NCBI GenBank assembly: GCA_945882315.1
Contig: CAMCWB010000003.1
Location: 1-64,000, forward strand
DNA: 64,000 nt
Reading direction: 5' to 3'
Source: Bauldia litoralis
GTDB lineage: Bacteria; Pseudomonadota; Alphaproteobacteria; Rhizobiales; Kaistiaceae
Numbering within the stretch: the stretch's first letter is position 1; each line of letters starts with the position of its first letter. The notes under the pieces were generated by a model. It worked only from the letters and a program-made list of their open reading frames with translations, ran no database searches and was not told where the DNA came from. The position numbers and the translations under genes are program-made. Positions 1 through 64,000 of this stretch are shown here, one piece after another.

Positions 1-46
1 CGGTATCAGGCTGAACGGCTTCGGGCTTCGTGGTAGTGCTCGTCAT
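1..46 (-). CDS. 5' end of an unidentified gene, cut by the window edge
   Basis: An ATG on the minus strand at 46-44 follows an AGGAG Shine-Dalgarno sequence at a good distance and opens a frame that runs off the window. Only about 15 residues are visible (MTSTTTKPEAVQPDT). This is a Thr/Pro-rich, probably disordered N-terminus. Too little is present to name a family. The call rests on the ribosome-binding site and the open frame. Confidence 0.45.
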   Translation of the reverse strand, partial: MTSTTTKPEAVQPDT

Positions 47-266
47 GGCGTGGTCTCCTGTCCGGCGCGTCAACGCTGGACTCGTTCGGGTTAAAGCACC
101 CGGAGACTACGCCACCCTCAATTCCAACCAACTTCGCGACGGCACCCCGCATAATATTCATGGGCGAAGTTCGAAGCGCAGCCTTGCGCATATTACCGGG
201 ACTTTCCGACTGGAACCTTAAGTTTAGCGGGGACTTGACCACCACCTGCGGTCAGGAGAGAGCGAC
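47..266. other. Divergent intergenic region
   Basis: About 220 bases separate the partial minus-strand gene from the response regulator gene. Short open frames cross it in several frames but have no convincing ribosome-binding site or recognisable protein content. It presumably carries the two divergent promoters; I cannot pick out unambiguous -35/-10 boxes. Confidence 0.4.
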
Positions 267-662
267 ATGCGCGTGGTCATTGCGGAAGATGACGGGTTGA
301 TAGCGATGTTCATGGAGGAAGTACTTCGCGACGCCGGTCACGATATAATCGGCGCCGTCGCATCCTCCGACGCGGCCTTTCACCTGGTCGATGCTCACAG
401 GCCGGACCTGTTGATCGCCGACATCGGCCTGTCGGAAGGCGAATGTGGCTGCGAGCTGGTCCGAAAGGCGGCCGCCAAGTATGGCACGCCATCCCTCTTC
501 GTCACCGGTGCACCCGAGAAAGCGGAGCGTTGCGACCACGCGATCGGCGTCCTCGCCAAGCCGTTTGACGACACGGACCTGAGGGACTCGATCGAGATCG
601 CCTCGGCCATCCTGGCGGGCCGGACAGTCAGCCGCATTCCGGCGCAGTTGCAGCTTTTCTAG
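267..662 (+). CDS. Single-domain response regulator (REC only)
   Basis: This 131-residue protein is a bare receiver domain. It has the acidic pair after the first strand (VVIAEDDG, Asp8-Asp9), the phospho-acceptor Asp in LLIADIGLS (about residue 52), a Thr in the LFVTG strand, and the conserved Lys in VLAKPFDD (about residue 98). There is no DNA-binding output domain, so it would act as a phosphate sink or by protein contact, as CheY- or DivK-like proteins do. The start is supported by AGGAG seven bases upstream. Its stop overlaps the stop of the convergent small gene by four bases. A relic of another receiver domain lies about 200 bases away. Confidence 0.85.
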   Translation: MRVVIAEDDGLIAMFMEEVLRDAGHDIIGAVASSDAAFHLVDAHRPDLLIADIGLSEGECGCELVRKAAAKYGTPSLFVTGAPEKAERCDHAIGVLAKPFDDTDLRDSIEIASAILAGRTVSRIPAQLQLF

Positions 663-874
663 CTCCGGACGAGTTGAGCCGCCGACGGAAAGGCGATGAT
701 CCGGTCGGTGGAGACATTGATATCTTCGTCTGCGGCTTTGCTCGTGATCGACGCCTGAGTTCGCTCCAGCTCCAGGGCTATGGCGCGCACCGGATGATAG
801 GGAGCCATCTCCCGCAATTTTTTGACATCATCATGCGACCAGGGCTCGCCGTGTTTTTGTGGCCTATTGGTCAT
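659..874 (-). CDS. Small conserved hypothetical protein, possibly DNA-binding
   Basis: The protein has 71 residues from the ATG at 874; an upstream GTG at 913 would add 13 residues. The pattern W-S-H-D-D-V-K-K-L-R-E, followed by a spacing of hydrophobic and Ala residues and then A-L-E-L-E-R-T-Q-A-S-I, looks like the Myb/SANT-like or GcrA-like helix-turn-helix seen in small alphaproteobacterial proteins. That is an impression, not a demonstrated match. The gene is convergent with the response regulator (four-base overlap of stops) and its start overlaps the end of a receiver-domain relic. Confidence 0.55.
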   Translation of the reverse strand: MTNRPQKHGEPWSHDDVKKLREMAPYHPVRAIALELERTQASITSKAADEDINVSTDRIIAFPSAAQLVRS

Positions 875-996
875 TCTGCTTGCCTTGCTGGTTGGATCCG
901 GCAAAAGCCGCACCAGTGAGAAGCCGGATCACAAGCTTATGGACATGCTCGGGCATATAGGGCTTCGAGATGAGAGGTGATCCGCCCACGCACGCG
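864..996 (-). pseudogene. C-terminal relic of a response regulator receiver domain
   Basis: Directly downstream of the uvrB stop, the minus strand reads GGSPLISKPYMPEHVHKLVI and ends at a TAG at 866-864. The pattern P-hydrophobic-I-S-K-P-Y-x-P-E is the conserved beta5/alpha5 end of a CheY-type receiver, with the signature Lys-Pro. The rest of the domain is missing: further upstream the same frame runs into uvrB, and there is no start codon giving a whole domain. I therefore read it as a truncated remnant, not a working gene. Confidence 0.5.
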
Positions 997-3561
997 CTAA
1001 TGCTTCCGCCCCTTCTTGCCGGCATGGCTGCCGGCGCGGCCGCCGATCGAGCGGGGTTTGGGCGGGATCGGGCGTGAGAGCGGCACACTAGCATCGCTGC
1101 CGGGCCCCATCTCGTCGAGCGCGGGCTTGCGCGGTCGCACGCCGCCGGCCGGGATCTCGGTCCGGCGGATCGTCATCTCGTCGAGATTGTTCTTGCGCGG
1201 CCCGGCGGATTCGCCACGCCCCGAGCGCTTCGCGCTGGATGGTGAAGCCTCGCCCGTATTGGAGCCGCGCGACAGCGGATCGTCGGAGGTCTCCAGTTCG
1301 AGCGTCTCCAGGCGCTTGATCTCGTCGCGAAGCCGCGCCGCGGTCTCGAATTCGAGGTCGGCGGCGGCATCGCGCATCTGCTTTTCGAGATCGGCGATGG
1401 TCGCCTTGAGATTATGGCCGACAAGCGCGCCTTCCTCGCCGAAACCGGCAGGCACGGTGACGTGATCCTGCTCATAGACCGAGGAGAGGATGTCGCCGAT
1501 CGACTTCTTGATGCTTTCCGGCGTGATGCCGTTGGCGAGATTGTATTCGACCTGCTTCTCGCGGCGCCGGTCGGTCTCGGCGATGGCGCGCTCCATCGAA
1601 CCGGTCATCCGGTCGGCATAGAGGATGACGCGGCCGTCGACATTGCGCGCCGCGCGGCCGATCGTCTGGATGAGCGAGGTCTCGGAGCGGAGAAAACCCT
1701 CCTTGTCGGCATCGAGGATCGCGACGAGGCCGCATTCCGGTATGTCGAGGCCTTCGCGCAGCAGATTGATGCCGATCAGCGCGTCGAAGGCGCCGAGCCG
1801 GAGGTCGCGGATGATCTCGATGCGCTCCAGCGTCTCGACGTCGGAATGCATGTAGCGGACGCGGATGCCCTGCTCATGCAGATATTCTGTCAGGTCTTCC
1901 GCCATGCGCTTGGTCAGTACAGTGATCAGCGAGCGGTAGCCCTGCTTGGCAACCAGCCGCACTTCGCCGAGCAGGTCGTCGACCTGCGCCTTGGCCGGAC
2001 GTATCTCGACGGGCGGATCGATGAGGCCGGTCGGCCGGATGACCTGCTCGGTAAAGACGCCACCGGTGCGTCCCATCTCCCAGCTGCCCGGCGTCGCCGA
2101 GACATAGGCCGATTGCGGCCGCATCAAATCCCACTCCTCGAAGCGGAGCGGCCGGTTGTCCATGCAGGACGGCAGGCGGAAGCCGTATTCGGCCAGCGTC
2201 GCCTTCCGCCGGAAGTCGCCGCGATACATGCCGCCGAGCTGCGGAATGGTGACATGGCTCTCGTCGACGAAGACGAGGGCGTTGTCGGGCAGGTATTCGA
2301 ACAGCGTCGGCGGCGGCTCGCCCGGCTTGCGGCCGGTGAGGTAGCGCGAATAATTCTCGATGCCGGCGCAGGCGCCGGTCGCCTCGATCATCTCGATGTC
2401 GAAGCGGCAGCGCTGTTCCAGCCGCTGCGCCTCGAGGAGCCTCCCGGCGCGTGCGAGTTCGTCGAGGCGGAGCTTCAGCTCTTCCTTGATGCCCTTCACC
2501 GCTTGGGCGAGCGTCGGCCGCGGCGTCACATAATGCGAGTTGGCATAGACCTTTACCGACTTCAGCTCAGCCGATTTTTGACCGGTGAGCGGATCGAACT
2601 CGGTGATCGCCTCGATCTCGTCGCCGAACAGCGTGATCCGCCAGGCGCGATCTTCCAGATGCGCCGGGAAGACTTCGACCGTATCGCCGCGGACGCGGAA
2701 GGTGCCGCGGCGGAAGTCGATGTCGGAGCGCTTGTATTGCAGCGCGACCAGATCGGCGAGGAGCTGGCGCTGGTCGATGCGCTCGCCGATGGTGAGCGCG
2801 AAGGTCATCGCCGTATAGGTCTCGACCGAGCCAATACCGTAGATGCAGGAGACAGAGGCGACGATGATGACGTCGTCGCGCTCGAGCAGCGAGCGCGTCG
2901 CCGAGTGGCGCATGCGGTCGATCTGCTCGTTGATCGAGGATTCCTTCTCGATGTAGGTGTCCGTCCGCGGCACATAGGCCTCGGGCTGATAGTAGTCGTA
3001 ATAGGAGACGAAATACTCGACGGCGTTGTCGGGGAAGAAGCTCCTGAACTCGCCATAGAGCTGCGCGGCAAGCGTCTTGTTGGGCGCCAGCACCAGCGCC
3101 GGCCGCTGGGTCCGCTCGATGACCTGGGCCATCGTGAAGGTCTTGCCCGAGCCGGTGACGCCGAGAAGCACCTGGTCGCGCTCCTGCGCATTGACGCCGG
3201 CGACAAGTTCCTCGATCGCCCGCGGCTGGTCGCCCTTCGGCTCGAACTCCGAAACGATCCTAAACGGTATGCCGCCCTCGGACTTCTCCGGACGCGGCGG
3301 CCGGTGCGGCATCCACGTCTTGTCGAGGAACTCCGGGCGGCCGGTCTCGATCAGACTCGACAACGCCTCGACCGTCGCGGTGACGGCGCTGGCCGGCATC
3401 GAGCCGACATTCTCGAGGTCGACATCGACGCCGGGCACCGGGTTGAGCCCGGAGGCGGCGCGCTCCTTGGCGCTCGCCGGCCCGCCCATCGACGTGCCGC
3501 GTGAGGTCTTGAACTGCTTCTGGGAGGCTTCGGAGAAGCCGGAGCTTTTACGGGGAGGCAT
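997..3561 (-). CDS. uvrB: Excinuclease ABC subunit B
   Basis: UvrB is the damage-verifying helicase-like subunit of nucleotide excision repair. It is loaded by UvrA and recruits UvrC. At 854 residues it is longer than the usual 670 or so, because of a polar N-terminal extension of about 95 residues and a basic Ser/Pro/Gly-rich C-terminal tail of about 90. Visible motifs are Walker A GVTGSGKT (134-141), the DNA-clamping beta-hairpin [12 protein letters not shown] (about 187-198), helicase motif II DESH, motif [11 protein letters not shown], and a C-terminal UVR coiled coil near residues 745-780 that binds UvrC. Long N-terminal extensions are common in rhizobial UvrB. No strong ribosome-binding site precedes the ATG. 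Confidence 0.97.
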
Positions 3562-3624
3562 GGCTCAAATATGGGCTGAGTCATGCGGCAGGAAAAGGGC
3601 CAGCCCGCAACGATCTACGGCCTG

Positions 3625-4056
3625 TCAGAGGGCCGTATTCGCCGCCCGCGTCAGCAGCCGGCTCAAAGCGGCGCTGTCCTCCTGCGCCAGGGCGGCGCGG
3701 GTGACGATCGACAGCGGCGTCAGCGGCACATTTCCGTCCAGGGGCCACTCGTCGAAGATGGCGGGATCGGTCAGCGCCGCCGTTCCGCCGACCAGCAAGG
3801 CCTGCATGGCGGCATCGTCGGGAAGCTCGGGGAATTGATTGAGGTCGCGCGCCAGGATCACGACAGCGCGTTTCAAGGATGCTGCATCGGCGGCATGGAT
3901 CGCCTTGCCGGGAATGAAGCCACGCAAATAGAGAGGGTGGATGCTGATGCCGCCCTTCGCCAGCGACAAGAAGATGCGCTCGCCGGATGACAATGTGAGA
4001 TTGGCGAAGCCGGCGCCTTTGCTGCGCTCGATATATTTGTGAAGCGTTGCTGACAT
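3625..4056 (-). CDS. Conserved hypothetical protein
   Basis: This 143-residue protein has no signal peptide or membrane span and no motif I recognise. It is mixed alpha/beta in composition with several Leu/Ala-rich stretches. It lies between uvrB (same strand, 63 bases away) and the histone-like gene, from which it is separated by a strong terminator at 4101-4127. It therefore has its own promoter in the short gap 4057-4100, or else it relies on read-through. Codon use matches its neighbours. No function is proposed. Confidence 0.6.
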   Translation of the reverse strand: MSATLHKYIERSKGAGFANLTLSSGERIFLSLAKGGISIHPLYLRGFIPGKAIHAADAASLKRAVVILARDLNQFPELPDDAAMQALLVGGTAALTDPAIFDEWPLDGNVPLTPLSIVTRAALAQEDSAALSRLLTRAANTAL

Positions 4057-4100
4057 CGCTCAGCGCCCGTTCGCATCGGCCTTCGAAATTGCACAAAAGA

Positions 4101-4127
4101 AAAAGGGCATCGCGAGGATGCCCTTTT
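4101..4127 (-). terminator. Intrinsic terminator after the histone-like gene (bidirectional shape)
   Basis: An 11-bp perfect stem (4101-4111 with 4117-4127) closes on a five-base loop. On the minus strand it is followed by a T-rich run, so it would end transcription of the mini-histone gene whose stop is at 4222. The plus strand also has a T-run after the stem. Confidence 0.8.
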
Positions 4128-4221
4128 TGCTGTCCTGCCCGCTGTGCGATCGCTGAGACGCAAACCGCAACAGCGAGCCGGAAGCTTCGACGGCGACGAC
4201 CGAAGTCGGCGCCTTGTCGAA

Positions 4222-4326
4222 CTACTTTCTCTTGGCCGGAGCCTTCTTGGCAGCCGGCTTCTTGGCAACGGCCTTCTTCGCCGGGGCCTTCTTCGTAGCG
4301 GGTTTCTTAGCAGCAGCTTTAGCCAA
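4222..4326 (-). CDS. Lysine/alanine-rich histone H1-like mini-protein (TTG start)
   Basis: The minus strand encodes 34 residues beginning MAKAAAKKPATKKAPAKK and ending AKRK. Nearly every residue is Lys, Ala, Pro, Thr or Val, arranged in K-K-A/P repeats like the C-terminal tail of histone H1. Such tiny nucleoid proteins occur in many Hyphomicrobiales and are expected to bind DNA without sequence specificity. The start is TTG at 4326, seven bases after GGAGA. An in-frame ATG at 4344 would add six residues but has no ribosome-binding site. A longer open frame on the opposite strand (4214-4396) is only its shadow. A terminator follows at 4101-4127, and a dyad-rich region lies upstream. Confidence 0.8.
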   Translation of the reverse strand: MAKAAAKKPATKKAPAKKAVAKKPAAKKAPAKRK

Positions 4327-4378
4327 TGTAATTCTCCTCTCCATGGAGAGCCGCGAATCGGCTCACGCGCGTATTCTA

Positions 4379-4424
4379 GTGCAACTTAGCGGTTAACAAC
4401 GCGCTAATTCTTTTCTAGTTGCAC
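4379..4424. promoter_or_regulatory. Nested inverted repeats upstream of the histone-like gene
   Basis: GTGCAACT (4379-4386) pairs with AGTTGCAC (4417-4424). Inside these arms TTAGCG (4386-4391) pairs with CGCTAA (4402-4407), flanking a GTTAAC. The site lies about 50-100 bases upstream of the TTG start, where a promoter/operator would be expected. The palindromes are seen directly; the regulatory role is inference. Confidence 0.45.
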
Positions 4425-4443
4425 AAACGCCCTTCGACTAGAG

Positions 4444-4522
4444 GCGACGACAACGTCGCTCTCGCATGTCGAATACATGCGCGAAGGTAGCGTCATGAAT
4501 GACGTGCGACATCGTCGGACGA
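4444..4522. repeat. Run of four short perfect dyads
   Basis: Within 79 bases there are four consecutive palindromes: GCGACG/CGTCGC (4444-4459, loop ACAA), GCATGT/ACATGC (4464-4480), CGTCAT/ATGACG (4491-4504) and TCGTC/GACGA (4512-4522). They differ in sequence, so this is not a simple repeat array. It could be a structured RNA leader, a cluster of operators, or DNA that extrudes hairpins. Confidence 0.45.
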
Positions 4523-5287
4523 AAGACGTGTCGAGCGCAGAACGAATCTTCTCCCTACTGATGCAAGCGCGAATTTTGCGAATGATCTAATCGATGATGG
4601 CACTGCGATGACGCTCTCTTCTGCTTGATGGGCTGGGAAACGGACGCCCCGAGTCCATTTTCTTGCGTCAAGGATTTATTTGTAAAATCAACATCTTACA
4701 AAGAGTGAACAGGGCCAGGCGGTGAGCCGCCTCTTGCATCGGCGCGCCGGCCCTGCGCGTCGCGGGATTCATTCTCGAACGATCGGTACAGATAAACATA
4801 TCGAACAGCCCGCTCGGCACCTCGATCGTCTACACAGCGCGCGTTGCATCATCGCGACATGCTCGAAAAACTTCTCGCGAGACATCGCAAGAGCGCACCG
4901 GCAGACGCCGCTCAACAGAAAAATCACGTCAAAAAAAATTCGCATCACGCAGATTTTTTCACCGCGGATGGATTTTTTCGCGCGCGAAGACGCGATCCCG
5001 ACGACTCGACGGCGTTTTTTCGACTCGATGTGACACCCGAGTCGAATGGGAGAAGCACTCATGTGACTCGCGAAATTTTTCACGCGATGCGCGGCGGAGG
5101 ACGCGACTGCTCGACACCACGAAAGAATTTCTCGGGCGCGTAAGCGGCCCACGTCGACGCGATACACCCGTCGATGTCACGCGCGCGCATCCAGCGAAGG
5201 TCGTCGGGATCGCCGATCGGCGCCTCACCGTTGCGAGGTGGCGGCCGATGATCGCGACGCACTGGTACGGAAGAGTGCAAACAAAAA
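4523..5287. other. Non-coding stretch of unusual composition
   Basis: About 765 bases hold no gene I can support. Open frames exist on both strands (for example 4769-5167 minus, 4844-5143 plus) but lack ribosome-binding sites and read as arginine/cysteine/histidine-rich noise. The DNA differs from its neighbours. It has runs of A or T five to eight long, many TCGA and CGCG words (over a dozen TCGA by eye), and a perfect dyad TTTGTAA/TTACAAA at 4679-4702. It may be foreign, regulatory or a decayed gene. Confidence 0.4.
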
Positions 5288-5315
5288 AGGGCCGGAGCAT
5301 TTCCGCTCCGGCCCT
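5288..5315 (-). terminator. Intrinsic terminator of the SH3-domain gene
   Basis: An 11-bp GC-rich perfect stem (5288-5298 with 5305-5315), loop of six bases, is followed on the minus strand by six T. It lies 28 bases beyond the stop codon at 5343. Confidence 0.9.
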
Positions 5316-5342
5316 CGCAATCACCCGCAATGGATCGACGGT

Positions 5343-5855
5343 TTACAGCCGGCACATCCATTCAGGACATTCATTCTTGCCGGAGCGTCCGTTCCGCCCG
5401 TCCGGATGTCGGCGCCAATCCTTGCCGTCATGCTTTGCCGAACCATGCCTGCTCTTCCACTTCTTCTGGAACCGGCGCTGGAATTTGTGCTGGCTGCTGT
5501 AGCCGTAGTCGTGGACGTGGCCGCGCGGGATGACGAGCGGCGGCACGTAGCGCGGGATCGCCGGCGCAGAGAGAGAGGGCGGGCGATAGGAGTAGGCACC
5601 ACCACCGGCACCGGCGAGATAGCGCCGCGCGACCCAGCCCGTGACGCCGTCCGCATTGACCGCGCACCAGCCGCTCTGGCAGAAGTCGACCCACAGCGAG
5701 GCGCCGGACGGCAACGTCGCAAGGCGCGTGAAGTTGCTGCCGGCGCCGGCGCGGACATTGACCGGACTGATGGTCGTCGCCTGGTAGGCGCTGGCGGTTG
5801 CCGGCACGCCGAAGGCCAGAAGCGCCGCCGCGACGGCAAGACTACGAATTCTCAT
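5343..5855 (-). CDS. Secreted SH3-domain (SH3_3-type) protein
   Basis: The 170-residue protein starts with a classical Sec signal peptide (residues 1 to about 23, cleavage after ATASA). Residues 25-82 form a bacterial SH3 domain with the typical VNVRAGAGSNF opening and a GVTGWVARRYL end. Such domains bind cell-wall peptides and often sit on periplasmic or wall-associated proteins. The C-terminal 85 residues are Arg/Lys/His/Pro-rich and low in complexity, with two Cys near the end. It stands alone, with its own terminator. The periplasmic location is well supported; the ligand is unknown. Confidence 0.85.
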   Translation of the reverse strand: MRIRSLAVAAALLAFGVPATASAYQATTISPVNVRAGAGSNFTRLATLPSGASLWVDFCQSGWCAVNADGVTGWVARRYLAGAGGGAYSYRPPSLSAPAIPRYVPPLVIPRGHVHDYGYSSQHKFQRRFQKKWKSRHGSAKHDGKDWRRHPDGRNGRSGKNECPEWMCRL

Positions 5856-5913
5856 TTACGCTTCCTTCCAGGCCGGGTCTCACCCGCCGGATATGCCATC
5901 CGGAACATGAAAC

Positions 5914-5942
5914 GGGCGCCGACGGCAAATCCGTCGACGCCC
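5914..5942 (-). terminator. Stem-loop after the dienelactone hydrolase gene
   Basis: A 12-bp stem with one mismatch (5914-5925 with 5931-5942) closes a five-base loop about 40 bases beyond the stop at 5980. The following minus-strand sequence is only moderately T-rich, so termination may be partial. Confidence 0.45.
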
Positions 5943-5979
5943 TCCTTGTTCCCAGCCGGCCTCGATGCCGCTGCACTGG

Positions 5980-6855
5980 CTAGCCGGCGAGCGACTCTTT
6001 CAGAAACGCCACCGTCCTCGACCAGGCGAGATCCGCGGCCGTCTTGTCGTAGCGAGCGGCGGAGGTGTCGTTGTTGAAGGCGTGGTTCACGTCCTCATAG
6101 AGAAAGAGCTGATAGTCGACGCCCGCCGCCTTCAGCGCCTTCTCATAATCCGGGATGCCGGCATTGATGCGCTCGTCGAGGCCGGCATAGTGGAGCATCA
6201 GCTTCGACTTGATCTTGTCGATGCCTTCCTTGGCCTGGCCGCCATAATAAGCGACGCCGGCCTTGAGATCGGGACTCGCCACCGCCAACTGGTTGACGAT
6301 GCCGCCGCCGAAGCAGAAGCCGATCGCCCCGACATTGCCGTTGGTCGCCGGCGATCCCTTGAGATAGGCGATCGCCGAGACCGCATCCGGCACCAGCGCG
6401 TCGCGATCGATGTCCTTGAACAGCGCAGCCGCCTCGTCGTCCGTCGCCGGCGTGCCCCCGACGCGGGACAAGAGGTCGACGCCGAGCGCGACGAAGCCCT
6501 CAAGCGCCATCCGCCGCGTTACGTCCTTGATATGCGGATTGAGCCCGCGGTTCTCATGGATGACAAGAACCGCCGGAAGCTTGCCCGTCGCATCGGCCGG
6601 GATGGCGAGATAGCCCTTCATTTCGCCGGTAGGCCCCGGGAAGGCGACGTTCTCGATCTTGAGGCGGCTATCGTCCGGCGGCACGATCTGCGCCTGCGCA
6701 TAGTTGCTCGACAGCATCGGCGCGATCGCGGCCGCGGCGGCGCCGCTGCCAGCGAGTTTGGTCAGCTTCTCCATGAAGCCGCGCCGGTCGAGCGTCAGAT
6801 GCGTGTACTCATCATAGGCCTGGATCATTTCCTGCGAGATTTTCGGGACGTTCAT
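5980..6855 (-). CDS. Dienelactone hydrolase family protein with Tat signal
   Basis: The chosen ATG at 6855 follows GGAAGGAAG and gives 291 residues; an in-frame extension to 6999 lacks support. Residues 21-28 read TLDRRGFM and are followed by a hydrophobic Ala-rich stretch ending AQAQ. This is a twin-arginine signal, so the enzyme is probably exported folded. The mature part is an alpha/beta hydrolase of the dienelactone hydrolase (DLH, YghX-like) group. It has the nucleophile Cys181 in GFCFGGG, Asp227 in LDERI, His258 in VNHAF and a Glu in the HENRG motif. The cysteine nucleophile is diagnostic of DLH. The substrate is unknown; a periplasmic lactone or ester is likely. Confidence 0.88.
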   Translation of the reverse strand: MNVPKISQEMIQAYDEYTHLTLDRRGFMEKLTKLAGSGAAAAAIAPMLSSNYAQAQIVPPDDSRLKIENVAFPGPTGEMKGYLAIPADATGKLPAVLVIHENRGLNPHIKDVTRRMALEGFVALGVDLLSRVGGTPATDDEAAALFKDIDRDALVPDAVSAIAYLKGSPATNGNVGAIGFCFGGGIVNQLAVASPDLKAGVAYYGGQAKEGIDKIKSKLMLHYAGLDERINAGIPDYEKALKAAGVDYQLFLYEDVNHAFNNDTSAARYDKTAADLAWSRTVAFLKESLAG

Positions 6856-7282
6856 CGGGCTTCCTTCCCTGCCTGGGTCTGCTTCGCTGCGCTTGAAGGA
6901 TGCCCGAACAACGCCGTTGCTTCCGCGCTTCCGTCGCGTCTCACGCGAATGTGTTCCGTAGCGGACAACCAGACGATGATCGCATCGGCGCGGCGACATG
7001 CCGCGTGAAATATTCCCTCAAATGCCGGCGACTGGCATCGGCATTGCATTTGAAAAGTAACTGCATCATAAATTATGGGCACCGGCAGGCTAACGGAGCC
7101 GACGGAGACTGGACGAGAGCGAGGGCGCAAGTCGAATACAACGCGCCGAGCAGTGTACAGGACGCGTATGCGAACAGTGACTGCCGAAGACGCAGATCCT
7201 TTCACCCGACATCTGGAGAGTTTTCTCCTGCACCGGTGGTGAGGGCCGCCGGGATCATGCAACGAATTGAAAAGGCGACACG
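6856..7282. promoter_or_regulatory. Divergent intergenic region and cold-shock leader
   Basis: These 427 bases lie between the minus-strand hydrolase and the plus-strand cold-shock gene. They include a perfect inverted repeat TCAAATGC/GCATTTGA at 7018-7025 and 7046-7053 with a nested TGCCG/CGGCA, which could be an operator or RNA stem. Cold-shock genes usually have long structured leaders, so part of the 200 bases before 7283 is probably untranslated mRNA. No protein-coding signal is convincing here. Confidence 0.45.
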
Positions 7283-7498
7283 ATGCGTCAGAACGGCACC
7301 GTCAAGTTCTTCAATGCGTCAAAGGGCTATGGCTTCATCACACCGGACGATGGCGGCAAGGACGTCTTCGTCCATGTCACGGCGGTCGAGCATTCCGGCA
7401 TGGGCGGCCTGACCGACGGCATGCGCATTTCCTTCGAGACCGAGCCGGACAAGCGCGGCAAGGGTCCGAAAGCCGTCGAGCTGCAGGCCGCAAGCTGA
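7283..7498 (+). CDS. Cold-shock domain protein (CspA family)
   Basis: This is a 71-residue single cold-shock domain. RNP1 is KGYGFI (14-19) and RNP2 is VFVHV (28-32), both on the OB-fold surface that binds single-stranded RNA and DNA. It opens with GTVKFFN, the family hallmark. An AAAAGG lies upstream of the ATG. These proteins act as RNA chaperones in the cytoplasm; not all respond to cold. It stands alone, convergent with ilvE. Confidence 0.95.
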   Translation: MRQNGTVKFFNASKGYGFITPDDGGKDVFVHVTAVEHSGMGGLTDGMRISFETEPDKRGKGPKAVELQAAS

Positions 7499-7595
7499 AG
7501 CGCCGCCGGTTCGAGTGGCCGGCCGCAAGGACAGAGGTGATCTGAGGGCTATCGGCCGCCGACCAACGTCGCCGGCCCGCGAAATCGTCTGCGAC

Positions 7596-8492
7596 CTAGC
7601 CGGTCGCCGCAAGCTTCTGCGCCGGCAACACCCCGGCTCTGTAATCTTCCATCAGCGTCTTGGTTATCGCCCCCGGCGTGAAGCGGTAGGGACCGATCTC
7701 GGACACCGGCGTGACCTCCGCCGCCGTTCCCGTCAGGAAGCACTGCTCGAAGCTCGCCATGTCGTCGGGCATGATCGTCCGCTCGATGACCTGGAAGCCG
7801 CGCTTGTGGGCGAGGTCGATGACGGTGCGCCGCGTGATGCCGTCGAGGAAGCAATCCGGCGTCGGCGTGTGGATGACGCCATCCTTGACAAAGAAGACAT
7901 TGGCGCCCGTCGCCTCGGCGACCCGGCCGCGATAGTCGAACATCAGCGCGTCGGCGTAACCTTTGCGCTCGGCTTCATGTTTCGAGATCGTGCAGATCAT
8001 GTAGAGCCCGGCGGCCTTGGCCTTGGACGGCGCCGTCATCGGATCCGGGCGCCGGTATTTGGCGATGTCGAGCCGGATGCCCTTCAGCTTCTCTTCGGGA
8101 TTGAAGTAGGACGGCCATTCCCAGACCGCGATCGCGACATTGATGTGCGAATTCTGCGCCGAGACGCCCATCATCTCGCTGCCCCGCCAGGCGATCGGCC
8201 GGACATAGGCATCGGCATGGCCCTGGCGGGCGATCAGGTCCTGGGAGGCCTGATTGATGGCCTCGACCGAATAGGGGATTTCGAAGCCGAGGATCTGCGC
8301 CGATTCATGCAGGCGGCGCGTATGCTCGTCGAGCTTGAAGATCACGCCATTATAAGCGCGCTCGCCCTCGAAGACGGCGCTGGCATAATGCAGCCCGTGC
8401 GACAGCACGTGCAGGTTGGCATCTGCCCATGGCCGATAGTCGCCATTGTACCAGATGACGCCGTCGCGTCGGTCGAAAGGCTGAGCCGCCAT
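7596..8492 (-). CDS. ilvE: Branched-chain amino acid aminotransferase
   Basis: This 298-residue fold-type IV PLP enzyme makes Leu, Ile and Val from their 2-oxo acids using glutamate. Recognisable parts are the N-terminal HGLHYASAVFEG, the RPIAWRG segment, the PLP lysine region APSKAKAAG (about 155-163), and the cofactor phosphate-binding ATGANVF and TGTAAEVTP segments. The ATG follows AGGAG. It is transcribed away from the marR-petR-kinase operon, with which it shares a 207-base control region. Confidence 0.95.
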   Translation of the reverse strand: MAAQPFDRRDGVIWYNGDYRPWADANLHVLSHGLHYASAVFEGERAYNGVIFKLDEHTRRLHESAQILGFEIPYSVEAINQASQDLIARQGHADAYVRPIAWRGSEMMGVSAQNSHINVAIAVWEWPSYFNPEEKLKGIRLDIAKYRRPDPMTAPSKAKAAGLYMICTISKHEAERKGYADALMFDYRGRVAEATGANVFFVKDGVIHTPTPDCFLDGITRRTVIDLAHKRGFQVIERTIMPDDMASFEQCFLTGTAAEVTPVSEIGPYRFTPGAITKTLMEDYRAGVLPAQKLAATG

Positions 8493-8699
8493 TGGTCCGC
8501 TCCTCGCGATTGGGCCGCTTGTTGCCGTGGCCCGTCATTGAGCGCCCGGAGTTCCCTCCAGGCAAGGCTTTTGCGTCGCGTCTCATCTGTCGATATGGTG
8601 CGGCGGGATTCCGCGCTGCACCAACGGCATGAGGCCGGACATATGATCCGCTAACGGCAGCCGAATTTCTGTGTATCCATCCACCAAAAATATGTCAAC
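8493..8699. promoter_or_regulatory. Divergent control region ilvE / marR operon
   Basis: This region holds the promoters for ilvE (minus) and the marR-response regulator-kinase operon (plus). No Shine-Dalgarno sequence is visible just before the marR ATG. The last bases form half of a dyad described separately. Confidence 0.5.
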
Positions 8700-8711
8700 A
8701 TGGCTGACATA
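8691..8711. promoter_or_regulatory. 21-bp dyad centred on the marR start codon
   Basis: TATGTCA (8691-8697) and TGACATA (8705-8711) are perfect inverted arms seven bases apart. The ATG start codon (8700-8702) lies in the spacer. MarR proteins bind palindromes of this length and often repress their own gene, so this is a good candidate autoregulatory operator. The dyad is seen directly; binding is inference. Confidence 0.55.
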
Positions 8712-9239
8712 AATTTCAAACCGAGCGAGTCAACCAAACTGTCGGCAAACGCACCGCGGGGCCCCCTCTCGACGCCGCTCTCGGCAACCGAGCGCGCTGA
8801 GATTCCCTTTATCGAGCTTCTCTATTTCGCCTATCGCGACTTCATCTCCGATCCGGATGCGGAGCTTCTCTCCTACGGCTTCGGCCGGGCGCACCATCGC
8901 ATCATCCATTTCGTCAACCGCCATCCCGGCATCCGCGTCGCCGATCTCCTCGACATATTGAAGATCACCAAGCAGAGCCTCGGCCGCGTGCTGAAGCAAC
9001 TGGTCGACAGCGGCTTCATCGAGCAGTTGCCGGGACCGCAGGACCGCCGCCAGCGCCTCCTCTACCCGACCGAGGCCGGCCGCGCCCTGTCGCTCCGCCT
9101 TCTCGACCCGCAGGCGCGCCGCATCGGCGCCGCGTTGGCCTCGCTGTCGCCGGCCGAACGGAAAGGCGCCGAGGAATTTCTCCGCCATATCGTCGACGCA
9201 AGCGAGCGCGACAAGGTGGCGAGGCTGATCGGCAAATGA
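8700..9239 (+). CDS. petP: MarR family transcriptional regulator (PetP-like)
   Basis: The 179-residue protein has a winged helix-turn-helix with the MarR order: dimerising helix, recognition helix in LDILKITKQSLGRVLKQLVDSGFIE, and a wing containing GPQDRRQRLLYPTEAG. The D-x-R in the wing is the family signature. The gene overlaps the next by four bases (ATGA), and a histidine kinase follows. A MarR-type protein beside an OmpR-type regulator is the petP-petR arrangement of Rhodobacter capsulatus, where the pair lies upstream of petABC. Here petABC is about 22 kb away, so the symbol rests on homology by eye and gene order. A dyad covers its own start codon. Confidence 0.8.
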   Translation: MADINFKPSESTKLSANAPRGPLSTPLSATERAEIPFIELLYFAYRDFISDPDAELLSYGFGRAHHRIIHFVNRHPGIRVADLLDILKITKQSLGRVLKQLVDSGFIEQLPGPQDRRQRLLYPTEAGRALSLRLLDPQARRIGAALASLSPAERKGAEEFLRHIVDASERDKVARLIGK

Positions 9240-9973
9240 CCCAGGACAGCACCACCGCCACCTTGAGCCCGCCGGCCGAGCCGCCGGTGCGGGACGACGC
9301 GCCGCATCTCCTCATCGTCGACGACGACAGCCGCATCCGTTCGCTGCTGGCCCGCTATCTCGGCGGCCAGGGCTTCCGCGTCACCGCCGCGGGCGACGCT
9401 GCCGAGGCCCGGCGGCGACTGGGCGGCCTCGCTTTCGACCTCCTCATCGTCGACTTGATGATGCCCGGCGAGAACGGCCTCGACCTCACCAGGAGCCTCC
9501 GGGAGACCATGGACGTGCCGATCCTGATGCTGACGGCACGCTCGGAATCGGAGAACCGTATCCTCGGCCTCGAATATGGCGCCGACGACTATCTCGCCAA
9601 GCCCTTCGAGCCGCGCGAGTTGCTCTTGCGCATCAACAACATCCTGCGCCGCGGCAGCAAGCCGGCAGCGCCGCTCATCGAGCAGGTGCGTTTCGGCCCC
9701 TTCGCCTTCCATCGCGGCCGGCGCGAGCTGACCCGCGGCGGCGAGCCCATCCACCTCACCGACCGCGAGCGCGAGATCATGGCGATCTTCGCGACCGCGC
9801 CCGGCGATACGGTGCCGCGCAACGCGCTGATGGGCGGCGACGGCAGCGGCGGCGAACGGACCGTCGACGTGCAGATCAACCGGCTGCGCCGCAAGATCGA
9901 GATCGACCCGGCCAATCCGGCCTATCTGCAGACCGTGCGGGGCGTCGGATACCGCCTGTCCATCGCCGCATAG
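9236..9973 (+). CDS. petR: OmpR-family response regulator (PetR-like)
   Basis: This 245-residue regulator has an N-terminal receiver with acidic residues VDDD (28-31), phospho-acceptor Asp73 in IVDLMMPGENG, and Lys122 in YLAKPFEP. A C-terminal OmpR/PhoB winged helix follows (about 150-245) with the end motif TVRGVGYRL. About 20 disordered residues precede the receiver. It overlaps the MarR gene by four bases and is followed four bases later by a sensor kinase, which is its probable phospho-donor. A role in cytochrome bc1 expression, as the PetR name implies, is not shown by this sequence. Confidence 0.88.
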   Translation: MTQDSTTATLSPPAEPPVRDDAPHLLIVDDDSRIRSLLARYLGGQGFRVTAAGDAAEARRRLGGLAFDLLIVDLMMPGENGLDLTRSLRETMDVPILMLTARSESENRILGLEYGADDYLAKPFEPRELLLRINNILRRGSKPAAPLIEQVRFGPFAFHRGRRELTRGGEPIHLTDREREIMAIFATAPGDTVPRNALMGGDGSGGERTVDVQINRLRRKIEIDPANPAYLQTVRGVGYRLSIAA

Positions 9974-9977
9974 CATC

Positions 9978-11384
9978 ATGACGACGACCGGCGAACAGAA
10001 CACGGTCGCGGGCATAGCCGAACCGGATGTAAAAGCCCGGAACGGGGTTCTCGGCCTCTATGGCCGCATCGCCCGCGCGCTCGGCGATGCGATGCCGAAG
10101 GGTCTCTATGCGCGCTCGCTGCTAATCATCCTGATGCCGGTCGTCCTGCTCCAGGCCTTCGTCGCCTTCGTCTTCATGGAGCGCCACTACCAGACGGTGA
10201 CGGCGCGCCTGTCGGCCGCCGTCGTCGCCGACATCGCCGCGATCATCGACATCGTCGCGACCTACCCGCAGACGCCGGACTATTCCGAGATCGTCCGCAT
10301 CGCCAAGGACCGGCTCGGCCTCAACATCGCCATCCTGCCACCCGAGCCGCTGCCGCCGCCAACCGAGAAGCCCTTCTTTTCGCAGCTCGACCTGACCCTC
10401 TCCCGCGAGATCACGCAGCAGATCAAGCGGCCCTTCTGGGTCGATACGGTGGGGCGCTCGCGCATCGTCGAAATCCGCATCCAGCTCGAGGACAAGGTGC
10501 TGCGCGTCTTCGCAAGGCGCAGCCAGACCAACGCCTCGAACTCGCTGATCTTCATCGGCTGGATGGTGGCGACGAGCGTCGTGCTGCTCACCATCTCGAT
10601 CCTCTTCCTGCGCAACCAGATTCGCCCGATCACCCGCCTTGCCGACGCGGCGGAAGCCTTCGGCAAGGGCCGCGCCGTGACGCCGCTGAAGCCGCGCGGC
10701 GCCCGCGAGGTCCGCGCCGCGACCATCGCCTTCGGCGACATGCAGGGTCGCATCGAGCGCCAGATCGAGCAGCGCACCGCCATGCTGGCCGGTGTCAGCC
10801 ACGATCTGCGCACCATCCTGACGCGCTTCCGGCTGCAACTAGCGCTGCTCGCCGAGTCGCCCGACACCGACGCACTGAAGCACGACGTCGACGACATGAA
10901 CCGCATGCTGGAGGGCTATCTCGCCTTTGCCCGCGGCGACAGCGGCGAACAGGCCGTGGCGGCCGACATCGACGTGCTGCTCCGTGACATCGCCAAGGAA
11001 TTCCGCGTTCCGGGCCACAGCGTGACCGCGACCTTCGCCGGAGACCCGATGGTCAAGCTCAGGCCGCAAAGCTTCAAGCGCTGCCTCGCCAACCTCGTCG
11101 GCAATGCCTGCCGCCACGGCGAGAACGTCGCGATCGACGGCAATCACGCCGACGGCACCCTGACGATCGCCGTCGATGATGACGGACCGGGCGTGCCGGT
11201 CGAAGAGTATGAGGCGATCTTCCGCCCCTTCTACCGGCTCGACGACGCCCGCAACATCGACGAGAGTGGCACCGGCCTCGGCCTCTCGATCGCCCGCGAC
11301 ATCGCGCGCAGCCACGGCGGCGACGTGACGCTCGCCGCGAGCCCGCTCGGCGGCCTGCGCGTCACCGTGACGATACCGGTTTAA
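9978..11384 (+). CDS. Membrane sensor histidine kinase (EnvZ-like architecture)
   Basis: The 468-residue protein has two membrane spans (about 47-68 and 190-212) enclosing a periplasmic sensor of about 120 residues. HAMP and dimerisation helices follow, with His275 in SHDLRTILTRFRLQ, then an HATPase domain with N box NLVGNACRHG, DDDGPGVP and GTGLGLSIARD. The usual Pro after HDLRT is Ile here. It belongs to the marR-response regulator operon and is its cognate kinase by position. The signal sensed is unknown. Confidence 0.92.
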   Translation: MTTTGEQNTVAGIAEPDVKARNGVLGLYGRIARALGDAMPKGLYARSLLIILMPVVLLQAFVAFVFMERHYQTVTARLSAAVVADIAAIIDIVATYPQTPDYSEIVRIAKDRLGLNIAILPPEPLPPPTEKPFFSQLDLTLSREITQQIKRPFWVDTVGRSRIVEIRIQLEDKVLRVFARRSQTNASNSLIFIGWMVATSVVLLTISILFLRNQIRPITRLADAAEAFGKGRAVTPLKPRGAREVRAATIAFGDMQGRIERQIEQRTAMLAGVSHDLRTILTRFRLQLALLAESPDTDALKHDVDDMNRMLEGYLAFARGDSGEQAVAADIDVLLRDIAKEFRVPGHSVTATFAGDPMVKLRPQSFKRCLANLVGNACRHGENVAIDGNHADGTLTIAVDDDGPGVPVEEYEAIFRPFYRLDDARNIDESGTGLGLSIARDIARSHGGDVTLAASPLGGLRVTVTIPV

Positions 11385-11406
11385 ATTAAACAAGGGAGGT
11401 CCGATC

Positions 11407-12237
11407 ATGGCGGGCAACGATGCGATATCGGCAATCAGGCTTGCCTTGCTGATCGACGGCGACAATGTCAGCGCCGCCTACATGCCGATCATCATGCGCG
11501 AGGCGGGCAAGCTCGGCACGGTCGCCATCCGGCGCATCTACGGCCAGTTCAAAAGCGGCAAGATGAAATCCTGGATGAAGCAGATCGAGGATTTCGGCAT
11601 CACGCCGGTCAACGTCTCGCCGCTCGTGCACGGCAAGAACGCCACCGACATGAAGCTCGTCATCGAGGCGATGGACATGCTCCACGGCCGCCATCTCGAC
11701 GGCGTCTGCATCGCTTCCAGCGACGGCGATTTCACGCCGCTGGCGGCACGCATCCGCGCCAGCGCGCTCGCCGCCTATGGCTTCGGCGCCAAGAAGGCGC
11801 CAGCCGCCTACAAGGAGGAATTCGAGAAATTCTTCGAATGCGACACGCTGCTCGCCGCCGAGAAGAAGGTCTCGCCGCAGGGCATACCCGCCGGAGCACC
11901 GCCGTCACAAAGACGGCAGGCCGCGGCAGCGATAGCGACCTCCGCACCCGCACCACGCCCCGCTCCTGCCCCCGCCGCAAATCCGGAGAGGCGACCCGCG
12001 GCGTCCATCCCGATCGAGCTTCGGGACAAGATCTTCGATGCGATCGATCGCGCAATGGGCCCCGACGGCAGGGCGAATGTCCGCGCTGTCGGCAATGCCA
12101 TACGGCGCGTCGTCCCCGATTTCCAGTCGAAGGAGTACGGTTTCGGCACCACGGGCACGCTGGTGCGGAGCCTGCCCGGCATCGAGGTGACCAAGAAGGG
12201 CAGCGATACGTACGTCAGCTGGAAGCGGACTCAGTAG
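11407..12237 (+). CDS. NYN-domain (PIN-like) putative RNase with C-terminal OST-HTH/LOTUS domain
   Basis: Residues 8-145 form a NYN/LabA-type PIN-like domain. Acidic residues are in the expected metal-binding places: Asp17/Asp19 in LLIDGDN, Asp81 in NATDMKLVIEAMD, Asp90, and Asp106/Asp108 in SSDGDF. A Pro/Ala-rich linker (about 155-195) leads to a C-terminal OST-HTH/LOTUS domain (about 197-276, ending TYVSWKR), a module that binds RNA in other proteins. The family is thought to cleave or process RNA; the target is unknown. An AGGAG-like sequence precedes the ATG. Its stop overlaps the convergent csaA stop by seven bases. Confidence 0.85.
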   Translation: MAGNDAISAIRLALLIDGDNVSAAYMPIIMREAGKLGTVAIRRIYGQFKSGKMKSWMKQIEDFGITPVNVSPLVHGKNATDMKLVIEAMDMLHGRHLDGVCIASSDGDFTPLAARIRASALAAYGFGAKKAPAAYKEEFEKFFECDTLLAAEKKVSPQGIPAGAPPSQRRQAAAAIATSAPAPRPAPAPAANPERRPAASIPIELRDKIFDAIDRAMGPDGRANVRAVGNAIRRVVPDFQSKEYGFGTTGTLVRSLPGIEVTKKGSDTYVSWKRTQ

Positions 12238-12584
12238 AGCCGCCCGCCATTCGGCACCTTGCGGTCGGGGCTGATCAACATCACCTCGCCGGCTTCGTCG
12301 GGAAAGCCGAGGGTCAGCACCTCCGACATCAACGGGCCGATCTGGCGCGGCGGGAAATTGACGACCGCAGCGACCTGGCGCCCGACGAGTTCTTCCATCG
12401 TGTAGTTCTTGGTGATCTGCGCCGAGGATTTCTTGATCCCTATCGGCTCGCCGAAATCGATCACCAGTCGATAGGCGGGCTTGCGCGCCTCCGGAAAAGG
12501 CGCGGCCTCGACGATCGTGCCGACCCTGATGTCGACCTTCTGGAAATCGTCATAGACGATGCGTGCCGACGTGTCCTGGCTCAT
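12231..12584 (-). CDS. csaA: tRNA-binding / chaperone-like protein CsaA
   Basis: The ATG at 12584 gives 117 residues; the open frame extends to 12620 but the family starts here. This is a free-standing OB-fold tRNA-binding domain (like the Arc1p or MetRS C-terminus). It has KVDIRVGTIVEAAPFPEARK at the start and the A-A-V-V-N-F-P-P-R-Q-I-G and MLISPD segments typical of CsaA. The family forms dimers, binds tRNA and was described as an export chaperone in Bacillus. It is convergent with the NYN gene and shares seven bases with it. Confidence 0.9.
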   Translation of the reverse strand: MSQDTSARIVYDDFQKVDIRVGTIVEAAPFPEARKPAYRLVIDFGEPIGIKKSSAQITKNYTMEELVGRQVAAVVNFPPRQIGPLMSEVLTLGFPDEAGEVMLISPDRKVPNGGRLY

Positions 12585-12650
12585 GCTCTTCCCGCTCCTG
12601 CCGAAGGGGCGAGCTAGCACGAGGACGCGCCGCGCTCAACGTTGCGTGAC

Positions 12651-12742
12651 TAGGGTGGGCAAAGGCGCGCTTCAGCGCCGTGCCCACATTGTCGCGCCAA
12701 CGGGCCACGCGTGGGCACGGCCTTCGGCCTTTGCCCACCCTA
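12651..12742. repeat. Palindromic intergenic repeat, family A, copy 1
   Basis: A perfect 15-bp terminal inverted repeat, TAGGGTGGGCAAAGG (12651-12665) with its complement at 12728-12742, encloses a second one: CCGTGCCCAC (12678-12687) with 12711-12720. The whole unit folds into a cruciform or long hairpin. The same termini recur at 58649-58727, so this is a dispersed repeat family and not a one-off terminator. Confidence 0.85.
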
Positions 12743-12752
12743 CATTCAGACT

Positions 12753-13433
12753 TTAGGCGGCTTCCGGAGCGGTACTCGACGGCGCCCTGTCGCGCCGCGT
12801 CAGATCGGCGAAACGCGAGCAGACATTGTCGAGGAACCTGATCGCCCGCTCGCCGCGCTGCAGGCCGCGGTCGAGCGCCGCCATCGTCTTGGCGAGGCCG
12901 GACTCATCATCGTCAAGCCAGGCGCGGAAAGCGTCGGCGTTGACGAGGACGATGCCTTCAAGCGCCACGGCGCCGAGCACGCCCGACTTCTCGACATCGG
13001 CCGCCGACATCAGCCATCTGACCGAGCGCTGCGCATTGCGATGCAGGAAGGCCGAGAGGCAGATGTCGCGGCGTGCCGCCCGTGCAATGCTCTTCACGGC
13101 AGCCTTATGCGGCTCCAACGCATCGAAACGGCGCATCAGGATCTCGAAAATCCGGTCGCGGCCGGTTTCGCCCTCGGCCGGCCCGCCATCGAGGACGACG
13201 CTGTCGACGCGCCTCGTAAAGGCCCGGAGGATCGCGAGCTTGCCGTCGTAATGCTCGCGCATCGCGGCAAGCGAGACGCCGGCTTCGTCGGCAATGTCGT
13301 TGAGACCGATCTTGTCGAAATCCCGTGTCGCGGCAAGCGTCAGCAGGGCATCGATGATGGCGTCTTTCGGCTCGGCGGCGGGCTTGCGCGGCGCCGAACG
13401 TCCGGACGGCTTCTTGGCAGTCTGTCTGGCCAT
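12753..13433 (-). CDS. TetR-like (possibly COQ9-like) regulator
   Basis: The 226-residue protein has a basic N-terminal tail (1-22) followed by a TetR-type helix-turn-helix (about 25-70; F-D-K-I-G-L-N-D-I-A-D-E-A-G-V-S). The C-terminal helical domain contains paired Arg/Asp motifs and has the general look of TetR/COQ9 folds. COQ9 relatives bind ubiquinone intermediates and not DNA, and the nearby ubiK makes that alternative worth keeping. It lies 65 bases downstream of proC on the same strand, so it may be co-transcribed. Confidence 0.75.
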   Translation of the reverse strand: MARQTAKKPSGRSAPRKPAAEPKDAIIDALLTLAATRDFDKIGLNDIADEAGVSLAAMREHYDGKLAILRAFTRRVDSVVLDGGPAEGETGRDRIFEILMRRFDALEPHKAAVKSIARAARRDICLSAFLHRNAQRSVRWLMSAADVEKSGVLGAVALEGIVLVNADAFRAWLDDDESGLAKTMAALDRGLQRGERAIRFLDNVCSRFADLTRRDRAPSSTAPEAA

Positions 13434-13498
13434 GACAATCCTCTCCTGTTCCGTATCCTCAATCTAGGCACGGATCGCGGCGAGGACGAGGCCAAAGA

Positions 13499-14350
13499 TC
13501 AGCCGGAAAGTTCCCGCGAGCGCTTCGCGGCTGCGGCAACCGCCTTGACCATGAGGGGGCGAAGACCGCCCTCGCCCATCAGCACCTCGAGCGCCGCGGC
13601 CGTGGTGCCGTTCGGCGAGGTGACGTTCTTGCGGAGTTGGTCGGCGGGAAGCTCCGAGCGATGCAGGAGTTCGCCGGCCCCGGCCACGGTCGCCCGGGCA
13701 AGCTGCGCCGCGACGTCGGGCGGCAGGCCGGCTTCGACACCGGCCGCTGCGAGGCATTCGGCGAGCAGGAAGACATACGCGGGGCCAGAGCCGGAAACGG
13801 CCGTGACCGCATCGATCAGGGCTTCGTCCTCGACCCAGACGGTCGCGCCGACCGCATCGAGCAACGAGCCGACCAGCGCCTTTCCCGGCACGCCGACCTG
13901 GCGGTTGGCGACTGCCGCCGTGATGCCGCGACCGACCTGCGCCGGGGTATTCGGCATGGCGCGGACGAGCCCGATCGGACCGAGCCAGCCTTCAAGTGTC
14001 GCGAGCGTGGTTCCGGCCGCGATCGACACAGCGATCGTGCCACGACCGATCAGCGGCCGCAGCGTCGGAAGAACCTTCGCGATGATCTGCGGCTTGACCG
14101 CGACGACGATGATCGAGGCCTGGCGTCCGGCCTCGGGGCCGGCCGCGATCGCAACGCCGGCGCGTTTCAGGAAAGCCAGCGACTCTTCCGGAGGGGCCGG
14201 ATCGAAGACAAGAACGGCCTGCGGGTCGAGGCCGTTATCGAGCCAGCCGGCGAGCAACGCGCCGCCCATCTTGCCGGCCCCGACAAGGGCGAGCGGTGAC
14301 GAAGCAGAAAAGGCGGTCGCGAGAGACATGGGCAACATCCGCTGTGGCAA
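13499..14350 (-). CDS. proC: Pyrroline-5-carboxylate reductase
   Basis: This enzyme reduces pyrroline-5-carboxylate to proline with NAD(P)H, the last step of proline synthesis. The Rossmann motif LVGAGKMGGALL is near the N-terminus, MPNTPAQVG is in the middle, and AVSGSGPAYVFLLAE with the downstream RATVAGAGELL is the family signature. The start is uncertain: TTG at 14350 has a GAGAGG upstream, while ATG codons at 14338 and 14329 give proteins four or seven residues shorter. A YbjN-like gene precedes it, an order common in Hyphomicrobiales. Confidence 0.95.
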   Translation of the reverse strand: MPQRMLPMSLATAFSASSPLALVGAGKMGGALLAGWLDNGLDPQAVLVFDPAPPEESLAFLKRAGVAIAAGPEAGRQASIIVVAVKPQIIAKVLPTLRPLIGRGTIAVSIAAGTTLATLEGWLGPIGLVRAMPNTPAQVGRGITAAVANRQVGVPGKALVGSLLDAVGATVWVEDEALIDAVTAVSGSGPAYVFLLAECLAAAGVEAGLPPDVAAQLARATVAGAGELLHRSELPADQLRKNVTSPNGTTAAALEVLMGEGGLRPLMVKAVAAAAKRSRELSG

Positions 14351-14403
14351 TCGCTGCCACCTCTCTCACGCGGCGCCGCGGATTTCCAGCCTCGGGCTTC
14401 GGC

Positions 14404-14904
14404 TCAGGCTTCGCCGGCGGTCTCGAAGAGGACGCCTTCCAGCGCCTCCGCCGCCGGACGACCCGCCCAGACGACGAACTGGAACGCCTGGAAATAACGC
14501 TCGCAGGCTTCGATCGCGGTGACCAGCAGGCGCTCGACCTGCTGCGCGTTCGGCTCGGCGCCACCCGACAGGAGCAGCGCCTGCCGGTACATGACGACGC
14601 CCTCGTCGCTCCACAGATCGAAATGGCCGATCCACAATTGCTCGTTCACGGCGGACAGGAGCCGCATGACTTCGAGCTTGCGCGGATCAGGGACCTTCAG
14701 GTCGAAGGCGCAGGCGAGATGAATCGCTTCGCGTTCTTCCATCCAGGAGAACGAGACGTGATAGTCCGACCAGCTTCCGGAAATCGACACGGTGATCTCG
14801 TCGTCGCCGGCGCGCTCGAAAGTCCAGTCATTCAGGGAAGCAATTTGCTCGATGACGTCGACCGGGTTGGAATCGCGGTCTTGCTCGATATCGATGAGGC
14901 TCAT
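14404..14904 (-). CDS. YbjN-domain protein
   Basis: Translation probably starts at the ATG at 14904 (MSLIDIEQDRDSNPVDVI), giving 166 residues; the frame is open to 14997. The domain resembles the type III secretion chaperone fold. It has a central WSDYHVSFSW and a late QAFQFVVWAGRPAAEAL, characteristic of the YbjN proteins found beside proC in alphaproteobacteria. It has no enzyme motif; family members are linked to stress and motility in enterics. It is 53 bases upstream of proC and likely in the same operon. Confidence 0.85.
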   Translation of the reverse strand: MSLIDIEQDRDSNPVDVIEQIASLNDWTFERAGDDEITVSISGSWSDYHVSFSWMEEREAIHLACAFDLKVPDPRKLEVMRLLSAVNEQLWIGHFDLWSDEGVVMYRQALLLSGGAEPNAQQVERLLVTAIEACERYFQAFQFVVWAGRPAAEALEGVLFETAGEA

Positions 14905-15063
14905 GAAGGATACTTGCCCTCGATCAATGGCCGAAGATAGGCAAGGGCGAATCTTCGTTGAATCAGTATATAGGTCCGCGCCTCCGACGGGCCACAATTC
15001 ATTGTGGACGAATCAGGGGTCTTGCCAAGCTGATTGTGGAAAGACGGCTAATAGAACGGGGCC

Positions 15064-15372
15064 TTAGCCGACCGCCGTCTTGCGCGGCGTCCGCTTCGGC
15101 TTTTCCGGGTCTGAATCGCCGCCAAGGCCAAGCTTAGCCTCAAGTTCGGCAATCCGGGCCGCCAATTGCTCGTTTTCGACCCGGGCCTTCGAGGCCATCT
15201 CCCGGACCACGTCGAATTCTTCGCGCTTCACCAGGTCGAGGTCCGCGACAAAACGTTCCATCTGGCTCCGAAACACGTTTTGGGCCTCGCGACGCACCCC
15301 CTGGGCCACCCCGGCGGCATCGGTCATCAGGCGGGCGAATTCGTCGAAAATCCGGTTATTTGTCTGGGTCAT
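15064..15372 (-). CDS. ubiK: Ubiquinone biosynthesis accessory factor UbiK / BMFP protein
   Basis: The ATG at 15372 follows GGAGG by five bases and gives 102 residues. The sequence is almost all helix: an amphipathic stretch (NRIFDEFARLMTDAAGVAQG), then a C-terminal coiled coil (about 55-85, ENEQLAARIAELEAKL), and a basic tail. This is the BMFP/UbiK layout. UbiK forms trimers and helps the soluble Ubi complex in aerobic ubiquinone synthesis. It diverges from lgt. Confidence 0.87.
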   Translation of the reverse strand: MTQTNNRIFDEFARLMTDAAGVAQGVRREAQNVFRSQMERFVADLDLVKREEFDVVREMASKARVENEQLAARIAELEAKLGLGGDSDPEKPKRTPRKTAVG

Positions 15373-15500
15373 CAAGGCCTCCATCGGCCGGAAAATGCTT
15401 GTCCTCCTACTATGGGGAGCGCCGCGCTGCGCCGCAAGGCAGGACATGCTTGACCGCCCATCGGCGCCAGATAAGTTCGCCGCACCACAGCGAGTGACCG

Positions 15501-16343
15501 ATGACGACCTTCGTCCTGCCCTTTCCGACGATCGACCCCGTCCTCATCGAGATCGGTCCTTTTCAGATCCGCTGGTACGCGCTCGCTTATATCGCCGGCA
15601 TCTTCATCGGCTGGTGGTACGCCAAGCGCCTCGTCGCGAATGCGCGGCTCTGGTCGCCGTCGCTGGCGCCGATGAAGCCGACCGACATCGACGATCTCGT
15701 CATCTGGGCCTCGCTCGGCATCATCCTCGGCGGCCGCATCGGCTACGTGCTTTTCTACGACCTTGCCCTCTTCGCCTCGGACCCGCTGCAGATCTTCGCG
15801 GTCTGGAACGGCGGCATGTCCTTCCACGGCGGCTTCCTCGGCACGATCCTCGCGATGGTGCTCTTCGCGCGTTCGCGCGGCATTCCGGCCTGGTGCCTGA
15901 TCGACGTTGTCGCCGCGGCCGTCCCGTTCGGGCTGTTCTTCGGCCGCCTCGCCAACTTCATCAATGGCGAATTGTTCGGCCGGGCCAGCGACGCGCCCTG
16001 GGCGATGGTCTTCCCGATGGGCGGACCCGAGCCGCGCCATCCGAGCCAGCTTTACGAGGCAGGCCTCGAAGGCATCGTCTTCTTTCTCGTGCTCCGGCTC
16101 TTCACGCATCGCTACAAGCGCCTGCGTTACCCGTCCTTCATCTCGGGCATCTTCTGCATCGGCTACGGCACGGCACGGGTCTTCGTCGAATTCTTCCGCG
16201 AGCCCGACATCCAGATCGGCTATCTCGCCGGCGGGCTGACCATGGGGATGACGCTGTCGCTGCCAATGATCGCCTACGGCATCTATCTGGTCGTGACCGC
16301 ATCACACCGGCCGCCGCTGCCGGCCGCCCCCGCCCAGGCATGA
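15501..16343 (+). CDS. lgt: Prolipoprotein diacylglyceryl transferase
   Basis: Lgt moves diacylglycerol from phosphatidylglycerol to the lipobox cysteine of preprolipoproteins in the inner membrane. The 280 residues hold about seven membrane spans. The signature FGRLANFINGELFGR (about 153-167) and the H-P-S-Q-L-Y-E motif are present, along with GGRIGYVLFYD and FHGGFLG. The next gene starts inside its stop codon (ATGA), so the two are translationally coupled. Confidence 0.97.
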   Translation: MTTFVLPFPTIDPVLIEIGPFQIRWYALAYIAGIFIGWWYAKRLVANARLWSPSLAPMKPTDIDDLVIWASLGIILGGRIGYVLFYDLALFASDPLQIFAVWNGGMSFHGGFLGTILAMVLFARSRGIPAWCLIDVVAAAVPFGLFFGRLANFINGELFGRASDAPWAMVFPMGGPEPRHPSQLYEAGLEGIVFFLVLRLFTHRYKRLRYPSFISGIFCIGYGTARVFVEFFREPDIQIGYLAGGLTMGMTLSLPMIAYGIYLVVTASHRPPLPAAPAQA

Positions 16344-17413
16344 GCCCGCTCGGCGAGAAGCTCATCTCGCGCATCCGCGCCTTCGGACCGATGACGGTCG
16401 CCGAATATATGGAAGCCTGCCTCGCCGACCCGGTCTACGGCTACTACATGCGCCGCGAGCCCTTTGGCCGTTACGGCGATTTCGTCACCGCGCCGGAAGT
16501 CAGCCAGATCTTCGGCGAACTGATCGGCGTCTGGGCGGTCGTCGCCTGGGAGGCGATGGGCTCGCCGCGCGATTTCGTCCTCGCCGAACTGGGGCCCGGC
16601 CGCGGCACGCTGATGGCCGACCTCCTCCGCGTCGTCCGCGTCATGCCGGGCTTCACCGCGGCGGCGGAGATCCATCTCGTCGAGACCAGCCCCCGCCTCC
16701 GCGCCATCCAGGAGCGCACGCTCGCCGGCTGCGGTTCGAAGATCCACTGGCACACGCGCATCGGCGCCTTGCCGGCGGGGCCGCTCGTCGTCATCGCCAA
16801 TGAATTCTTCGACGCCTTGCCGATCCGCCAGTTCCGCTGGGGCGACGAGCGCTGGGCGGAACGGATGGTCGGGCTCGACGCCGAAGGCAGGCTCGCCTTC
16901 GGCCTCCGCCCGCTCGACCAGCGGCCGCTGGCAAGGCCGCTGCCCGACGGCGCTATCGTCGAGACCTCGCCGATCGCCACTGCGGTGATGGCGACGCTGG
17001 CCGGCCGTATCGCCGCGACCGGCGGCGCCTTGCTGGCGATCGACTATGGCAGCGACCGTCCCGGCTACGGCGATACGCTGCAGGCGGTGAAGGCCCATCA
17101 ATATACCGACCCGCTGGCCGAGCCCGGCGAAGCCGATCTCACCGCCCATGTCGATTTCGCGGCGCTCGCCCGCGTCGCGGCCGAGGCCGGCGCCAAGGCG
17201 CATCCGCTGATCGGGCAGGGTGAATTTCTGGCGCGCCTCGGCATCGGGCCGCGTGCCGACGCGCTTGCCGCCGGCAAGGACGAGGCGACGCAGGGCGGGG
17301 TCCGCGCCGCGCTGGAACGCCTGACCGGCCCGGCAGCGATGGGTGAGCTCTTCAAGGTGCTTGCCGTCGGCGCGCCCGGCCTGTTGATGCCGGCCTTCGA
17401 CGGCCATGGCTGA
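16340..17413 (+). CDS. SAM-dependent methyltransferase, MidA/NDUFAF7 family
   Basis: The real start is the ATG at 16340, overlapping the lgt stop; the frame is open much further upstream across lgt and ubiK, but that part is a shadow. The 357 residues contain PFGRYGDFVTAPEVSQIFGE near the N-terminus and the SAM-binding LAELGPGRGTLM (about 92-103), both hallmarks of MidA/NDUFAF7. The mitochondrial relative methylates an arginine of complex I subunit NDUFS2; the bacterial role is less certain. It sits in the lgt-midA-pgeF order. Confidence 0.92.
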   Translation: MSPLGEKLISRIRAFGPMTVAEYMEACLADPVYGYYMRREPFGRYGDFVTAPEVSQIFGELIGVWAVVAWEAMGSPRDFVLAELGPGRGTLMADLLRVVRVMPGFTAAAEIHLVETSPRLRAIQERTLAGCGSKIHWHTRIGALPAGPLVVIANEFFDALPIRQFRWGDERWAERMVGLDAEGRLAFGLRPLDQRPLARPLPDGAIVETSPIATAVMATLAGRIAATGGALLAIDYGSDRPGYGDTLQAVKAHQYTDPLAEPGEADLTAHVDFAALARVAAEAGAKAHPLIGQGEFLARLGIGPRADALAAGKDEATQGGVRAALERLTGPAAMGELFKVLAVGAPGLLMPAFDGHG

Positions 17414-17457
17414 CGCGATTGACACCGGTCCCACCGCCCCTCACCTTTCGCCGATAG

Positions 17458-18234
17458 ATGTCGAACCAGCTCACCCACCCCCTGCTCTCCGCCCTTCCCG
17501 GAATCCGCTACGGCTTCTTCACGCGCCAGGGCGGCGTTTCGACCGGGATCTATGAGAGCCTGAATTGCGGCACCGGATCGAAGGACGATCATGCCGCGGT
17601 GCTTGAAAACCGCGCTCGTGTCACGGCGGCGCTCGGCATCGCGCCGGAACGGCTGGCAACGCCCTACCAGGTGCATGGCATCGAGGCGGTTCACGTCACC
17701 AAGGTCTGGGGGCCGGGCAAGGGACCGAAGGCCGACGCCGTCGTCACCGACCGGCCGGGCATCGCCCTCGGCGTCGGCTCGGCCGATTGCGGCCCGACGC
17801 TGTTCGCCGATGCCGAAGCCGGGATCATCGGCGCCTCGCATTCCGGCTGGCGCGGCGCGCTTTCCGGTGTTCTCGAATCGACGATCGCCGCGATGGAGAA
17901 ACTCGGCGCGCGGCGCGAGCGGATCGTCGCGGTGCTCGGCCCCACCATCAGCCAGCCGAATTACGAGGTCGGGCCTGAATTCCTCGAGAAGTTCATGGAA
18001 GCCGATTCCGCCAACGAGAAATACTTCCTGCCCTCGACCCGGGCCGGCCATTCCCAATTCGACCTGCCGGGCTTTGTCGTCGCGCGCCTCACCGCCGCCG
18101 GCGTGAAAGCCGCCTGGATCGGCTTCTGCACCTATGCCGACGAGGAGCGCTTTTTCTCCTACCGGCGCGGCACCCACCGCGGCGAGCCCGACTACGGGCG
18201 GCTAATTTCCGCGATTTCGCTCGCCGGGCGTTAA
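17458..18234 (+). CDS. pgeF: Multicopper-like purine nucleoside phosphorylase, YfiH/PgeF family
   Basis: This 258-residue member of the DUF152/laccase-domain family has the zinc/catalytic residues in SADCGPTLF (Cys), ASHSGWRGA (His) and the early His of YQVHGIEAVH. Family members were once called polyphenol oxidases. They are now known to act on purine nucleosides (FAMIN/YlmD) or to edit cell-wall precursors (PgeF in E. coli). The start at 17458 has no strong Shine-Dalgarno, 44 bases after the MidA stop. Confidence 0.92.
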   Translation: MSNQLTHPLLSALPGIRYGFFTRQGGVSTGIYESLNCGTGSKDDHAAVLENRARVTAALGIAPERLATPYQVHGIEAVHVTKVWGPGKGPKADAVVTDRPGIALGVGSADCGPTLFADAEAGIIGASHSGWRGALSGVLESTIAAMEKLGARRERIVAVLGPTISQPNYEVGPEFLEKFMEADSANEKYFLPSTRAGHSQFDLPGFVVARLTAAGVKAAWIGFCTYADEERFFSYRRGTHRGEPDYGRLISAISLAGR

Positions 18235-18319
18235 ACAGCCGCACGATACCCTTATTGCGATTCTGGACCCGCGTGCCGAATAGGGTTAGACAGTCGCCGG
18301 GGGAATTCGGGATACCATT

Positions 18320-18844
18320 ATGCTTGAAACCGGCATCAGTCGGCGCCGATTCCTGACCCTCCTTGCGGTAACGACGGCGCTTGCCGGCTGCTCGCCCGTG
18401 AGCGTGCCCATGCCGAAAATGGGCAAGGGTCCGCCCAATGTCGGCGTCAAGCAGGCGATCCGCATGGGCCCGGCCCCGATCAAGGGCAACGACGCCAGAT
18501 TCGCCTTCGTCCAGATCAATGGCGCGCCTGCAACCCAGAAGATGGCCTTCGAGAAGGCGATCGACCGGGAAGCGCTGGCCCGCAAGCTGAACGTCGTCGA
18601 GGCCAACGACCCGACCGCCACCTATGTCGTCAAAGGCTATCTGTCGGCCATCGGCGACAGCGGCGGGACGTTGCTCGTCTATGTCTGGGACGTCACCGAC
18701 TTGACCGGCAAGCGCCTTCACCGGGTATCCGGGCAGGAGCCTGCCAGCGGCAGTTCCAGCGACCCCTGGTCGGGAATCAACGAGGACGCGGTCACCACTG
18801 CGGCAAGCCGGACGATCGACGACCTCATCGCCTGGATAAGTTAG
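18320..18844 (+). CDS. Hypothetical lipoprotein with a combined Tat and lipobox signal
   Basis: The 174-residue protein starts with SRRRFLTLLAV (7-17), a clear twin-arginine motif, and ends its signal with the lipobox LAGC (Cys25). It would be exported, cleaved by signal peptidase II and lipidated by Lgt, whose gene is 2 kb upstream. The remainder is a soluble domain with no motif I recognise. It lies in the conserved segment between pgeF and prs found in related genomes. Confidence 0.8.
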   Translation: MLETGISRRRFLTLLAVTTALAGCSPVSVPMPKMGKGPPNVGVKQAIRMGPAPIKGNDARFAFVQINGAPATQKMAFEKAIDREALARKLNVVEANDPTATYVVKGYLSAIGDSGGTLLVYVWDVTDLTGKRLHRVSGQEPASGSSSDPWSGINEDAVTTAASRTIDDLIAWIS

Positions 18845-18856
18845 ACGTCTTTCCGG

Positions 18857-18876
18857 AAACCGGCCTCAGCCGGTTT
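18857..18876 (+). terminator. Stem-loop after the lipoprotein gene
   Basis: AAACCGGC (18857-18864) pairs perfectly with GCCGGTTT (18869-18876) across a four-base loop, 13 bases after the stop. The T-tract is short, so it is a weak or Rho-assisted terminator candidate. Confidence 0.5.
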
Positions 18877-18981
18877 GCATCCTAACGCTGCCATTGCTAA
18901 AACCCCGCCCGCCGGCAACGGTTGGGGCGGGATTCGACGTCAACCGGCAGCCGGGCGGCCATCCCCGAGACTCGGATTTTC

Positions 18982-19914
18982 ATGAAAATAGTCGCCGGAA
19001 ATTCCAACCGCGCCCTTGCCGAGGCGATCTCGGCCTATCTCGAAATTCCGCTCGCCCGCTGTACGGTGCGCCGCTTTGCCGACCAGGAGATCTTCGTGGA
19101 GGTGATGGAGAATGTCCGCGGCGAGGACGTCTTCGTCATCCAGTCGACGAGCTATCCGGCCAACGACCACCTGATGGAGCTGTTGATCATCATCGACGCG
19201 CTCCGCCGCTCCTCGGCCCGCCGCATCACGGCGGTCCTGCCCTATTTCGGCTATGCCCGGCAGGACCGGAAACCCGGCCCGCGCACGCCGATCTCGGCCA
19301 AGCTGGTCGCCAACCTGATCACTCGCGCCGGCGCCGACCGCGTCCTGACGCTCGATCTTCACGCCGGCCAGATCCAAGGCTTCTTCGACATCCCGACGGA
19401 CAATCTCTATTCCGTCCCGGTGATGACCCGCGACATCAAGGAGCACCACGACACCGCCAATATCGCGGTCGTCTCGCCGGATGTCGGCGGCGTGGTGCGG
19501 GCCCGCGCGCTTGCCAAGCGCATCGATGCGCCGCTCGCCATCGTCGACAAGCGCCGCGAACGGCCCGGCGAATCCGAGGTCATGAACGTCATCGGCGACG
19601 TCAGCGGCCGCGATTGCATCCTGTTCGACGACATCGTCGATTCCGGCGGTACGTTGTGCAACGCCGCCGAAGCCCTGATCGGCATGGGCGCCGCCTCGGT
19701 GATGGCCTACATCACCCATGGCGTGCTTTCGGGCGGCGCCGTGGCCCGCATCGTCGGCTCCAAGATCCAGGAGCTGGTGATCACGGATTCGATCCAGCCG
19801 ACCGAAGCAGTCAAAACCGCCAAGAATATCCGCGTCACCCCGATCGCCAGCCTGATCGGCGAGGCGATTGCCCGGACGGCGTCGGAAAAGTCGGTCTCGA
19901 GCCTCTTCGACTGA
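18982..19914 (+). CDS. prs: Ribose-phosphate pyrophosphokinase
   Basis: This enzyme makes PRPP from ribose 5-phosphate and ATP for nucleotide, His and Trp synthesis. The ATG at 18982 ([16 protein letters not shown]) gives 310 residues; 20 upstream in-frame codons are not part of the family. Motifs include [21 protein letters not shown] (ATP-binding loop), [15 protein letters not shown] and the PRPP-binding loop [16 protein letters not shown]. It is followed by its own gap and the rplY promoter. Confidence 0.97.
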
Positions 19915-19954
19915 CCGGAATCGACCGGTTCCGGCCCTTGTCGGCAGGCGCTTC

Positions 19955-19983
19955 TTGCGCCTTTGCCAGCCCTCCTCTATAAG
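19955..19983 (+). promoter_or_regulatory. Sigma70-type promoter for rplY-pth
   Basis: TTGCGC (19955-19960) and TATAAG (19978-19983) are separated by exactly 17 bases and lie about 90 bases before the rplY start. This is the clearest consensus-like promoter in the window. The leader that follows is GC-rich and contains a CCCCTGG/CCAGAGGGG pairing. Confidence 0.6.
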
Positions 19984-20070
19984 CCCGCCAGCCGCGCCGA
20001 CACCCCTGGAGGCAACGCGGCACCGGGTTCGCCAGAGGGGCGGGCCCGTTTTCAAATAAGGAGTTGTCCG

Positions 20071-20844
20071 ATGGGCACTACATACGAGCTCACGGCGACG
20101 GTTCGCGAAAAGGTGGGCAAGGGGGCCGCCCGGGCGACGCGTCGTGATGGTCAAGTACCGGCTGTAATCTACGGCGGCAAGCAGCCTCCCCTGGCTATTT
20201 CGCTTGCCAGCAAAGACGTGTTTCTCAAGATTCACGGTGGTGGTTTCTACACGACATTGGCGACGATCGACGTCGGCGGCGATAAGATCCGCGCCATTCC
20301 GCGCGACTATCAACTCGACCCGGTCAGCGACCGTCCGGTCCATGTCGATTTCATGCGCGTCATCGAAGGCTCGCGCCTGACGATCGATGTTCCGGTGCAT
20401 TTCATCAACGAACTGGCCTCGCCGGGCATCAAGCGCGGCGGCGTGCTGAACATCGTCCGCCACACTGTCTCCGTCTCCTGCCCGGCCGATGCGATCCCGA
20501 ACGAGATCGTCGCCGATCTCGCCGGCCTCGACATCAACGACTCTCTGCACATCTCGCATGTGCCGCTGCCGGAAGGCGTGCGGACGACGATCGCCCGCGA
20601 CTTCACGGTTGCGACCATCGCGGCTCCGGCCGGCGTGAAGGAAGAGATGCGCGCCCAGGCCGATGCTGCCGGCAAGCCGGTGGAAGCGGTCGCGGAAGGC
20701 GCGGCGGAAGGTGCAGCGGACGCCAAGGCGGGCGCCAAGCCGGCCGCGGGCGCCAAGCCGGCAGCCGGTGCCAAGCCTGCCGCAGGGGCCAAGCCGGCCG
20801 CTGCCGCAGCGAAGCCCGCTGCCAAGCCGGCCGCCAAGAAGTAA
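20071..20844 (+). CDS. rplY: 50S ribosomal protein L25 (Ctc form)
   Basis: L25 binds 5S rRNA. The ATG at 20071 follows AAGGAG. The 257 residues comprise the L25 domain (about 5-95, [22 protein letters not shown] and the [12 protein letters not shown] pattern), a C-terminal TL5/Ctc beta domain (about 100-190) and an Ala/Lys/Pro tail built on A-G-A-K-P-A repeats (about 220-250). The repeat tail is common in alphaproteobacterial L25 and varies in length. pth follows after 39 bases. Confidence 0.96.
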
Positions 20845-20883
20845 GACGAGTACCGGCCCTCTCCATTCGCTGGAGTTCGCCTC

Positions 20884-21594
20884 ATGCTCATGATCGTCGG
20901 TCTCGGCAATCCGGGGCCGAAATATGCCCGCAACAGGCACAATATCGGTTTCATGGCGGTGGACGCAGTCCACCGCCATCACCGTTTCGGGCCGTGGCGG
21001 CAGCGTTTCCACGCTGACGTGTCGGAAGGCACGCTGGGCGACCAGAAATGCCTGCTGATGAAGCCCCTCACCTTCATGAACAGGTCCGGCCAGTCGGTCG
21101 GCGAAGCCGCGACCTTCTTCAAGCTCGCGCCGGCCGATGTCCTCGTCATCCATGACGAGGTCGACCTGCCGCCGGGCAAGATCCGCATGAAGACCGGCGG
21201 CGGCGCCGGCGGGCATAACGGGCTCCGCTCGATCACCGGCGCGATCGGCGACGGCTACCGGCGGCTGCGGATCGGCGTCGGCCATCCCGGCGCGCGAGAG
21301 CTTGTCTCCGGCTATGTCCTGCATGATTTCGCCAAGGCGGAAGCGGAGTGGATCGACCCGCTTCTCGACGCGACCGCCGAATTCGTGCCGCTTCTCGCCG
21401 AGGGCAAGGATTCGACCTTCGGCAACCGGATGCATGAGAAGCTCGGCCCGGATGACAACGCCGGCAAAAAACAAAAGCCCGTCAGTGGCCTGGAGAAGAA
21501 AGCGGATTCAAAATCCGAAGCCGCCCCGGCGCCCGCCGAGAGCAAGACCGGCCCCTTTGCCGGCCTCAAACGGCTTTTCGGCCTCCGCGACTAA
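20884..21594 (+). CDS. pth: Peptidyl-tRNA hydrolase
   Basis: Pth recycles peptidyl-tRNA that drops off ribosomes. The N-terminus IVGLGNPGPKYARNRHNIGF carries the catalytic His (residue 18 here). Later motifs are MKPLTFMNRSG, VIHDEVDLPPGK and GGGAGGHNGLRSI. At 236 residues it is about 40 longer than the E. coli enzyme, because of a charged Lys/Ala/Pro tail. It is co-transcribed with rplY. Confidence 0.97.
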   Translation: MLMIVGLGNPGPKYARNRHNIGFMAVDAVHRHHRFGPWRQRFHADVSEGTLGDQKCLLMKPLTFMNRSGQSVGEAATFFKLAPADVLVIHDEVDLPPGKIRMKTGGGAGGHNGLRSITGAIGDGYRRLRIGVGHPGARELVSGYVLHDFAKAEAEWIDPLLDATAEFVPLLAEGKDSTFGNRMHEKLGPDDNAGKKQKPVSGLEKKADSKSEAAPAPAESKTGPFAGLKRLFGLRD

Positions 21595-21601
21595 AGCCGT
21601 C

Positions 21602-21627
21602 AGGAAGAGCGGAAACCGGCTTTTCCT
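21602..21627. terminator. Possible convergent terminator between pth and the RND operon
   Basis: A nine-base stem with one G-T pair (21602-21610 with 21619-21627) lies in the 75-base gap between the two convergent genes. No clean T-tract follows on either strand, so confidence is low. Confidence 0.35.
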
Positions 21628-21669
21628 CCGACATTGCGTAAAATCAAAGAATCCAGACGCTGATCCCCA

Positions 21670-24600
21670 TCACGGATGCGACGGGGACGGCGTCAGCACC
21701 GCCGACCCCTCAGGCTCCTTGGCCGGCGCGTCGCGGCGCGAAATATACGTGTAGAACATCGGGATGACGAAGAGCGTGAACATCGTCCCGATCAGGATGC
21801 CAGTGAAGATCACCAGGCCCATCGAGTAGCGCGCCGCGGCGCCGGCGCCCGACGCGATGATCAGCGGCACGACGCCCAGCGCCATGGCGGCCGTGGTCAT
21901 CAGGATCGGCCGCAGCCGGACCTTGGCCGCCTCGACGATCGCCTGCCGCTTGGTCAGGCCGTGCTCGCGCTGCTGGTTGGCGAACTCGACAATCAGGATG
22001 CCGTGCTTGGTGATCAGCCCGACCAGCGTGATCAGGCCGACCTGGGTATAGATGTTCAGCGTGCCGAGCCCGAGATTGAGCGGGATGATCGCGCCGAAGA
22101 TGCAGAGCGGCACCGTCATCATGATGATGAGCGGATCGCGGAAGCTCTCGAACTGCGCCGCGAGCACCAGGTAGATGACGACGATGGCGAGCGCGAAGGC
22201 GATCAGGATCGTGTTGCCCTGCTCGACCTCCAGCCGCGACTGGCCGGAATAATCGATGAAGAAGCCGTTCGGCAGAACGCGCTGGGCCGCATCGACGATC
22301 GTCTGGAGCCCCTGCCCGGTCGTGGCGCCCGGCAACGGCAGCGCCGAGATGGTCGCCGAGTTGAGCTGGTTGAACTGCTCGATCGCCGAGGGCGAGCTGT
22401 TCTCGCTGACGGTGGTCAGCGCCGACAGCGGCACCATCTGTCCGGAAATGCTGCGGACGAAGAACTTGCCGAGATTTTCCGGGTTGAGCCGGTATTCCTG
22501 CGGCACCTGCGGGATGATGTCGTAGCTGTTGGAGTCGCGGTCGAACTGCGCCACCGAGGCGCCGCCGACAAGAAGCCCGAGCGTTGCGCCGATATCGCTG
22601 ACCGAAACGCCGACCGAGGCGGCCCGGTCGCGGTCGATCTCGACGGTTATCTGGGGTGAATTGAAGGACAGCGAGTTCTGCACCACGATGAACTGGCCGG
22701 AAGCCTGCGCCTCGTTCTTGATCTGCTCGGCGACCTCGAAGACCTGGTCGGCCGGTCCGATCGACTGGATGACCACCGAGATCGGCAGGCCGCCGCCGGC
22801 GCCCGGCAGCGAGGGCGGCGAGAAGATGAAGGCTTCGACGCCGGCAACCGGCGCGATGCGGGACGTGAGGTCCTGCTGGATCTCCTGCTGGCTGCGGTCG
22901 CGGTCGGCCCAGTCCTTCAGAACCCAGATCGAGAAGGCCGTATCGACCGAACCAAGACCGGTGATGTAGAAGCGCGTATCGAGTTCGGGTAGGTCCTTGG
23001 TGAGCGAATCGATCTGCTCGGCATAGAGCTGGGTATATTTGCTGGTCGCGTATTTCGGCGCGTTGACGAGCGCGAAGAGCGCGCCCGAATCCTCTTCAGG
23101 CGCCAGTTCGCTCGACGTGTTGACGAAGAGGAAGCCGGTCAGCGCCAGAAGCGAGGCAACGACCATCAGCGTCACCGGCCGGTAGTTCAGCGAGTTGGAA
23201 ACCCGCTTTTCGTACCAGTTGGCGAGACGCTCGAAGCGCCGGTCGATGAATATCTGGAAGCGGCTGGCGCCGCCGTGCCTGAGAAGCCGCGCCGACATCA
23301 TCGGCGATAGCGTCAGCGCCACGAAGCCGGAGATCACCACCGCGCCGGCCAGCGTGACGGCGAACTCGCGGAACAGCGAGCCGGTCAGGCCGCCGGTGAA
23401 GGCGAGCGGCGCGAAGACCGCGGCGAGCGTGATCGTCATCGCCACGACCGGGCCGCCGATCTCGCGCATGCCCTGAAGGGCAGCGTCCATCGGCGTCAGG
23501 CCTTCCTCAATGTGGCGATGGATATTCTCCAGAACCACGATGGCGTCGTCGACGACGAGGCCGATCGCCAGGACCATGGCGAGAAGCGACAGGAGGTTGA
23601 TGGAATAGCCCATCGCGAAAAGGATGAAGCAGACGCCGATCAGCGAGATCGGGATCGTCACGACCGGGATGACGACCGAGCGCAGCGAACCGAGGAAAAG
23701 GATGATGACGAGGATGACGATCGCGACGGCCTCGGCAATGGTCTTGAACACCTCGTCGATCGAAGCCGAGATCTGCTCGGTCGCGTCATAAACCAGTACC
23801 AGCGACATGCCTTGTGGCAGCGACGCCTGAATCGCCGGCAGCTCCTCATTGACGGCATCCGCCATTTCGATCGGATTGGCGGCGGGCGTCGGGAAGATGC
23901 CCATGAAGGTGCCGCTCGACCCGTTGAACGAGACGACCGTGTCGACGCTCTCGGCGGCAAGCTCGACATCGGCGACGTCGCCGAGCCGGACGAGTTCGTC
24001 GCCCTCCGACTTGAGCGGCATCTTCTCGAAGGCTTCCGGCGTCTGCAGCGTCGAGCGGAGCGTGATGCTGGCGCCGACGAGGTCGTTCTGGGTCTTGCCC
24101 GGTGCGGCGAGGAAGTTCGAGGCGTTGATCGCCTGCAGGACCTCGGGCGCGGTGATGCCCCGCGCCGCGAGCCGGACCGGATCGATCCAGACGCGCATCG
24201 AATAGGTCTGGCCGCCGAGGATCTGCGCCTCGGCGACGCCCTCGATCGTCGACATGCGCGGCTTGATGACCCGGTCGAGATATTCGGTCACCTGCTCGCT
24301 GGTCATGTTCGGGTTCTGCGCCGCTAGATACATCGTGGCGAAATTCATGCCCGTGCCCTTCTGGACGACGGGATCTTCCGACTCGCTGGGCAGGTTGCCG
24401 CGCACCTGGTTGACCTTGGAGATCACCTCGGTGAGCGCGCTGTCGGGGTTGGCGCCGAGCTGCATCTGCACGGTGACGGTCGAGATCGAGGGGGCGCTCG
24501 ACGAGGTCACGTAGTCGATATTCTCCGTCGTCGCGACCGCCTGCGCGATCGGCGAGGTGACGAATCCCTGGATGACGTCCGCGCTGGCGCCCGGATAGGC

Positions 24601-24747
24601 CGTCGTGATCGTGATGACGGTCTCTTCGACCTCCGGATACTGGCGTACCGACAGGTTGAAGATGCCCTGCGCGCCGAGCAGCAGGATGATCAGCGCCACG
24701 ACAGTCGAGAGGACCGGGCGCTTGATGAAGATGGCGGAAAAATTCAT
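21670..24747 (-). CDS. RND-family multidrug efflux permease (AcrB/MexF-like)
   Basis: The 1025-residue inner-membrane protein has the HAE1-RND plan: one N-terminal span (residues 10-30), a large periplasmic loop, a bundle of spans (about 335-500), a second loop and a second bundle (about 860-1010). The first helix begins FIKRPVLSTVVALIILLLGA, and conserved elements include GLVVDDAIVVLENIHRH, containing the proton-relay Asp pair. It exports drugs, dyes or lipids by proton exchange as a trimer. Its start overlaps the adaptor stop by four bases. No outer-membrane factor gene is adjacent, so a TolC elsewhere must complete the pump. Confidence 0.95.
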   Translation of the reverse strand: MNFSAIFIKRPVLSTVVALIILLLGAQGIFNLSVRQYPEVEETVITITTAYPGASADVIQGFVTSPIAQAVATTENIDYVTSSSAPSISTVTVQMQLGANPDSALTEVISKVNQVRGNLPSESEDPVVQKGTGMNFATMYLAAQNPNMTSEQVTEYLDRVIKPRMSTIEGVAEAQILGGQTYSMRVWIDPVRLAARGITAPEVLQAINASNFLAAPGKTQNDLVGASITLRSTLQTPEAFEKMPLKSEGDELVRLGDVADVELAAESVDTVVSFNGSSGTFMGIFPTPAANPIEMADAVNEELPAIQASLPQGMSLVLVYDATEQISASIDEVFKTIAEAVAIVILVIILFLGSLRSVVIPVVTIPISLIGVCFILFAMGYSINLLSLLAMVLAIGLVVDDAIVVLENIHRHIEEGLTPMDAALQGMREIGGPVVAMTITLAAVFAPLAFTGGLTGSLFREFAVTLAGAVVISGFVALTLSPMMSARLLRHGGASRFQIFIDRRFERLANWYEKRVSNSLNYRPVTLMVVASLLALTGFLFVNTSSELAPEEDSGALFALVNAPKYATSKYTQLYAEQIDSLTKDLPELDTRFYITGLGSVDTAFSIWVLKDWADRDRSQQEIQQDLTSRIAPVAGVEAFIFSPPSLPGAGGGLPISVVIQSIGPADQVFEVAEQIKNEAQASGQFIVVQNSLSFNSPQITVEIDRDRAASVGVSVSDIGATLGLLVGGASVAQFDRDSNSYDIIPQVPQEYRLNPENLGKFFVRSISGQMVPLSALTTVSENSSPSAIEQFNQLNSATISALPLPGATTGQGLQTIVDAAQRVLPNGFFIDYSGQSRLEVEQGNTILIAFALAIVVIYLVLAAQFESFRDPLIIMMTVPLCIFGAIIPLNLGLGTLNIYTQVGLITLVGLITKHGILIVEFANQQREHGLTKRQAIVEAAKVRLRPILMTTAAMALGVVPLIIASGAGAAARYSMGLVIFTGILIGTMFTLFVIPMFYTYISRRDAPAKEPEGSAVLTPSPSHP

Positions 24748-25949
24748 GGCGCTTCAGTCACTGCACGGGCGGCGGCGACCGGATCGACGGTGTTGTCGAT
24801 CGTCACCGGCGAGCCGTTGGAAAGCCGGTTCTGGCCGGCGGTGACGATCTGCTGGCCGGCCGATACACCCTCGACCACCTCGACGAAGCCGCCGGAGCGG
24901 CGACCCGTCTTGACGAAGATCTGGCTCACCTCGAGCGGCTTGGCCGCAGGCGCCGCTGCGGTATCCCCGCCGGCAGCGGGCGGCGTCGCCGGCTCGGTAG
25001 CGGCCGGTTCGGCCGGCGCGGCGGCGCTTGCCTGCGGCTTTGCCTCGACGACCATATAGACGTATTCGCCGTAAAGGCTGGTCACGACCGCCGTCTGCGG
25101 CAGCGCGATGATCCCCTCCTCGGCCGGCAATTCGACGGCGATGCGCGCGAACTGGCCGGGCTGGAGCAGTCGATCGGAATTGTCGATCTCGGCACGGACC
25201 GAGATCAACCGGGTCGCCGGATCGATCTTCGGGTCGATGCCGACGATCTTGCCCTCGAAGGACTTGTCGGAGAGAGCGTCGCTGATGCGCACGACCTGGC
25301 CGATCGACAGCCGGTTGAAATCCTGCTCCGGCACCGTGAAATCGACGCGCATCCGCGACAGGTCCTGGAGCGTCGCGACCAGCGCGCCGACGGCGATATA
25401 CTGACCGACGTCGATCTTCGGAATGCCGATCGTGCCGGAGAAAGGCGCTTCGATGGCCTTCTGGTCGAGGATCGCCTTGAGACGATCGACCTGCGCCTGC
25501 GATGCGGCCACCGTGGTCTGGGCATTTTCCAGCGTCACGGTCGAGTTGACGCCGCGCTCGCTGAGCGTCCGCGACCGCTCCAGCGTCTGCTGGTCGCTGG
25601 CGAGCTGGGCCTCGGCGGCGGCGATGTCCGCTTTCTCCGTGCGATCGTCGAGTTGGACGAGGAGCTGGCCCGCCGTGATATCGTCATTCGCTTTGAAATT
25701 GACCTGCCGGACAATGCCGCCGGTCTCGACCGCGAGATCGACTCCATTCGCCGCACTTACCGTGCCGACGGCATCGATGGTCGGGCGCCAAGTGACCGGC
25801 TTCGCCTCGAATGTCGAGACGGTCAGGCTCGGGCGCGGCATATTGGCGAAGAAGTCCTTGATCGCCTGCGCGCGGAAAAGGTTGAAACCGACGAGGCCGC
25901 CGCCGACCAGGACAAGCAGGATGGCCGCGATAATGAAGCGCTTTATCAT
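24744..25949 (-). CDS. RND efflux periplasmic adaptor (membrane fusion protein)
   Basis: Starting at the ATG at 25949 (MIKRFIIAAILLVLVGGGLV), the protein has 401 residues. A single N-terminal membrane anchor is followed by the lipoyl-like half-motifs and coiled-coil hairpin (about 75-200), then beta-barrel and membrane-proximal domains. The C-terminus carries an Ala/Pro/Glu-rich insertion (about 285-330), unusual for the family. The frame is open upstream to 26180 but that part has no support. It forms a two-gene operon with the permease. Confidence 0.93.
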   Translation of the reverse strand: MIKRFIIAAILLVLVGGGLVGFNLFRAQAIKDFFANMPRPSLTVSTFEAKPVTWRPTIDAVGTVSAANGVDLAVETGGIVRQVNFKANDDITAGQLLVQLDDRTEKADIAAAEAQLASDQQTLERSRTLSERGVNSTVTLENAQTTVAASQAQVDRLKAILDQKAIEAPFSGTIGIPKIDVGQYIAVGALVATLQDLSRMRVDFTVPEQDFNRLSIGQVVRISDALSDKSFEGKIVGIDPKIDPATRLISVRAEIDNSDRLLQPGQFARIAVELPAEEGIIALPQTAVVTSLYGEYVYMVVEAKPQASAAAPAEPAATEPATPPAAGGDTAAAPAAKPLEVSQIFVKTGRRSGGFVEVVEGVSAGQQIVTAGQNRLSNGSPVTIDNTVDPVAAARAVTEAP

Positions 25950-26227
25950 CAGAAACAGTCGCCCTTCGAAGAGGTAAGGCCCCTTCTTCCCGATTTCCCA
26001 TATAGGTCGCCGACACACGAGCGGGAGGGAGCAAAGCACCCGTGCGGAGTTTCGCGGCAAACAATTAATGCAATGCAGCATTTTTGCACCATGCCGCAAG
26101 GACATTCGCGGAACCGGACTGATCGGCCAAATGCAAAGACCCTTGACGCCGAGGCCCGCCAACGGCCAAAAGCTTGGCACCGAGCGGGCTCGTCCCCGCT
26201 TATTCCTCCTCTCGCTGACAGGTCGGC
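25950..26227. promoter_or_regulatory. Divergent control region of the RND operon and ychF
   Basis: These 278 bases contain an AT-rich core around 26060-26090 with repeated ATGCA/TGCAT words, where promoters and a repressor site would be expected. No regulator gene adjoins the efflux operon, so control must come from elsewhere. I see no gene here. Confidence 0.4.
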
Positions 26228-27325
26228 ATGGGCTTTAAATGCGGAATCGTCGGCCTGCCGAATGTCGGCAAGTCGACCCTTTTCAACGCGCTGACGCGGA
26301 CCGCCGCCGCACAGGCCGCCAATTATCCGTTCTGCACGATCGAGCCGAATACCGGCGAGGTCGCGGTGCCCGACCCGCGCCTCGACGCGATCTCGGCGAT
26401 CGCCAAGCCGGCTTCGATCGTGCCGACCCGGATCGGCTTCGTCGACATTGCCGGGCTCGTTCGCGGCGCCTCGAAGGGCGAAGGGCTCGGCAACCAGTTC
26501 CTCGCCAATATCCGCGAGGTCGACGCGATCGTGCACGTCCTGCGCTGCTTCGACGGCGGCGACATCACCCATGTCGAGGGCCGGGTCGATCCGGTCGCCG
26601 ATGCCGACACGATCAACACCGAGCTGATGCTCGCCGACCTCGCCAGCCTCGAGCGCCGCGTCCAGCCGCTCCGCAAGAAAGCGCAGTCCGGCGACAAGGA
26701 AGCCAAGGCGGAAGTTGCGCTGATGGACGGCGCGCTTGCCCTCCTTTCCGACGGTAAGCCGGCACGGCTCCTCAAAGTCGCCAAGGAAGAGGAAGCCGCC
26801 TTCCGCGGGCTCGGCCTCCTGACCGGCAAACCGATCCTTTATGTTGCCAATGTCGATGAGGAATCGGCCGGCACCGGCAACGCCCATTCGGCGCGCGTCG
26901 CGGAAATGGCCAAGGCCGAGGGCGCCGCGATGGTCGTCATCTCGGCCGCGATCGAGGCAGAGCTCGCCCAGCTCTCCGACGCCGAGCAGCGTGAGTTCAT
27001 GGAGACCATCGGCCTTGAAGAGCCCGGCCTCGACCGCCTGATCCGCGCCGGCTATGGGCTTCTCGGCCTGATCACCTATTTCACCGCCGGCCCGAAGGAG
27101 GTCCGCGCCTGGACGATCTCGAAGGGCATGCGGGCGCCGCAGGCGGCCGGCGTGATCCATACCGATTTCGAGCGCGGCTTCATCCGTGCCCAGACCATCG
27201 CCTATGACGACTTCGTCCGCCTCGGCGGCGAACAGGCGGCCAAGGAGGCCGGCAAGGCGCGCGACGAAGGCAAGGAGTATGTCGTCGCCGACGGCGACCT
27301 GATGCTCTTCAAGTTCAACGTTTGA
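26228..27325 (+). CDS. ychF: Ribosome-binding ATPase YchF (Obg family)
   Basis: The 365-residue P-loop protein has G1 [14 protein letters not shown] (9-22), G3 [17 protein letters not shown] and a C-terminal TGS domain (about 280-365). YchF prefers ATP to GTP because of its altered G4 motif (here YVANVDEES, with no NKxD). It binds ribosomes and is linked to oxidative stress control. Its stop is six bases from the convergent hydrolase gene. Confidence 0.96.
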
Positions 27326-27331
27326 GACCGC

Positions 27332-28225
27332 TCATCCGCTTTTGACGGTCAGCATCCAGTTGATCACCTCGCGCCAGTCGACCATGCGCATCGGCGTGCC
27401 GTGGAAGCCCGGCGCGTAGAGCGTGAAGCGGGCGGGATAATCCGGTGCGGCTGCCTTGATCGCCTTGAAGAACAGTTCCTGGCGGACCCAGTCGACGACC
27501 TTGTCCTTGCTGCCATGGCCGATGAAGATCGGAATGCGATAGCCGGTTTTGGTCAGCGCCGCCGCGGCCGGCGCGATCTCCTTGACGTTGGCGCCGAGGA
27601 ACAGGATGCCGCCAAGGCGCGGTCCTGCCTCCTTGTCGGCGGCAAGCGCGGTGCACAGCCGGCCGGCCGCCGAAGCGCAAGCGAGGAAGACCGGCGCGTC
27701 GGGCGACCCCTTGGCCAGCGCCCGCATGACACCCTTGACCTGCGCCCGGCCGGCATCGTCGAAATTGGCAAAGCTCGGCGAGACGTAGAGGCCGCCGCTC
27801 CGCATCATCAGGTTCTTGATACGATTGAAATTGCCGCCGAAGTTCCAGTCGTCGAAGCCGGCCTTGAGGCCGGCGCCGCGGCCATGCAGAAACATGACGA
27901 TCGCCTTGGCGGGCCCCTCGACCTTGCCGACGACCGCGATCGTCGTCTTGTGCGGCCCGTCGGTCATGGTCAGCGTCTACTCGGCCGCTTGCGTGTCGAG
28001 CGAGACATAGTCGGCCTTGGCCTTCTTCTCGGGAACCTCGTCGCGATCGCGGAGATCGCGCTGCACCGAATATTCGACGACCTGGAAGCTGCCGCCATGA
28101 AGCGACTGGACGGGCTTCGGATTGGCGAACAGCTCGTCCTTGTAGGGAACGAGCTGGAACTTGCCTGCGGCCAGCGCCGAGACCGAGAAAAGGGACAAGG
28201 CAAGAACAGCCGCAACCCGCCTCAT
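27332..28225 (-). pseudogene. Secreted alpha/beta hydrolase interrupted by one in-frame amber codon
   Basis: The first part (28225-27977) encodes a signal peptide (1-20, ending SALAAG) and 60 further residues, and ends at TAG (27979-27977). The reading frame then continues without shift through T-L-T to an internal ATG at 27967 and 211 more residues. The second part is an alpha/beta hydrolase-like domain with IVMFLHGRGAG near its start and FIGHGSKDKVVDW and PGFHGTP later. Without the stop this would be one 297-residue secreted protein; a C-to-T change of a CAG Gln codon is the simplest cause. Re-initiation at 27967 would yield a cytoplasmic product lacking the signal, and there is no good ribosome-binding site for it. 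Confidence 0.65.
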
Positions 28226-28450
28226 GCGCCGGAGCCATCCATGACTTGAGCCGTCGAAAGCCGCCGCGGAAGCGAAATATCCACGATACCGGCCCTGCCG
28301 TTCCGCGCACCGCCCTGGATCACCGATATCCTCCGCACGCGCCTGCGTCTTCCAACAATGGCCTGCCAACGCAAAGCCGGCAAGACGCTGAACATTGATC
28401 GCGAGCTGTCGGAGGGCTATCGATCCCCTGTCAACAGATCCGGGTTGTCC
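28226..28450. promoter_or_regulatory. Divergent spacer between the hydrolase and maoC genes
   Basis: These 225 bases separate the split hydrolase from the first MaoC gene. Frames are open on both strands but show no family content. Promoters for both genes are expected here; none is clear. Confidence 0.35.
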
Positions 28451-28903
28451 ATGGTTCAACGTTATTTCGAGGATTTCATCGTCGGCGCCGCGCTGCCCCT
28501 CGGCAGCCATACCGTAACGCGCGCCGAAATCATCGCCTTTGCCGCGGAATTCGACCCGCAGCCCTTCCATCTCGACGAGCGCCAGGGAAGCGCGGCCATG
28601 GTCGACGGGCTGATCGCGTCGGGCTGGCATGTCAGCGGCCTCTTCATGCGCATGATGTGCACCGGCTTCCTGCTCGAATCGAGCTCGATGGGCTCGCCCG
28701 GCATCGAGACTCTGAAATGGCGAAAGCCGGTTCGTGCCGAAGACACGTTGACGGGCAAGTCGATCGTGCTGGACGCCCGGCGCTCCAGGAGCCGACCGGA
28801 GATGGGCATCGTCCGCTTCCGCCATGAGGTCGAGAACCAGGCCGGCGAGACCGTCATGTGGCTCGAAAACCCGATCCTCTTCGGTTGCCGGGAGGTGGCG
28901 TGA
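28451..28903 (+). CDS. MaoC-like hydratase (hot-dog fold), first of two
   Basis: The ATG at 28451 gives 150 residues. The hot-dog fold hydratase signature is present: FAAEFDPQPFHLDE (catalytic Asp and His of the R-hydratase motif), then GLIASGWHVSGLFMRMM. Family members hydrate enoyl-CoA or act on related thioesters. The next gene is a paralogue that starts within the stop codon (TGATG), so the pair probably forms a heterodimer or acts in one pathway. A ychF-maoC-maoC order is typical of Hyphomicrobiales. Confidence 0.87.
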   Translation: MVQRYFEDFIVGAALPLGSHTVTRAEIIAFAAEFDPQPFHLDERQGSAAMVDGLIASGWHVSGLFMRMMCTGFLLESSSMGSPGIETLKWRKPVRAEDTLTGKSIVLDARRSRSRPEMGIVRFRHEVENQAGETVMWLENPILFGCREVA

Positions 28904-29388
28904 TGGCGGCCTTCGAGCAGATAGCGGTCGACGACAGCCTCGACTTTGGCACTCATGTCTTCACCGCCGAGGAGATCAAGCGCTTCGCCAACGCTTACGA
29001 CCCGCAGCCCTTCCACATCGACGAGGACGCCGCGGCGAAATCGCATTTCGGCGCGCTCTGTGCCAGCGGCTGGCACACGGCCTCGGTGATGATGCGCCTG
29101 ATGGTCCGGCATTTTACGCGGGAAGCCGAGGCCGCGGCCTCACGCGACGAGCCTTCCCCGGCGCTCGGCCCCTCCCCCGGCTTCGATAATCTGAAATGGC
29201 TGAAGCCGGTCTATGTCGGCGACGAGATCCGCTATGCAGGCCGGATCGTCGACAAGCGCCAGACGCGATCGCGGCCGGGCTGGGGCGTCGTCAGCATGGA
29301 GGTGACGGGCACCAACCAGAAGGGCGAGCCGGTGTTCGCCTATACGGGGCATGTGTTTGTGGCGATGACTGGAACTGCGAAAATCTAG
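28903..29388 (+). CDS. MaoC-like hydratase, second of two
   Basis: The ATG at 28903 follows GGAGG and gives 161 residues. The motif FANAYDPQPFHIDED with GALCASGWHTASVMMRLM closely parallels the first MaoC protein, so this is a tandem duplication that has diverged. An insertion rich in Ser/Pro/Ala (about 70-90) is specific to this copy. It is coupled to the upstream gene by a one-base overlap. Confidence 0.87.
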   Translation: MAAFEQIAVDDSLDFGTHVFTAEEIKRFANAYDPQPFHIDEDAAAKSHFGALCASGWHTASVMMRLMVRHFTREAEAAASRDEPSPALGPSPGFDNLKWLKPVYVGDEIRYAGRIVDKRQTRSRPGWGVVSMEVTGTNQKGEPVFAYTGHVFVAMTGTAKI

Positions 29389-29405
29389 GACACCGCCCCC
29401 CAGTT

Positions 29406-29492
29406 CCGCTCGTCCCCGCCGCCAAGCGGGAGCCAGGGGCGGCAGACACCGAGCCCGTGGCCCTGGGTTCCCGCTTTCGCGGGAATGAGCGG
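29406..29492. repeat. Palindromic intergenic repeat, family B
   Basis: Two imperfect inverted arms (29406-29438 and 29461-29492) each contain a CCGC...GCGGG core and pair over about 32 bases. The right arm contains TTCCCGCTTTCGCGGGAA, a repeat type familiar from alphaproteobacterial genomes. It lies between convergent genes and may help end transcription of both. Confidence 0.65.
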
Positions 29493-29533
29493 AGTGTGGG
29501 TAGCTTCGATACCCTAACCCAACATCACGCCGC

Positions 29534-30199
29534 TCAGCTCAGCAGCGGCTCCGGCACCGGGTCGATCTTCGCCTGGGCGTACCAGGCGGCAAGGTCGGGA
29601 TCGGTGAGCATCGTCTCCATATAGTTGTTGCCGACCGCGTCGAGCTTGACGCCATAGGTGTGGAAACGCGTCACGATCGGCGCATACATCGCGTCGGCGA
29701 TGGTGAAATGGCCGAAGAGATATGGCCCGCCTTCCTTCTCGCCCCAGCGCTCGCGGCATTCGCGCCAGATCGCGCCGACGCGCTTGATGTCCTCGTCAGC
29801 CTCGGCGTTTCGCGGCCGCGGATGGCTTTCGAGCAGCGCCATGTTGAGAAACTCGCGCAGCGGCCGGAAGCCGGAATGCATTTCCGCCGAAATCGAGCGC
29901 GCGAAGGCGCGGACTTCCGGGTCCTTCGGCCAGAGCCGCGCCTCGGGGAAGAACTCCGCCAGATATTCGCCGATCGCCAGCGAATCCCAGATGTGGAATT
30001 CCTTGCCATCGCGGCGATGGATGAGGAAGGGCACCTTGGCCGTCGGCGAGACGGCAGCGAGCCGCGCCTTGTGATCCGGCAGGCGGTAGCGGATCAGTGT
30101 CTCCTCGAATTCCGCGCCGGTCTTGCGCATCGCCATCCAGCCGCGGAGCGACCAGGACGAGGTGTGTCGGTAGCCGATATAGAGATGGAAATCGGGCAA
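29534..30199 (-). CDS. Glutathione S-transferase family protein
   Basis: The 221-residue protein has an N-terminal thioredoxin-like domain with the active-site region YRHTSSWSLRGW (Ser-Ser near residue 15), the cis-Pro segment AKVPFLI and the glutathione gamma-glutamyl site DSLAIGEYLAE. An all-helical C-terminal domain follows. It begins two bases after the apt stop, so the two are co-transcribed. The electrophile it conjugates, if any, is unknown. Confidence 0.88.
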   Translation of the reverse strand: MPDFHLYIGYRHTSSWSLRGWMAMRKTGAEFEETLIRYRLPDHKARLAAVSPTAKVPFLIHRRDGKEFHIWDSLAIGEYLAEFFPEARLWPKDPEVRAFARSISAEMHSGFRPLREFLNMALLESHPRPRNAEADEDIKRVGAIWRECRERWGEKEGGPYLFGHFTIADAMYAPIVTRFHTYGVKLDAVGNNYMETMLTDPDLAAWYAQAKIDPVPEPLLS

Positions 30200-30201
30200 G
30201 G

Positions 30202-30747
30202 TCAGTGTCCTTCGAAGCTGACGAGTGTGTGGACGTCGACCTTGTGCCCGCGCAGGCGATCGGCGCCGCCGAGGTCGGGAAGGTCGATGACGAAAGCAGC
30301 GGCGACAATCTCGCCGCCGGAGCGGCGGATGAGCTCGATCGCCGCCTCGGCCGTGCCACCGGTGGCGACGAGGTCGTCGATCAGCAGGACGCGGTCGCCC
30401 TTGCCGATCGCGTCGGCATGGATCTCGATCGTGTCGACGCCGTATTCGAGGCTGTATTCCTGGCCGATCACCTTCCAGGGCAGCTTGCCCTTCTTGCGGA
30501 TCGGGATGAAGCCGCGGCCGAGTTCATGCGCCACCGCCCCGCCGAGGATAAAGCCGCGCGCCTCGATGCCGGCGACATGGTCGATGCCAGCCTTGAGGAA
30601 GGGCAGGACGAGCCCGTCGACCGCGGCGCGCAGGCCAAGCGGATCGGCGATCAGCGTGGTGATGTCGCGGAAGAGGATGCCCGGCTTCGGATAATCCGGA
30701 ATTGTCCGGATCAGCGACCTGATGTCGATGGCCTCGCTGGCCGCCAT
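30202..30747 (-). CDS. apt: Adenine phosphoribosyltransferase
   Basis: Apt salvages adenine to AMP with PRPP. The 181 residues include IPDYPKPGILFRDITTL, the GIEARGFILGGAVA loop and the PRPP-binding signature VLLIDDLVATGGTAEAAI (about 124-141). The gene leads a two-gene unit with gst. In many rhizobia apt lies near petABC, as here. Confidence 0.96.
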   Translation of the reverse strand: MAASEAIDIRSLIRTIPDYPKPGILFRDITTLIADPLGLRAAVDGLVLPFLKAGIDHVAGIEARGFILGGAVAHELGRGFIPIRKKGKLPWKVIGQEYSLEYGVDTIEIHADAIGKGDRVLLIDDLVATGGTAEAAIELIRRSGGEIVAAAFVIDLPDLGGADRLRGHKVDVHTLVSFEGH

Positions 30748-30829
30748 TCTAGCATCCCCGATTGCGTCGCCCGCGCCCCCGGCGCAAGCTCGAGCCCGCG
30801 GTTTCTATCACTGCCAAAGAGGCGACGCC

Positions 30830-31036
30830 ATGAGCGACATGCGGCCCGCGGCCCAGAGATATGTGCTCTCCGACATCGACATCCCTTTCCTCCGGCTGGT
30901 CCTGATCTTCGTCAAATGGAGCCTCGCCGCGATCCCGGCGGCGATCATCCTGACGCTGATCTTCATGGTCATCGGCGGCGTGATGGCGGCGGTATTCGGT
31001 CAGGGCACCTTCCAGATGCGCGGCCCGGGCATTTGA
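30830..31036 (+). CDS. Small membrane protein of unknown function
   Basis: The ATG at 30830, after AGAGG, encodes 68 residues. A polar N-terminus (1-20) is followed by a long hydrophobic segment (about 22-55) able to form one or two membrane spans, with Lys in the middle (FVKWSLAAIPAAIILTLIF). Similar one- or two-span proteins of this size occur in related genomes without a known role. It stands alone between apt and a repeat. Confidence 0.65.
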   Translation: MSDMRPAAQRYVLSDIDIPFLRLVLIFVKWSLAAIPAAIILTLIFMVIGGVMAAVFGQGTFQMRGPGI

Positions 31037-31041
31037 TCGGG

Positions 31042-31113
31042 TCGTAGGGCGGATTAGCCGGAGGCGTAACCCGCCGCTTGGTGGCGGAATACGCTGCGCT
31101 ATTCGCCCTACGA
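31042..31113. repeat. Palindromic intergenic repeat, family C
   Basis: TCGTAGGGCG (31042-31051) and CGCCCTACGA (31104-31113) are perfect inverted ends of a 72-base unit with inner CCGCC/GGCGG pairings. The GTAGGGCGGATTAGC opening is a repeat type found between genes in many proteobacteria. Confidence 0.7.
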
Positions 31114-31131
31114 GTCACCGCCACAAAAGAA

Positions 31132-31153
31132 AAGGGCCCCTTGCGGGGCCCTT
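31132..31153 (-). terminator. Intrinsic terminator of the petABC operon
   Basis: A nine-base perfect stem (31132-31140 with 31145-31153) on a four-base loop is followed on the minus strand by a T-rich run. It lies about 20 bases beyond the petC stop. Confidence 0.9.
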
Positions 31154-31174
31154 AAACTTTCGATCCGGCGGCTG

Positions 31175-32074
31175 CTAGTGCGAGACGCCCGACCAGACCT
31201 TCTTCTTGGTCACATAGAGAAGGCCGGCGAAAATGCAGAGGAAGAGGAACACCTGGAAGCCGATGCGCTTGCGCTCGGTGAGGTGCGGCTCGGCGGCCCA
31301 CATCAGGAAGGCCGAGACATCGCGGGAATACTGGTCGACCGTGCCGGGCGCGCCGTCGGCATAGGTCACCTGCCCGTCCGACAGGGGCTTGGGCATGGCA
31401 AGCGCCGGGCCGGCGATGAAATAGGGGTTGTAATGAGTCCCCTCCGGCACCGTGACGCCGGCCGCCGGTTGCTGGTCGTAGCCGGTCAGGAGGGCGTGGA
31501 TATAGTCAGGCCCGCCTTCCTGATACTGGGTGAAGAAATCGAGGAGCGCCCAGAGGACGCCGCGCGAGACGCCGCGCGCCTTGCCCATCAGCGACAGGTC
31601 CGGAGGCGCCGCGCCGCCATTGGCCGCCGCGGCGGCCTGGTCGTTGGCGAAGGGGCTCGGGAGATAGTCGGACGGACGCGCCGGACGCTCGAACATATCG
31701 CCGGCATCGTCGGGACCGTCGGTCACCTGATACTCGGCGGCGAGCGCGCGGACTTCTTCCTCGCCGAAATGCGGGCCGCCTTCCTGCCCGAGATGGCGGA
31801 AGGCGACGAGCTTCAGGCCATGGCAGCTCGCGCAGACCTCGCGATAGACCTGGAAGCCGCGCTGCAACTGCGCCGTGTCGAACTTGCCGAAGAAGCCGGC
31901 GAAGGTCCAGGACTGCGGCTCAGGCTTGTGGATCGGGTAATGCGCGGTGGCGCCCTCATGATGCTCGGCTTCCGCGGCCGGCTCAGCCTCCTGCGCGGAG
32001 GCCGGGACGGCGAGAACGAGCGCCAGCGCGGCAATTCCGGCAAGACCCGCGAGAGACATCAAGGAACGGCTCAT
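31175..32074 (-). CDS. petC: Cytochrome c1 of the bc1 complex
   Basis: The 299-residue precursor has a Sec signal peptide (1-28, ending PASAQ). The haem c motif is CASCHGL (Cys81, Cys84, His85), and the axial Met is probably in the AGPALAMPKPLSDG segment. A C-terminal membrane anchor follows (about 272-292). It accepts electrons from the Rieske protein and passes them to cytochrome c in the periplasm. It is the last gene of petABC, 28 bases after petB. Confidence 0.97.
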   Translation of the reverse strand: MSRSLMSLAGLAGIAALALVLAVPASAQEAEPAAEAEHHEGATAHYPIHKPEPQSWTFAGFFGKFDTAQLQRGFQVYREVCASCHGLKLVAFRHLGQEGGPHFGEEEVRALAAEYQVTDGPDDAGDMFERPARPSDYLPSPFANDQAAAAANGGAAPPDLSLMGKARGVSRGVLWALLDFFTQYQEGGPDYIHALLTGYDQQPAAGVTVPEGTHYNPYFIAGPALAMPKPLSDGQVTYADGAPGTVDQYSRDVSAFLMWAAEPHLTERKRIGFQVFLFLCIFAGLLYVTKKKVWSGVSH

Positions 32075-32102
32075 GAAACGATTTCCGGCGGCACGGGCGC
32101 GA

Positions 32103-33359
32103 TCATGCTTTTGACTCCGCGGCGCCGTGTCCGCTCCTGGTCTTTGCCAGCACGGCCTCGGTGATGCTCGACGGCACCGACTTCGGCCGTTCGAGGATGC
32201 CGATCAGCGGCATCACGAGCAGGAAGTGGGCGAAGTAATAGAAGGTCAGGATGCGGCCGGCGATGACATAAATGCCTTCCGGCGGCTGCGAGCCGAGATA
32301 GCCGAGACCGATGCCCGTCGCGACGAAGATCCAGAAGAACTGGCGATAGAGCGGCCGGTAGGTCGCCGAGCGCACCCGCGAGGTGTCGAGCCAGGGGATA
32401 AAGATCAGGATCGCGATCGAGGAGAACATCGCGATGACGCCGCCGAGCTTCGACGGGATGGCGCGCAGGATCGCGTAGAAGGGCAGGAAATACCATTCCG
32501 GCACGATATGAGCCGGTGTCTTCAGCGGATCAGCCGGGATGTAGTTGTCCGGATGGCCGAGATAGTTCGGCAGGAAGAACACGAACCACGCGAAGAAGAT
32601 GAAGAAGCAGATGATGCCGAAGCTGTCCTTGATCGTCGCGTGCGGCGTGAAGGGGACGGTGTCGTCCTTCGATTTGATGTCGATGCCGGTCGGATTGTTC
32701 TGGCCGGAGACATGCAGCGCCCAGATATGCAGGATCACCACGCCGGCGATCATGAACGGCAGGAGGTAGTGGAGCGAGAAGAAGCGGTTCAGCGTCGGGT
32801 TGTCGATGGCAAAACCGCCCCACAGCCACGTCGTGATCGACTCGCCGACCAGCGGAATGGCCGAGAAGAGATTGGTGATGACGGTGGCGCCCCAGAAGGA
32901 CATCTGGCCCCAGGGCAGCACATAGCCCATGAAGGCGGTGGCCATCATCAGGAGAAAGATTATCACACCGAGGATCCAGAGGACCTCGCGCGGCTCCTTG
33001 TAGGAGCCGTAATACATGCCGCGCAGGATGTGGACATAGACGGCGACGAAGAACATCGAGGCGCCGTTGGCGTGCAGGTAGCGCAGCAGCCAGCCGTAAT
33101 TGACGTCGCGCATGATGTGCTCGACCGAGCCCATGGCGAGCGTCGCATGGGGCGTGTAGTGCATCGCCAGCACGACGCCGGTGATGATCTGGACGCCGAG
33201 CATGACGGACAGGATGGCGCCGAAGGTCCACCAGTAGTTCAGATTGCGCGGCGTCGGATAGACGACGAAGGACGAGTGGACCAGGCCGACGATCGGCAGT
33301 CGCGCCTCGAACCACTTCGCGAAGCCGCTTTTCGGCTGATAGGTGGAGGTTCCCGCCAT
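32103..33359 (-). CDS. petB: Cytochrome b of the bc1 complex
   Basis: The 418-residue membrane protein with eight spans holds both b haems and the two quinone sites. Visible motifs are [31 protein letters not shown], the Qo-site [18 protein letters not shown] (about 285-302) and the paired His segments. Its C-terminal extension (about 390-418) is basic and polar. It sits between the Rieske and c1 genes as in all alphaproteobacterial fbc/pet operons. Confidence 0.98.
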
Positions 33360-33377
33360 TTTATGCCTCGTCCCGCC

Positions 33378-33944
33378 TTAGCCGATGCGGATCTGTGTAT
33401 CGGAAACGAACTCGTATTTCGGCACGTGCAGGTTTTCCGGCGCCGGTCCCTGACGGATGCGGCCGGCCGTGTCGTAGGCCGAACCGTGGCACGGGCAGAA
33501 CCAGCCCCCGAAGGGGCCATGCTGGCCGAGCGGCACGCAGCCGAGATGGGTGCAGATGCCGACCATGATCAGCCAGTTTTCCTTGCCGGCCGCGGCGCGG
33601 TTGGAATCGTCGGCGGTCGCGGTCGGGGCATTCTCGTTGCGGGAATTCTGGTCGGGCAGGTCGGCGAGCGGCACCGCCTTGGCGGCCTCGATCTCTTCCG
33701 GCGTACGGTTGCGGATGAAGACCGGCTTGCCGCGCCACTTCACGGTCACCGACGCCCCCGGCGCGACGGTCGAGATGTCGACGTCGGTGGTGGCCAGCGC
33801 CAGCGCGGCGGCATCGGGGTTCATCTGGTCGATGAGAGGCCAGGCAACCGCGACCGCACCGACCGCGGCAGCCGCGCCGGTGGCGATGTAGAGAAAATCG
33901 CGGCGGGTGGGCTCCGCACGGTGCGCGCTATCGGTGCTTGCCAA
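33378..33944 (-). CDS. petA: Rieske iron-sulfur protein of the bc1 complex
   Basis: I place the start at TTG 33944, four bases after AAGGGGAG, giving 188 residues. An upstream ATG at 33989 has no ribosome-binding site. [12 protein letters not shown] (12-23) is an uncleaved Tat signal-anchor. The 2Fe-2S cluster ligands are Cys131 and His133 (CTHLGC box) and Cys150 and His153 (CPCHGS box), with Cys136 and Cys152 as the disulfide. It shuttles electrons from ubiquinol to cytochrome c1. It is the first gene of the operon. Confidence 0.96.
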
Positions 33945-33999
33945 GTCGCTCCCCTTCGAGCCGATTGCCCTCGGAAGGCCGGGAGTCATAAACGCCCAG

Positions 34000-34022
34000 C
34001 GGTGGCGATTATTTAGCCACCG
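34000..34022 (-). promoter_or_regulatory. Stem-loop in the petABC leader region
   Basis: CGGTGGC (34000-34006) pairs perfectly with GCCACCG (34016-34022) over a nine-base AT-rich loop, 56 bases upstream of the petA start. It lies in the 153-base gap that must hold the operon promoter, so it could be a leader hairpin or an operator. Confidence 0.4.
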
Positions 34023-34097
34023 ACCTTGGATGTTGTCCAGACTCCGCAAGCGAAATGCGCACATTGTCGCAATAAAGCCGGCGTCTGGCGGACGGCG

Positions 34098-35948
34098 CTA
34101 TTCGCCGGCTTCCTGCAATTGCCCGAGATCGAGGAAGCCGCCCGACTGGCGGCGCCACAAATCGGCATAAAGCCCGCCATTCCTGAGCAATTCGTCATGC
34201 CGCCCGACCTCGACGATGCGGCCGTGGTCGAGCACCACCAGCCGGTCCATGGCGGCGATGGTCGACAGCCGGTGGGCGATGGCGACCACCGTCTTGCCGG
34301 CCATGAGCTCGTAGAGGGATTCCTGGATCGCCGCCTCGATCTCCGAATCGAGCGCACTCGTCGCCTCGTCGAGGACCAGGATCGGCGCATCCTTGAGGAA
34401 GACCCGGGCGATCGCGACGCGTTGGCGCTGGCCGCCGGAGAGCTTGACGCCGCGCTCGCCGACATGGGCGTCATAGGCTTTCCGGCCCTTGGGGTCGGAC
34501 AGGTCGGCGATGAAGCCATGGGCATGCGCCCGCCCGGCCGCCTCGACCACTGCCGCGTCGCTCGCCTCGGGCCGGCCGTAGCGGATGTTGTCCCTGACCG
34601 AGCGATGCAGGAGCGAGGTGTCCTGCGTGACCATGCCGATCTGGCGGCGAAGCGATTCCTGGGTCACGGCGGCAATGTCCTGCCCGTCGATCAGGATGGC
34701 GCCGCCTTCGAGGTCGTAGAAGCGGAGGAGCAGGTTGACGAGCGTCGACTTGCCCGCGCCGGAACGCCCGACGATGCCGATCTTCTCGCCCGGCCGGATG
34801 GTCAGGGTGAAATCCTCGAGCACCTTGGTCTCGCGGCCGTAATGGAAGCGCGCATGGCGGAACTCGATCTCGCCGCGCGACACGACCAGCGCCTTCGCGT
34901 CCGGCCGGTCGACGACCGTCACCGGTTGGGCGATCGTGTTGATGCCGTCCAGCACCGTGCCGATATTCTCGAAGACGCCGGCGACCTCCCAGAGGATCCA
35001 TTGCGACATGGCGCGGAGCCGCATGACCAGCGCCATCGCCACGGCGATCGAACCGAGCGACACGACATCCTGCTGCCAGGCATAGATCGCGATGCCGGCA
35101 ACGGCGGCCAGCAGGATGGAATTGTTGATATGGAGTACGACCGTAAGCTCGGTGATCAGCCGCATCTGGCGGTAGACCGTCGCCAGGAATTCCTGCATGG
35201 CGTCGCGCGCATAGCCGTGCTCGCGCAGCGTATGGGCGAAGAGCTTGACCGTCTGGATATTGGTGTAGCTGTCGACGATCCGGCCGGTCATCAGCGCGCG
35301 GGCATCGGCCTGCGTCTCCGAGATCTTCTGCATCCGCGGCACGTAGCGATAGATGATCGCCGCATAGAACCCTGCCCAGATCAGGAGCGGAACGAGGAAG
35401 AGAAGGTCCGCCTGCCCGACGAGGATCAGCGTGCCGGTGAAATAGACCAGCACATAGATGAAGACGTCGGTGAACTTGGTCACCGTCTCGCGGACGGCCA
35501 GCGCCGTCTGCATCATCTTCTGCGAGACGCGGCCGGCGAACTCGTCCTGAAAGAAGTTGAGGCTCTGGCCGAGGATGTAGCGATGCGCCTGCCAGCGGAC
35601 GAGCATCGGATAATTGCCGAAGATCGTCTGGTGGAAGAAGAGCGACTGGAGGAGCGTGATCACCGGGAAGCCGACGAGCACCAGCGCTCCCACCCAGAAG
35701 AGGGTCGTGCCGTGATCGGCGAAGAAGGTCTCGCGATCGGCCGTGGACAGCCAGTCGACCAGCGCGCCGATATAGCTGAAGAAGGTGATCTCGATGACCG
35801 AGATCAGCGCCGTCAGCAGCGCCAGGACGATGAGCCAGGGGACGAGCGGCCGCGAATAGAACCAGACGAAGGCCCAGAAACCCTTGGGGGCCTGGCCGGG
35901 ATCGCCCGCCGGATAGGGATCGACCAGCTTTTCGAAGAAGGCATACAT
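34098..35948 (-). CDS. ABC exporter half-transporter (first of an adjacent pair)
   Basis: This 616-residue protein fuses a six-span membrane domain (about 35-310) to an ATPase domain. Walker A is GRSGAGKST (394-402), the signature LSGGQRQRVAIA lies near 500, and the D-loop EATSALDSE follows. The subfamily is the exporter type (MsbA/lipid- and drug-like). The adjacent gene encodes a paralogue of the same layout, and both end with LWRRQSGGFL plus a short tail, so they arose by duplication and may form a heterodimer. The substrate is unknown. Confidence 0.93.
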   Translation of the reverse strand: MYAFFEKLVDPYPAGDPGQAPKGFWAFVWFYSRPLVPWLIVLALLTALISVIEITFFSYIGALVDWLSTADRETFFADHGTTLFWVGALVLVGFPVITLLQSLFFHQTIFGNYPMLVRWQAHRYILGQSLNFFQDEFAGRVSQKMMQTALAVRETVTKFTDVFIYVLVYFTGTLILVGQADLLFLVPLLIWAGFYAAIIYRYVPRMQKISETQADARALMTGRIVDSYTNIQTVKLFAHTLREHGYARDAMQEFLATVYRQMRLITELTVVLHINNSILLAAVAGIAIYAWQQDVVSLGSIAVAMALVMRLRAMSQWILWEVAGVFENIGTVLDGINTIAQPVTVVDRPDAKALVVSRGEIEFRHARFHYGRETKVLEDFTLTIRPGEKIGIVGRSGAGKSTLVNLLLRFYDLEGGAILIDGQDIAAVTQESLRRQIGMVTQDTSLLHRSVRDNIRYGRPEASDAAVVEAAGRAHAHGFIADLSDPKGRKAYDAHVGERGVKLSGGQRQRVAIARVFLKDAPILVLDEATSALDSEIEAAIQESLYELMAGKTVVAIAHRLSTIAAMDRLVVLDHGRIVEVGRHDELLRNGGLYADLWRRQSGGFLDLGQLQEAGE

Positions 35949-36094
35949 GGCGGAAATCCGTCGGTCCGGGCGGCCGATGCCGTTCGCCCGTCAGAGAAGT
36001 CGGTTGAAGGAATATTGCAAGCCCGGGATGCCGCCGGGCGCGGCGACGGTTTGAGCCGCCGATTGTGACCGCCTTGAGACGGGACGCCCGGATT
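35949..36094. other. Spacer between the two ABC exporter genes
   Basis: About 146 GC-rich bases lie between the two same-strand genes. No terminator with a T-tract is evident. A promoter for the downstream gene or co-transcription are both possible. Confidence 0.3.
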
Positions 36095-37954
<1,860 letters not shown>

Positions 37955-38094
37955 GGCGTCTATGTGGGCTTTCAGGGCTCGGAAGTCCACTTCCGGCGCC
38001 CGAGAGGGAGAATCGGCAGTCTAGCGCCGGGCGGCGGCGGCTTAAACCATGCGCCGGTTGACGGCGCCGCCCGCATCGGGCTTCTCCTCCGCCC

Positions 38095-38583
38095 ATGATC
38101 GCGCTTGCCCTGTTCCAGCCGGACATCCCCCAGAACACCGGGACGATCCTCCGGCTTGCCGCCTGCCTGGGGGTCACCACCCACATCATCGGGCCGACCG
38201 GTTTCGAGCTTTCCGATCGCACCCTGAAGCGCGCCGGCATGGATTATCTCGATCGCGCCGCCCTGGTCCGGCACACAGGCTGGACGGCCTTCCAGGCGTG
38301 GCGGCGAGACGGCGGCGGGCGGCTCGTCCTGATGACGACCAAGGCAAGCGCGCCCTATACCGGATTTGCCTTCGCGCCCGACGACATCATCCTCCTCGGC
38401 CGCGAGAGCGCCGGCGTTCCGGACGAGGTCCACGACGCCGCCGACCATGGGCTGCTGGTGCCGATGGTCGCAGGTTTGCGCTCGATCAATGTCGCCATGA
38501 CTGCGGCAATGGCATTGGGCGAGGCGCTGCGGCAAACCGCGGGCTTCCCCCCGATGCACCAGAAAGGCGAAGCAGACGCATGA
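38095..38583 (+). CDS. trmL: tRNA (cytidine/uridine-34-2'-O)-methyltransferase
   Basis: This 162-residue SPOUT enzyme methylates the wobble ribose of leucine tRNAs. The family motifs are [20 protein letters not shown] at the N-terminus, [14 protein letters not shown] in the middle and the knotted-loop end [20 protein letters not shown]. It diverges from the ABC pair, and hemF starts inside its stop codon (ATGA). Confidence 0.96.
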
Positions 38584-39485
38584 ACGTTCCCTCCACGGCT
38601 CCCCTCCCCGACCGGCTCGACGAAAAGAAGGCGCTGGCTTCTGCGTGGTTCGCGGATCTGCAGGGACAACTCACTGCCGCCTTCGAAGCGATCGAGGACG
38701 AGGCGCCGGCGCTCTATGGCGACACAGCCGCCGGACGCTTCGAGCGGAAGCCCTGGCGGCGCATGGACCACACCGGCGGCGACGGCGGCGGCGGCACGAT
38801 GGCGATCATGCATGGCCGCGTCTTCGAAAAGGTCGGCGTCCATGTCTCGACCGTGCATGGCGAGTTCTCGCCCGAGTTTCGCAAGGAGATCCCCGGCGCC
38901 GAACAGGATCCGCGTTTCTGGGCGAGCGGCATCTCGCTGATCGCCCATATGCACAATCCGAATGTGCCGGCCGTGCACATGAACACGCGCATGGTCGTCA
39001 CGTCGCGGCAATGGTTCGGCGGCGGCGCCGATCTGACGCCCGTCCTCGAACGCCGCAGGATCCAGGACGACGCCGACGCGAAGGATTTCCATGCGGCCAT
39101 GCAGGCTGCCTGTGACGGGCAGCCAAGCGCCGACTATCCGAAGTTCAAGGCCTGGTGCGACGACTATTTCTTCCTGAAGCACCGCAACGAGCCGCGCGGC
39201 ACCGGCGGCATCTTCTATGACTGGCTGAACAGTGGCGATTGGGAAGCGGATTTCGCCTTCACCCAATCGGTCGGCAAGGCCTTCCTCGACATCTATCCGC
39301 GCCTCGTCCGCCGCAACCTCGCGACGCCGTGGACTGAAGCGGACCGCGAGGAGCAGCTCGTGCGCCGTGGACGCTATGTCGAGTTCAATCTCATCTACGA
39401 CCGCGGCACCATCTTCGGCCTGAAGACGGGCGGCAATGTCGACTCGATCCTCTCCTCCATGCCGCCAATCGCCAAATGGCCCTAG
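38580..39485 (+). CDS. hemF: Oxygen-dependent coproporphyrinogen III oxidase
   Basis: HemF converts coproporphyrinogen III to protoporphyrinogen IX with O2 in haem synthesis. The true ATG is 38580, overlapping the trmL stop; an in-frame extension to 38049 is a shadow. The 301 residues contain [36 protein letters not shown] and the late [16 protein letters not shown], all family hallmarks. It ends three bases from the convergent GT-C-like gene. Confidence 0.97.
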
Positions 39486-39488
39486 ACG

Positions 39489-41036
39489 CTACTTGCGGAC
39501 ATAGACGCTGAAGCCCTCGATCGGCGCGCGCTCGTCATAACCGCTCCAGAGATCCTCGAAGCGGTAGTCGCGCTTCCAGAAGTGGAGATGGTTGAAGACA
39601 TCGGCCGGCGCGGCGGTCTCGGGCCGTTCGATGAAAATGATGTCGGGCGCTAGCGCAACGAGGTCGCCAACCGTCGAATCCAGGAAGAAACGGACCATGT
39701 GGTGGTCGGGCGCGCCGTCGGCGACAAGGTTCGTTGCGGCAAAGCGGAGAAACCACTGACGCGGAAAGCGCGCCGCCCAGACGAGGTCTTTCTCGACGAC
39801 CAGGGGAAAAGCGTCGTCGACGGAATTTGATGCGATGAAGACGGTGTCGGCGTCCGGCGCTTCCCTCGCGATCGCCAATGCGAAGCGCGTCCCGCGATCC
39901 GCCGGGATCTGCCGCGCCAGGCTTTCGCCGACGACCAGCACAAGCGCCAGCCCGAAAAAGGCGATTGCCGCCATGCGACGGAGGCCGGGCGACGGTTCGG
40001 AGACAAGCGCCGCAACGCCCACGCAGGCGGCGACCGACAGGCAATAGAGCGCCGGCAGGAACTGATAGGCGAGCCCGACCTGGACGAAGGCCGCAAACAG
40101 GAACGCGACGCCGGCAACGACCAGGATGGTCTGCAGCGGATGAATATGCTCCTCGCCGCGACCGGCGGAGATGACGGCCGCCAGCACGAGAAGGCCCGGC
40201 AAGGCAAGCCGGCCGGCAAGATCGCGCAACGTCTCACCGTAAAAAGGGATGTAGGCCAGCGTGCCGATGGTCGACATCTCGACACGACCCGGAAGCCAGA
40301 ACTGGCCGATCGCGAAATAGGCGCCAAGAAAGAACAGCACTACGAGCGCCTCTGGCCGCAGGACATTGCGCCATTCGCGTCTGACCGTCACGACGACGAG
40401 CACCACGGCGACGAAGGCGAAGATGAAATGCGGCTTCACCAGGAAGCCCGGCGCTGCCAATGCTCCGACGAGGATGGCTAGCCCAGGCGAAACCTCCCGG
40501 CCGGCGAGACGTTGCCATTGCAGCAGGAGCCAGGGCGTGACGAGCATGATCGCGACATGCTCGCGCTGTCCGAAATCGGCGCCGGGGAGGAAGAGCATCA
40601 GCGCCGCGACCGCAATCAGGATGAGGTTGCGGATTTCTCGGGGGATCTCCCCCGCCAGCGACAGCAGCCTTGCGGAGAGAAAGATCGATGCCAGGCTGAG
40701 GAGCAGGAGCACGCTCTTCAGGACGGGAATCGGATTGGCCGGGATCGCCCGTGCCAGCGCCACGACCGGCATGGCGAGCCACAGGCCGAGCGGCGAGCTG
40801 ACCTCGATGACATCCGTGTAAAGCGCCGCACCATCGAGGAGCCGGCCGGCCGCGTAGAGATACCAGGCGACATCGCCGGAGAGCGGGCTCGCGAAGCGCA
40901 GCGCGGCCTGCATCGCGAAGAGGCCGAGGATCACGGCGAACGTTATGTCGCCGCGCGCGAACCACCGCGCACCGGGAAACACGCCTGCCGACGTGCCCTC
41001 GCGATGTTCGGCTTCCCCTGGCGAGGGGAAAGACAT
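39489..41036 (-). CDS. Multi-span membrane protein, GT-C glycosyltransferase-like
   Basis: The 515-residue protein has about ten to twelve membrane spans. Soon after the first span it reads SGDVAWYLYAAGRLLDGAAL followed by YTDVIEVSSPLG. This acidic residue plus Y-x-x-A-x-x-L-x-x-G-x-x-x-Y-x-D layout is the first loop of GT-C (PMT/ArnT-like) transferases that use polyprenyl-linked sugars. A soluble C-terminal part (about 385-515) would face the periplasm. The donor and acceptor are unknown and the fold assignment is by pattern only. It stands alone on the minus strand. Confidence 0.6.
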   Translation of the reverse strand: MSFPSPGEAEHREGTSAGVFPGARWFARGDITFAVILGLFAMQAALRFASPLSGDVAWYLYAAGRLLDGAALYTDVIEVSSPLGLWLAMPVVALARAIPANPIPVLKSVLLLLSLASIFLSARLLSLAGEIPREIRNLILIAVAALMLFLPGADFGQREHVAIMLVTPWLLLQWQRLAGREVSPGLAILVGALAAPGFLVKPHFIFAFVAVVLVVVTVRREWRNVLRPEALVVLFFLGAYFAIGQFWLPGRVEMSTIGTLAYIPFYGETLRDLAGRLALPGLLVLAAVISAGRGEEHIHPLQTILVVAGVAFLFAAFVQVGLAYQFLPALYCLSVAACVGVAALVSEPSPGLRRMAAIAFFGLALVLVVGESLARQIPADRGTRFALAIAREAPDADTVFIASNSVDDAFPLVVEKDLVWAARFPRQWFLRFAATNLVADGAPDHHMVRFFLDSTVGDLVALAPDIIFIERPETAAPADVFNHLHFWKRDYRFEDLWSGYDERAPIEGFSVYVRK

Positions 41037-41134
41037 TTCAGGTCAGGCCGTCAGACACGGCCGCGAGATTTCCCAGGCGAAAGACACGCAACCTCCCCTT
41101 CTCATCTCCGCATCCGCGGCCGTTCCCGGCTGCT

Positions 41135-42382
41135 TTATTGGGCCGCGGCGGCCGCCTGCTGGAGGCGCGCGCGCAGCGTTGTCTCGTCCGGAACGAAGTC
41201 GTTCTCGATCCACCAGGCCTCGATGGCGCGAAGCAGCGTGCCGACCGCAGCGCCCCGCGCCGCGGTATCGCCGAGCACGTCGCGTCCGCCGAGCGGAAAG
41301 ACCGGTGCCGTCCAGCGGTCGGGCAGCGTGGCGAGGCCGGCCCAGGCCGGATCGTCGGCGGAACCATCCGACCAGGCGAAGGCGAGCGCCGCCGCATCGC
41401 GATAGGTCTCCACGCCGATCGTGTAGAGGGCTCGCCGTGCGACCCGTTCGCCGATGTCGCCAGCGAAGAAGCCAGCGCCGGCGATCGCCTTGACCATGCG
41501 TCCGGATTCGGCGTTGGAAAGACGCAGGCGCTCGAAGAGCCGGACGGCATCCTCCTCGATCCGGCAGGCGATGGCGGCAAGGCGCAAGGCGACATTCGGC
41601 GTGAGGTGACGCGCCGCCTCGAAGGCCTGCAAGCGGCGGATACCGGCGACATAACCGATGCCGCCGAGCACGACCGGCAGGATTCCCGAATCCTGCATGT
41701 CGACGACGGTCTCGGCTGCCCGACGCGCCAGCGCGATCCGCCGCATCTCCTGTCCGACGCGTTCGGCCGAAAGGTCGCGAAGCCCGTTCCGCGCCCGGAT
41801 CGACGCCGCAAGTCCGGCCGCGTCCGGCGCGCCTTCGGCATATTCGGCGTGGAAACGGAAAAAGCGGAGGATACGCAGCCGATCCTCGGCGATCCGCCGG
41901 TCGGCATCGCCGATGAAACGGATGCGGCGGGCGAGAATGTCGCCATAGCCGCCGAGCGGATCATGAACCGTGCCGTCGCCATCGACCGACAGCGCATTGA
42001 CCGTGAAGTCGCGTCGCTCCGCATCCGCCGTCCAGTCGCGGCCGAAGCGCACGACGGCACGACGGCCGTCGGTCTCGATGTCCTCGCGAAGCGTCGTCAC
42101 CTCATAGCCGCGGCCGTCGACGACCAGCGTCACCGTGCCGTGGTCGATACCGGTCGGCACCACCCGGAAGCCGGCGGCCTCGGCGCGGGCCGAGACGACG
42201 TCCGGGGTCGCCGTCGTGGCCAGGTCGATATCGGCGATGGCGGCGCCAAGGAGCGCGTTGCGGACGGCGCCGCCGACGACGCGGATCTCGTCGCCCTCGC
42301 GCCCGATCGCGGTGAAGATGGCGCGGAGGCGCGGCTGGTGGAGCCAGGACGCGGCGGCAAGCGTTTGCGGCGCGATGCTCAA
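41135..42382 (-). CDS. cca: CCA tRNA nucleotidyltransferase / poly(A) polymerase family
   Basis: The 415-residue class II nucleotidyltransferase adds or repairs the 3' CCA of tRNAs. The head domain has VVGGAVRNALLGAAIADIDL (about 36-55) with the catalytic D-x-D. The R-R-D-F-T-V-N-A-L box follows at about 127, then RIRFIGDADRRIAEDRLRIL. The all-helical body follows. The gene is third in a NudL-DUF6111-cca unit conserved in Hyphomicrobiales. Confidence 0.95.
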   Translation of the reverse strand: MSIAPQTLAAASWLHQPRLRAIFTAIGREGDEIRVVGGAVRNALLGAAIADIDLATTATPDVVSARAEAAGFRVVPTGIDHGTVTLVVDGRGYEVTTLREDIETDGRRAVVRFGRDWTADAERRDFTVNALSVDGDGTVHDPLGGYGDILARRIRFIGDADRRIAEDRLRILRFFRFHAEYAEGAPDAAGLAASIRARNGLRDLSAERVGQEMRRIALARRAAETVVDMQDSGILPVVLGGIGYVAGIRRLQAFEAARHLTPNVALRLAAIACRIEEDAVRLFERLRLSNAESGRMVKAIAGAGFFAGDIGERVARRALYTIGVETYRDAAALAFAWSDGSADDPAWAGLATLPDRWTAPVFPLGGRDVLGDTAARGAAVGTLLRAIEAWWIENDFVPDETTLRARLQQAAAAAQ

Positions 42383-42404
42383 CGGCGCCTCCCGGATGGC
42401 CGCA

Positions 42405-42671
42405 CTATTGAAGCGTGCCGGGAACGATGCGGCCGTCTTCGCCGATCGTCGCCGGCCGGTATTCCGCCCCGGGCGGGGCGGCGGAGAAATGGATGAAGAA
42501 GACGAGCGCTATCGCCGTCAGCACGAAACCGCCGGCAGAGAGATAGGCGATGGTCTTTAACGGCCAGGACGCCATGTCCGAAAGCGGCCGGCGGGCGGCC
42601 GCGAGCCAGATCGCATAGACCGCGAAAGGCACGAGAAAGAAGATCGCATTAAGCGCCACAATTCGTGCCAT
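42405..42671 (-). CDS. DUF6111 family membrane protein
   Basis: The 88-residue protein has two membrane spans (about 5-24 and 40-63) and a short polar tail (GEDGRIVPG). Size, two-span plan and position between the CoA pyrophosphatase and cca genes match DUF6111 proteins. Its ATG overlaps the upstream stop by one base (TGATG on the minus strand), so the genes are coupled. Function unknown. Confidence 0.8.
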   Translation of the reverse strand: MARIVALNAIFFLVPFAVYAIWLAAARRPLSDMASWPLKTIAYLSAGGFVLTAIALVFFIHFSAAPPGAEYRPATIGEDGRIVPGTLQ

Positions 42672-43315
42672 CAGCCGTACACCCGTTCATACAAGCCCCG
42701 GATGATCCCGGCCGTGATTCCCCAAATATAGCGTTCATTGAACGGCATTTCGTAGAAATAGCGCGGCGTGCCCTTGAAGACGCGGCTGCCCTGGCGGTGG
42801 TTGTCGGGCGTCATCAGGAAGGAGAGCGGCACTTCGAATGCGTCGACGACCTCGTTCGGATTGATCGTCAGGCTGTGGGCCGGGTCGACGCGGCCGATGA
42901 CCGGGATGATCCGGTAGCCGGTGCGCGTCAGGTAGGGCGGCAGATAGCCGAGCGGCTCGACGAGGGCCGGCGACAGGCCGATCTCCTCTTCCGCCTCGCG
43001 GAGCGCCGCCGCCGCCGCCGAGGCATCGTCCGGCTCGATCTTGCCGCCCGGAAAGGCGATCTGCCCGGCATGGGCCGACAGATGCGCGGTCCGCTGCGTC
43101 AGCAGGATGCTCGCTTCCGGCTCGCGCGCCACCACGGGAATCAGCACCGCCGCGTCGCGAAAGGTGATGCCTTCGGCGGTAATATCCGGATTGAGGTGCT
43201 CATCGCCCAGTCGCGCCGTCTCCTGCGGAACAGGCTCGCGATCGAGGCGCGTCGCGGCCCGCGCGAAAAAGGCGTCCGGCGCGAAAAGCGATACCCCGAG
43301 AGCTAAGGTATTCAT
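42671..43315 (-). CDS. CoA pyrophosphatase-like NUDIX hydrolase (NudL family)
   Basis: From the ATG at 43315 the protein has 214 residues; the frame is open to 43360. The NUDIX box is complete: GGKIEPDD followed by R-E-A-E-E-E-I-G-L (G-x5-E-x7-R-E-U-x-E-E-x-G-U). The preceding LTQRTAHLSAHAGQIAFPGG is the UPF0035/NudL-specific motif of enzymes that cleave CoA to phosphopantetheine and 3',5'-ADP. It heads the NudL-DUF6111-cca unit. In many relatives a DUF1285 gene precedes it; none is here. Confidence 0.9.
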   Translation of the reverse strand: MNTLALGVSLFAPDAFFARAATRLDREPVPQETARLGDEHLNPDITAEGITFRDAAVLIPVVAREPEASILLTQRTAHLSAHAGQIAFPGGKIEPDDASAAAAALREAEEEIGLSPALVEPLGYLPPYLTRTGYRIIPVIGRVDPAHSLTINPNEVVDAFEVPLSFLMTPDNHRQGSRVFKGTPRYFYEMPFNERYIWGITAGIIRGLYERVYG

Positions 43316-43593
43316 AAGTTTCGGTTGCTCATGCGAAGGACCAGACTGCATCACAAACAAGTGAGTGCCGAAGTCGCCGACGGATCACATTAATCACCCC
43401 ATGATGCACAAGGTCGCGGCAGATTTGGAAGGCCACGGTTTCGCCGTCCTTTATCCCTGAAATGGCAGTCGCGGCGCGGAAATTGCAAATCTTCCGCAAG
43501 ACATTCTTACCGGCGCGTCTATCTTAGGTAGCGCAGGCCGGAAAGCCCCGTGGGAACGCGCCCAGACCGGACGCGGCGAGCATATGGACCACC
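43316..43593. promoter_or_regulatory. Divergent control region nudL / moxR operon
   Basis: These 278 bases lie between two divergent operons. Tracts near 43380-43480 are relatively AT-rich for this genome, which fits promoters. I see no gene in it; DUF1285, expected here in related genomes, is missing. Confidence 0.45.
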
Positions 43594-44607
43594 ATGAGCG
43601 CGATCAACACACCCGTTTCCCCTCTCGACGCTGAAAACATCGTGGCCGAAGCCGAGACCGCCATCGCCCGCGTCAGGGGCGCGCGGGCCGCCATCGGCAG
43701 GGTCATTTACGGCCAGGAAACCGTGGTCGAGCGGTCGCTGGTCACCATCCTCTCCGGCGGCCACGGATTGCTGGTCGGCGTGCCGGGCCTGGCCAAGACC
43801 AAGCTGGTCGAAACGCTGGGCACCGTGCTCGGGCTCTCGTCGCAGCGCGTCCAGTTCACGCCCGACCTAATGCCCTCGGACATCCTCGGCTCCGAAGTGA
43901 TGGACCAAACGCCGGACGGCGTCCGCAGCTTCCGTTTCCTGCGCGGCCCGGTCTTCGCGCAGCTCCTGATGGCCGACGAGATCAACCGCGCCAGCCCGCG
44001 CACGCAGTCGGCACTGCTCCAGGCCATGCAGGAATACCATGTGACGATCGCCGGCAACCGTTACGACCTGCCGGCGCCATTCCATGTGCTCGCCACCCAG
44101 AACCCGCTCGAGCAGGAGGGAACCTATCCCCTGCCCGAAGCCCAGCTCGACCGCTTCCTGATGCAGATCGACGTTGTCTATCCCGATCGCGAGGCCGAGC
44201 GCCGCATGCTCTTCGAGACCACGGGGGCGCAGGATGCGATCGCCGAAGCCGCGCTCGACGCCGTCACCATTCGCGGCATCCAGCAGCTCGTCCGCCGCAT
44301 GCCGGTCGGCGAATCGGTCGGCGAGGCGATCCTCAATCTCGTCCGCTCGGCCCGTCCCGGCGACGGCGGCGACACGAAATATGCAAGCGCCATCGCCTGG
44401 GGGCCCGGCCCCCGCGCCAGCCAGGCGCTGATGCTCGCGACCCGCGCCCGCGCCCTGATCGACGGCCGCTTCGCGCCCTCGCTGGACGACGTTGCGGCAC
44501 TGGCCGAACCGGTTCTCCAGCACCGCATGGCGCTGGGCTTCGCGGCCCGTGCCGACGGATTGACGGTGCGCGACGTCATCGCCGACCTCAAGACAAAGAT
44601 CGGCTGA
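43594..44607 (+). CDS. MoxR-type AAA+ ATPase
   Basis: The 337-residue protein has Walker A GVPGLAKTKLV (57-67), with Ala-Lys-Thr in place of Gly-Lys-Thr as in many MoxR proteins. Walker B is LLMADEINRASP, and sensor 1 is HVLATQNPLEQEGTYPLPEAQLDRF, the MoxR signature. MoxR ATPases act as chaperones that mature or activate partner proteins, usually the DUF58 and VWA proteins encoded next to them. The DUF58 gene starts in the stop codon (TGATG). It is the first of a four-gene operon. Confidence 0.95.
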   Translation: MSAINTPVSPLDAENIVAEAETAIARVRGARAAIGRVIYGQETVVERSLVTILSGGHGLLVGVPGLAKTKLVETLGTVLGLSSQRVQFTPDLMPSDILGSEVMDQTPDGVRSFRFLRGPVFAQLLMADEINRASPRTQSALLQAMQEYHVTIAGNRYDLPAPFHVLATQNPLEQEGTYPLPEAQLDRFLMQIDVVYPDREAERRMLFETTGAQDAIAEAALDAVTIRGIQQLVRRMPVGESVGEAILNLVRSARPGDGGDTKYASAIAWGPGPRASQALMLATRARALIDGRFAPSLDDVAALAEPVLQHRMALGFAARADGLTVRDVIADLKTKIG

Positions 44608-45530
44608 TGGCAGGCAAGGCCGAGGCCGACGATCTTTTTGCCCCTGTCCGCGGTTCGCTGACCGAGGCGAAGGGAATCGCGGCCGGCTTGCCCGATTTCC
44701 TGATCGAGGCACGGCGCGTCGCCGCGATCGTGCTGGCCGGCTGGCACGGACGCCGGGCGAGCGGCCGCGGCGAGACCTTCTGGCAGTTCCGCCCCTTCAT
44801 GCCCGACGACACCCGCTCCAGCATCGACTGGCGGCGCTCGGCCCGCGACAATCACCTCTATGTGCGCGAAACGGAATGGGAGGCGGCCCACACTGTCTGG
44901 CTCTGGGTCGACCGCTCGTCCTCGATGGCAACCCGCTCGCGCCTCGCCCAGGCGTCGAAGCGCGACCGCGCCGTCGTCCTCCTCCTGGCGCTCGCCGAAC
45001 TGCTCGCCTCGGCAGGCGAACGCGTCGGGCTGCTCGGCGCCAGTAACCCGATTCTGGCTCGGAACGCCGCCGAGCGGCTGGCTGATTTCCTGGCTCATAT
45101 GGATATCGGCAAGTCCAATCCCGATACGCGCAGCCTCAAGCGGCTCTCCGACCTCGTGCTCATCGGCGACTTCTTCGATCCGATCGACGAGATCGAGAAG
45201 GTTCTCGATCCGATCGTCCGCGCCGGGACGCGCGCCCATCTCGTCCAGGTGGTCGACCCGATCGAGGAGAGCTTCCCCTTTGCCGGTCGCGTCGAATTCC
45301 GCGATCCCGAGACCGGCTTCACCCATGTGCTCGACCGCGCCGAGCAGCATCGCGACGCCTATGTCCGGCTTCTCGCCGCGCATCGCGACCGGTTGGCGCA
45401 GATCTGCCGGCGCGCCGGCTGGAGCTTCCTGACGCATCGTACCGACCGGCCGGCGGCCGAGCCGTTGCTGGCGCTGCACGCGCGGCTGGCCGACCGGCAG
45501 AGCCGCGTCCCGGGAGGTCAAGCCGCATGA
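44607..45530 (+). CDS. DUF58 (VWA-related) protein
   Basis: The 307-residue protein contains the DUF58 core D-D-T-R-S-S-I-D-W-R-R-S-A-R followed by LYVRETEWE. It then has a VWA-like strand with a metal-site motif WVDRSSSMATRS (D-x-S-x-S) near residue 99. DUF58 proteins are the usual clients or partners of MoxR ATPases. It overlaps both neighbours (one base upstream, four bases downstream). Confidence 0.92.
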   Translation: MAGKAEADDLFAPVRGSLTEAKGIAAGLPDFLIEARRVAAIVLAGWHGRRASGRGETFWQFRPFMPDDTRSSIDWRRSARDNHLYVRETEWEAAHTVWLWVDRSSSMATRSRLAQASKRDRAVVLLLALAELLASAGERVGLLGASNPILARNAAERLADFLAHMDIGKSNPDTRSLKRLSDLVLIGDFFDPIDEIEKVLDPIVRAGTRAHLVQVVDPIEESFPFAGRVEFRDPETGFTHVLDRAEQHRDAYVRLLAAHRDRLAQICRRAGWSFLTHRTDRPAAEPLLALHARLADRQSRVPGGQAA

Positions 45531-48328
45531 TGGGACTTCCCCTCGCCTTCGCGGCGCCGTTGGTGCTCCTGGCCCTCATTGCCTTGCCGGCCATCTGGTG
45601 GCTCTTGCGCGTCACGCCGCCGCGTCCGCAAATCCTCGGCTACGGTCCGACGCGCTCGGTCGTCAGCCGGATCGGCGCCGAGGAGAAGACACCCTCGAAG
45701 ACGCCCTGGTGGCTGACGGCACTCCGGCTGCTGCTGGCCGGCGCGGTGATCGTCGCCCTCGCCGGGCCGATCTACAAGCCGACCACCGATTCCGCCCCCG
45801 GCACCGGGCCGCTGCTCGTCATCGTCGAGAATGGCTGGGCGTCGGCGCCGCATTGGCCGGCGATCGTCGAGACCGCGCGCCGTGTCATCCAGCTCGCCGA
45901 GGAAAGCGACCGGCCGATCTCGCTGCTCGCCACGGCCGAACCGGTGACGCAGGACCTCACGCCGAACGAAGCCAGCACGGCGCTGGAGCGGTTGGACGCC
46001 CTCGGCCCGCGCCCCTATGCGGCTGACCGTGCGTCCTTCCTGCCGGCGCTTGAGACCGCGAGCGGCGAAGCCCCCTTCGGCGGTGTCGTCTGGCTTTCCG
46101 ACGGCGTTTCCGGCGCCGGCACGGCAGCGCTCGCCGATTTCATCGGGACGCGGCTTGCCGCACCCGTGACGATCTATGCCGAAGGCCAGGCCGACCTCTT
46201 CGGCGTCAAGCCGCCGCAGGGCCAGTCGGACGCGCTGCTCGTGCCGGTGATCCGACGCGGCACCGCCGGCCCGGCGGGCGGCTTCGTCCGCGCGCTCGAC
46301 CTCCAGGGCCGTGTCATCGGCGAGGCACCTTTCACGATTCCCGCCGGCGAAAGCGAGGGCGAAGCCCGCTTCGTGCTGCCGGTCGAACTCCGCAACGAGA
46401 TCGTCCGCACCGATATCGCCACGGCCGAGACCGCGGGCGCCGTCCAGCTTCTCGACGAGCGCTGGCAGCGCCGCCGCGTCGGGCTCCTGTCCGGCGCCTC
46501 CGCCGACACGGCCCAGCCGCTCCTGTCGCCGCTCTATTACATCTCGCGTGCCCTGCAGCCTTTCGCCGATGTCCGGGAGCCGCGCGAGGCGAATGCCGCC
46601 GTTGCCGTGCCCGACCTCATCGAGAGCGGCGCATCGGTCATCGCGATGGCCGATATCGGCACGCTGAGCCCCGACATCGAGGAGCAGATGGCCAACTGGG
46701 TCCGCGAGGGCGGCACGCTGGTGCGCTTCGCCGGCTCGCGCCTCGCCGCGGCGACCGACGGACTCATCCCCGTGCGCCTCCGCCACGGCGACCGCATCCT
46801 CGGCGGCAGCCTGACCTGGCAGACGCCGCAGCCGCTTGCCTCCTTCTCCGACAACGGCCCCTTCGCCGACCTCACCGTGCCCTCCGACGTCGCGGTCTCG
46901 CGCCAGGTCCTGGCCGAGCCCGACGGCGAACTCGCCGAGCGCACCTGGGCGGCGCTCGCCGACGGCACGCCGCTCGTCACCGCCGCGCCGTTGGGCAATG
47001 GCTGGCTGGTCCTCTTCCACGTCACAGCGGACACGAGCTGGTCGAACCTGCCGCTCTCCGGCATCTTCGTCGAGATGCTCCGCCGCATCGTCGCCTTCTC
47101 CGAAGTCGCAAAGACGGGGACAGACGCCGCCACCGGCGACCGCCAGCCGATTCCGCCATGGCGGGTGCTCGACGGTTATGGCAGGCTTGCCCAGCCGGCC
47201 GCCGAAGCTAGGCCGATTCCCGCCGGCGCCCGCGACCTTGTCGTCAATGCGGAGCATCCGCCCGGCCTCTACGGTACGGAAGAAGGATTCCAGGCGCTGA
47301 ACCTCTTCGGACCCGACAGCGAGATCGTGCCCTTCGATCCGGCCGCGGTTTCCGGTGCCGCCGCCCGGCCCTACCCGACCGAGTCGCCCACCGAGATTGC
47401 CCCCTGGCTGATGACGATCGCCCTCGCGCTGCTCATCCTCGACGCGATCGCGGTGCTCTGGCTCGCCGGCTCCTTCCGCATGGCGCGTCGCGCCGCCGCT
47501 GTCGGCCTCGCCTTGCTGATGGCGGCACCGCTTCTGGCGCCCGACTTTGCCCACGCCGATGAGGCGAGCGACCAGGCGGCGCTTGAGGCGGTGTCCTCGA
47601 CCCGGCTCGCTTATGTCGTCACCGGCAACGATGCGATCGACGAGGCCAGCCGCACGGGCCTGCAAGGGCTGTCGAACGTCCTCGCCGAGCGGACCGCGCT
47701 CGAGCCCGGCGCGCCGATTGGCGTCGACCCGTCGAAGGACGAGCTTGCCTTCTATCCGCTGATCTACTGGCCGATCGATGCGGCCGCCGCATTGCCCAAT
47801 TCCGGCACGATGGCGCGGATCGACGCCTATATGCGCGACGGCGGCTCGGTGCTCTTCGACACCCGCGACCAGCTCGAACGCTCGACCAATATCAGCTCCT
47901 TCTCCGGCACGCCGGCCGTCGAGCGCTTGCGCGAGATGCTGGCGAGCCTCGACATCCCGCCGCTCGAGCCGGTGCTGGCCGACCATGTGCTGACCAAGGC
48001 CTTCTATCTGCTCAACGATTTTCCCGGCCGCTATACCGGCGGACCGCTCTGGGTCGAGGCCAGCCAGACGGCGACCGACGCCGATCTGGAGCGTCCGGCG
48101 CAGGCCGGCGACGGCGTCTCGACGATCCTCATCACCGAGAATGATTTCGCAGCCGCCTGGGCGATGGACGACCAGGGCAACTTCCTCTACCCGACCATCC
48201 CGACCGATCCGCTGCAGCGTGAGATGGCCTTCCGCACCGGCGTCAACATCGTCATGTACACACTGACCGGCAACTACAAGGCCGACCAGGTGCATGTGCC
48301 GGCCCTGCTCGAACGGCTTGGGCAGTAG
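45527..48328 (+). CDS. BatA-like membrane protein with C-terminal DUF4159 domain
   Basis: The 933-residue protein begins with the two-span N-terminal Aerotolerance/BatA domain (LAFAAPLVLLALIALPAIWW and a second span at about 64-82). A large periplasmic middle section follows, then a membrane pair near 622-680 and a DUF4159 domain (about 685-930) with the start TRLAYVVTGN. DUF4159 has a glutamine-amidotransferase-like fold without obvious catalytic residues. With MoxR and DUF58 it forms a membrane machine probably involved in envelope stress; no substrate is known. The next gene follows after two bases. Confidence 0.9.
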   Translation: MMGLPLAFAAPLVLLALIALPAIWWLLRVTPPRPQILGYGPTRSVVSRIGAEEKTPSKTPWWLTALRLLLAGAVIVALAGPIYKPTTDSAPGTGPLLVIVENGWASAPHWPAIVETARRVIQLAEESDRPISLLATAEPVTQDLTPNEASTALERLDALGPRPYAADRASFLPALETASGEAPFGGVVWLSDGVSGAGTAALADFIGTRLAAPVTIYAEGQADLFGVKPPQGQSDALLVPVIRRGTAGPAGGFVRALDLQGRVIGEAPFTIPAGESEGEARFVLPVELRNEIVRTDIATAETAGAVQLLDERWQRRRVGLLSGASADTAQPLLSPLYYISRALQPFADVREPREANAAVAVPDLIESGASVIAMADIGTLSPDIEEQMANWVREGGTLVRFAGSRLAAATDGLIPVRLRHGDRILGGSLTWQTPQPLASFSDNGPFADLTVPSDVAVSRQVLAEPDGELAERTWAALADGTPLVTAAPLGNGWLVLFHVTADTSWSNLPLSGIFVEMLRRIVAFSEVAKTGTDAATGDRQPIPPWRVLDGYGRLAQPAAEARPIPAGARDLVVNAEHPPGLYGTEEGFQALNLFGPDSEIVPFDPAAVSGAAARPYPTESPTEIAPWLMTIALALLILDAIAVLWLAGSFRMARRAAAVGLALLMAAPLLAPDFAHADEASDQAALEAVSSTRLAYVVTGNDAIDEASRTGLQGLSNVLAERTALEPGAPIGVDPSKDELAFYPLIYWPIDAAAALPNSGTMARIDAYMRDGGSVLFDTRDQLERSTNISSFSGTPAVERLREMLASLDIPPLEPVLADHVLTKAFYLLNDFPGRYTGGPLWVEASQTATDADLERPAQAGDGVSTILITENDFAAAWAMDDQGNFLYPTIPTDPLQREMAFRTGVNIVMYTLTGNYKADQVHVPALLERLGQ

Positions 48329-48330
48329 CG

Positions 48331-50415
48331 ATGAACTGGTCGGTCGCCTTCTCGCCACTCGTGCCGCTCTGGCTGGTCATCGGTCTCGGCGCCGTCGCCT
48401 TCGTGCTGGTCGGCTTCGCCCTCTTCCGCCGGGTCCGCGGCAGCCTCATCCGTGCCGGCGCGGTGGCGGCGCTGGTCGCCGCCCTCCTCAATCCGGTCGT
48501 ACTCCGCGAGGAGCGCTCGCCGCTGCCGACCGTCGTCGCGGTCGTCACCGACAAGAGCGCCAGCCAGTCCCTCGACGGCCGTGACAAGACGACCGAGGCG
48601 GCGCGCGCCGCCCTCAACGAGCGGCTCGGCGAATTCCGCGGCATCGAGGTGCGTAACATCGAGGCCGGCGGCAGCGTCAACGGCGTCGCCGTCGATGGCA
48701 CCCAGCTTTTCGATGCGCTGGGCTCCAGCCTCGCCGACGTGCCGCCGGACCGCATCGGCGGCGTCATCATGCTGACCGACGGCCAGGTCCATGACGCACC
48801 GGCCAACGGCCAGTCGCCGATCCCCGGCGCGCCGCTGCATGCGCTTCTCTCCGGCCATGATGACGAGCGCGACCGCCGCATCGTGATCGACGCCGCGCCG
48901 CGCTTCGGCATCGTCGGCGAAGACCAGATCGTCCGCTACCGCGTCCTCGACGACGGCCCGGCGCAGGGTGCGAGCGGCCCGGTCCGTGTCACCGTCACGC
49001 GCGACGGCGCGCCTTACGCGACCGAATCCGTGACGCCCGGCACCGAGAGCCAACTGATCATCGACATCCCGCATGGCGGGCCGAACATCATCGAGATCGA
49101 GGCGGCGCCGCTCGCCGGCGAACTCACCGAGGCCAACAACCGCGCCGTCGCAAACATCGAAGGCATCCGCGAGAACCTTCGCGTCCTCCTCGTCTCCGGC
49201 GAGCCGCATTCCGGCGAGCGCACCTGGCGCAACCTCCTGAAATCCGACGCCGCCGTCGACCTCGTCCATTTCACGATTCTGCGCCCGCCCGAGAAGCAGG
49301 ACGGCACGCCGATCAACCAGCTCTCGCTGATCGCCTTCCCGACGCGCGAGCTCTTCTCGGAGAAGATCGACCAGTTCGACCTGATCGTTTTCGATCGCTA
49401 TCAGCACCGTGGCGTGCTGCCGATCCTCTACTTCGACAACATCGCCCGCTATGTCCGCGAGGGCGGCGCCCTGCTCGTCGCCGCCGGTCCCGATTATGCC
49501 GATGACGGCAGCCTCTACGACACGCCGCTGTCGCCGGTGCTGCCGGTCGCGCCGACCGGGCAGATCATCGAGCAACCCTATTATGCCAAGGTCACCGATG
49601 TCGGCCATCGCCATCCGGTGACCCGCGATCTCGAAGGCGGCATGAGCGATCCGCCCAATTGGGGCCGCTGGTTCCGCCTCATCGACGTCGACAAGCCGAC
49701 CGGCAATGTCATCATGAGCGGCGCCGAGGACAAACCACTTCTCGTGCTGAATCGCGAAGGCGAAGGCCGGGTCGCGCTGCTTCTCTCGGATCATGCCTGG
49801 CTGTGGGCGCGCGGCTTCGAGGGCGGCGGGCCGCATGTCGACCTGCTGCGCCGCCTCGGCCATTGGCTGATGCAGGAACCCGATCTCGAGGAGGAGGCGC
49901 TGCGCGCTTCGGCCCGCGCCGGCGAACTGACCGTCGAGCGCCAGACCATGGCCGACACGACCGAGCCCGTCATCATTCGCTCGCCCTCGGGTATTGCGCA
50001 GACAGTGACCCTTGGCGCCGCGGAGCCGGGATTGTGGCGCGCCGCCGTGCCGGCCGACGAGATCGGCCTCTATCGCATCGAGCAGGGCGAGAAACGCGCC
50101 TTCGCGCATGTCGGCGCGGCGAACCCGCGCGAATTCATCGACGCGCGGTCGACGGACGAGAAATTGCGGCCGGTGACGCAATCGACCGGCGGCCTCATCA
50201 CCCGTATGGCGGATGCTTCGGGAAACCTGACCCTGCCGCGGATCATTCCGGTCCGGCCGGGCGGCGTTGCATCGGGCTCCGACTGGATGGGCATCCGCAT
50301 GACCGAGGCGAGCGTGCTGCGCGGCGTCAACCGCCTGCCGCTCTTCGCCGGCTTCCTCGGCCTCGCGATCCTGCTCGGCGCTGTCGCCGCGACCTGGTAT
50401 CGCGAAGGGCGCTGA
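48331..50415 (+). CDS. Large membrane protein with glutamine-amidotransferase-like domain
   Basis: The 694-residue protein has two N-terminal spans (about 10-28 and 38-58), a VWA-like segment (VVAVVTDKSASQSL, about 70-83; MLTDGQVHDAP), and a domain about 285-510 related to class I amidotransferase-like folds (REGGALLVAAGPDY). A C-terminal span follows at about 668-688. It is the fourth gene of the MoxR operon and in similar clusters is annotated only as a hypothetical membrane protein. The D-x-S-x-S motif may be metal-binding. Function unknown. Confidence 0.82.
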   Translation: MNWSVAFSPLVPLWLVIGLGAVAFVLVGFALFRRVRGSLIRAGAVAALVAALLNPVVLREERSPLPTVVAVVTDKSASQSLDGRDKTTEAARAALNERLGEFRGIEVRNIEAGGSVNGVAVDGTQLFDALGSSLADVPPDRIGGVIMLTDGQVHDAPANGQSPIPGAPLHALLSGHDDERDRRIVIDAAPRFGIVGEDQIVRYRVLDDGPAQGASGPVRVTVTRDGAPYATESVTPGTESQLIIDIPHGGPNIIEIEAAPLAGELTEANNRAVANIEGIRENLRVLLVSGEPHSGERTWRNLLKSDAAVDLVHFTILRPPEKQDGTPINQLSLIAFPTRELFSEKIDQFDLIVFDRYQHRGVLPILYFDNIARYVREGGALLVAAGPDYADDGSLYDTPLSPVLPVAPTGQIIEQPYYAKVTDVGHRHPVTRDLEGGMSDPPNWGRWFRLIDVDKPTGNVIMSGAEDKPLLVLNREGEGRVALLLSDHAWLWARGFEGGGPHVDLLRRLGHWLMQEPDLEEEALRASARAGELTVERQTMADTTEPVIIRSPSGIAQTVTLGAAEPGLWRAAVPADEIGLYRIEQGEKRAFAHVGAANPREFIDARSTDEKLRPVTQSTGGLITRMADASGNLTLPRIIPVRPGGVASGSDWMGIRMTEASVLRGVNRLPLFAGFLGLAILLGAVAATWYREGR

Positions 50416-50433
50416 CCTCGGCCGAAGCCGAGG
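50416..50433. terminator. Bidirectional terminator between the MoxR operon and the helicase
   Basis: CCTCGGC (50416-50422) pairs perfectly with GCCGAGG (50427-50433). On the minus strand the loop is a stable TTCG tetraloop closed by C-G. It lies between convergent genes; the downstream tracts are only moderately T-rich. Confidence 0.55.
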
Positions 50434-50448
50434 CCAGCGAAATCCAAT

Positions 50449-51840
50449 TTATTCCTGACCGTTACGCGACGTCGGCCGCATGAAAGCGACCGCCGCGAGA
50501 CCTTCGCGGTCGCGCTGCAGCGGGTCGAAACGCGGCGGATCGTAACGCGGCCGCTCGCCATGACGGCGGCGTCCGCCGCCATTGCCGGGACCGTTGCCGC
50601 CATTGTCCGATTTGGCCTGCTGCTGGCCCTGCGGCCTCTGACCGCCCTGGGACCGTTGCTGACCGCGCGAACGCTGCTGGCCGCGCGGCTCGGCGGCTTT
50701 CGCGGCCGCCTTGGCCGGACGCTCGCCGTGAACGGTCGTGATATCGACGCGGATCAGCTTCTCGATCGCGTCGAGCAGTGGCAATTCGTCGGCCGAGCAG
50801 AGCGAGATGGCGATGCCGTCGCGGCCGGCACGGGCCGTCCGGCCGATGCGGTGGACGTAAGTCTCCGGCACTTCGGGCAGATCGAAATTGAAGACGTGGC
50901 TGACGCCGTCGACATCGATACCGCGGGCCGCGATGTCGGTGGCGATGAGCACATGGAGCTTGCCCTTGCGGAATTCGGAAAGAACCCGCTCGCGCTGGCC
51001 CTGCGACTTGTTGCCGTGGATCGCCGCGGTCTGGATGCCGGCCTTTTCGAGCGTCCGTACGACGCGGTCGGCGCCGTGCTTGGTGCGCGTGAAGACCAGG
51101 GCGCGATCGACCGGCTCCTTGCGCAGGAACTCGATCAGGAGGCCGGGCTTGCCGCCGCGGTCGACATGCGCGACGCGCTGCTCGACGCGCTCGGCGGTCG
51201 AAGCGACGGGGGTCACGGCGACCTTCACCGGCTCGCGCAGCATCTTGGCGGCGAGGCGCTCGATCTCGGGCGGCATGGTCGCCGAGAAGAACAGCGTCTG
51301 GCGGGTCTTGGGCAGCGCCGCGACGATCGATTCGATGTCGCGGATGAAGCCCATGTCGAGCATGCGGTCGGCTTCGTCGAGGACGAGGACTTCAACCTGG
51401 TCGAGACGGACGGCGCGGCTGCGCTGGAGATCCATCAGCCGGCCGGGTGTCGCGACGAGGATGTCGGCGCCTTCGGCAAGCGAACGGACCTGCTTGCCGA
51501 TCGGCACGCCGCCGATGGCGAGGCGGACGCGCAGGCGCAGATGACGGCCATAGGTGTTGAAGCTTTCGACGATCTGGCCGGCGAGCTCGCGGGTCGGCGT
51601 CAGGACGAGGACGCGAATGGCCTTCGCCTCGACGCGGAGCGGGTTGAGCGCCAGGCGGTTGAGGATCGGCAGCGCGAAGGCGGCGGTCTTGCCGGTGCCC
51701 GTCTGGGCGATGCCGATCAGGTCGCGGCCCTGCAGGGCCGGCGGAATGGCCTGGGACTGGATCGGCGTCGGCAAGGTGTATTTCGCATCGGCAAGAGCAC
51801 GAGCGATCGGCTCGGCGAGGCCGAGGGATTCAAATGACAT
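50449..51840 (-). CDS. DEAD-box RNA helicase (RhlE-like)
   Basis: From the ATG at 51840 the protein has 463 residues; upstream in-frame codons to 51888 are not part of the family. It has the Q motif, Walker A AQTGTGKT (45-52), PTRELAGQI, the DEAD box ([13 protein letters not shown]), SAT (FFSATMPPE) and [10 protein letters not shown]. The last 90 residues are a Gln/Gly/Arg-rich tail ([17 protein letters not shown]) typical of RhlE proteins and thought to bind RNA. It unwinds RNA in ribosome assembly or decay. It has its own promoter region at 51841-52060. Confidence 0.94.
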
Positions 51841-52060
51841 GGAGTCGATATTCTTTCTGTTCAGGCGAAAGACAGCCGTGCGCCACAAGGCGCCGCCGCT
51901 TCGCGCGGGTGCTTGGCAACATCCCGCGTGGCCTGGGCTGTCGATTTAGGGGAGTAGAGGGGGGCCGAAAACCGATACCGGTTTCGTGCAACGCTGCCCA
52001 AAGTGACCTTGGTCACGACCCCTCATATGGCAGAGACTCATTGAAAAGCAATGAAAATCG
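51841..52060. promoter_or_regulatory. Upstream region of the helicase gene with a palindrome
   Basis: About 220 bases separate the helicase start (51840) from the stop of the next minus-strand gene. They contain the dyad GTGACC-TT-GGTCAC at 52003-52016 and a near-palindrome of A-A-A-C-C-G/C-G-G-T-T-T around 51966-51987. The helicase promoter must lie here. No gene is visible. Confidence 0.45.
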
Positions 52061-52573
52061 TCAGGCGCCCTTGTCACGGAGGCTCGTCACCGGCCCCGAA
52101 AGCCCTTCCAGCGCGCCGTCAACCAGGCCCGCGACGAGCACCCGGTCGGGGTCGGCCGGCCCCGGCATGGTGATCGCGTAGGGCGGCAGCTTCGCGAAAC
52201 CGAGCGGCCCGTAATAAGGCTCGTCGCCGACCAGGAGCACCAGCGCATGGCCCGCCTTCCGTGCCGCCTCGAGGCTCATGCGGACCAGCGTCTTGCCGGC
52301 CCCCTGCCCTTTAAAGGCCGGCACGACCAGCAGCGGCCCCAGCAGCAGTGCCGGCCGGCCGCCAATGGCGATCGGAGTCAGCCGCACCGAGGCGACAATG
52401 GCGCCGTCGCGTTCGGCAACGAAGGACAGCGCCGGATCATGCGCCACGCCCTCGCGCAGGCGATAGGCGGATTTGGCAAAGCGCCCCGGGCCGAAGACGT
52501 CCCGGTGCATCGTTTCGATCGTGTCGGAATCGACGGGCTTTTCGAGCCGGTAGGAAAAGGAACCCTGGGTCAT
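52061..52573 (-). CDS. GNAT family N-acetyltransferase
   Basis: The 170-residue protein has a GNAT core. The acetyl-CoA pyrophosphate-binding loop is in the stretch LLVVPAFKGQGAGKTLVRM (Q/R-x-x-G-x-G/A type, about 86-104), preceded by the SVRLTPI strand and followed by LVLLVGDEPYYGPLGF. This FGYx/YYGPLGF-like end places it in the YhbS/predicted-acetyltransferase group. The acceptor is unknown. The 208-base stretch upstream (52574-52781) holds its promoter. Confidence 0.88.
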   Translation of the reverse strand: MTQGSFSYRLEKPVDSDTIETMHRDVFGPGRFAKSAYRLREGVAHDPALSFVAERDGAIVASVRLTPIAIGGRPALLLGPLLVVPAFKGQGAGKTLVRMSLEAARKAGHALVLLVGDEPYYGPLGFAKLPPYAITMPGPADPDRVLVAGLVDGALEGLSGPVTSLRDKGA

Positions 52574-52781
52574 TGCGGAACCTGTGACGGGAGCTTCGAT
52601 AAGAGGCGCCCGGAGAACCGCTTCCGGGTCAGGAGGCGAATGCGCCGGGGCGAGCGAGATCGTGGCCTGACCGGAGGTCAGGTCGGAGAACTCGTCGTCG
52701 GAGAAGTGCCGGCAGGGGCATTGCGAAGGTCCTTTCGGGCCGCGCGGATAGCATGGCGGCGCCGGACGGTAAAGCGGCGCG
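52574..52781. other. Leader region of the GNAT gene with a perfect hairpin
   Basis: CCTGACC (52666-52672) pairs with GGTCAGG (52676-52682) across three bases. On the minus strand a 41-codon arginine-rich frame and the GNAT frame itself are open through part of this stretch, but neither has a convincing ribosome-binding site. I see no supportable gene. Confidence 0.35.
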
Positions 52782-53252
52782 CTACCAGTCGGGCGTGAGG
52801 GGCTCGCCCTTGAGGATCTCGGCCAGCCGCCGCCGTGTCGCCGGCGTGGCCCCCTCGGGCAGTGCGTCCGGCGCGAAGAAACCGCAGGCGACGATCTCGG
52901 GATTGGGGATCTTCAGCGTCACCGCCTGGTGCCAGGAGCGGCAGACGAAGAGCGCGACATGGTCGCGGATCGAGATCGTGCGATTGAGATAGAGCCCGAA
53001 CAGCTCGGGCGGCGCATCGATTGCCATGCCGCCCTCCTCCAGCACTTCGCGCCCCACCGCCTCGACGAAGGTTTCGCCCGGCTCGACGCCGCCGCCCGGC
53101 AGGTACCAGCCCGGCGTGTAGGAATGGCGGACCAGATAGACGCGGCCTTCGGCATCGAAGACGGCGGCGCGAACGCCCAGCGTCATGCCGCGGCGGAAGC
53201 GCGACAGGGCGACGACCATACGGTTCGGAAATTGTGTGATGCGGCTGTTCAA
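52782..53252 (-). CDS. NUDIX hydrolase
   Basis: I choose the TTG at 53252, preceded by AAGGGGAG at six bases, giving 156 residues; an ATG at 53219 is the alternative. The NUDIX box is GGGVEPGETFVEAVGREVLE then E-G-G, the metal-binding catalytic helix. The preceding YTPGWYLPGGG is typical of small dinucleotide or nucleoside diphosphate hydrolases. The substrate cannot be told from the sequence. Confidence 0.85.
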   Translation of the reverse strand: MNSRITQFPNRMVVALSRFRRGMTLGVRAAVFDAEGRVYLVRHSYTPGWYLPGGGVEPGETFVEAVGREVLEEGGMAIDAPPELFGLYLNRTISIRDHVALFVCRSWHQAVTLKIPNPEIVACGFFAPDALPEGATPATRRRLAEILKGEPLTPDW

Positions 53253-53383
53253 GTCCGACTCCCCTTCACACTTTCCGTAACATGCGGCCGACAAGACGAT
53301 GAATGAAAACCGCATTCGTCGAACAACATAGGCCGGTCTTCTGATGCTTTACCTCGCAGGTCAGCTCCGTTAAGCCCGGACGC

Positions 53384-54280
53384 ATGTTCCTGCTCGCCCA
53401 TATCACCGACCCGCATCTCGGACCGCTGCCGGCCGTGCGCCGGCGCGACCTCATGTCGAAACGGGCGCTCGGCTATGTGAACTGGCGGCGCAACCGCGCC
53501 CACGGCTTCAATCCGGATGTGCTGGGCTCTTTGGTCGCCGACCTGCAGGCCCACAAGCCCGACCATGTCGCCGTCACCGGCGACCTCGTGAACCTGGCGC
53601 TCGCCAGCGAATTCGCGGCCGCCCATGACTGGCTGACGAAGCTCGGCGATCCGGAGACGGTGACGGTCGTCCCCGGCAATCACGACGCCTATATCTTCGG
53701 CGCCTTCGATGAGGGTTCGCGCCTTTGGCGGAAATTCATGGGCAGCGACGGCGATCCGGAAGAGGTCGCGCGCTTTCCCTTCGTGCGCCGGCGCGGACCG
53801 ATCGGGCTCGTCGGGCTTTCCTCCGCCGTCCCTTCCCTGCCCTTGCTCGCGACCGGCGTCATCGGCCCCGACCAGGCGAAGGCGCTGGGCGACCAGCTCG
53901 AGCTGCTCGGCAAGGAGGGCCTGTTCCGCGTCGTCCTCATCCACCATCCGCCGATCGATGGCTCGACCTCGTGGCAGAAGCGCCTCATCGGCGCCGGCCT
54001 GTTCCGCGCCGAGATCGCCAGGCACGGCGCCGAGCTCGTCCTGCATGGCCATAACCATCATTCGAATGTCGGGTACATTGCCGGCAAGGCGGGCGACGTG
54101 CCGGTCATCGGCGGCGCCGCCGCCTCGACCGCCCCCCGCATCGACCGCCCGGGCGGCTCCTACAATCTCTTCCGCATCGACGGGAAGGACGGCAAGTTCA
54201 CCTGCACGATGACCGAGCGCGGCGTCAAAACCGCCGGCAGCGCGGTCGAGACATTTTCGGAGCAGGTGTTGATCGGCTAG
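53384..54280 (+). CDS. Calcineurin-like metallophosphoesterase
   Basis: The 298-residue protein has all five metallophosphatase motifs in order: AHITDPHLG (D-x-H), VTGDLVNLA (G-D), VPGNHDAY (GNHD), VLIHHPPI and LHGHNHHS (G-H-x-H). These ligate two metal ions. Proteins of this group cleave cyclic nucleotides or phosphodiesters; a CpdA-like or Icc-like role is possible. Its stop overlaps that of the convergent hypothetical gene by four bases. Confidence 0.93.
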   Translation: MFLLAHITDPHLGPLPAVRRRDLMSKRALGYVNWRRNRAHGFNPDVLGSLVADLQAHKPDHVAVTGDLVNLALASEFAAAHDWLTKLGDPETVTVVPGNHDAYIFGAFDEGSRLWRKFMGSDGDPEEVARFPFVRRRGPIGLVGLSSAVPSLPLLATGVIGPDQAKALGDQLELLGKEGLFRVVLIHHPPIDGSTSWQKRLIGAGLFRAEIARHGAELVLHGHNHHSNVGYIAGKAGDVPVIGGAAASTAPRIDRPGGSYNLFRIDGKDGKFTCTMTERGVKTAGSAVETFSEQVLIG

Positions 54281-54876
54281 AGGCTCATCCAGGCGGAGCC
54301 GAGGAGCATCGTCACGCCGCCGAGAATGCCGAAGAGAAACGCCGCGACGATCCAGCCGAGATTGCGCGAGTCCTTCAGCGGCGCCGGCATCTCGATGAGC
54401 TGGCGGACGCTCTTCTTCTTGGCCGGCGCCTCGCCCTGAAGGACGCGCTTGACCAGCCAGTCGGCCTCGACGGCGCGGTCGCGCTCGATGATGCGCTCGG
54501 CGATGTAGTTGGTGACGCAATCGGCCATGCCGGGCACATCGGTGGTCTCGAGGATCACCGTGCGGCCGATGCGCGTATCCTTGAGGAAGCGATAGGTGCG
54601 CCGGTCGCGGCTCATCGCCACGAAGGACGTCATGTCGATCCACAGGCGCGGTGGCGTGCCCTCGGCGACGGTGAAGAGGAAGGTCTCGTTCTCGGCCGGG
54701 ACCTCGGCAAAGACGCTCTTCAACTCGTCGGCGAGCAATTCGAGGCGGGCGCGCTCGGCGTCGCGGAGTTCCACGACGATATCCGAACGCTCGGCTTCAG
54801 CCGTGCGGACGCGGCGAAGCGCATCCGTCAGCTTCCGCACATTTCTCGCTGGTCCGTTGTCGGGCAGCTCGCTCAC
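54277..54876 (-). CDS. Conserved hypothetical protein with C-terminal membrane anchor
   Basis: Translation most likely starts at the GTG at 54876, preceded by GGAG at seven bases, giving 199 residues. A coiled-coil-like N-terminal half (about 15-60) is followed by a folded region with PRLWIDMTSFVAMSRDRRTY and TVILETTDVPGMADCVTNYI. A hydrophobic C-terminal span (about 175-195) would anchor it to the membrane facing the cytoplasm. Similar proteins occur in Hyphomicrobiales without a known function. Confidence 0.7.
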   Translation of the reverse strand: MSELPDNGPARNVRKLTDALRRVRTAEAERSDIVVELRDAERARLELLADELKSVFAEVPAENETFLFTVAEGTPPRLWIDMTSFVAMSRDRRTYRFLKDTRIGRTVILETTDVPGMADCVTNYIAERIIERDRAVEADWLVKRVLQGEAPAKKKSVRQLIEMPAPLKDSRNLGWIVAAFLFGILGGVTMLLGSAWMSL

Positions 54877-54986
54877 CCCTAAGCTCCATTTGCGCACACG
54901 TCGCAAGGTTAAGACCTTATTACTATTCTCAACGCGCGGCTACAGACACAGTTGCAACCCGCACGCCATTAAAGGACGCCCCCGCC
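54877..54986. promoter_or_regulatory. Divergent promoter region for the anchored protein and YbaK genes
   Basis: This 110-base gap is relatively AT-rich near 54900-54940 (for example TTATTACTATTC), where the promoter for both genes is expected. Confidence 0.4.
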
Positions 54987-55463
54987 GTGGCAGAACTTCC
55001 CCCCGCCGCTCACCGCGTCCAGACGGCTGCGATCGAGCTCAGGCTCAACGTCGAAGTCCGCATCATGCCGGACAGCACGCGGACCGCAGCCGAAGCTGCC
55101 GCGGCCTGCGGCTGCAAAGTCGGACAGATCGTCAAGTCACTGATCTTCAAGGGAAAGTCGAGCGGACGCCCCTACCTGCTCCTCGTCTCCGGCACCAACC
55201 GTGTCAATGAGCATACGGTCGAACATGTCATCGGCGAGGCAATTCTGCGGCCGGATGCGGACTTCGTGCGCAATGAGACAGGATTTGCGATCGGCGGCAT
55301 CCCGCCGCTCGGCCATCCGCAGCACATCGGCACATATATCGATGAGGACCTGTTGCAATATGAGACGGTCTGGGCCGCCGCCGGGACACCCAACGCCGTC
55401 TTCTCCGTCGACCCCGAAGCGCTCCGCGTCGCGGTCAGCGCCCATACGCTGAAGGTGACGTGA
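54987..55463 (+). CDS. YbaK/EbsC family aminoacyl-tRNA deacylase
   Basis: The 158-residue protein starts at a GTG following AAAGGA. It is a free-standing editing domain like that of prolyl-tRNA synthetase insertions. Conserved parts are AAAACGCKVGQIVKSLIFK, with the catalytic Lys, and the GFAIGGIPPLGHP loop. Such proteins clear mischarged tRNA, for example Cys-tRNA(Pro). It stands alone, followed by a repeat. Confidence 0.92.
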   Translation: MAELPPAAHRVQTAAIELRLNVEVRIMPDSTRTAAEAAAACGCKVGQIVKSLIFKGKSSGRPYLLLVSGTNRVNEHTVEHVIGEAILRPDADFVRNETGFAIGGIPPLGHPQHIGTYIDEDLLQYETVWAAAGTPNAVFSVDPEALRVAVSAHTLKVT

Positions 55464-55501
55464 GCAAACGGTATCGCTATTTCGATACAACACCCTCTGT
55501 C

Positions 55502-55530
55502 GTCATCGGCGGGCTTGCCCCGCCGATGAC
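55502..55530. repeat. Palindromic intergenic repeat, family D
   Basis: A 12-bp perfect stem (55502-55513 with 55519-55530) on a five-base loop reads GTCATCGGCGGG and its complement. Motifs of the GTCAT-CGGCGGGCTTGCCCCGCCG type are widespread between alphaproteobacterial genes. A smaller GTATCG/CGATAC hairpin lies just before it (55471-55488). Both lie between the convergent ybaK-like and alcohol dehydrogenase genes, so they may also terminate transcription. Confidence 0.75.
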
Positions 55531-55562
55531 ACCGAGGAAGTGGATGCTCTGCGGCTATAACC

Positions 55563-56738
55563 TCACAACACGCCGGTGATCGCCTTGCGGTACAGCCCCT
55601 CATAATCCGCCGCCGTCATCGGCACGGGGTTGCCGCCGGTCGAGGGATCATGCTCCGCCATCGGCGCGGCCTCCGCGATCATGTCCTCGCCGACGCCGAT
55701 CTCGGCCAGCGTGTTGGGGATGCCGATCTCGCTGCGGAGCCGCAGCACCCACTCGATCACGGCTTGCGGGCTATGGGCCTTGAGGTCGAGATAGCGGGCG
55801 AGCGCCGCCAGCCGGCCGTCGACCGCGAAACGGTTGTGCTCGAGCACATAAGGCATAACGACCGCATTGGTCAGGCCGTGATGCGTGCCACGCAGGCTCG
55901 AGCAGGGATGGCTCATCGCGTGCATCGCGCCGAGCCCCTTCTGGAAGGACACCGCCCCCATCGACGACGCCGCCATCATGAAGGCACGCGCCTCGACATG
56001 ATGACCGTCCTTGACCGCCGCCGGCAGCCATTCCTTGACGAGCCGCATGGCTTCGAGCGCGATGCCCTCGCCGAGCGGATGGAAGAAGGGGCTGCAATAG
56101 GCTTCGAGCGCGTGGCTGAGCGCATCCATGCCCGTCCAGGCCGTGATCTTCGCCGGCAGGTCGAGCGTCAGCTCGGGATCGGCGATGACCACCTTCGGCA
56201 GCAACAGCGGATGGAAGATGATCTTCTTGGTGTGGTCGGACGGATCGGTGATGACCGCGGCGCGGCCAACCTCCGAGCCGGTGCCGGCCGTGGTCGGCAC
56301 GGCAACGATCGGCGCGATGCCCTTGGCGTCGGCACGCGTGAACCAATCCTCGCGATCCTCGAAATCGAAAACCGGCCGCGACTGGCCCGACATGAAGGCG
56401 ATGAGCTTGCCGATATCCATCGCCGAGCCGCCGCCGAAGGCGATGACGCCGTCATGATTGCCGGCGCGATAGGCGGCGAGACCGTCGTCGAGATTCTTCA
56501 GCGTCGGGTTGCCATCGACCTTGGAGAAGATCGCCGACGGAATGCCGGCCGTCTTCAGGATGTCGAGCGCCCGGCCGACGATCGGCAGCGACACAAGCCC
56601 CGGATCGGTGACGAAGAGCGGACGCGAGATGCCCGCCATGCCGAGCGCCACTGGCAGTTCGGCGACCCGGCCCGGCCCGAAGCGGATGGCCGTCGGGTAA
56701 AACCAGTTGGCGATGATCGAAGGATAGCGGTCGAGCAT
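55563..56738 (-). CDS. Iron-containing alcohol dehydrogenase
   Basis: The ATG at 56738 (MLDRYPSIIANWFYPTAIRF) gives 391 residues; the long in-frame extension upstream lies in the PH-domain gene and is a shadow. The NAD-binding GGGSAMDIGKLIAF (about 101-114) and the metal-site region AMSHPCSSLRGTHHG identify the type III (iron) family, related to lactaldehyde reductase and EutG. In this operon it would oxidise or reduce an alcohol/aldehyde group. It is the last gene of the operon, starting two bases after the PH gene stop. Confidence 0.93.
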   Translation of the reverse strand: MLDRYPSIIANWFYPTAIRFGPGRVAELPVALGMAGISRPLFVTDPGLVSLPIVGRALDILKTAGIPSAIFSKVDGNPTLKNLDDGLAAYRAGNHDGVIAFGGGSAMDIGKLIAFMSGQSRPVFDFEDREDWFTRADAKGIAPIVAVPTTAGTGSEVGRAAVITDPSDHTKKIIFHPLLLPKVVIADPELTLDLPAKITAWTGMDALSHALEAYCSPFFHPLGEGIALEAMRLVKEWLPAAVKDGHHVEARAFMMAASSMGAVSFQKGLGAMHAMSHPCSSLRGTHHGLTNAVVMPYVLEHNRFAVDGRLAALARYLDLKAHSPQAVIEWVLRLRSEIGIPNTLAEIGVGEDMIAEAAPMAEHDPSTGGNPVPMTAADYEGLYRKAITGVL

Positions 56739-56740
56739 GC

Positions 56741-57244
56741 TCAGTTCTCTTTTGCCGGCACCGCGGCCGCCGGCGGCGGCTTCACGACAAGGCCGGTGAT
56801 GTGGCTGCGGAAATCGAGCGGCGAGTCGATGTTGCGGAGCGGCGCCAGGCCGGCGCCGGTACCGCGGATGGTGATGTCGCCGAAATCGAACAGGCGGCCG
56901 AGCAGCGACTGGTTGACGTCGATGCTCTCGACCTTCTCGACGCCCATCTCGATCGTGTCGCGGCGGATGAAGCCGCGCTTGAAGATGATGCGCCGGTCGG
57001 TGATCGCGATCTCGGTCGTCCAGCGCTCGAACCATTCCTGCGCCAGCAGGAAGACCGCGATCGCCGCCAGGATGAGGTTGACGATATCGGCCCAGATCGT
57101 CGTGTCGAAGATCATGTGGGTGACGACGAAAAAGACGGCCGCGACGAGAAGCAGAACTCCGCCCGGTATGTACATCGCCCAGGAGAGCTTCGTCTCATAA
57201 ACGACCGTCTCGCCGGGCTGAAGGACCTGCTGGACATAGCTCAT
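56741..57244 (-). CDS. PH-domain (bPH2-type) membrane protein
   Basis: The 167-residue protein has two membrane spans (about 22-43 and 52-70) followed by a bacterial pleckstrin-homology domain (about 75-150) with W-T-T-E-I-A-I-T-D-R-R-I-I-F-K and IDVNQSLLGRLFDFGDI, the typical YdbS/bPH2 pattern. These proteins are membrane-bound and of unknown role. It lies inside the catabolic operon between the aldehyde and alcohol dehydrogenase genes, with 2-4 base gaps, an unexpected place for it. Confidence 0.88.
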   Translation of the reverse strand: MSYVQQVLQPGETVVYETKLSWAMYIPGGVLLLVAAVFFVVTHMIFDTTIWADIVNLILAAIAVFLLAQEWFERWTTEIAITDRRIIFKRGFIRRDTIEMGVEKVESIDVNQSLLGRLFDFGDITIRGTGAGLAPLRNIDSPLDFRSHITGLVVKPPPAAAVPAKEN

Positions 57245-57247
57245 TGG

Positions 57248-58630
57248 TCAGCCGATCTTCGTGCGGAGGTGGAAGCTTTTCGGCCGGGTCAGATTGTGGA
57301 AGCCGAATTGCGAGAGCGTGACGCCGCGGCCGGTATCCTTGACGCCCGTCCAGACGAGACCCGGATCGACATAGTCGCAGCGGTTCATGAAGACCGTGCC
57401 GGCGGCGACGCGATCGCCGATCGACGCGGCGCTATCCTCGTCAGTGGTCCAGATCGAGGCCGTCAGCCCGTAGGGGCTGTCATTCATCAGCGTGACTGCC
57501 TCGTCGTCGTCGCGCACCTTCATGATACCGACGACCGGGCCGAAGCTCTCCTCGCGCATGACCGCCATCTGGTGGTCGACATTGGTCAGCACTTCCGGCG
57601 CCAGGTATGGCGAGCCGGCGCGGTCGTTCTCGACCTTCATGCCGATATGCGGCCTGGCGCCCTTGCGGAGCGCCTCGGCGACCTGGTCGCGGACCGTGTC
57701 GGCGAAGCTGCCGCGCGCCATCGGGCCGATCGTCGTCGCCTGATCGAGCGGATTGCCGACGACATATTTCCTGGTGAGGTCGACGAAGGCTTCGAGGAAG
57801 GGTTCGAAGACCTTCTCGTGAACATAGATGCGCTCGATGCCGCAGCAGCACTGGCCGGAATTGAAGAAGCTGCCGTCGACGAGATTTTCGACGGCGTGGT
57901 CGAGCTTCACATCCTCGCGGACATAGGCCGGATCCTTGCCGCCGAGCTCCAGCCCGAGCGAGGCAAAGCTGCCGGCCGCGGCGCGCTCGACGGCCTTGCC
58001 GCCGGCGACCGAGCCGGTGAAATTGATATGCCGGATCTTGCCCGAGCCGATCAGCTTCTCGGTCTGCTCGTGGCTGAGCACGACATTGTGGAAGAGCCCC
58101 TTCGGCAATCCCGACTTCTCATAAGCCTGCTGGAACCGCTCGCCGACCAGCAGCGTCTGCGCCGCATGCTTGAGGATGACGGCATTGCCGGCCATCAGCG
58201 CCGGGAAGATCGTGTTGCCGGCCGTGAGGAAGGGGTAGTTCCACGGCGCCACGACGAGCACGAGGCCGAGCGGCTCATGCTTGATGTAGCGGCGGAAGCC
58301 GGCTTTCTCCTCGGGCACGAAGGATTGCAGCGATTCCGCCGCGATCGAGGCCATGTAGCGGCAACGCTCTTCGAGGCCGCCCTTCTCGCCGCCGAAGCGG
58401 ACCGGCCGCCCCATCTGCCAGGCGAGTTCGGGAACGATCTCGTCATTCATGGCAAGGACGGCATCGAGGAAGCCGAGCACCAGCTTGACCCGCTGGGCGA
58501 CAGGGACGAGGGCCCATTCGGCCTGCGCGGCGCGGGCCCGCGCGATCGCGACGTCGAGCGCCGCATCGGTCGTATAGGGACGCTCGGCATAGACCGAACC
58601 GTCGATGGGAGAGATGAGTTTTACGGTCAT
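57248..58630 (-). CDS. Aldehyde dehydrogenase family protein
   Basis: Starting at the ATG at 58630 the protein has 460 residues. The substrate-side WNYPFLTAGN, the NAD-binding FTGSVAGGKAV, catalytic Glu in LELGGKDP and catalytic Cys in NSGQCCCGIERI (about 255-266) are present. Three consecutive Cys at the active site and a Cys-rich neighbourhood are typical of the 4-guanidino/amino-aldehyde-type group. It oxidises an aldehyde to an acid with NAD(P)+. Its operon context points to a gamma-glutamyl aldehyde. Confidence 0.92.
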   Translation of the reverse strand: MTVKLISPIDGSVYAERPYTTDAALDVAIARARAAQAEWALVPVAQRVKLVLGFLDAVLAMNDEIVPELAWQMGRPVRFGGEKGGLEERCRYMASIAAESLQSFVPEEKAGFRRYIKHEPLGLVLVVAPWNYPFLTAGNTIFPALMAGNAVILKHAAQTLLVGERFQQAYEKSGLPKGLFHNVVLSHEQTEKLIGSGKIRHINFTGSVAGGKAVERAAAGSFASLGLELGGKDPAYVREDVKLDHAVENLVDGSFFNSGQCCCGIERIYVHEKVFEPFLEAFVDLTRKYVVGNPLDQATTIGPMARGSFADTVRDQVAEALRKGARPHIGMKVENDRAGSPYLAPEVLTNVDHQMAVMREESFGPVVGIMKVRDDDEAVTLMNDSPYGLTASIWTTDEDSAASIGDRVAAGTVFMNRCDYVDPGLVWTGVKDTGRGVTLSQFGFHNLTRPKSFHLRTKIG

Positions 58631-58648
58631 GATGGGCTCATTAGAGAA

Positions 58649-58727
58649 GTAGGGTGGGCAAAGCAAAGCGTGCCCACCATTTTGAAACGCGTCGGCACGG
58701 CGCTTCCCGCGCCTTTGCCCACCCTAC
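58649..58727. repeat. Palindromic intergenic repeat, family A, copy 2
   Basis: GTAGGGTGGGCAAAG (58649-58663) and its exact complement (58713-58727) flank a 49-base interior with a GCGTGCCCACC half like that of copy 1 at 12651-12742. It lies in the 111-base gap between the glutamine-synthetase-like gene and the aldehyde dehydrogenase gene, inside an operon. Confidence 0.85.
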
Positions 58728-58741
58728 AATAAACTCGCTTC

Positions 58742-60130
58742 TTAATATCGCTCGAACCCCCGCTTGAGCTCCCAGTCCGTGACCCGCCGGTCATACTCGA
58801 ACTGCTCCCAATCGGCGGTGTGAACATAGTGGTCGATGACCCCGTCGCCGAAGGCGGCGCGGAGCATCTTCGACTTGTCCATGAGGGCGGAAGCCTCGCG
58901 GAGCGTCTTCGGCACTTCCCGGAGCTTCTTGCCGAGATAGGCATCGCCGGAAAAGCCGGGCTCGAGCTCGAGGCCCTGCTCAATGCCGGCCAGGCCGGCG
59001 GCAAGCAGCGCCGCGAAGGCGAGATAGGGATTCAAATCGGCGCCACCGATCCGGCACTCGATGCGGATGCCCTTGGTGCCGGCGCCGCAGAGGCGGAAGC
59101 CGGCGGTGCGGTTGTCGAGCGACCAGATCGCCTTGGTCGGGGCGAAGGTGCCGGCCTGGAAGCGCTTGTAGGAATTGATGTAGGGCGCCAAGAACCAGGT
59201 GATCTCCCGGGCATAGGCGAGCTGGCCGGCGACATAGTTGCGCATCAGCTTGGACATGCCGTGCTCGCCCTTCTGGTCGAGGAAGAGCGGCTTGTCGCCT
59301 TTCACGTCCCACAGCGAATTGTGGATGTGGCTCGACGAACCGGCGAGGTCGTAGCGCCACTTTGCCATGAAGGTGATCGCCTTGCCCTGCAGGAAGGCGA
59401 TTTCCTTGCAGCCATTCTTCACGATGACGTGGCGGTCGGCCATGGTCAGCGCATCGGCATAGCGGACGTTGATCTCTTCCTGGCCAGGGCCCCATTCGCC
59501 CTTGGAATTCTCGACGGGGATGCCGGCGGCGTTGAGGCCCTTGCGGATCGCCCGCATCACCCCTTCTTCCTTGCTCGTCTGGAAGATGTTGTAGTCCTCG
59601 ATATAGGCGCCCGCGGTCTTGAGACCGTCATAGCGCTTGGCGGCGACCGCCTCGTAGCTTTCATCGAAGAGATAGAATTCGAGTTCGGAGGCGAAGAAGG
59701 CCGACATCTTCATCGCCGCCAGCCGCGCGATCTGCTTCTTCAGGATCGAGCGCGGCGCATGCGGGATGTCGGAATGATCGTGGTGGTCGAGGACATCGGC
59801 GAGCACCAGCGCCGTGCCTTCCAGCCAGGGCGTACGCCTGAGCGTCGCGAGGTCGGGCTTGAGGACGAAATCGCCATAGCCCTTCTCCCAGTTCGCGGCC
59901 GCATAGCCGGGCACCGGCTCCATGTCGATATCGTTGGCGAGGAGATAGTCGCAGCCATGCGTCTCGACATGGGCGGTCTCGAGGAAATATTCCGCCTGCA
60001 TGCGCTTGCCGATGAGCCGGCCCTGCATGTCCGGAAAGCAGACCAAGACGGTATCGATATCGTGGCCGGCAACCGCGATCTGCAGCTCTTTCATGGACAT
60101 CATGCCGGGCATGGTGGCGCGTTCCCTCAT
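58742..60130 (-). CDS. Glutamine synthetase family protein (PuuA/GlnA-like amine ligase)
   Basis: The 462-residue protein has the GS N-terminal fold (IDTVLVCFPDMQGRLIGKRM) and the C-terminal catalytic domain with ELEFYLFDESY (Glu ligand pair) and SSSHIHNSLWD (His of the active site). It also has NRTAGFRLCGAG and IECRIGGADLNPYLA. The replacements and short length relative to classical GlnA, and the neighbours, fit ligases that make gamma-glutamyl amides from amines (PuuA, IpuC). The start is uncertain: an internal ATG at 60112 follows GAGGGA. It would use glutamate, ATP and an amine. Confidence 0.92.
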   Translation of the reverse strand: MRERATMPGMMSMKELQIAVAGHDIDTVLVCFPDMQGRLIGKRMQAEYFLETAHVETHGCDYLLANDIDMEPVPGYAAANWEKGYGDFVLKPDLATLRRTPWLEGTALVLADVLDHHDHSDIPHAPRSILKKQIARLAAMKMSAFFASELEFYLFDESYEAVAAKRYDGLKTAGAYIEDYNIFQTSKEEGVMRAIRKGLNAAGIPVENSKGEWGPGQEEINVRYADALTMADRHVIVKNGCKEIAFLQGKAITFMAKWRYDLAGSSSHIHNSLWDVKGDKPLFLDQKGEHGMSKLMRNYVAGQLAYAREITWFLAPYINSYKRFQAGTFAPTKAIWSLDNRTAGFRLCGAGTKGIRIECRIGGADLNPYLAFAALLAAGLAGIEQGLELEPGFSGDAYLGKKLREVPKTLREASALMDKSKMLRAAFGDGVIDHYVHTADWEQFEYDRRVTDWELKRGFERY

Positions 60131-60140
60131 TTTGTGACGA

Positions 60141-60168
60141 GCCCGCCCCGGCCGGGGCCGGGACGGGC
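60141..60168 (-). other. GC-rich intercistronic hairpin before the ligase gene
   Basis: A 13-base stem with one mismatch (60141-60153 with 60156-60168) lies between the permease stop (60189) and the ligase start (60130). Having no T-tract, it is unlikely to be a terminator; it could protect upstream mRNA or tune expression. Confidence 0.45.
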
Positions 60169-60188
60169 GATCGGATCAGGCGCGAGGC

Positions 60189-61679
60189 CTAGACCTTGTG
60201 CGACATGGCGAATTCCTCTTCCGGCGACAGGATCAGCCGGTGACGGCCGATCAGGCCGAAATAGAGTATCGCCACGGCGAACCAGACCGCGACCCAGAAT
60301 ACGCCGTAGAAGAAGTTGGCGTCCTGGATCTGATACAGCAGGGTAACCGCGCCGATAACGATCGTCGCCACGGCGCCCGGTATGCCGAGCGGGCTCCTGT
60401 AGGGCCTCTCCATATGCGGCTGGTTCTTGCGCAGCAGGATGAAGGACGATGCCTGCAGGATGTAGGACAGCATCGCCCCGAACACTGCCATGTTCAGGAG
60501 AATGCTGCCGATCGTCGCCCCGCCCTGCTCGGCGCCCTGGCTGAACCAGATGATGAACATGATCGCGAGGCCGACGATCGAGCCGGTGATCATCGCGACA
60601 TGCGGCGTCTTGTAGGTCGGATGCGTGACCGAGAGCGCGCTCGGGAAATATCCCGCCCGCGACAGCGAGTAGATCTGCCGTCCTTGCGCATAGAGGATCG
60701 TGTGGAAACTGGCGATCAGCCCCGTCAGCGCCGCGATGCCGAGCGCCGTCACGCCGACATCGCCATAGACGGCCCGGAAGCCGTCGAGGATCGGCTCCAG
60801 CGAGGTGCTGAGAGCGAAGGACCCGACGCCCGCCACGGACGGATTGAGCAGCACGATCATAAAGGCCGAGACGATCAGCGTGATCATGCCGAGGATGATG
60901 CCCTTCGGCATGTCGCGCTTCGGATCGACCGATTCTTCCGCGGCGAGCGGCAATTGCTCGATCGCCAGGAAGAGCCACACCGCGAAGGGCAGCGAGGCAA
61001 GGATGCCGCCGATGCCGAAGGGGAACCAGCTACCGCCGCCTTCGGGCAGTTCCACAGCGGCGCCGTCCGGACCGACGCCGATATTCAGCGCCCAGCGCGT
61101 GAAGTCCATGTTCGGGATCGCCGAGATCCAGAAGAAAACCAGCACGCCCAGCGACAGGAGGGTCACGATCAGCGTCACCTTGAAGGACAGTTCGACGCCG
61201 AAGATGTTGAGGGCCAGGAAGATGATGTAGACGGCGACCCAGAGGAAGGGCGAATAGGAAGGATCTATGCCGAATATCGAATTCACATAGGCGACGACGA
61301 AGGTACAGACGACCGCCGGCGTGATGACATATTCGACGTTTTCACAAAGGCCGGTGATGAAACCGCCCCACGGGCCCATCGCGGTTCGCGCGAAGGAATA
61401 GGCCGCGCCGGTATGCGGCAAAGCCGGCGCCATCTCGGCAATACAGAAGACGAGGCCGAGATACATGATCGCGATGATGATGCCCGCGACGAGCAGGCCG
61501 CCCCAGCCGCCGGTGCCGAAACCGAAATTCCAGCCCGAGAAATGGCCTGAAATAACCGCGCCGACGCCGAGAGCCCAGAGCGACCAGATGCCGGCATAGC
61601 GCTGGAAGCCACGTTTATCGAAATAGTCCTTGTCGGCGCGGCGATAGGATACGCCGCCCGCTGCATTCTGATCAGCCAT
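60189..61679 (-). CDS. APC-family permease, ethanolamine-permease-like
   Basis: The ATG at 61679 follows GGGAG at eight bases and gives 496 residues with about twelve membrane spans. After an N-terminal basic tail it reads GVGAVISGHFSGWNFGFGTG and ALPHTGAAYSFARTAMGPWG. Among APC carriers the V-I-S-G-x-x-x-G-W-N/S-x-G pattern is a feature of ethanolamine permeases (TC 2.A.3.5), so an amino-alcohol is a reasonable substrate guess. It follows the amidohydrolase gene by 33 bases and precedes the ligase gene by 58. Confidence 0.9.
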   Translation of the reverse strand: MADQNAAGGVSYRRADKDYFDKRGFQRYAGIWSLWALGVGAVISGHFSGWNFGFGTGGWGGLLVAGIIIAIMYLGLVFCIAEMAPALPHTGAAYSFARTAMGPWGGFITGLCENVEYVITPAVVCTFVVAYVNSIFGIDPSYSPFLWVAVYIIFLALNIFGVELSFKVTLIVTLLSLGVLVFFWISAIPNMDFTRWALNIGVGPDGAAVELPEGGGSWFPFGIGGILASLPFAVWLFLAIEQLPLAAEESVDPKRDMPKGIILGMITLIVSAFMIVLLNPSVAGVGSFALSTSLEPILDGFRAVYGDVGVTALGIAALTGLIASFHTILYAQGRQIYSLSRAGYFPSALSVTHPTYKTPHVAMITGSIVGLAIMFIIWFSQGAEQGGATIGSILLNMAVFGAMLSYILQASSFILLRKNQPHMERPYRSPLGIPGAVATIVIGAVTLLYQIQDANFFYGVFWVAVWFAVAILYFGLIGRHRLILSPEEEFAMSHKV

Positions 61680-61712
61680 CGGAAGCACTCCCCAATTATC
61701 CCCAGTTTCCAG

Positions 61713-62495
61713 TCAGCCTTCAGCCCGCGCCGGCGACAGGCCGGCCGCGCTTGAACTCGTCAGCAACGCATCGGTGAGACGATCCGCCCAGGACTCGATC
61801 CCGGCCCGCGTGCGCAGGAGATCGTTGCGGATCTCGACCATCACATGCGGCAGTCCGCGATCGCGACCGTGGCGGCGGATCGTATAGTCGACATTGTCCT
61901 TCGCCGAATAAGGCTCGTTGTCGCCGACGACGAGCGTCGGGTCGCGGCGAAGCGCACCGAGCACGCGGTCGGCGAGACTGCGCTCGTCCGTCGAGATGAT
62001 CCCGGCGTGCCAGGGCCGCGAGATGCCGCGATAGACCGGCGTGAAGGAGTGAATGGTGACGAGCGTCGTCAGGCGCTTGGCACGAAGTCTTGCCCCGATG
62101 ACCTTGTCGAGCGCCGCATGAAAAGGCTCCCACAAAGCCTTGATCCGACTCTTCTTTGCGTCGGGCGACAGGCCGACGTTACCGGGAATGTCGGTATATT
62201 CGGATCGTTCGGGAATCGCGTCGGGCAGGACCGGATCGCGATTGCAATCGATCGCGAGGCGCGAATAGCGCTGTGCCACCAGTGCGGACTCGGTACGGTC
62301 GGCGACCAGCCGGGCAACGTCGAAGGCGCCGGGGTCCCAGGCAATGTGGCGCTGGAGGTCCTCTGCGCCGAGGCCGAGCGTTCCGAGCGCCCGCGGCAGG
62401 ACACTCGAAGCATGCTCGCAGACGATGACTAAAGGACCGTCCGCTTCACGGACATCCACCACCGGCAGTTCGTCTGCAGCAAGGAGGGCTTCCAT
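61713..62495 (-). CDS. N-formylglutamate amidohydrolase family protein
   Basis: The 260-residue protein has the family motifs VCEHASS (His of the metal site), the HIAWDPGAFDVARLVAD helix, RLAIDCNRDP (conserved Arg/Asp) and a late HVMVEIRNDLL. Homologues in histidine degradation remove formate from N-formylglutamate, but no hut genes are present here. In this operon it would more naturally hydrolyse a gamma-glutamyl amide to release glutamate. That role is inference from position. It is the first gene of the operon. Confidence 0.9.
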   Translation of the reverse strand: MEALLAADELPVVDVREADGPLVIVCEHASSVLPRALGTLGLGAEDLQRHIAWDPGAFDVARLVADRTESALVAQRYSRLAIDCNRDPVLPDAIPERSEYTDIPGNVGLSPDAKKSRIKALWEPFHAALDKVIGARLRAKRLTTLVTIHSFTPVYRGISRPWHAGIISTDERSLADRVLGALRRDPTLVVGDNEPYSAKDNVDYTIRRHGRDRGLPHVMVEIRNDLLRTRAGIESWADRLTDALLTSSSAAGLSPARAEG

Positions 62496-62642
62496 CTTGC
62501 CCCTGTCAGGTCAGTGCATCGCCCCTAATTGAATAAAGAGGCCGGACTCACCGGGAATTAAAATTACAGAACTAGCGATTTTCGTCAATTCTGAAATATT
62601 AGCATCATCTGCCTCTATACGGGGCAATCCTGGGGGGTGCGC
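62496..62642. promoter_or_regulatory. Divergent control region of the amine-catabolism operon and rpiR gene
   Basis: The 147-base gap is AT-rich for this genome. A partial dyad TTTC/GAAA with an AATT centre lies at 62580-62596, a plausible operator for the adjacent RpiR-type regulator, which would act on both directions. The plus-strand start at 62643 has a G-run just upstream. Confidence 0.45.
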
Positions 62643-63473
62643 ATGTCGGGTGATTTCGCGCTGTCGGTCGCCGAACTGATACGCCGTGATCTTGCCGACC
62701 TGACCCGCAACGAAAAGCGCGTCGCCCACCGCCTCCTCGCCGACTACCCGCTCGCCGGCCTCGAGACCGTCGCCGCCTTCGGCAAGGCCGCCGGGGTCAG
62801 CGCGCCGACGGTATTGCGCATGATCGCCAAGCTCGGCTTCTCCAGCTACGGCGCCTTCCAGAAGGCGCTTCGCGCCGAGCTCTCGGCCCAGCGGCAGACG
62901 CCGCTGATGAAGGGCGCCGACTATTCCTCCGACGATCCGCTCAAGCGCTTCGCCGACGCGACCATCGCCAATCTCCGCGAGACAACGGCCAATGTCGCCG
63001 GCGAGTTCGAGGCGCTGGTGGCGCTGCTCGCCGACGGCAATCGGCCGGTGCATGTCATTGGCGGTCGCTTCACCGACCCGATCGCCGAATATCTGGTCGC
63101 CCATCTCCGCGTCCTGCGGCCGCGCGTCCGCCGCATTACCGGGCAGCCGGCCGGCTGGCGCGATCAGCTTCTCGACGTCGGCCGGCGCGACGTGCTGCTC
63201 CTCTTCGATATCCGCCGCTATTCGGAAGATCTGGAAATGCTGGCCGGCAGCGCGGTGAAGCGCGGCGCCACGATTGCGCTCTTCACCGATCAATGGCTGT
63301 CGCCGATCTCGAAGGTCGCGCGGCACGTTCTGCCCGCCCATGTCGCGGTCCCGTCAATCTGGGACTCGTCGGCCGGGCTTCTGCTGCTTGTCGAGGCGCT
63401 CCTGTCGGCGATTGCCGCCGCGCTCGGCCCGGCGGCCCGAAGCCGTCTTGCCGCCATCGAAGCGATGCGCTGA
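62643..63473 (+). CDS. RpiR/MurR family transcriptional regulator
   Basis: The 276-residue protein has an N-terminal helix-turn-helix of the RpiR type (about 15-75; NEKRVAHRLL, AAGVSAPTVLRMIAKLGFSSY). A C-terminal SIS domain (about 115-260) follows, which in relatives binds a sugar phosphate or other small ligand. It is divergent from the amine operon and is its likely regulator. A ligand derived from the pathway would be expected. Confidence 0.92.
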   Translation: MSGDFALSVAELIRRDLADLTRNEKRVAHRLLADYPLAGLETVAAFGKAAGVSAPTVLRMIAKLGFSSYGAFQKALRAELSAQRQTPLMKGADYSSDDPLKRFADATIANLRETTANVAGEFEALVALLADGNRPVHVIGGRFTDPIAEYLVAHLRVLRPRVRRITGQPAGWRDQLLDVGRRDVLLLFDIRRYSEDLEMLAGSAVKRGATIALFTDQWLSPISKVARHVLPAHVAVPSIWDSSAGLLLLVEALLSAIAAALGPAARSRLAAIEAMR

Positions 63474-63532
63474 CTGTCGTCAAACCGTCTTGCGGCCTCA
63501 ATAGAATCGTCATAGTCGCGACGGAGCATTGA

Positions 63533-64000
63533 ATGGCGGATACGGTCGGGGTGACGATGCAGGAGACGCCTGCACCCGGCCTGTTGTGCGGCTTCCACGT
63601 CGCCGCGAGCGGGGAGTCGCAACCGCTTTCCGATATCGCCATCGTGGGCGCCGCAGCCGACGGCTGGCGCTGGCTGCACATCAATCTTGCCGACCAGCGC
63701 GCCCGCGGCTGGCTCGCCAGCCTTCCCGGCCTGGCCCGGCTCGATCTCGATTTCCTCCTGTCGACCGACGACATCCAGCAACTCGTCGCGACCGACGACA
63801 GCATCCGCGGCTTGATCTTCGACACGATCTATACATTCGACGGGCGCAGCGAAGATTTCGGCTTCCTGCGCTTCATCATGACCGACCGGCTTCTCGTCAC
63901 CGGCCGGCGCCAGGCCATGCAGGCGGTGGAAATGGTCCGACGCCAGATCGAGGGCGGTCGGCGTTTTGCAACGCCGGCAGAACTCGTCAAGGCGATCGTC
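63533..64000 (+). CDS. CorA/ZntB-type metal transporter, N-terminal part
   Basis: The ATG at 63533 follows GGAG at six bases; the first 156 residues are present and the frame runs off the window. The sequence WRWLHINLADQRARGWL followed by FLRFIMTDRLLVTGRRQAMQ matches the cytoplasmic funnel domain of CorA/ZntB proteins (W-L-H-I-N-L pattern). The membrane spans and the G-M-N/GxN signature would lie beyond the window. It is expected to move Mg2+, Zn2+ or related ions. Confidence 0.8.
   Translation, partial: MADTVGVTMQETPAPGLLCGFHVAASGESQPLSDIAIVGAAADGWRWLHINLADQRARGWLASLPGLARLDLDFLLSTDDIQQLVATDDSIRGLIFDTIYTFDGRSEDFGFLRFIMTDRLLVTGRRQAMQAVEMVRRQIEGGRRFATPAELVKAIV

Follow-up and report, generated by a model that had tools for sequence, protein, structure and literature searches.

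The operon at positions 55563 to 63473 of the window, that is, the whole stretch of 64,000 nucleotides of Bauldia litoralis DNA analysed here, very probably encodes B12-independent ethanolamine catabolism via gamma-glutamylation. This reading is well supported but, having already been published for other bacteria, is not new. The operon nevertheless departs from the published one in two respects, namely, an Eat-type permease replaces the TRAP transporter, and a gene for a PH-domain protein lies between the two dehydrogenase genes. On the minus strand follow, in order, genes for an FGase-family amidohydrolase, an APC permease, a GS-like ligase, an aldehyde dehydrogenase, the PH-domain protein and an iron-type alcohol dehydrogenase, with an RpiR-family regulator gene divergent from them. 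Open reading frames and Pfam profile matches placed all seven genes at the positions, in the order and on the strands that a sequence-only reading had given them, the divergent regulator included.

We infer the substrate, each reaction and the regulation of the operon as follows. Ethanolamine, a constituent of cell membranes, would be imported by the Eat-type permease, and the ligase would use ATP to join it to the gamma-carboxyl group of glutamate, giving gamma-glutamylethanolamide. The iron alcohol dehydrogenase would convert the hydroxyl group into an aldehyde whose amine stays shielded by glutamylation, the aldehyde dehydrogenase would turn this aldehyde into gamma-glutamylglycine, and the FGase-family enzyme would split the latter into glycine and glutamate, which would be recycled. 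The sequence-only reading had proposed this same series of steps, from uptake to glutamate plus glycine, and it equals the route described for Phaeobacter sp. MED193 in the available part of the source (PMC10132767). That reading had compared the operon only with Streptomyces GlnA4 and so offered a known route as a candidate; MED193, as far as its source was available, is the closer published match (PMC10132767). Its remark that the window holds no eutBC genes extends to the assembly, in which searches for eutB and eutC returned zero matches each, the E. coli control being detected both times. The genome also harbors a split gcvP-like pair, each piece of which scores below the model cut-off.

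The neighbourhood of the ligase was surveyed within a radius of 6.5 kb in 104 loci that encode a close homologue of the ligase, including three pairs with identical ligase sequences. An aldehyde dehydrogenase lay within this distance in 94 of the loci and an iron alcohol dehydrogenase in 91, indicating that the gene order is not random. RpiR was found near the ligase in 26 loci. The full gene set is not universal, since FGase was not found near the ligase in 75 of the 104 loci, RpiR in 78 and a recognised transporter in 33, in part owing to contig ends or diverged queries. The transporters found were of the TRAP type in 18 loci, of the Eat-type APC family in 7 and of other APC types in 46. The operon transporter is thus swapped while the enzymes persist and, given that the Eat type also occurs in 7 related loci, we treat it as exchangeable and not as a defining part.

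The permease itself (positions 60189 to 61688, minus strand; AA_permease_2, 131.8 bits; in-frame ATG at 61679) has the ethanolamine permease model TIGR00908 as its best family by 215 bits (348.6 bits versus 133.4 for the next family), though it stays below the curated cut-off of 381.75, as do three related permeases from like loci (359.3, 367.9 and 359.7). The VISG...GWN motif of ethanolamine carriers, which had been noted earlier, is indeed there as VISGHFSGWN at residue 45 of the read; all 7 Eat-type homologues examined share it, and each of the 3 APC permeases of other types taken from like loci lacks it. Solved relatives of the permease are distant (best, 53.9 bits). At a sister locus (L100), the TRAP binding protein encoded beside the ligase matches Csal_0678 (4uab) at 464 bits. 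Structure models were predicted for this protein and for the ligase of the window and then compared with solved structures; the binding protein gave Z scores of 37.6 with 4xf5 and 37.3 with 4uab, the next being 31.9. The same chemistry might serve 2-amino-1-propanol, 1-amino-2-propanol or 3-amino-1-propanol instead, or a broad range including ethanolamine. The hydroxyl that the alcohol dehydrogenase step needs is present in any amino alcohol, and 4xf5, which we take to be Csal_0678 with 2-amino-1-propanol, also speaks for such a substrate. However, the best-matching family model of the permease is that for ethanolamine, and the published relatives are linked to ethanolamine in the portion of the source at hand (PMC10132767). 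Another amino alcohol is thus unlikely, and we retain ethanolamine as the preferred substrate.

The GS-like ligase, a probable gamma-glutamylethanolamide synthetase (positions 58742 to 60130, minus strand; Gln-synt_C, 323.4 bits; probable start ATG 60112), has as its closest solved relatives by sequence 11zs from Brucella (688 bits) and 5dm3, which is Csal_0679 from Chromohalobacter salexigens (567 bits), followed at 155.5 bits by the next one. Its structure model superimposed on Csal_0679 with a Z score of 47.3 (373 residues, rmsd 1.8, 55% identical) and on 11zs with 44.8 (423 residues, rmsd 2.0, 62% identical), while the remaining structural relatives among the matches listed reached Z scores of at most 40.3 and identities of at most 30%. 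By sequence, the ligase belongs to the Csal_0679 clade. In the active-site alignment, all 47 clade members compared retain ten catalytic GS positions. The position of E. coli Glu327, which we take to be the ammonia-flap glutamate of glutamine synthetase, is Phe in all 47, and Glu is retained there in the own-genome paralogue C77. The positions of E. coli Asp50 and Ser53, presumably ammonium-site residues of glutamine synthetase, read Pro and Ala, although this part of the alignment is unsure, the stretch of residues 68 to 81 having a pLDDT below 50 and the column varying within the clade. Residues 256 to 264 and 319 to 327 likewise have a pLDDT below 50, and in the model these low-confidence stretches probably lie near the active site.

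PuuA, IpuC and GmaS are GS-like ligases as well, and the ligase of the window does match the gamma-glutamylputrescine synthetase (PuuA) model NF045547 at 182.5 bits, as would suit an amine pathway of the putrescine, isopropylamine or methylamine type, with no alcohol step and an unrelated iron alcohol dehydrogenase. That score, however, is far below the cut-off of 650, the structural rows of GmaS are 27% identical to the ligase, and no PuuB-like amine oxidase was detected among the operon proteins scanned with Pfam. An unrelated alcohol dehydrogenase would also be at odds with its presence near the ligase in most of the 104 loci, making such a pathway very improbable.

The three other enzymes fit the ethanolamine route. 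The iron-type alcohol dehydrogenase, a probable gamma-glutamylethanolamide dehydrogenase (positions 55563 to 56738, minus strand; Fe-ADH, 164.3 bits, and C-terminal domain, 135.4 bits), has its candidate metal ligands conserved in the alignment. In the aldehyde dehydrogenase, a probable gamma-glutamyl-aminoacetaldehyde dehydrogenase (positions 57248 to 58666, minus strand; Aldedh, 389.5 bits; probable start ATG 58630), N143, E240 and C274 (numbering of the 472-residue read) are retained in 98% or more of the sequences in the alignment. The FGase-family protein (positions 61713 to 62495, minus strand; PF05013, 142.9 bits) is a probable gamma-glutamylglycine amidohydrolase. Histidine breakdown or ordinary glutamine synthesis, with this protein acting as HutG and the ligase as glutamine synthetase, is suggested by database names alone and can practically be dismissed, the scores being 21.7 bits against a cut-off of 278.75 for HutG (TIGR02017) and 228.5 against 429.15 for GlnA, with zero matches to PF00221 (the HutH family) in the genome and the flap glutamate replaced throughout the ligase clade. 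The persistence of the enzymes while the transporter is exchanged aids the annotation of genes labelled "glutamine synthetase family protein" or "N-formylglutamate amidohydrolase."

The gene for a membrane protein with a bacterial PH domain (positions 56741 to 57244, minus strand; bPH_2, 59.4 bits) had been listed earlier without comment; it is present as listed and is the sole part of the operon that the published route leaves unexplained. Only 3 bases separate the aldehyde dehydrogenase stop from its start, and 2 bases separate its stop from the ATG of the iron alcohol dehydrogenase. The 27 other genomes of the family searched contained three strong homologues, each in a different genome and all three in the same place between the two dehydrogenase genes. 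We consider the protein to be probably accessory or a passenger. The tight packing and shared position would fit a working part of the route in this family, which either anchors the two dehydrogenases or the ligase to the inner membrane for direct transfer of the reactive aldehyde, or senses turnover of ethanolamine phospholipid, but such a role is unlikely. Its neighbours elsewhere were also considered as a guide to function. Homologues occur in 74 genomes of the order, 72 of which (without G000 and G003) served for sampling, yielding 20 stretches of 10.8 to 16 kb, with truncation at contig ends in some of them. At E 1e-5, none of the 20 was matched by the queries for the ligase, FGase, permease, RpiR or iron alcohol dehydrogenase, and an aldehyde dehydrogenase match of 32% occurred in one stretch (L152). 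Seven neighbouring frames scanned in three stretches gave AnmK, tyrosyl-tRNA synthetase, an ACT-domain amino acid kinase, EamA, one weak phage tail match and two frames without a family, so this approach gave no lead.

The RpiR-family regulator (positions 62637 to 63473, plus strand; HTH_6, 42.5 bits, and SIS, 48.7 bits) probably controls the operon. It was divergent from FGase in 21 of the 22 loci that have RpiR, FGase, aldehyde dehydrogenase and iron alcohol dehydrogenase near the ligase, the exception being L106, where it lies downstream. The divergent promoter contains a weak operator-like candidate (positions 62580 to 62608, plus strand), in which positions 62591 to 62608 differ by 3 mismatches from CTGAAA-N6-TTTCAG and are overlapped by TTTC-N9-GAAA (62580 to 62596). 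Among 24 RpiR/FGase regions, whose ends were taken from match ends, the palindrome occurred in 9 when up to 1 mismatch was allowed, in 12 when up to 2 were allowed and in 17 when up to 3 were allowed; L108, which equals L013, was dropped, and L041 and L107, identical in sequence, both count among the 9. The corresponding means over 100 mononucleotide shuffles were 0, 0.09 and 1.35, a control that is biased since the palindrome was picked on the same regions. For this reason, and because the copy in the window carries 3 mismatches, the operator is a lead only.

The operon represents a clear further example of ethanolamine glutamylation, and its genome gave no match to eutB or eutC. Its probable substrate is shared with the Eut pathway, which is B12-dependent and relies on the EutBC ammonia lyase not found here. 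We found no published description of this operon with a PH-domain gene, or with both an Eat-type permease and an iron alcohol dehydrogenase, in a search that most subscription papers lay outside.

The closest published system is the MED193 operon for ethanolamine gamma-glutamylation, MED193_10021 to 10056, for which the available part of the source lists RpiR, gamma-glutamylglycine amidohydrolase, a TRAP transporter, ethanolamine gamma-glutamylase, gamma-glutamylacetylaldehydeamide dehydrogenase and gamma-glutamylethanolamide dehydrogenase (PMC10132767). According to the same part, the amidohydrolase, EtoX, the ligase and both dehydrogenases increased on phosphorylethanolamine, EtoX bound ethanolamine (Kd of 7.9 uM for EtoX) and resembles in this binding its C. 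salexigens homologue, named Csal_0678, and the operon is closely related to genes of C. salexigens and Agrobacterium tumefaciens (PMC10132767). Our operon likewise combines RpiR, an amidohydrolase, a transporter, a ligase and two dehydrogenases for the same proposed steps, a likeness drawn from that function list and from the C. salexigens structures, the dehydrogenases being matched by function and not by fold. It differs in having an Eat-type APC permease in place of the TRAP transporter EtoVWX, and a PH-domain gene that the MED193 figure legend, in the part available, does not list (PMC10132767). For EtoX, a homology search of the own genome gave a single distant hit of 25%. Of the two C. 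salexigens proteins, Csal_0679 ranks second among the solved ligases by sequence and first by Z score, while Csal_0678, the binding protein matched by the sister locus, is of the TRAP type, in contrast to the APC permease here. The GlnA4 cluster of Streptomyces coelicolor (SCO1610-1615) also comprises an ethanolamine ligase, an aldehyde dehydrogenase and an amidohydrolase, with a permease in some species, but has a short-chain dehydrogenase instead of an iron alcohol dehydrogenase, as far as the accessible part of its source goes (PMC6529630). Its regulator, in the material available, is EpuRI, versus RpiR here. Finally, loci on S. meliloti pSymB (L157) and R. leguminosarum pSK03 (L158) are without the PH gene and encode a permease unlike the Eat type, that of L157 being of another APC type and that of L158 88% identical to it, but they share with our operon the same order of RpiR, FGase, permease, ligase, aldehyde dehydrogenase and iron alcohol dehydrogenase.

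All seven genes named in the sequence-only reading were found in the order and orientation claimed, each with a Pfam family match above cut-off: on the minus strand, an N-formylglutamate amidohydrolase (FGase) family gene (61713-62495), an APC permease (60189-61688), a glutamine synthetase (GS)-like ligase (58742-60130), an aldehyde dehydrogenase (57248-58666), a PH-domain protein (56741-57244) and an iron alcohol dehydrogenase (55563-56738), and, divergently on the plus strand, an RpiR regulator (62637-63473). Gaps of 2 to 3 bases separate the last three minus-strand genes, suggesting that these form one transcript. A weak palindrome resembling CTGAAA-N6-TTTCAG lies in the divergent promoter (62580-62608, plus strand), and the pattern recurs in the RpiR-FGase intergenic regions of related loci. 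The operon is flanked by a plus-strand gene (54987-55463) whose product has an aminoacyl-tRNA editing domain and scored 49.9 bits against the Cys-tRNA(Pro) deacylase model, far under the cut-off of 153.25.

The closest solved relatives of the ligase were 11zs (688 bits) and 5dm3 (567 bits), titled as Brucella melitensis and Chromohalobacter salexigens Csal_0679, respectively, while the next scored only 155.5. In an alignment of the ligase clade (47 members, thinned at 88% identity from 114), E. coli GlnA positions 129, 131, 212, 220, 269, 321, 339, 344, 357 and 359 were invariant, Glu327 was replaced by Phe in all members and Asn264 by Ala in 45 of the 47. Given the functional roles of these GlnA positions, including Glu327 and Asn264, this pattern fits an enzyme that would use ATP and glutamate, not ammonia. 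A 63% identical ligase lies on a Paraburkholderia symbiosis plasmid (locus L160, 7004-8362), where the two dehydrogenases were not matched nearby and where genes named 2-aminoethylphosphonate transaminase and gamma-glutamyl-GABA hydrolase also occur, perhaps another use of the same ligase type. On a Ruegeria conchae plasmid (locus L159, 4549-11898), a more distant ligase (57%) accompanies an FGase and both dehydrogenases; the annotation of that stretch lists DeoR regulators and an EamA transporter, and neither RpiR nor TRAP gave a match.

Histidine breakdown is unlikely, since the amidohydrolase failed the HutG model (21.7, cut-off 278.75) and the window's genome has no PF00221 match. Two more FGase paralogues lie elsewhere in that genome. 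The candidate catalytic residues N143, E240 and C274 of the aldehyde dehydrogenase and the D208, H212, H276 and H290 pattern of the alcohol dehydrogenase showed at least 98% conservation across alignments of 91 and 89 sequences, respectively, window included (numbering follows the reads used, that of the alcohol dehydrogenase beginning 3 residues early). Neither eutB nor eutC had a match anywhere in the assembly, which extends to the assembly the claim that eutBC is missing from the window. A split gcvP-like pair in the genome, each piece below cut-off, could use the glycine product.

Each of 61 genomes from the window's family and order had a GS match of some kind, and in 36 of the 60 other than the window's own this reached at least 61% identity (3 of them partial; counted by hand). 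We examined 104 loci that carry a close homologue of the ligase, namely, the best 80 of 374 relatives found in a scan of named genome contigs, 20 stretches from unnamed relatives and 4 plasmid loci; three pairs have identical ligase sequences. In this set, which is rich in Pseudomonas and in which many contigs stop inside the locus, an aldehyde dehydrogenase lay near the ligase (within 6.5 kb, >35% identity) at 94 loci, an iron alcohol dehydrogenase at 91, an FGase at 29 and RpiR at 26. All four were present at 22 loci, 21 of them with divergent RpiR and FGase. Since FGase and RpiR were not matched within the fetched stretches of the Pseudomonas loci, the ligase and the two dehydrogenases make up the short core.

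The best model for the window permease was the ethanolamine permease TIGR00908 (348.6 bits, below the cut-off of 381.75); the next-best family reached 133.4 bits. Among the 104 loci, 18 had a TRAP transporter, 7 an APC permease of this ethanolamine (Eat) type and 46 a match to three other APC queries (43 Kaistia-like, 2 S. meliloti-like and 1 like that of locus L102), and TRAP and APC queries recognised no transporter in 33. The substrate of the three other types is less clear than that of the Eat type, because their best model was the general TIGR00907, far below cut-off. In Pseudomonas loci and in locus L071, the permease gene follows that of the alcohol dehydrogenase on the downstream side instead of preceding the ligase. 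Within the window's family, only the window's genome has the Eat-type permease (1 of 28 genomes at E 1e-100), and a close homologue of EtoX, the ethanolamine binder of Phaeobacter sp. MED193, was not found in it. The simplest reading is that the Eat-type permease replaced a TRAP system or another permease while the enzymes were kept.

The PH-domain gene encodes a bacterial membrane protein. Strong homologues (E 7.5e-55 or better) occur in four of the 28 family genomes, the window's among them, and each lies between the two dehydrogenase genes; a fifth genome has a weak homologue only. The other three loci (L099, L100 and L101) carry TRAP genes, so the presence of the PH gene does not follow permease type; it is absent from three further genomes of the L100/L101 genus. 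PH matches occur in 74 of 397 genomes of the wider order, and the operon was absent at all 20 loci fetched around homologues from other families. The PH gene is thus widespread and took up its position in the operon within one family, and its presence there across three genera hints at a use.

In MED193, an operon of RpiR, a gamma-glutamylglycine amidohydrolase, the TRAP transporter EtoVWX, an ethanolamine gamma-glutamylase and two dehydrogenases has been described; phosphorylethanolamine raised the amidohydrolase, EtoX, the ligase and both dehydrogenases, EtoX binds ethanolamine (Kd 7.9 uM), Csal_0678 is named as an EtoX homologue, and the genes are reported as close kin of C. salexigens and A. 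tumefaciens C58 genes shown active in ethanolamine use (PMC10132767; we also drew on PMC6529630 and PMC9397018). The TRAP binding protein beside the sister ligase in L100 matched the Csal_0678 structures 4uab and 4xf5 (464 bits; Z above 37, next 31.9). With the ligase resembling Csal_0679, the solved relatives of such loci thus bear adjacent locus tags, Csal_0678 and Csal_0679. The tie to MED193 is drawn through these structures and the published gene list. The proposal of ethanolamine gamma-glutamylation was right in substance, and the same kind of route had already been published (PMC10132767). What remains is a variant in detail, the PH-domain gene and an Eat-type APC permease where MED193 has EtoVWX.
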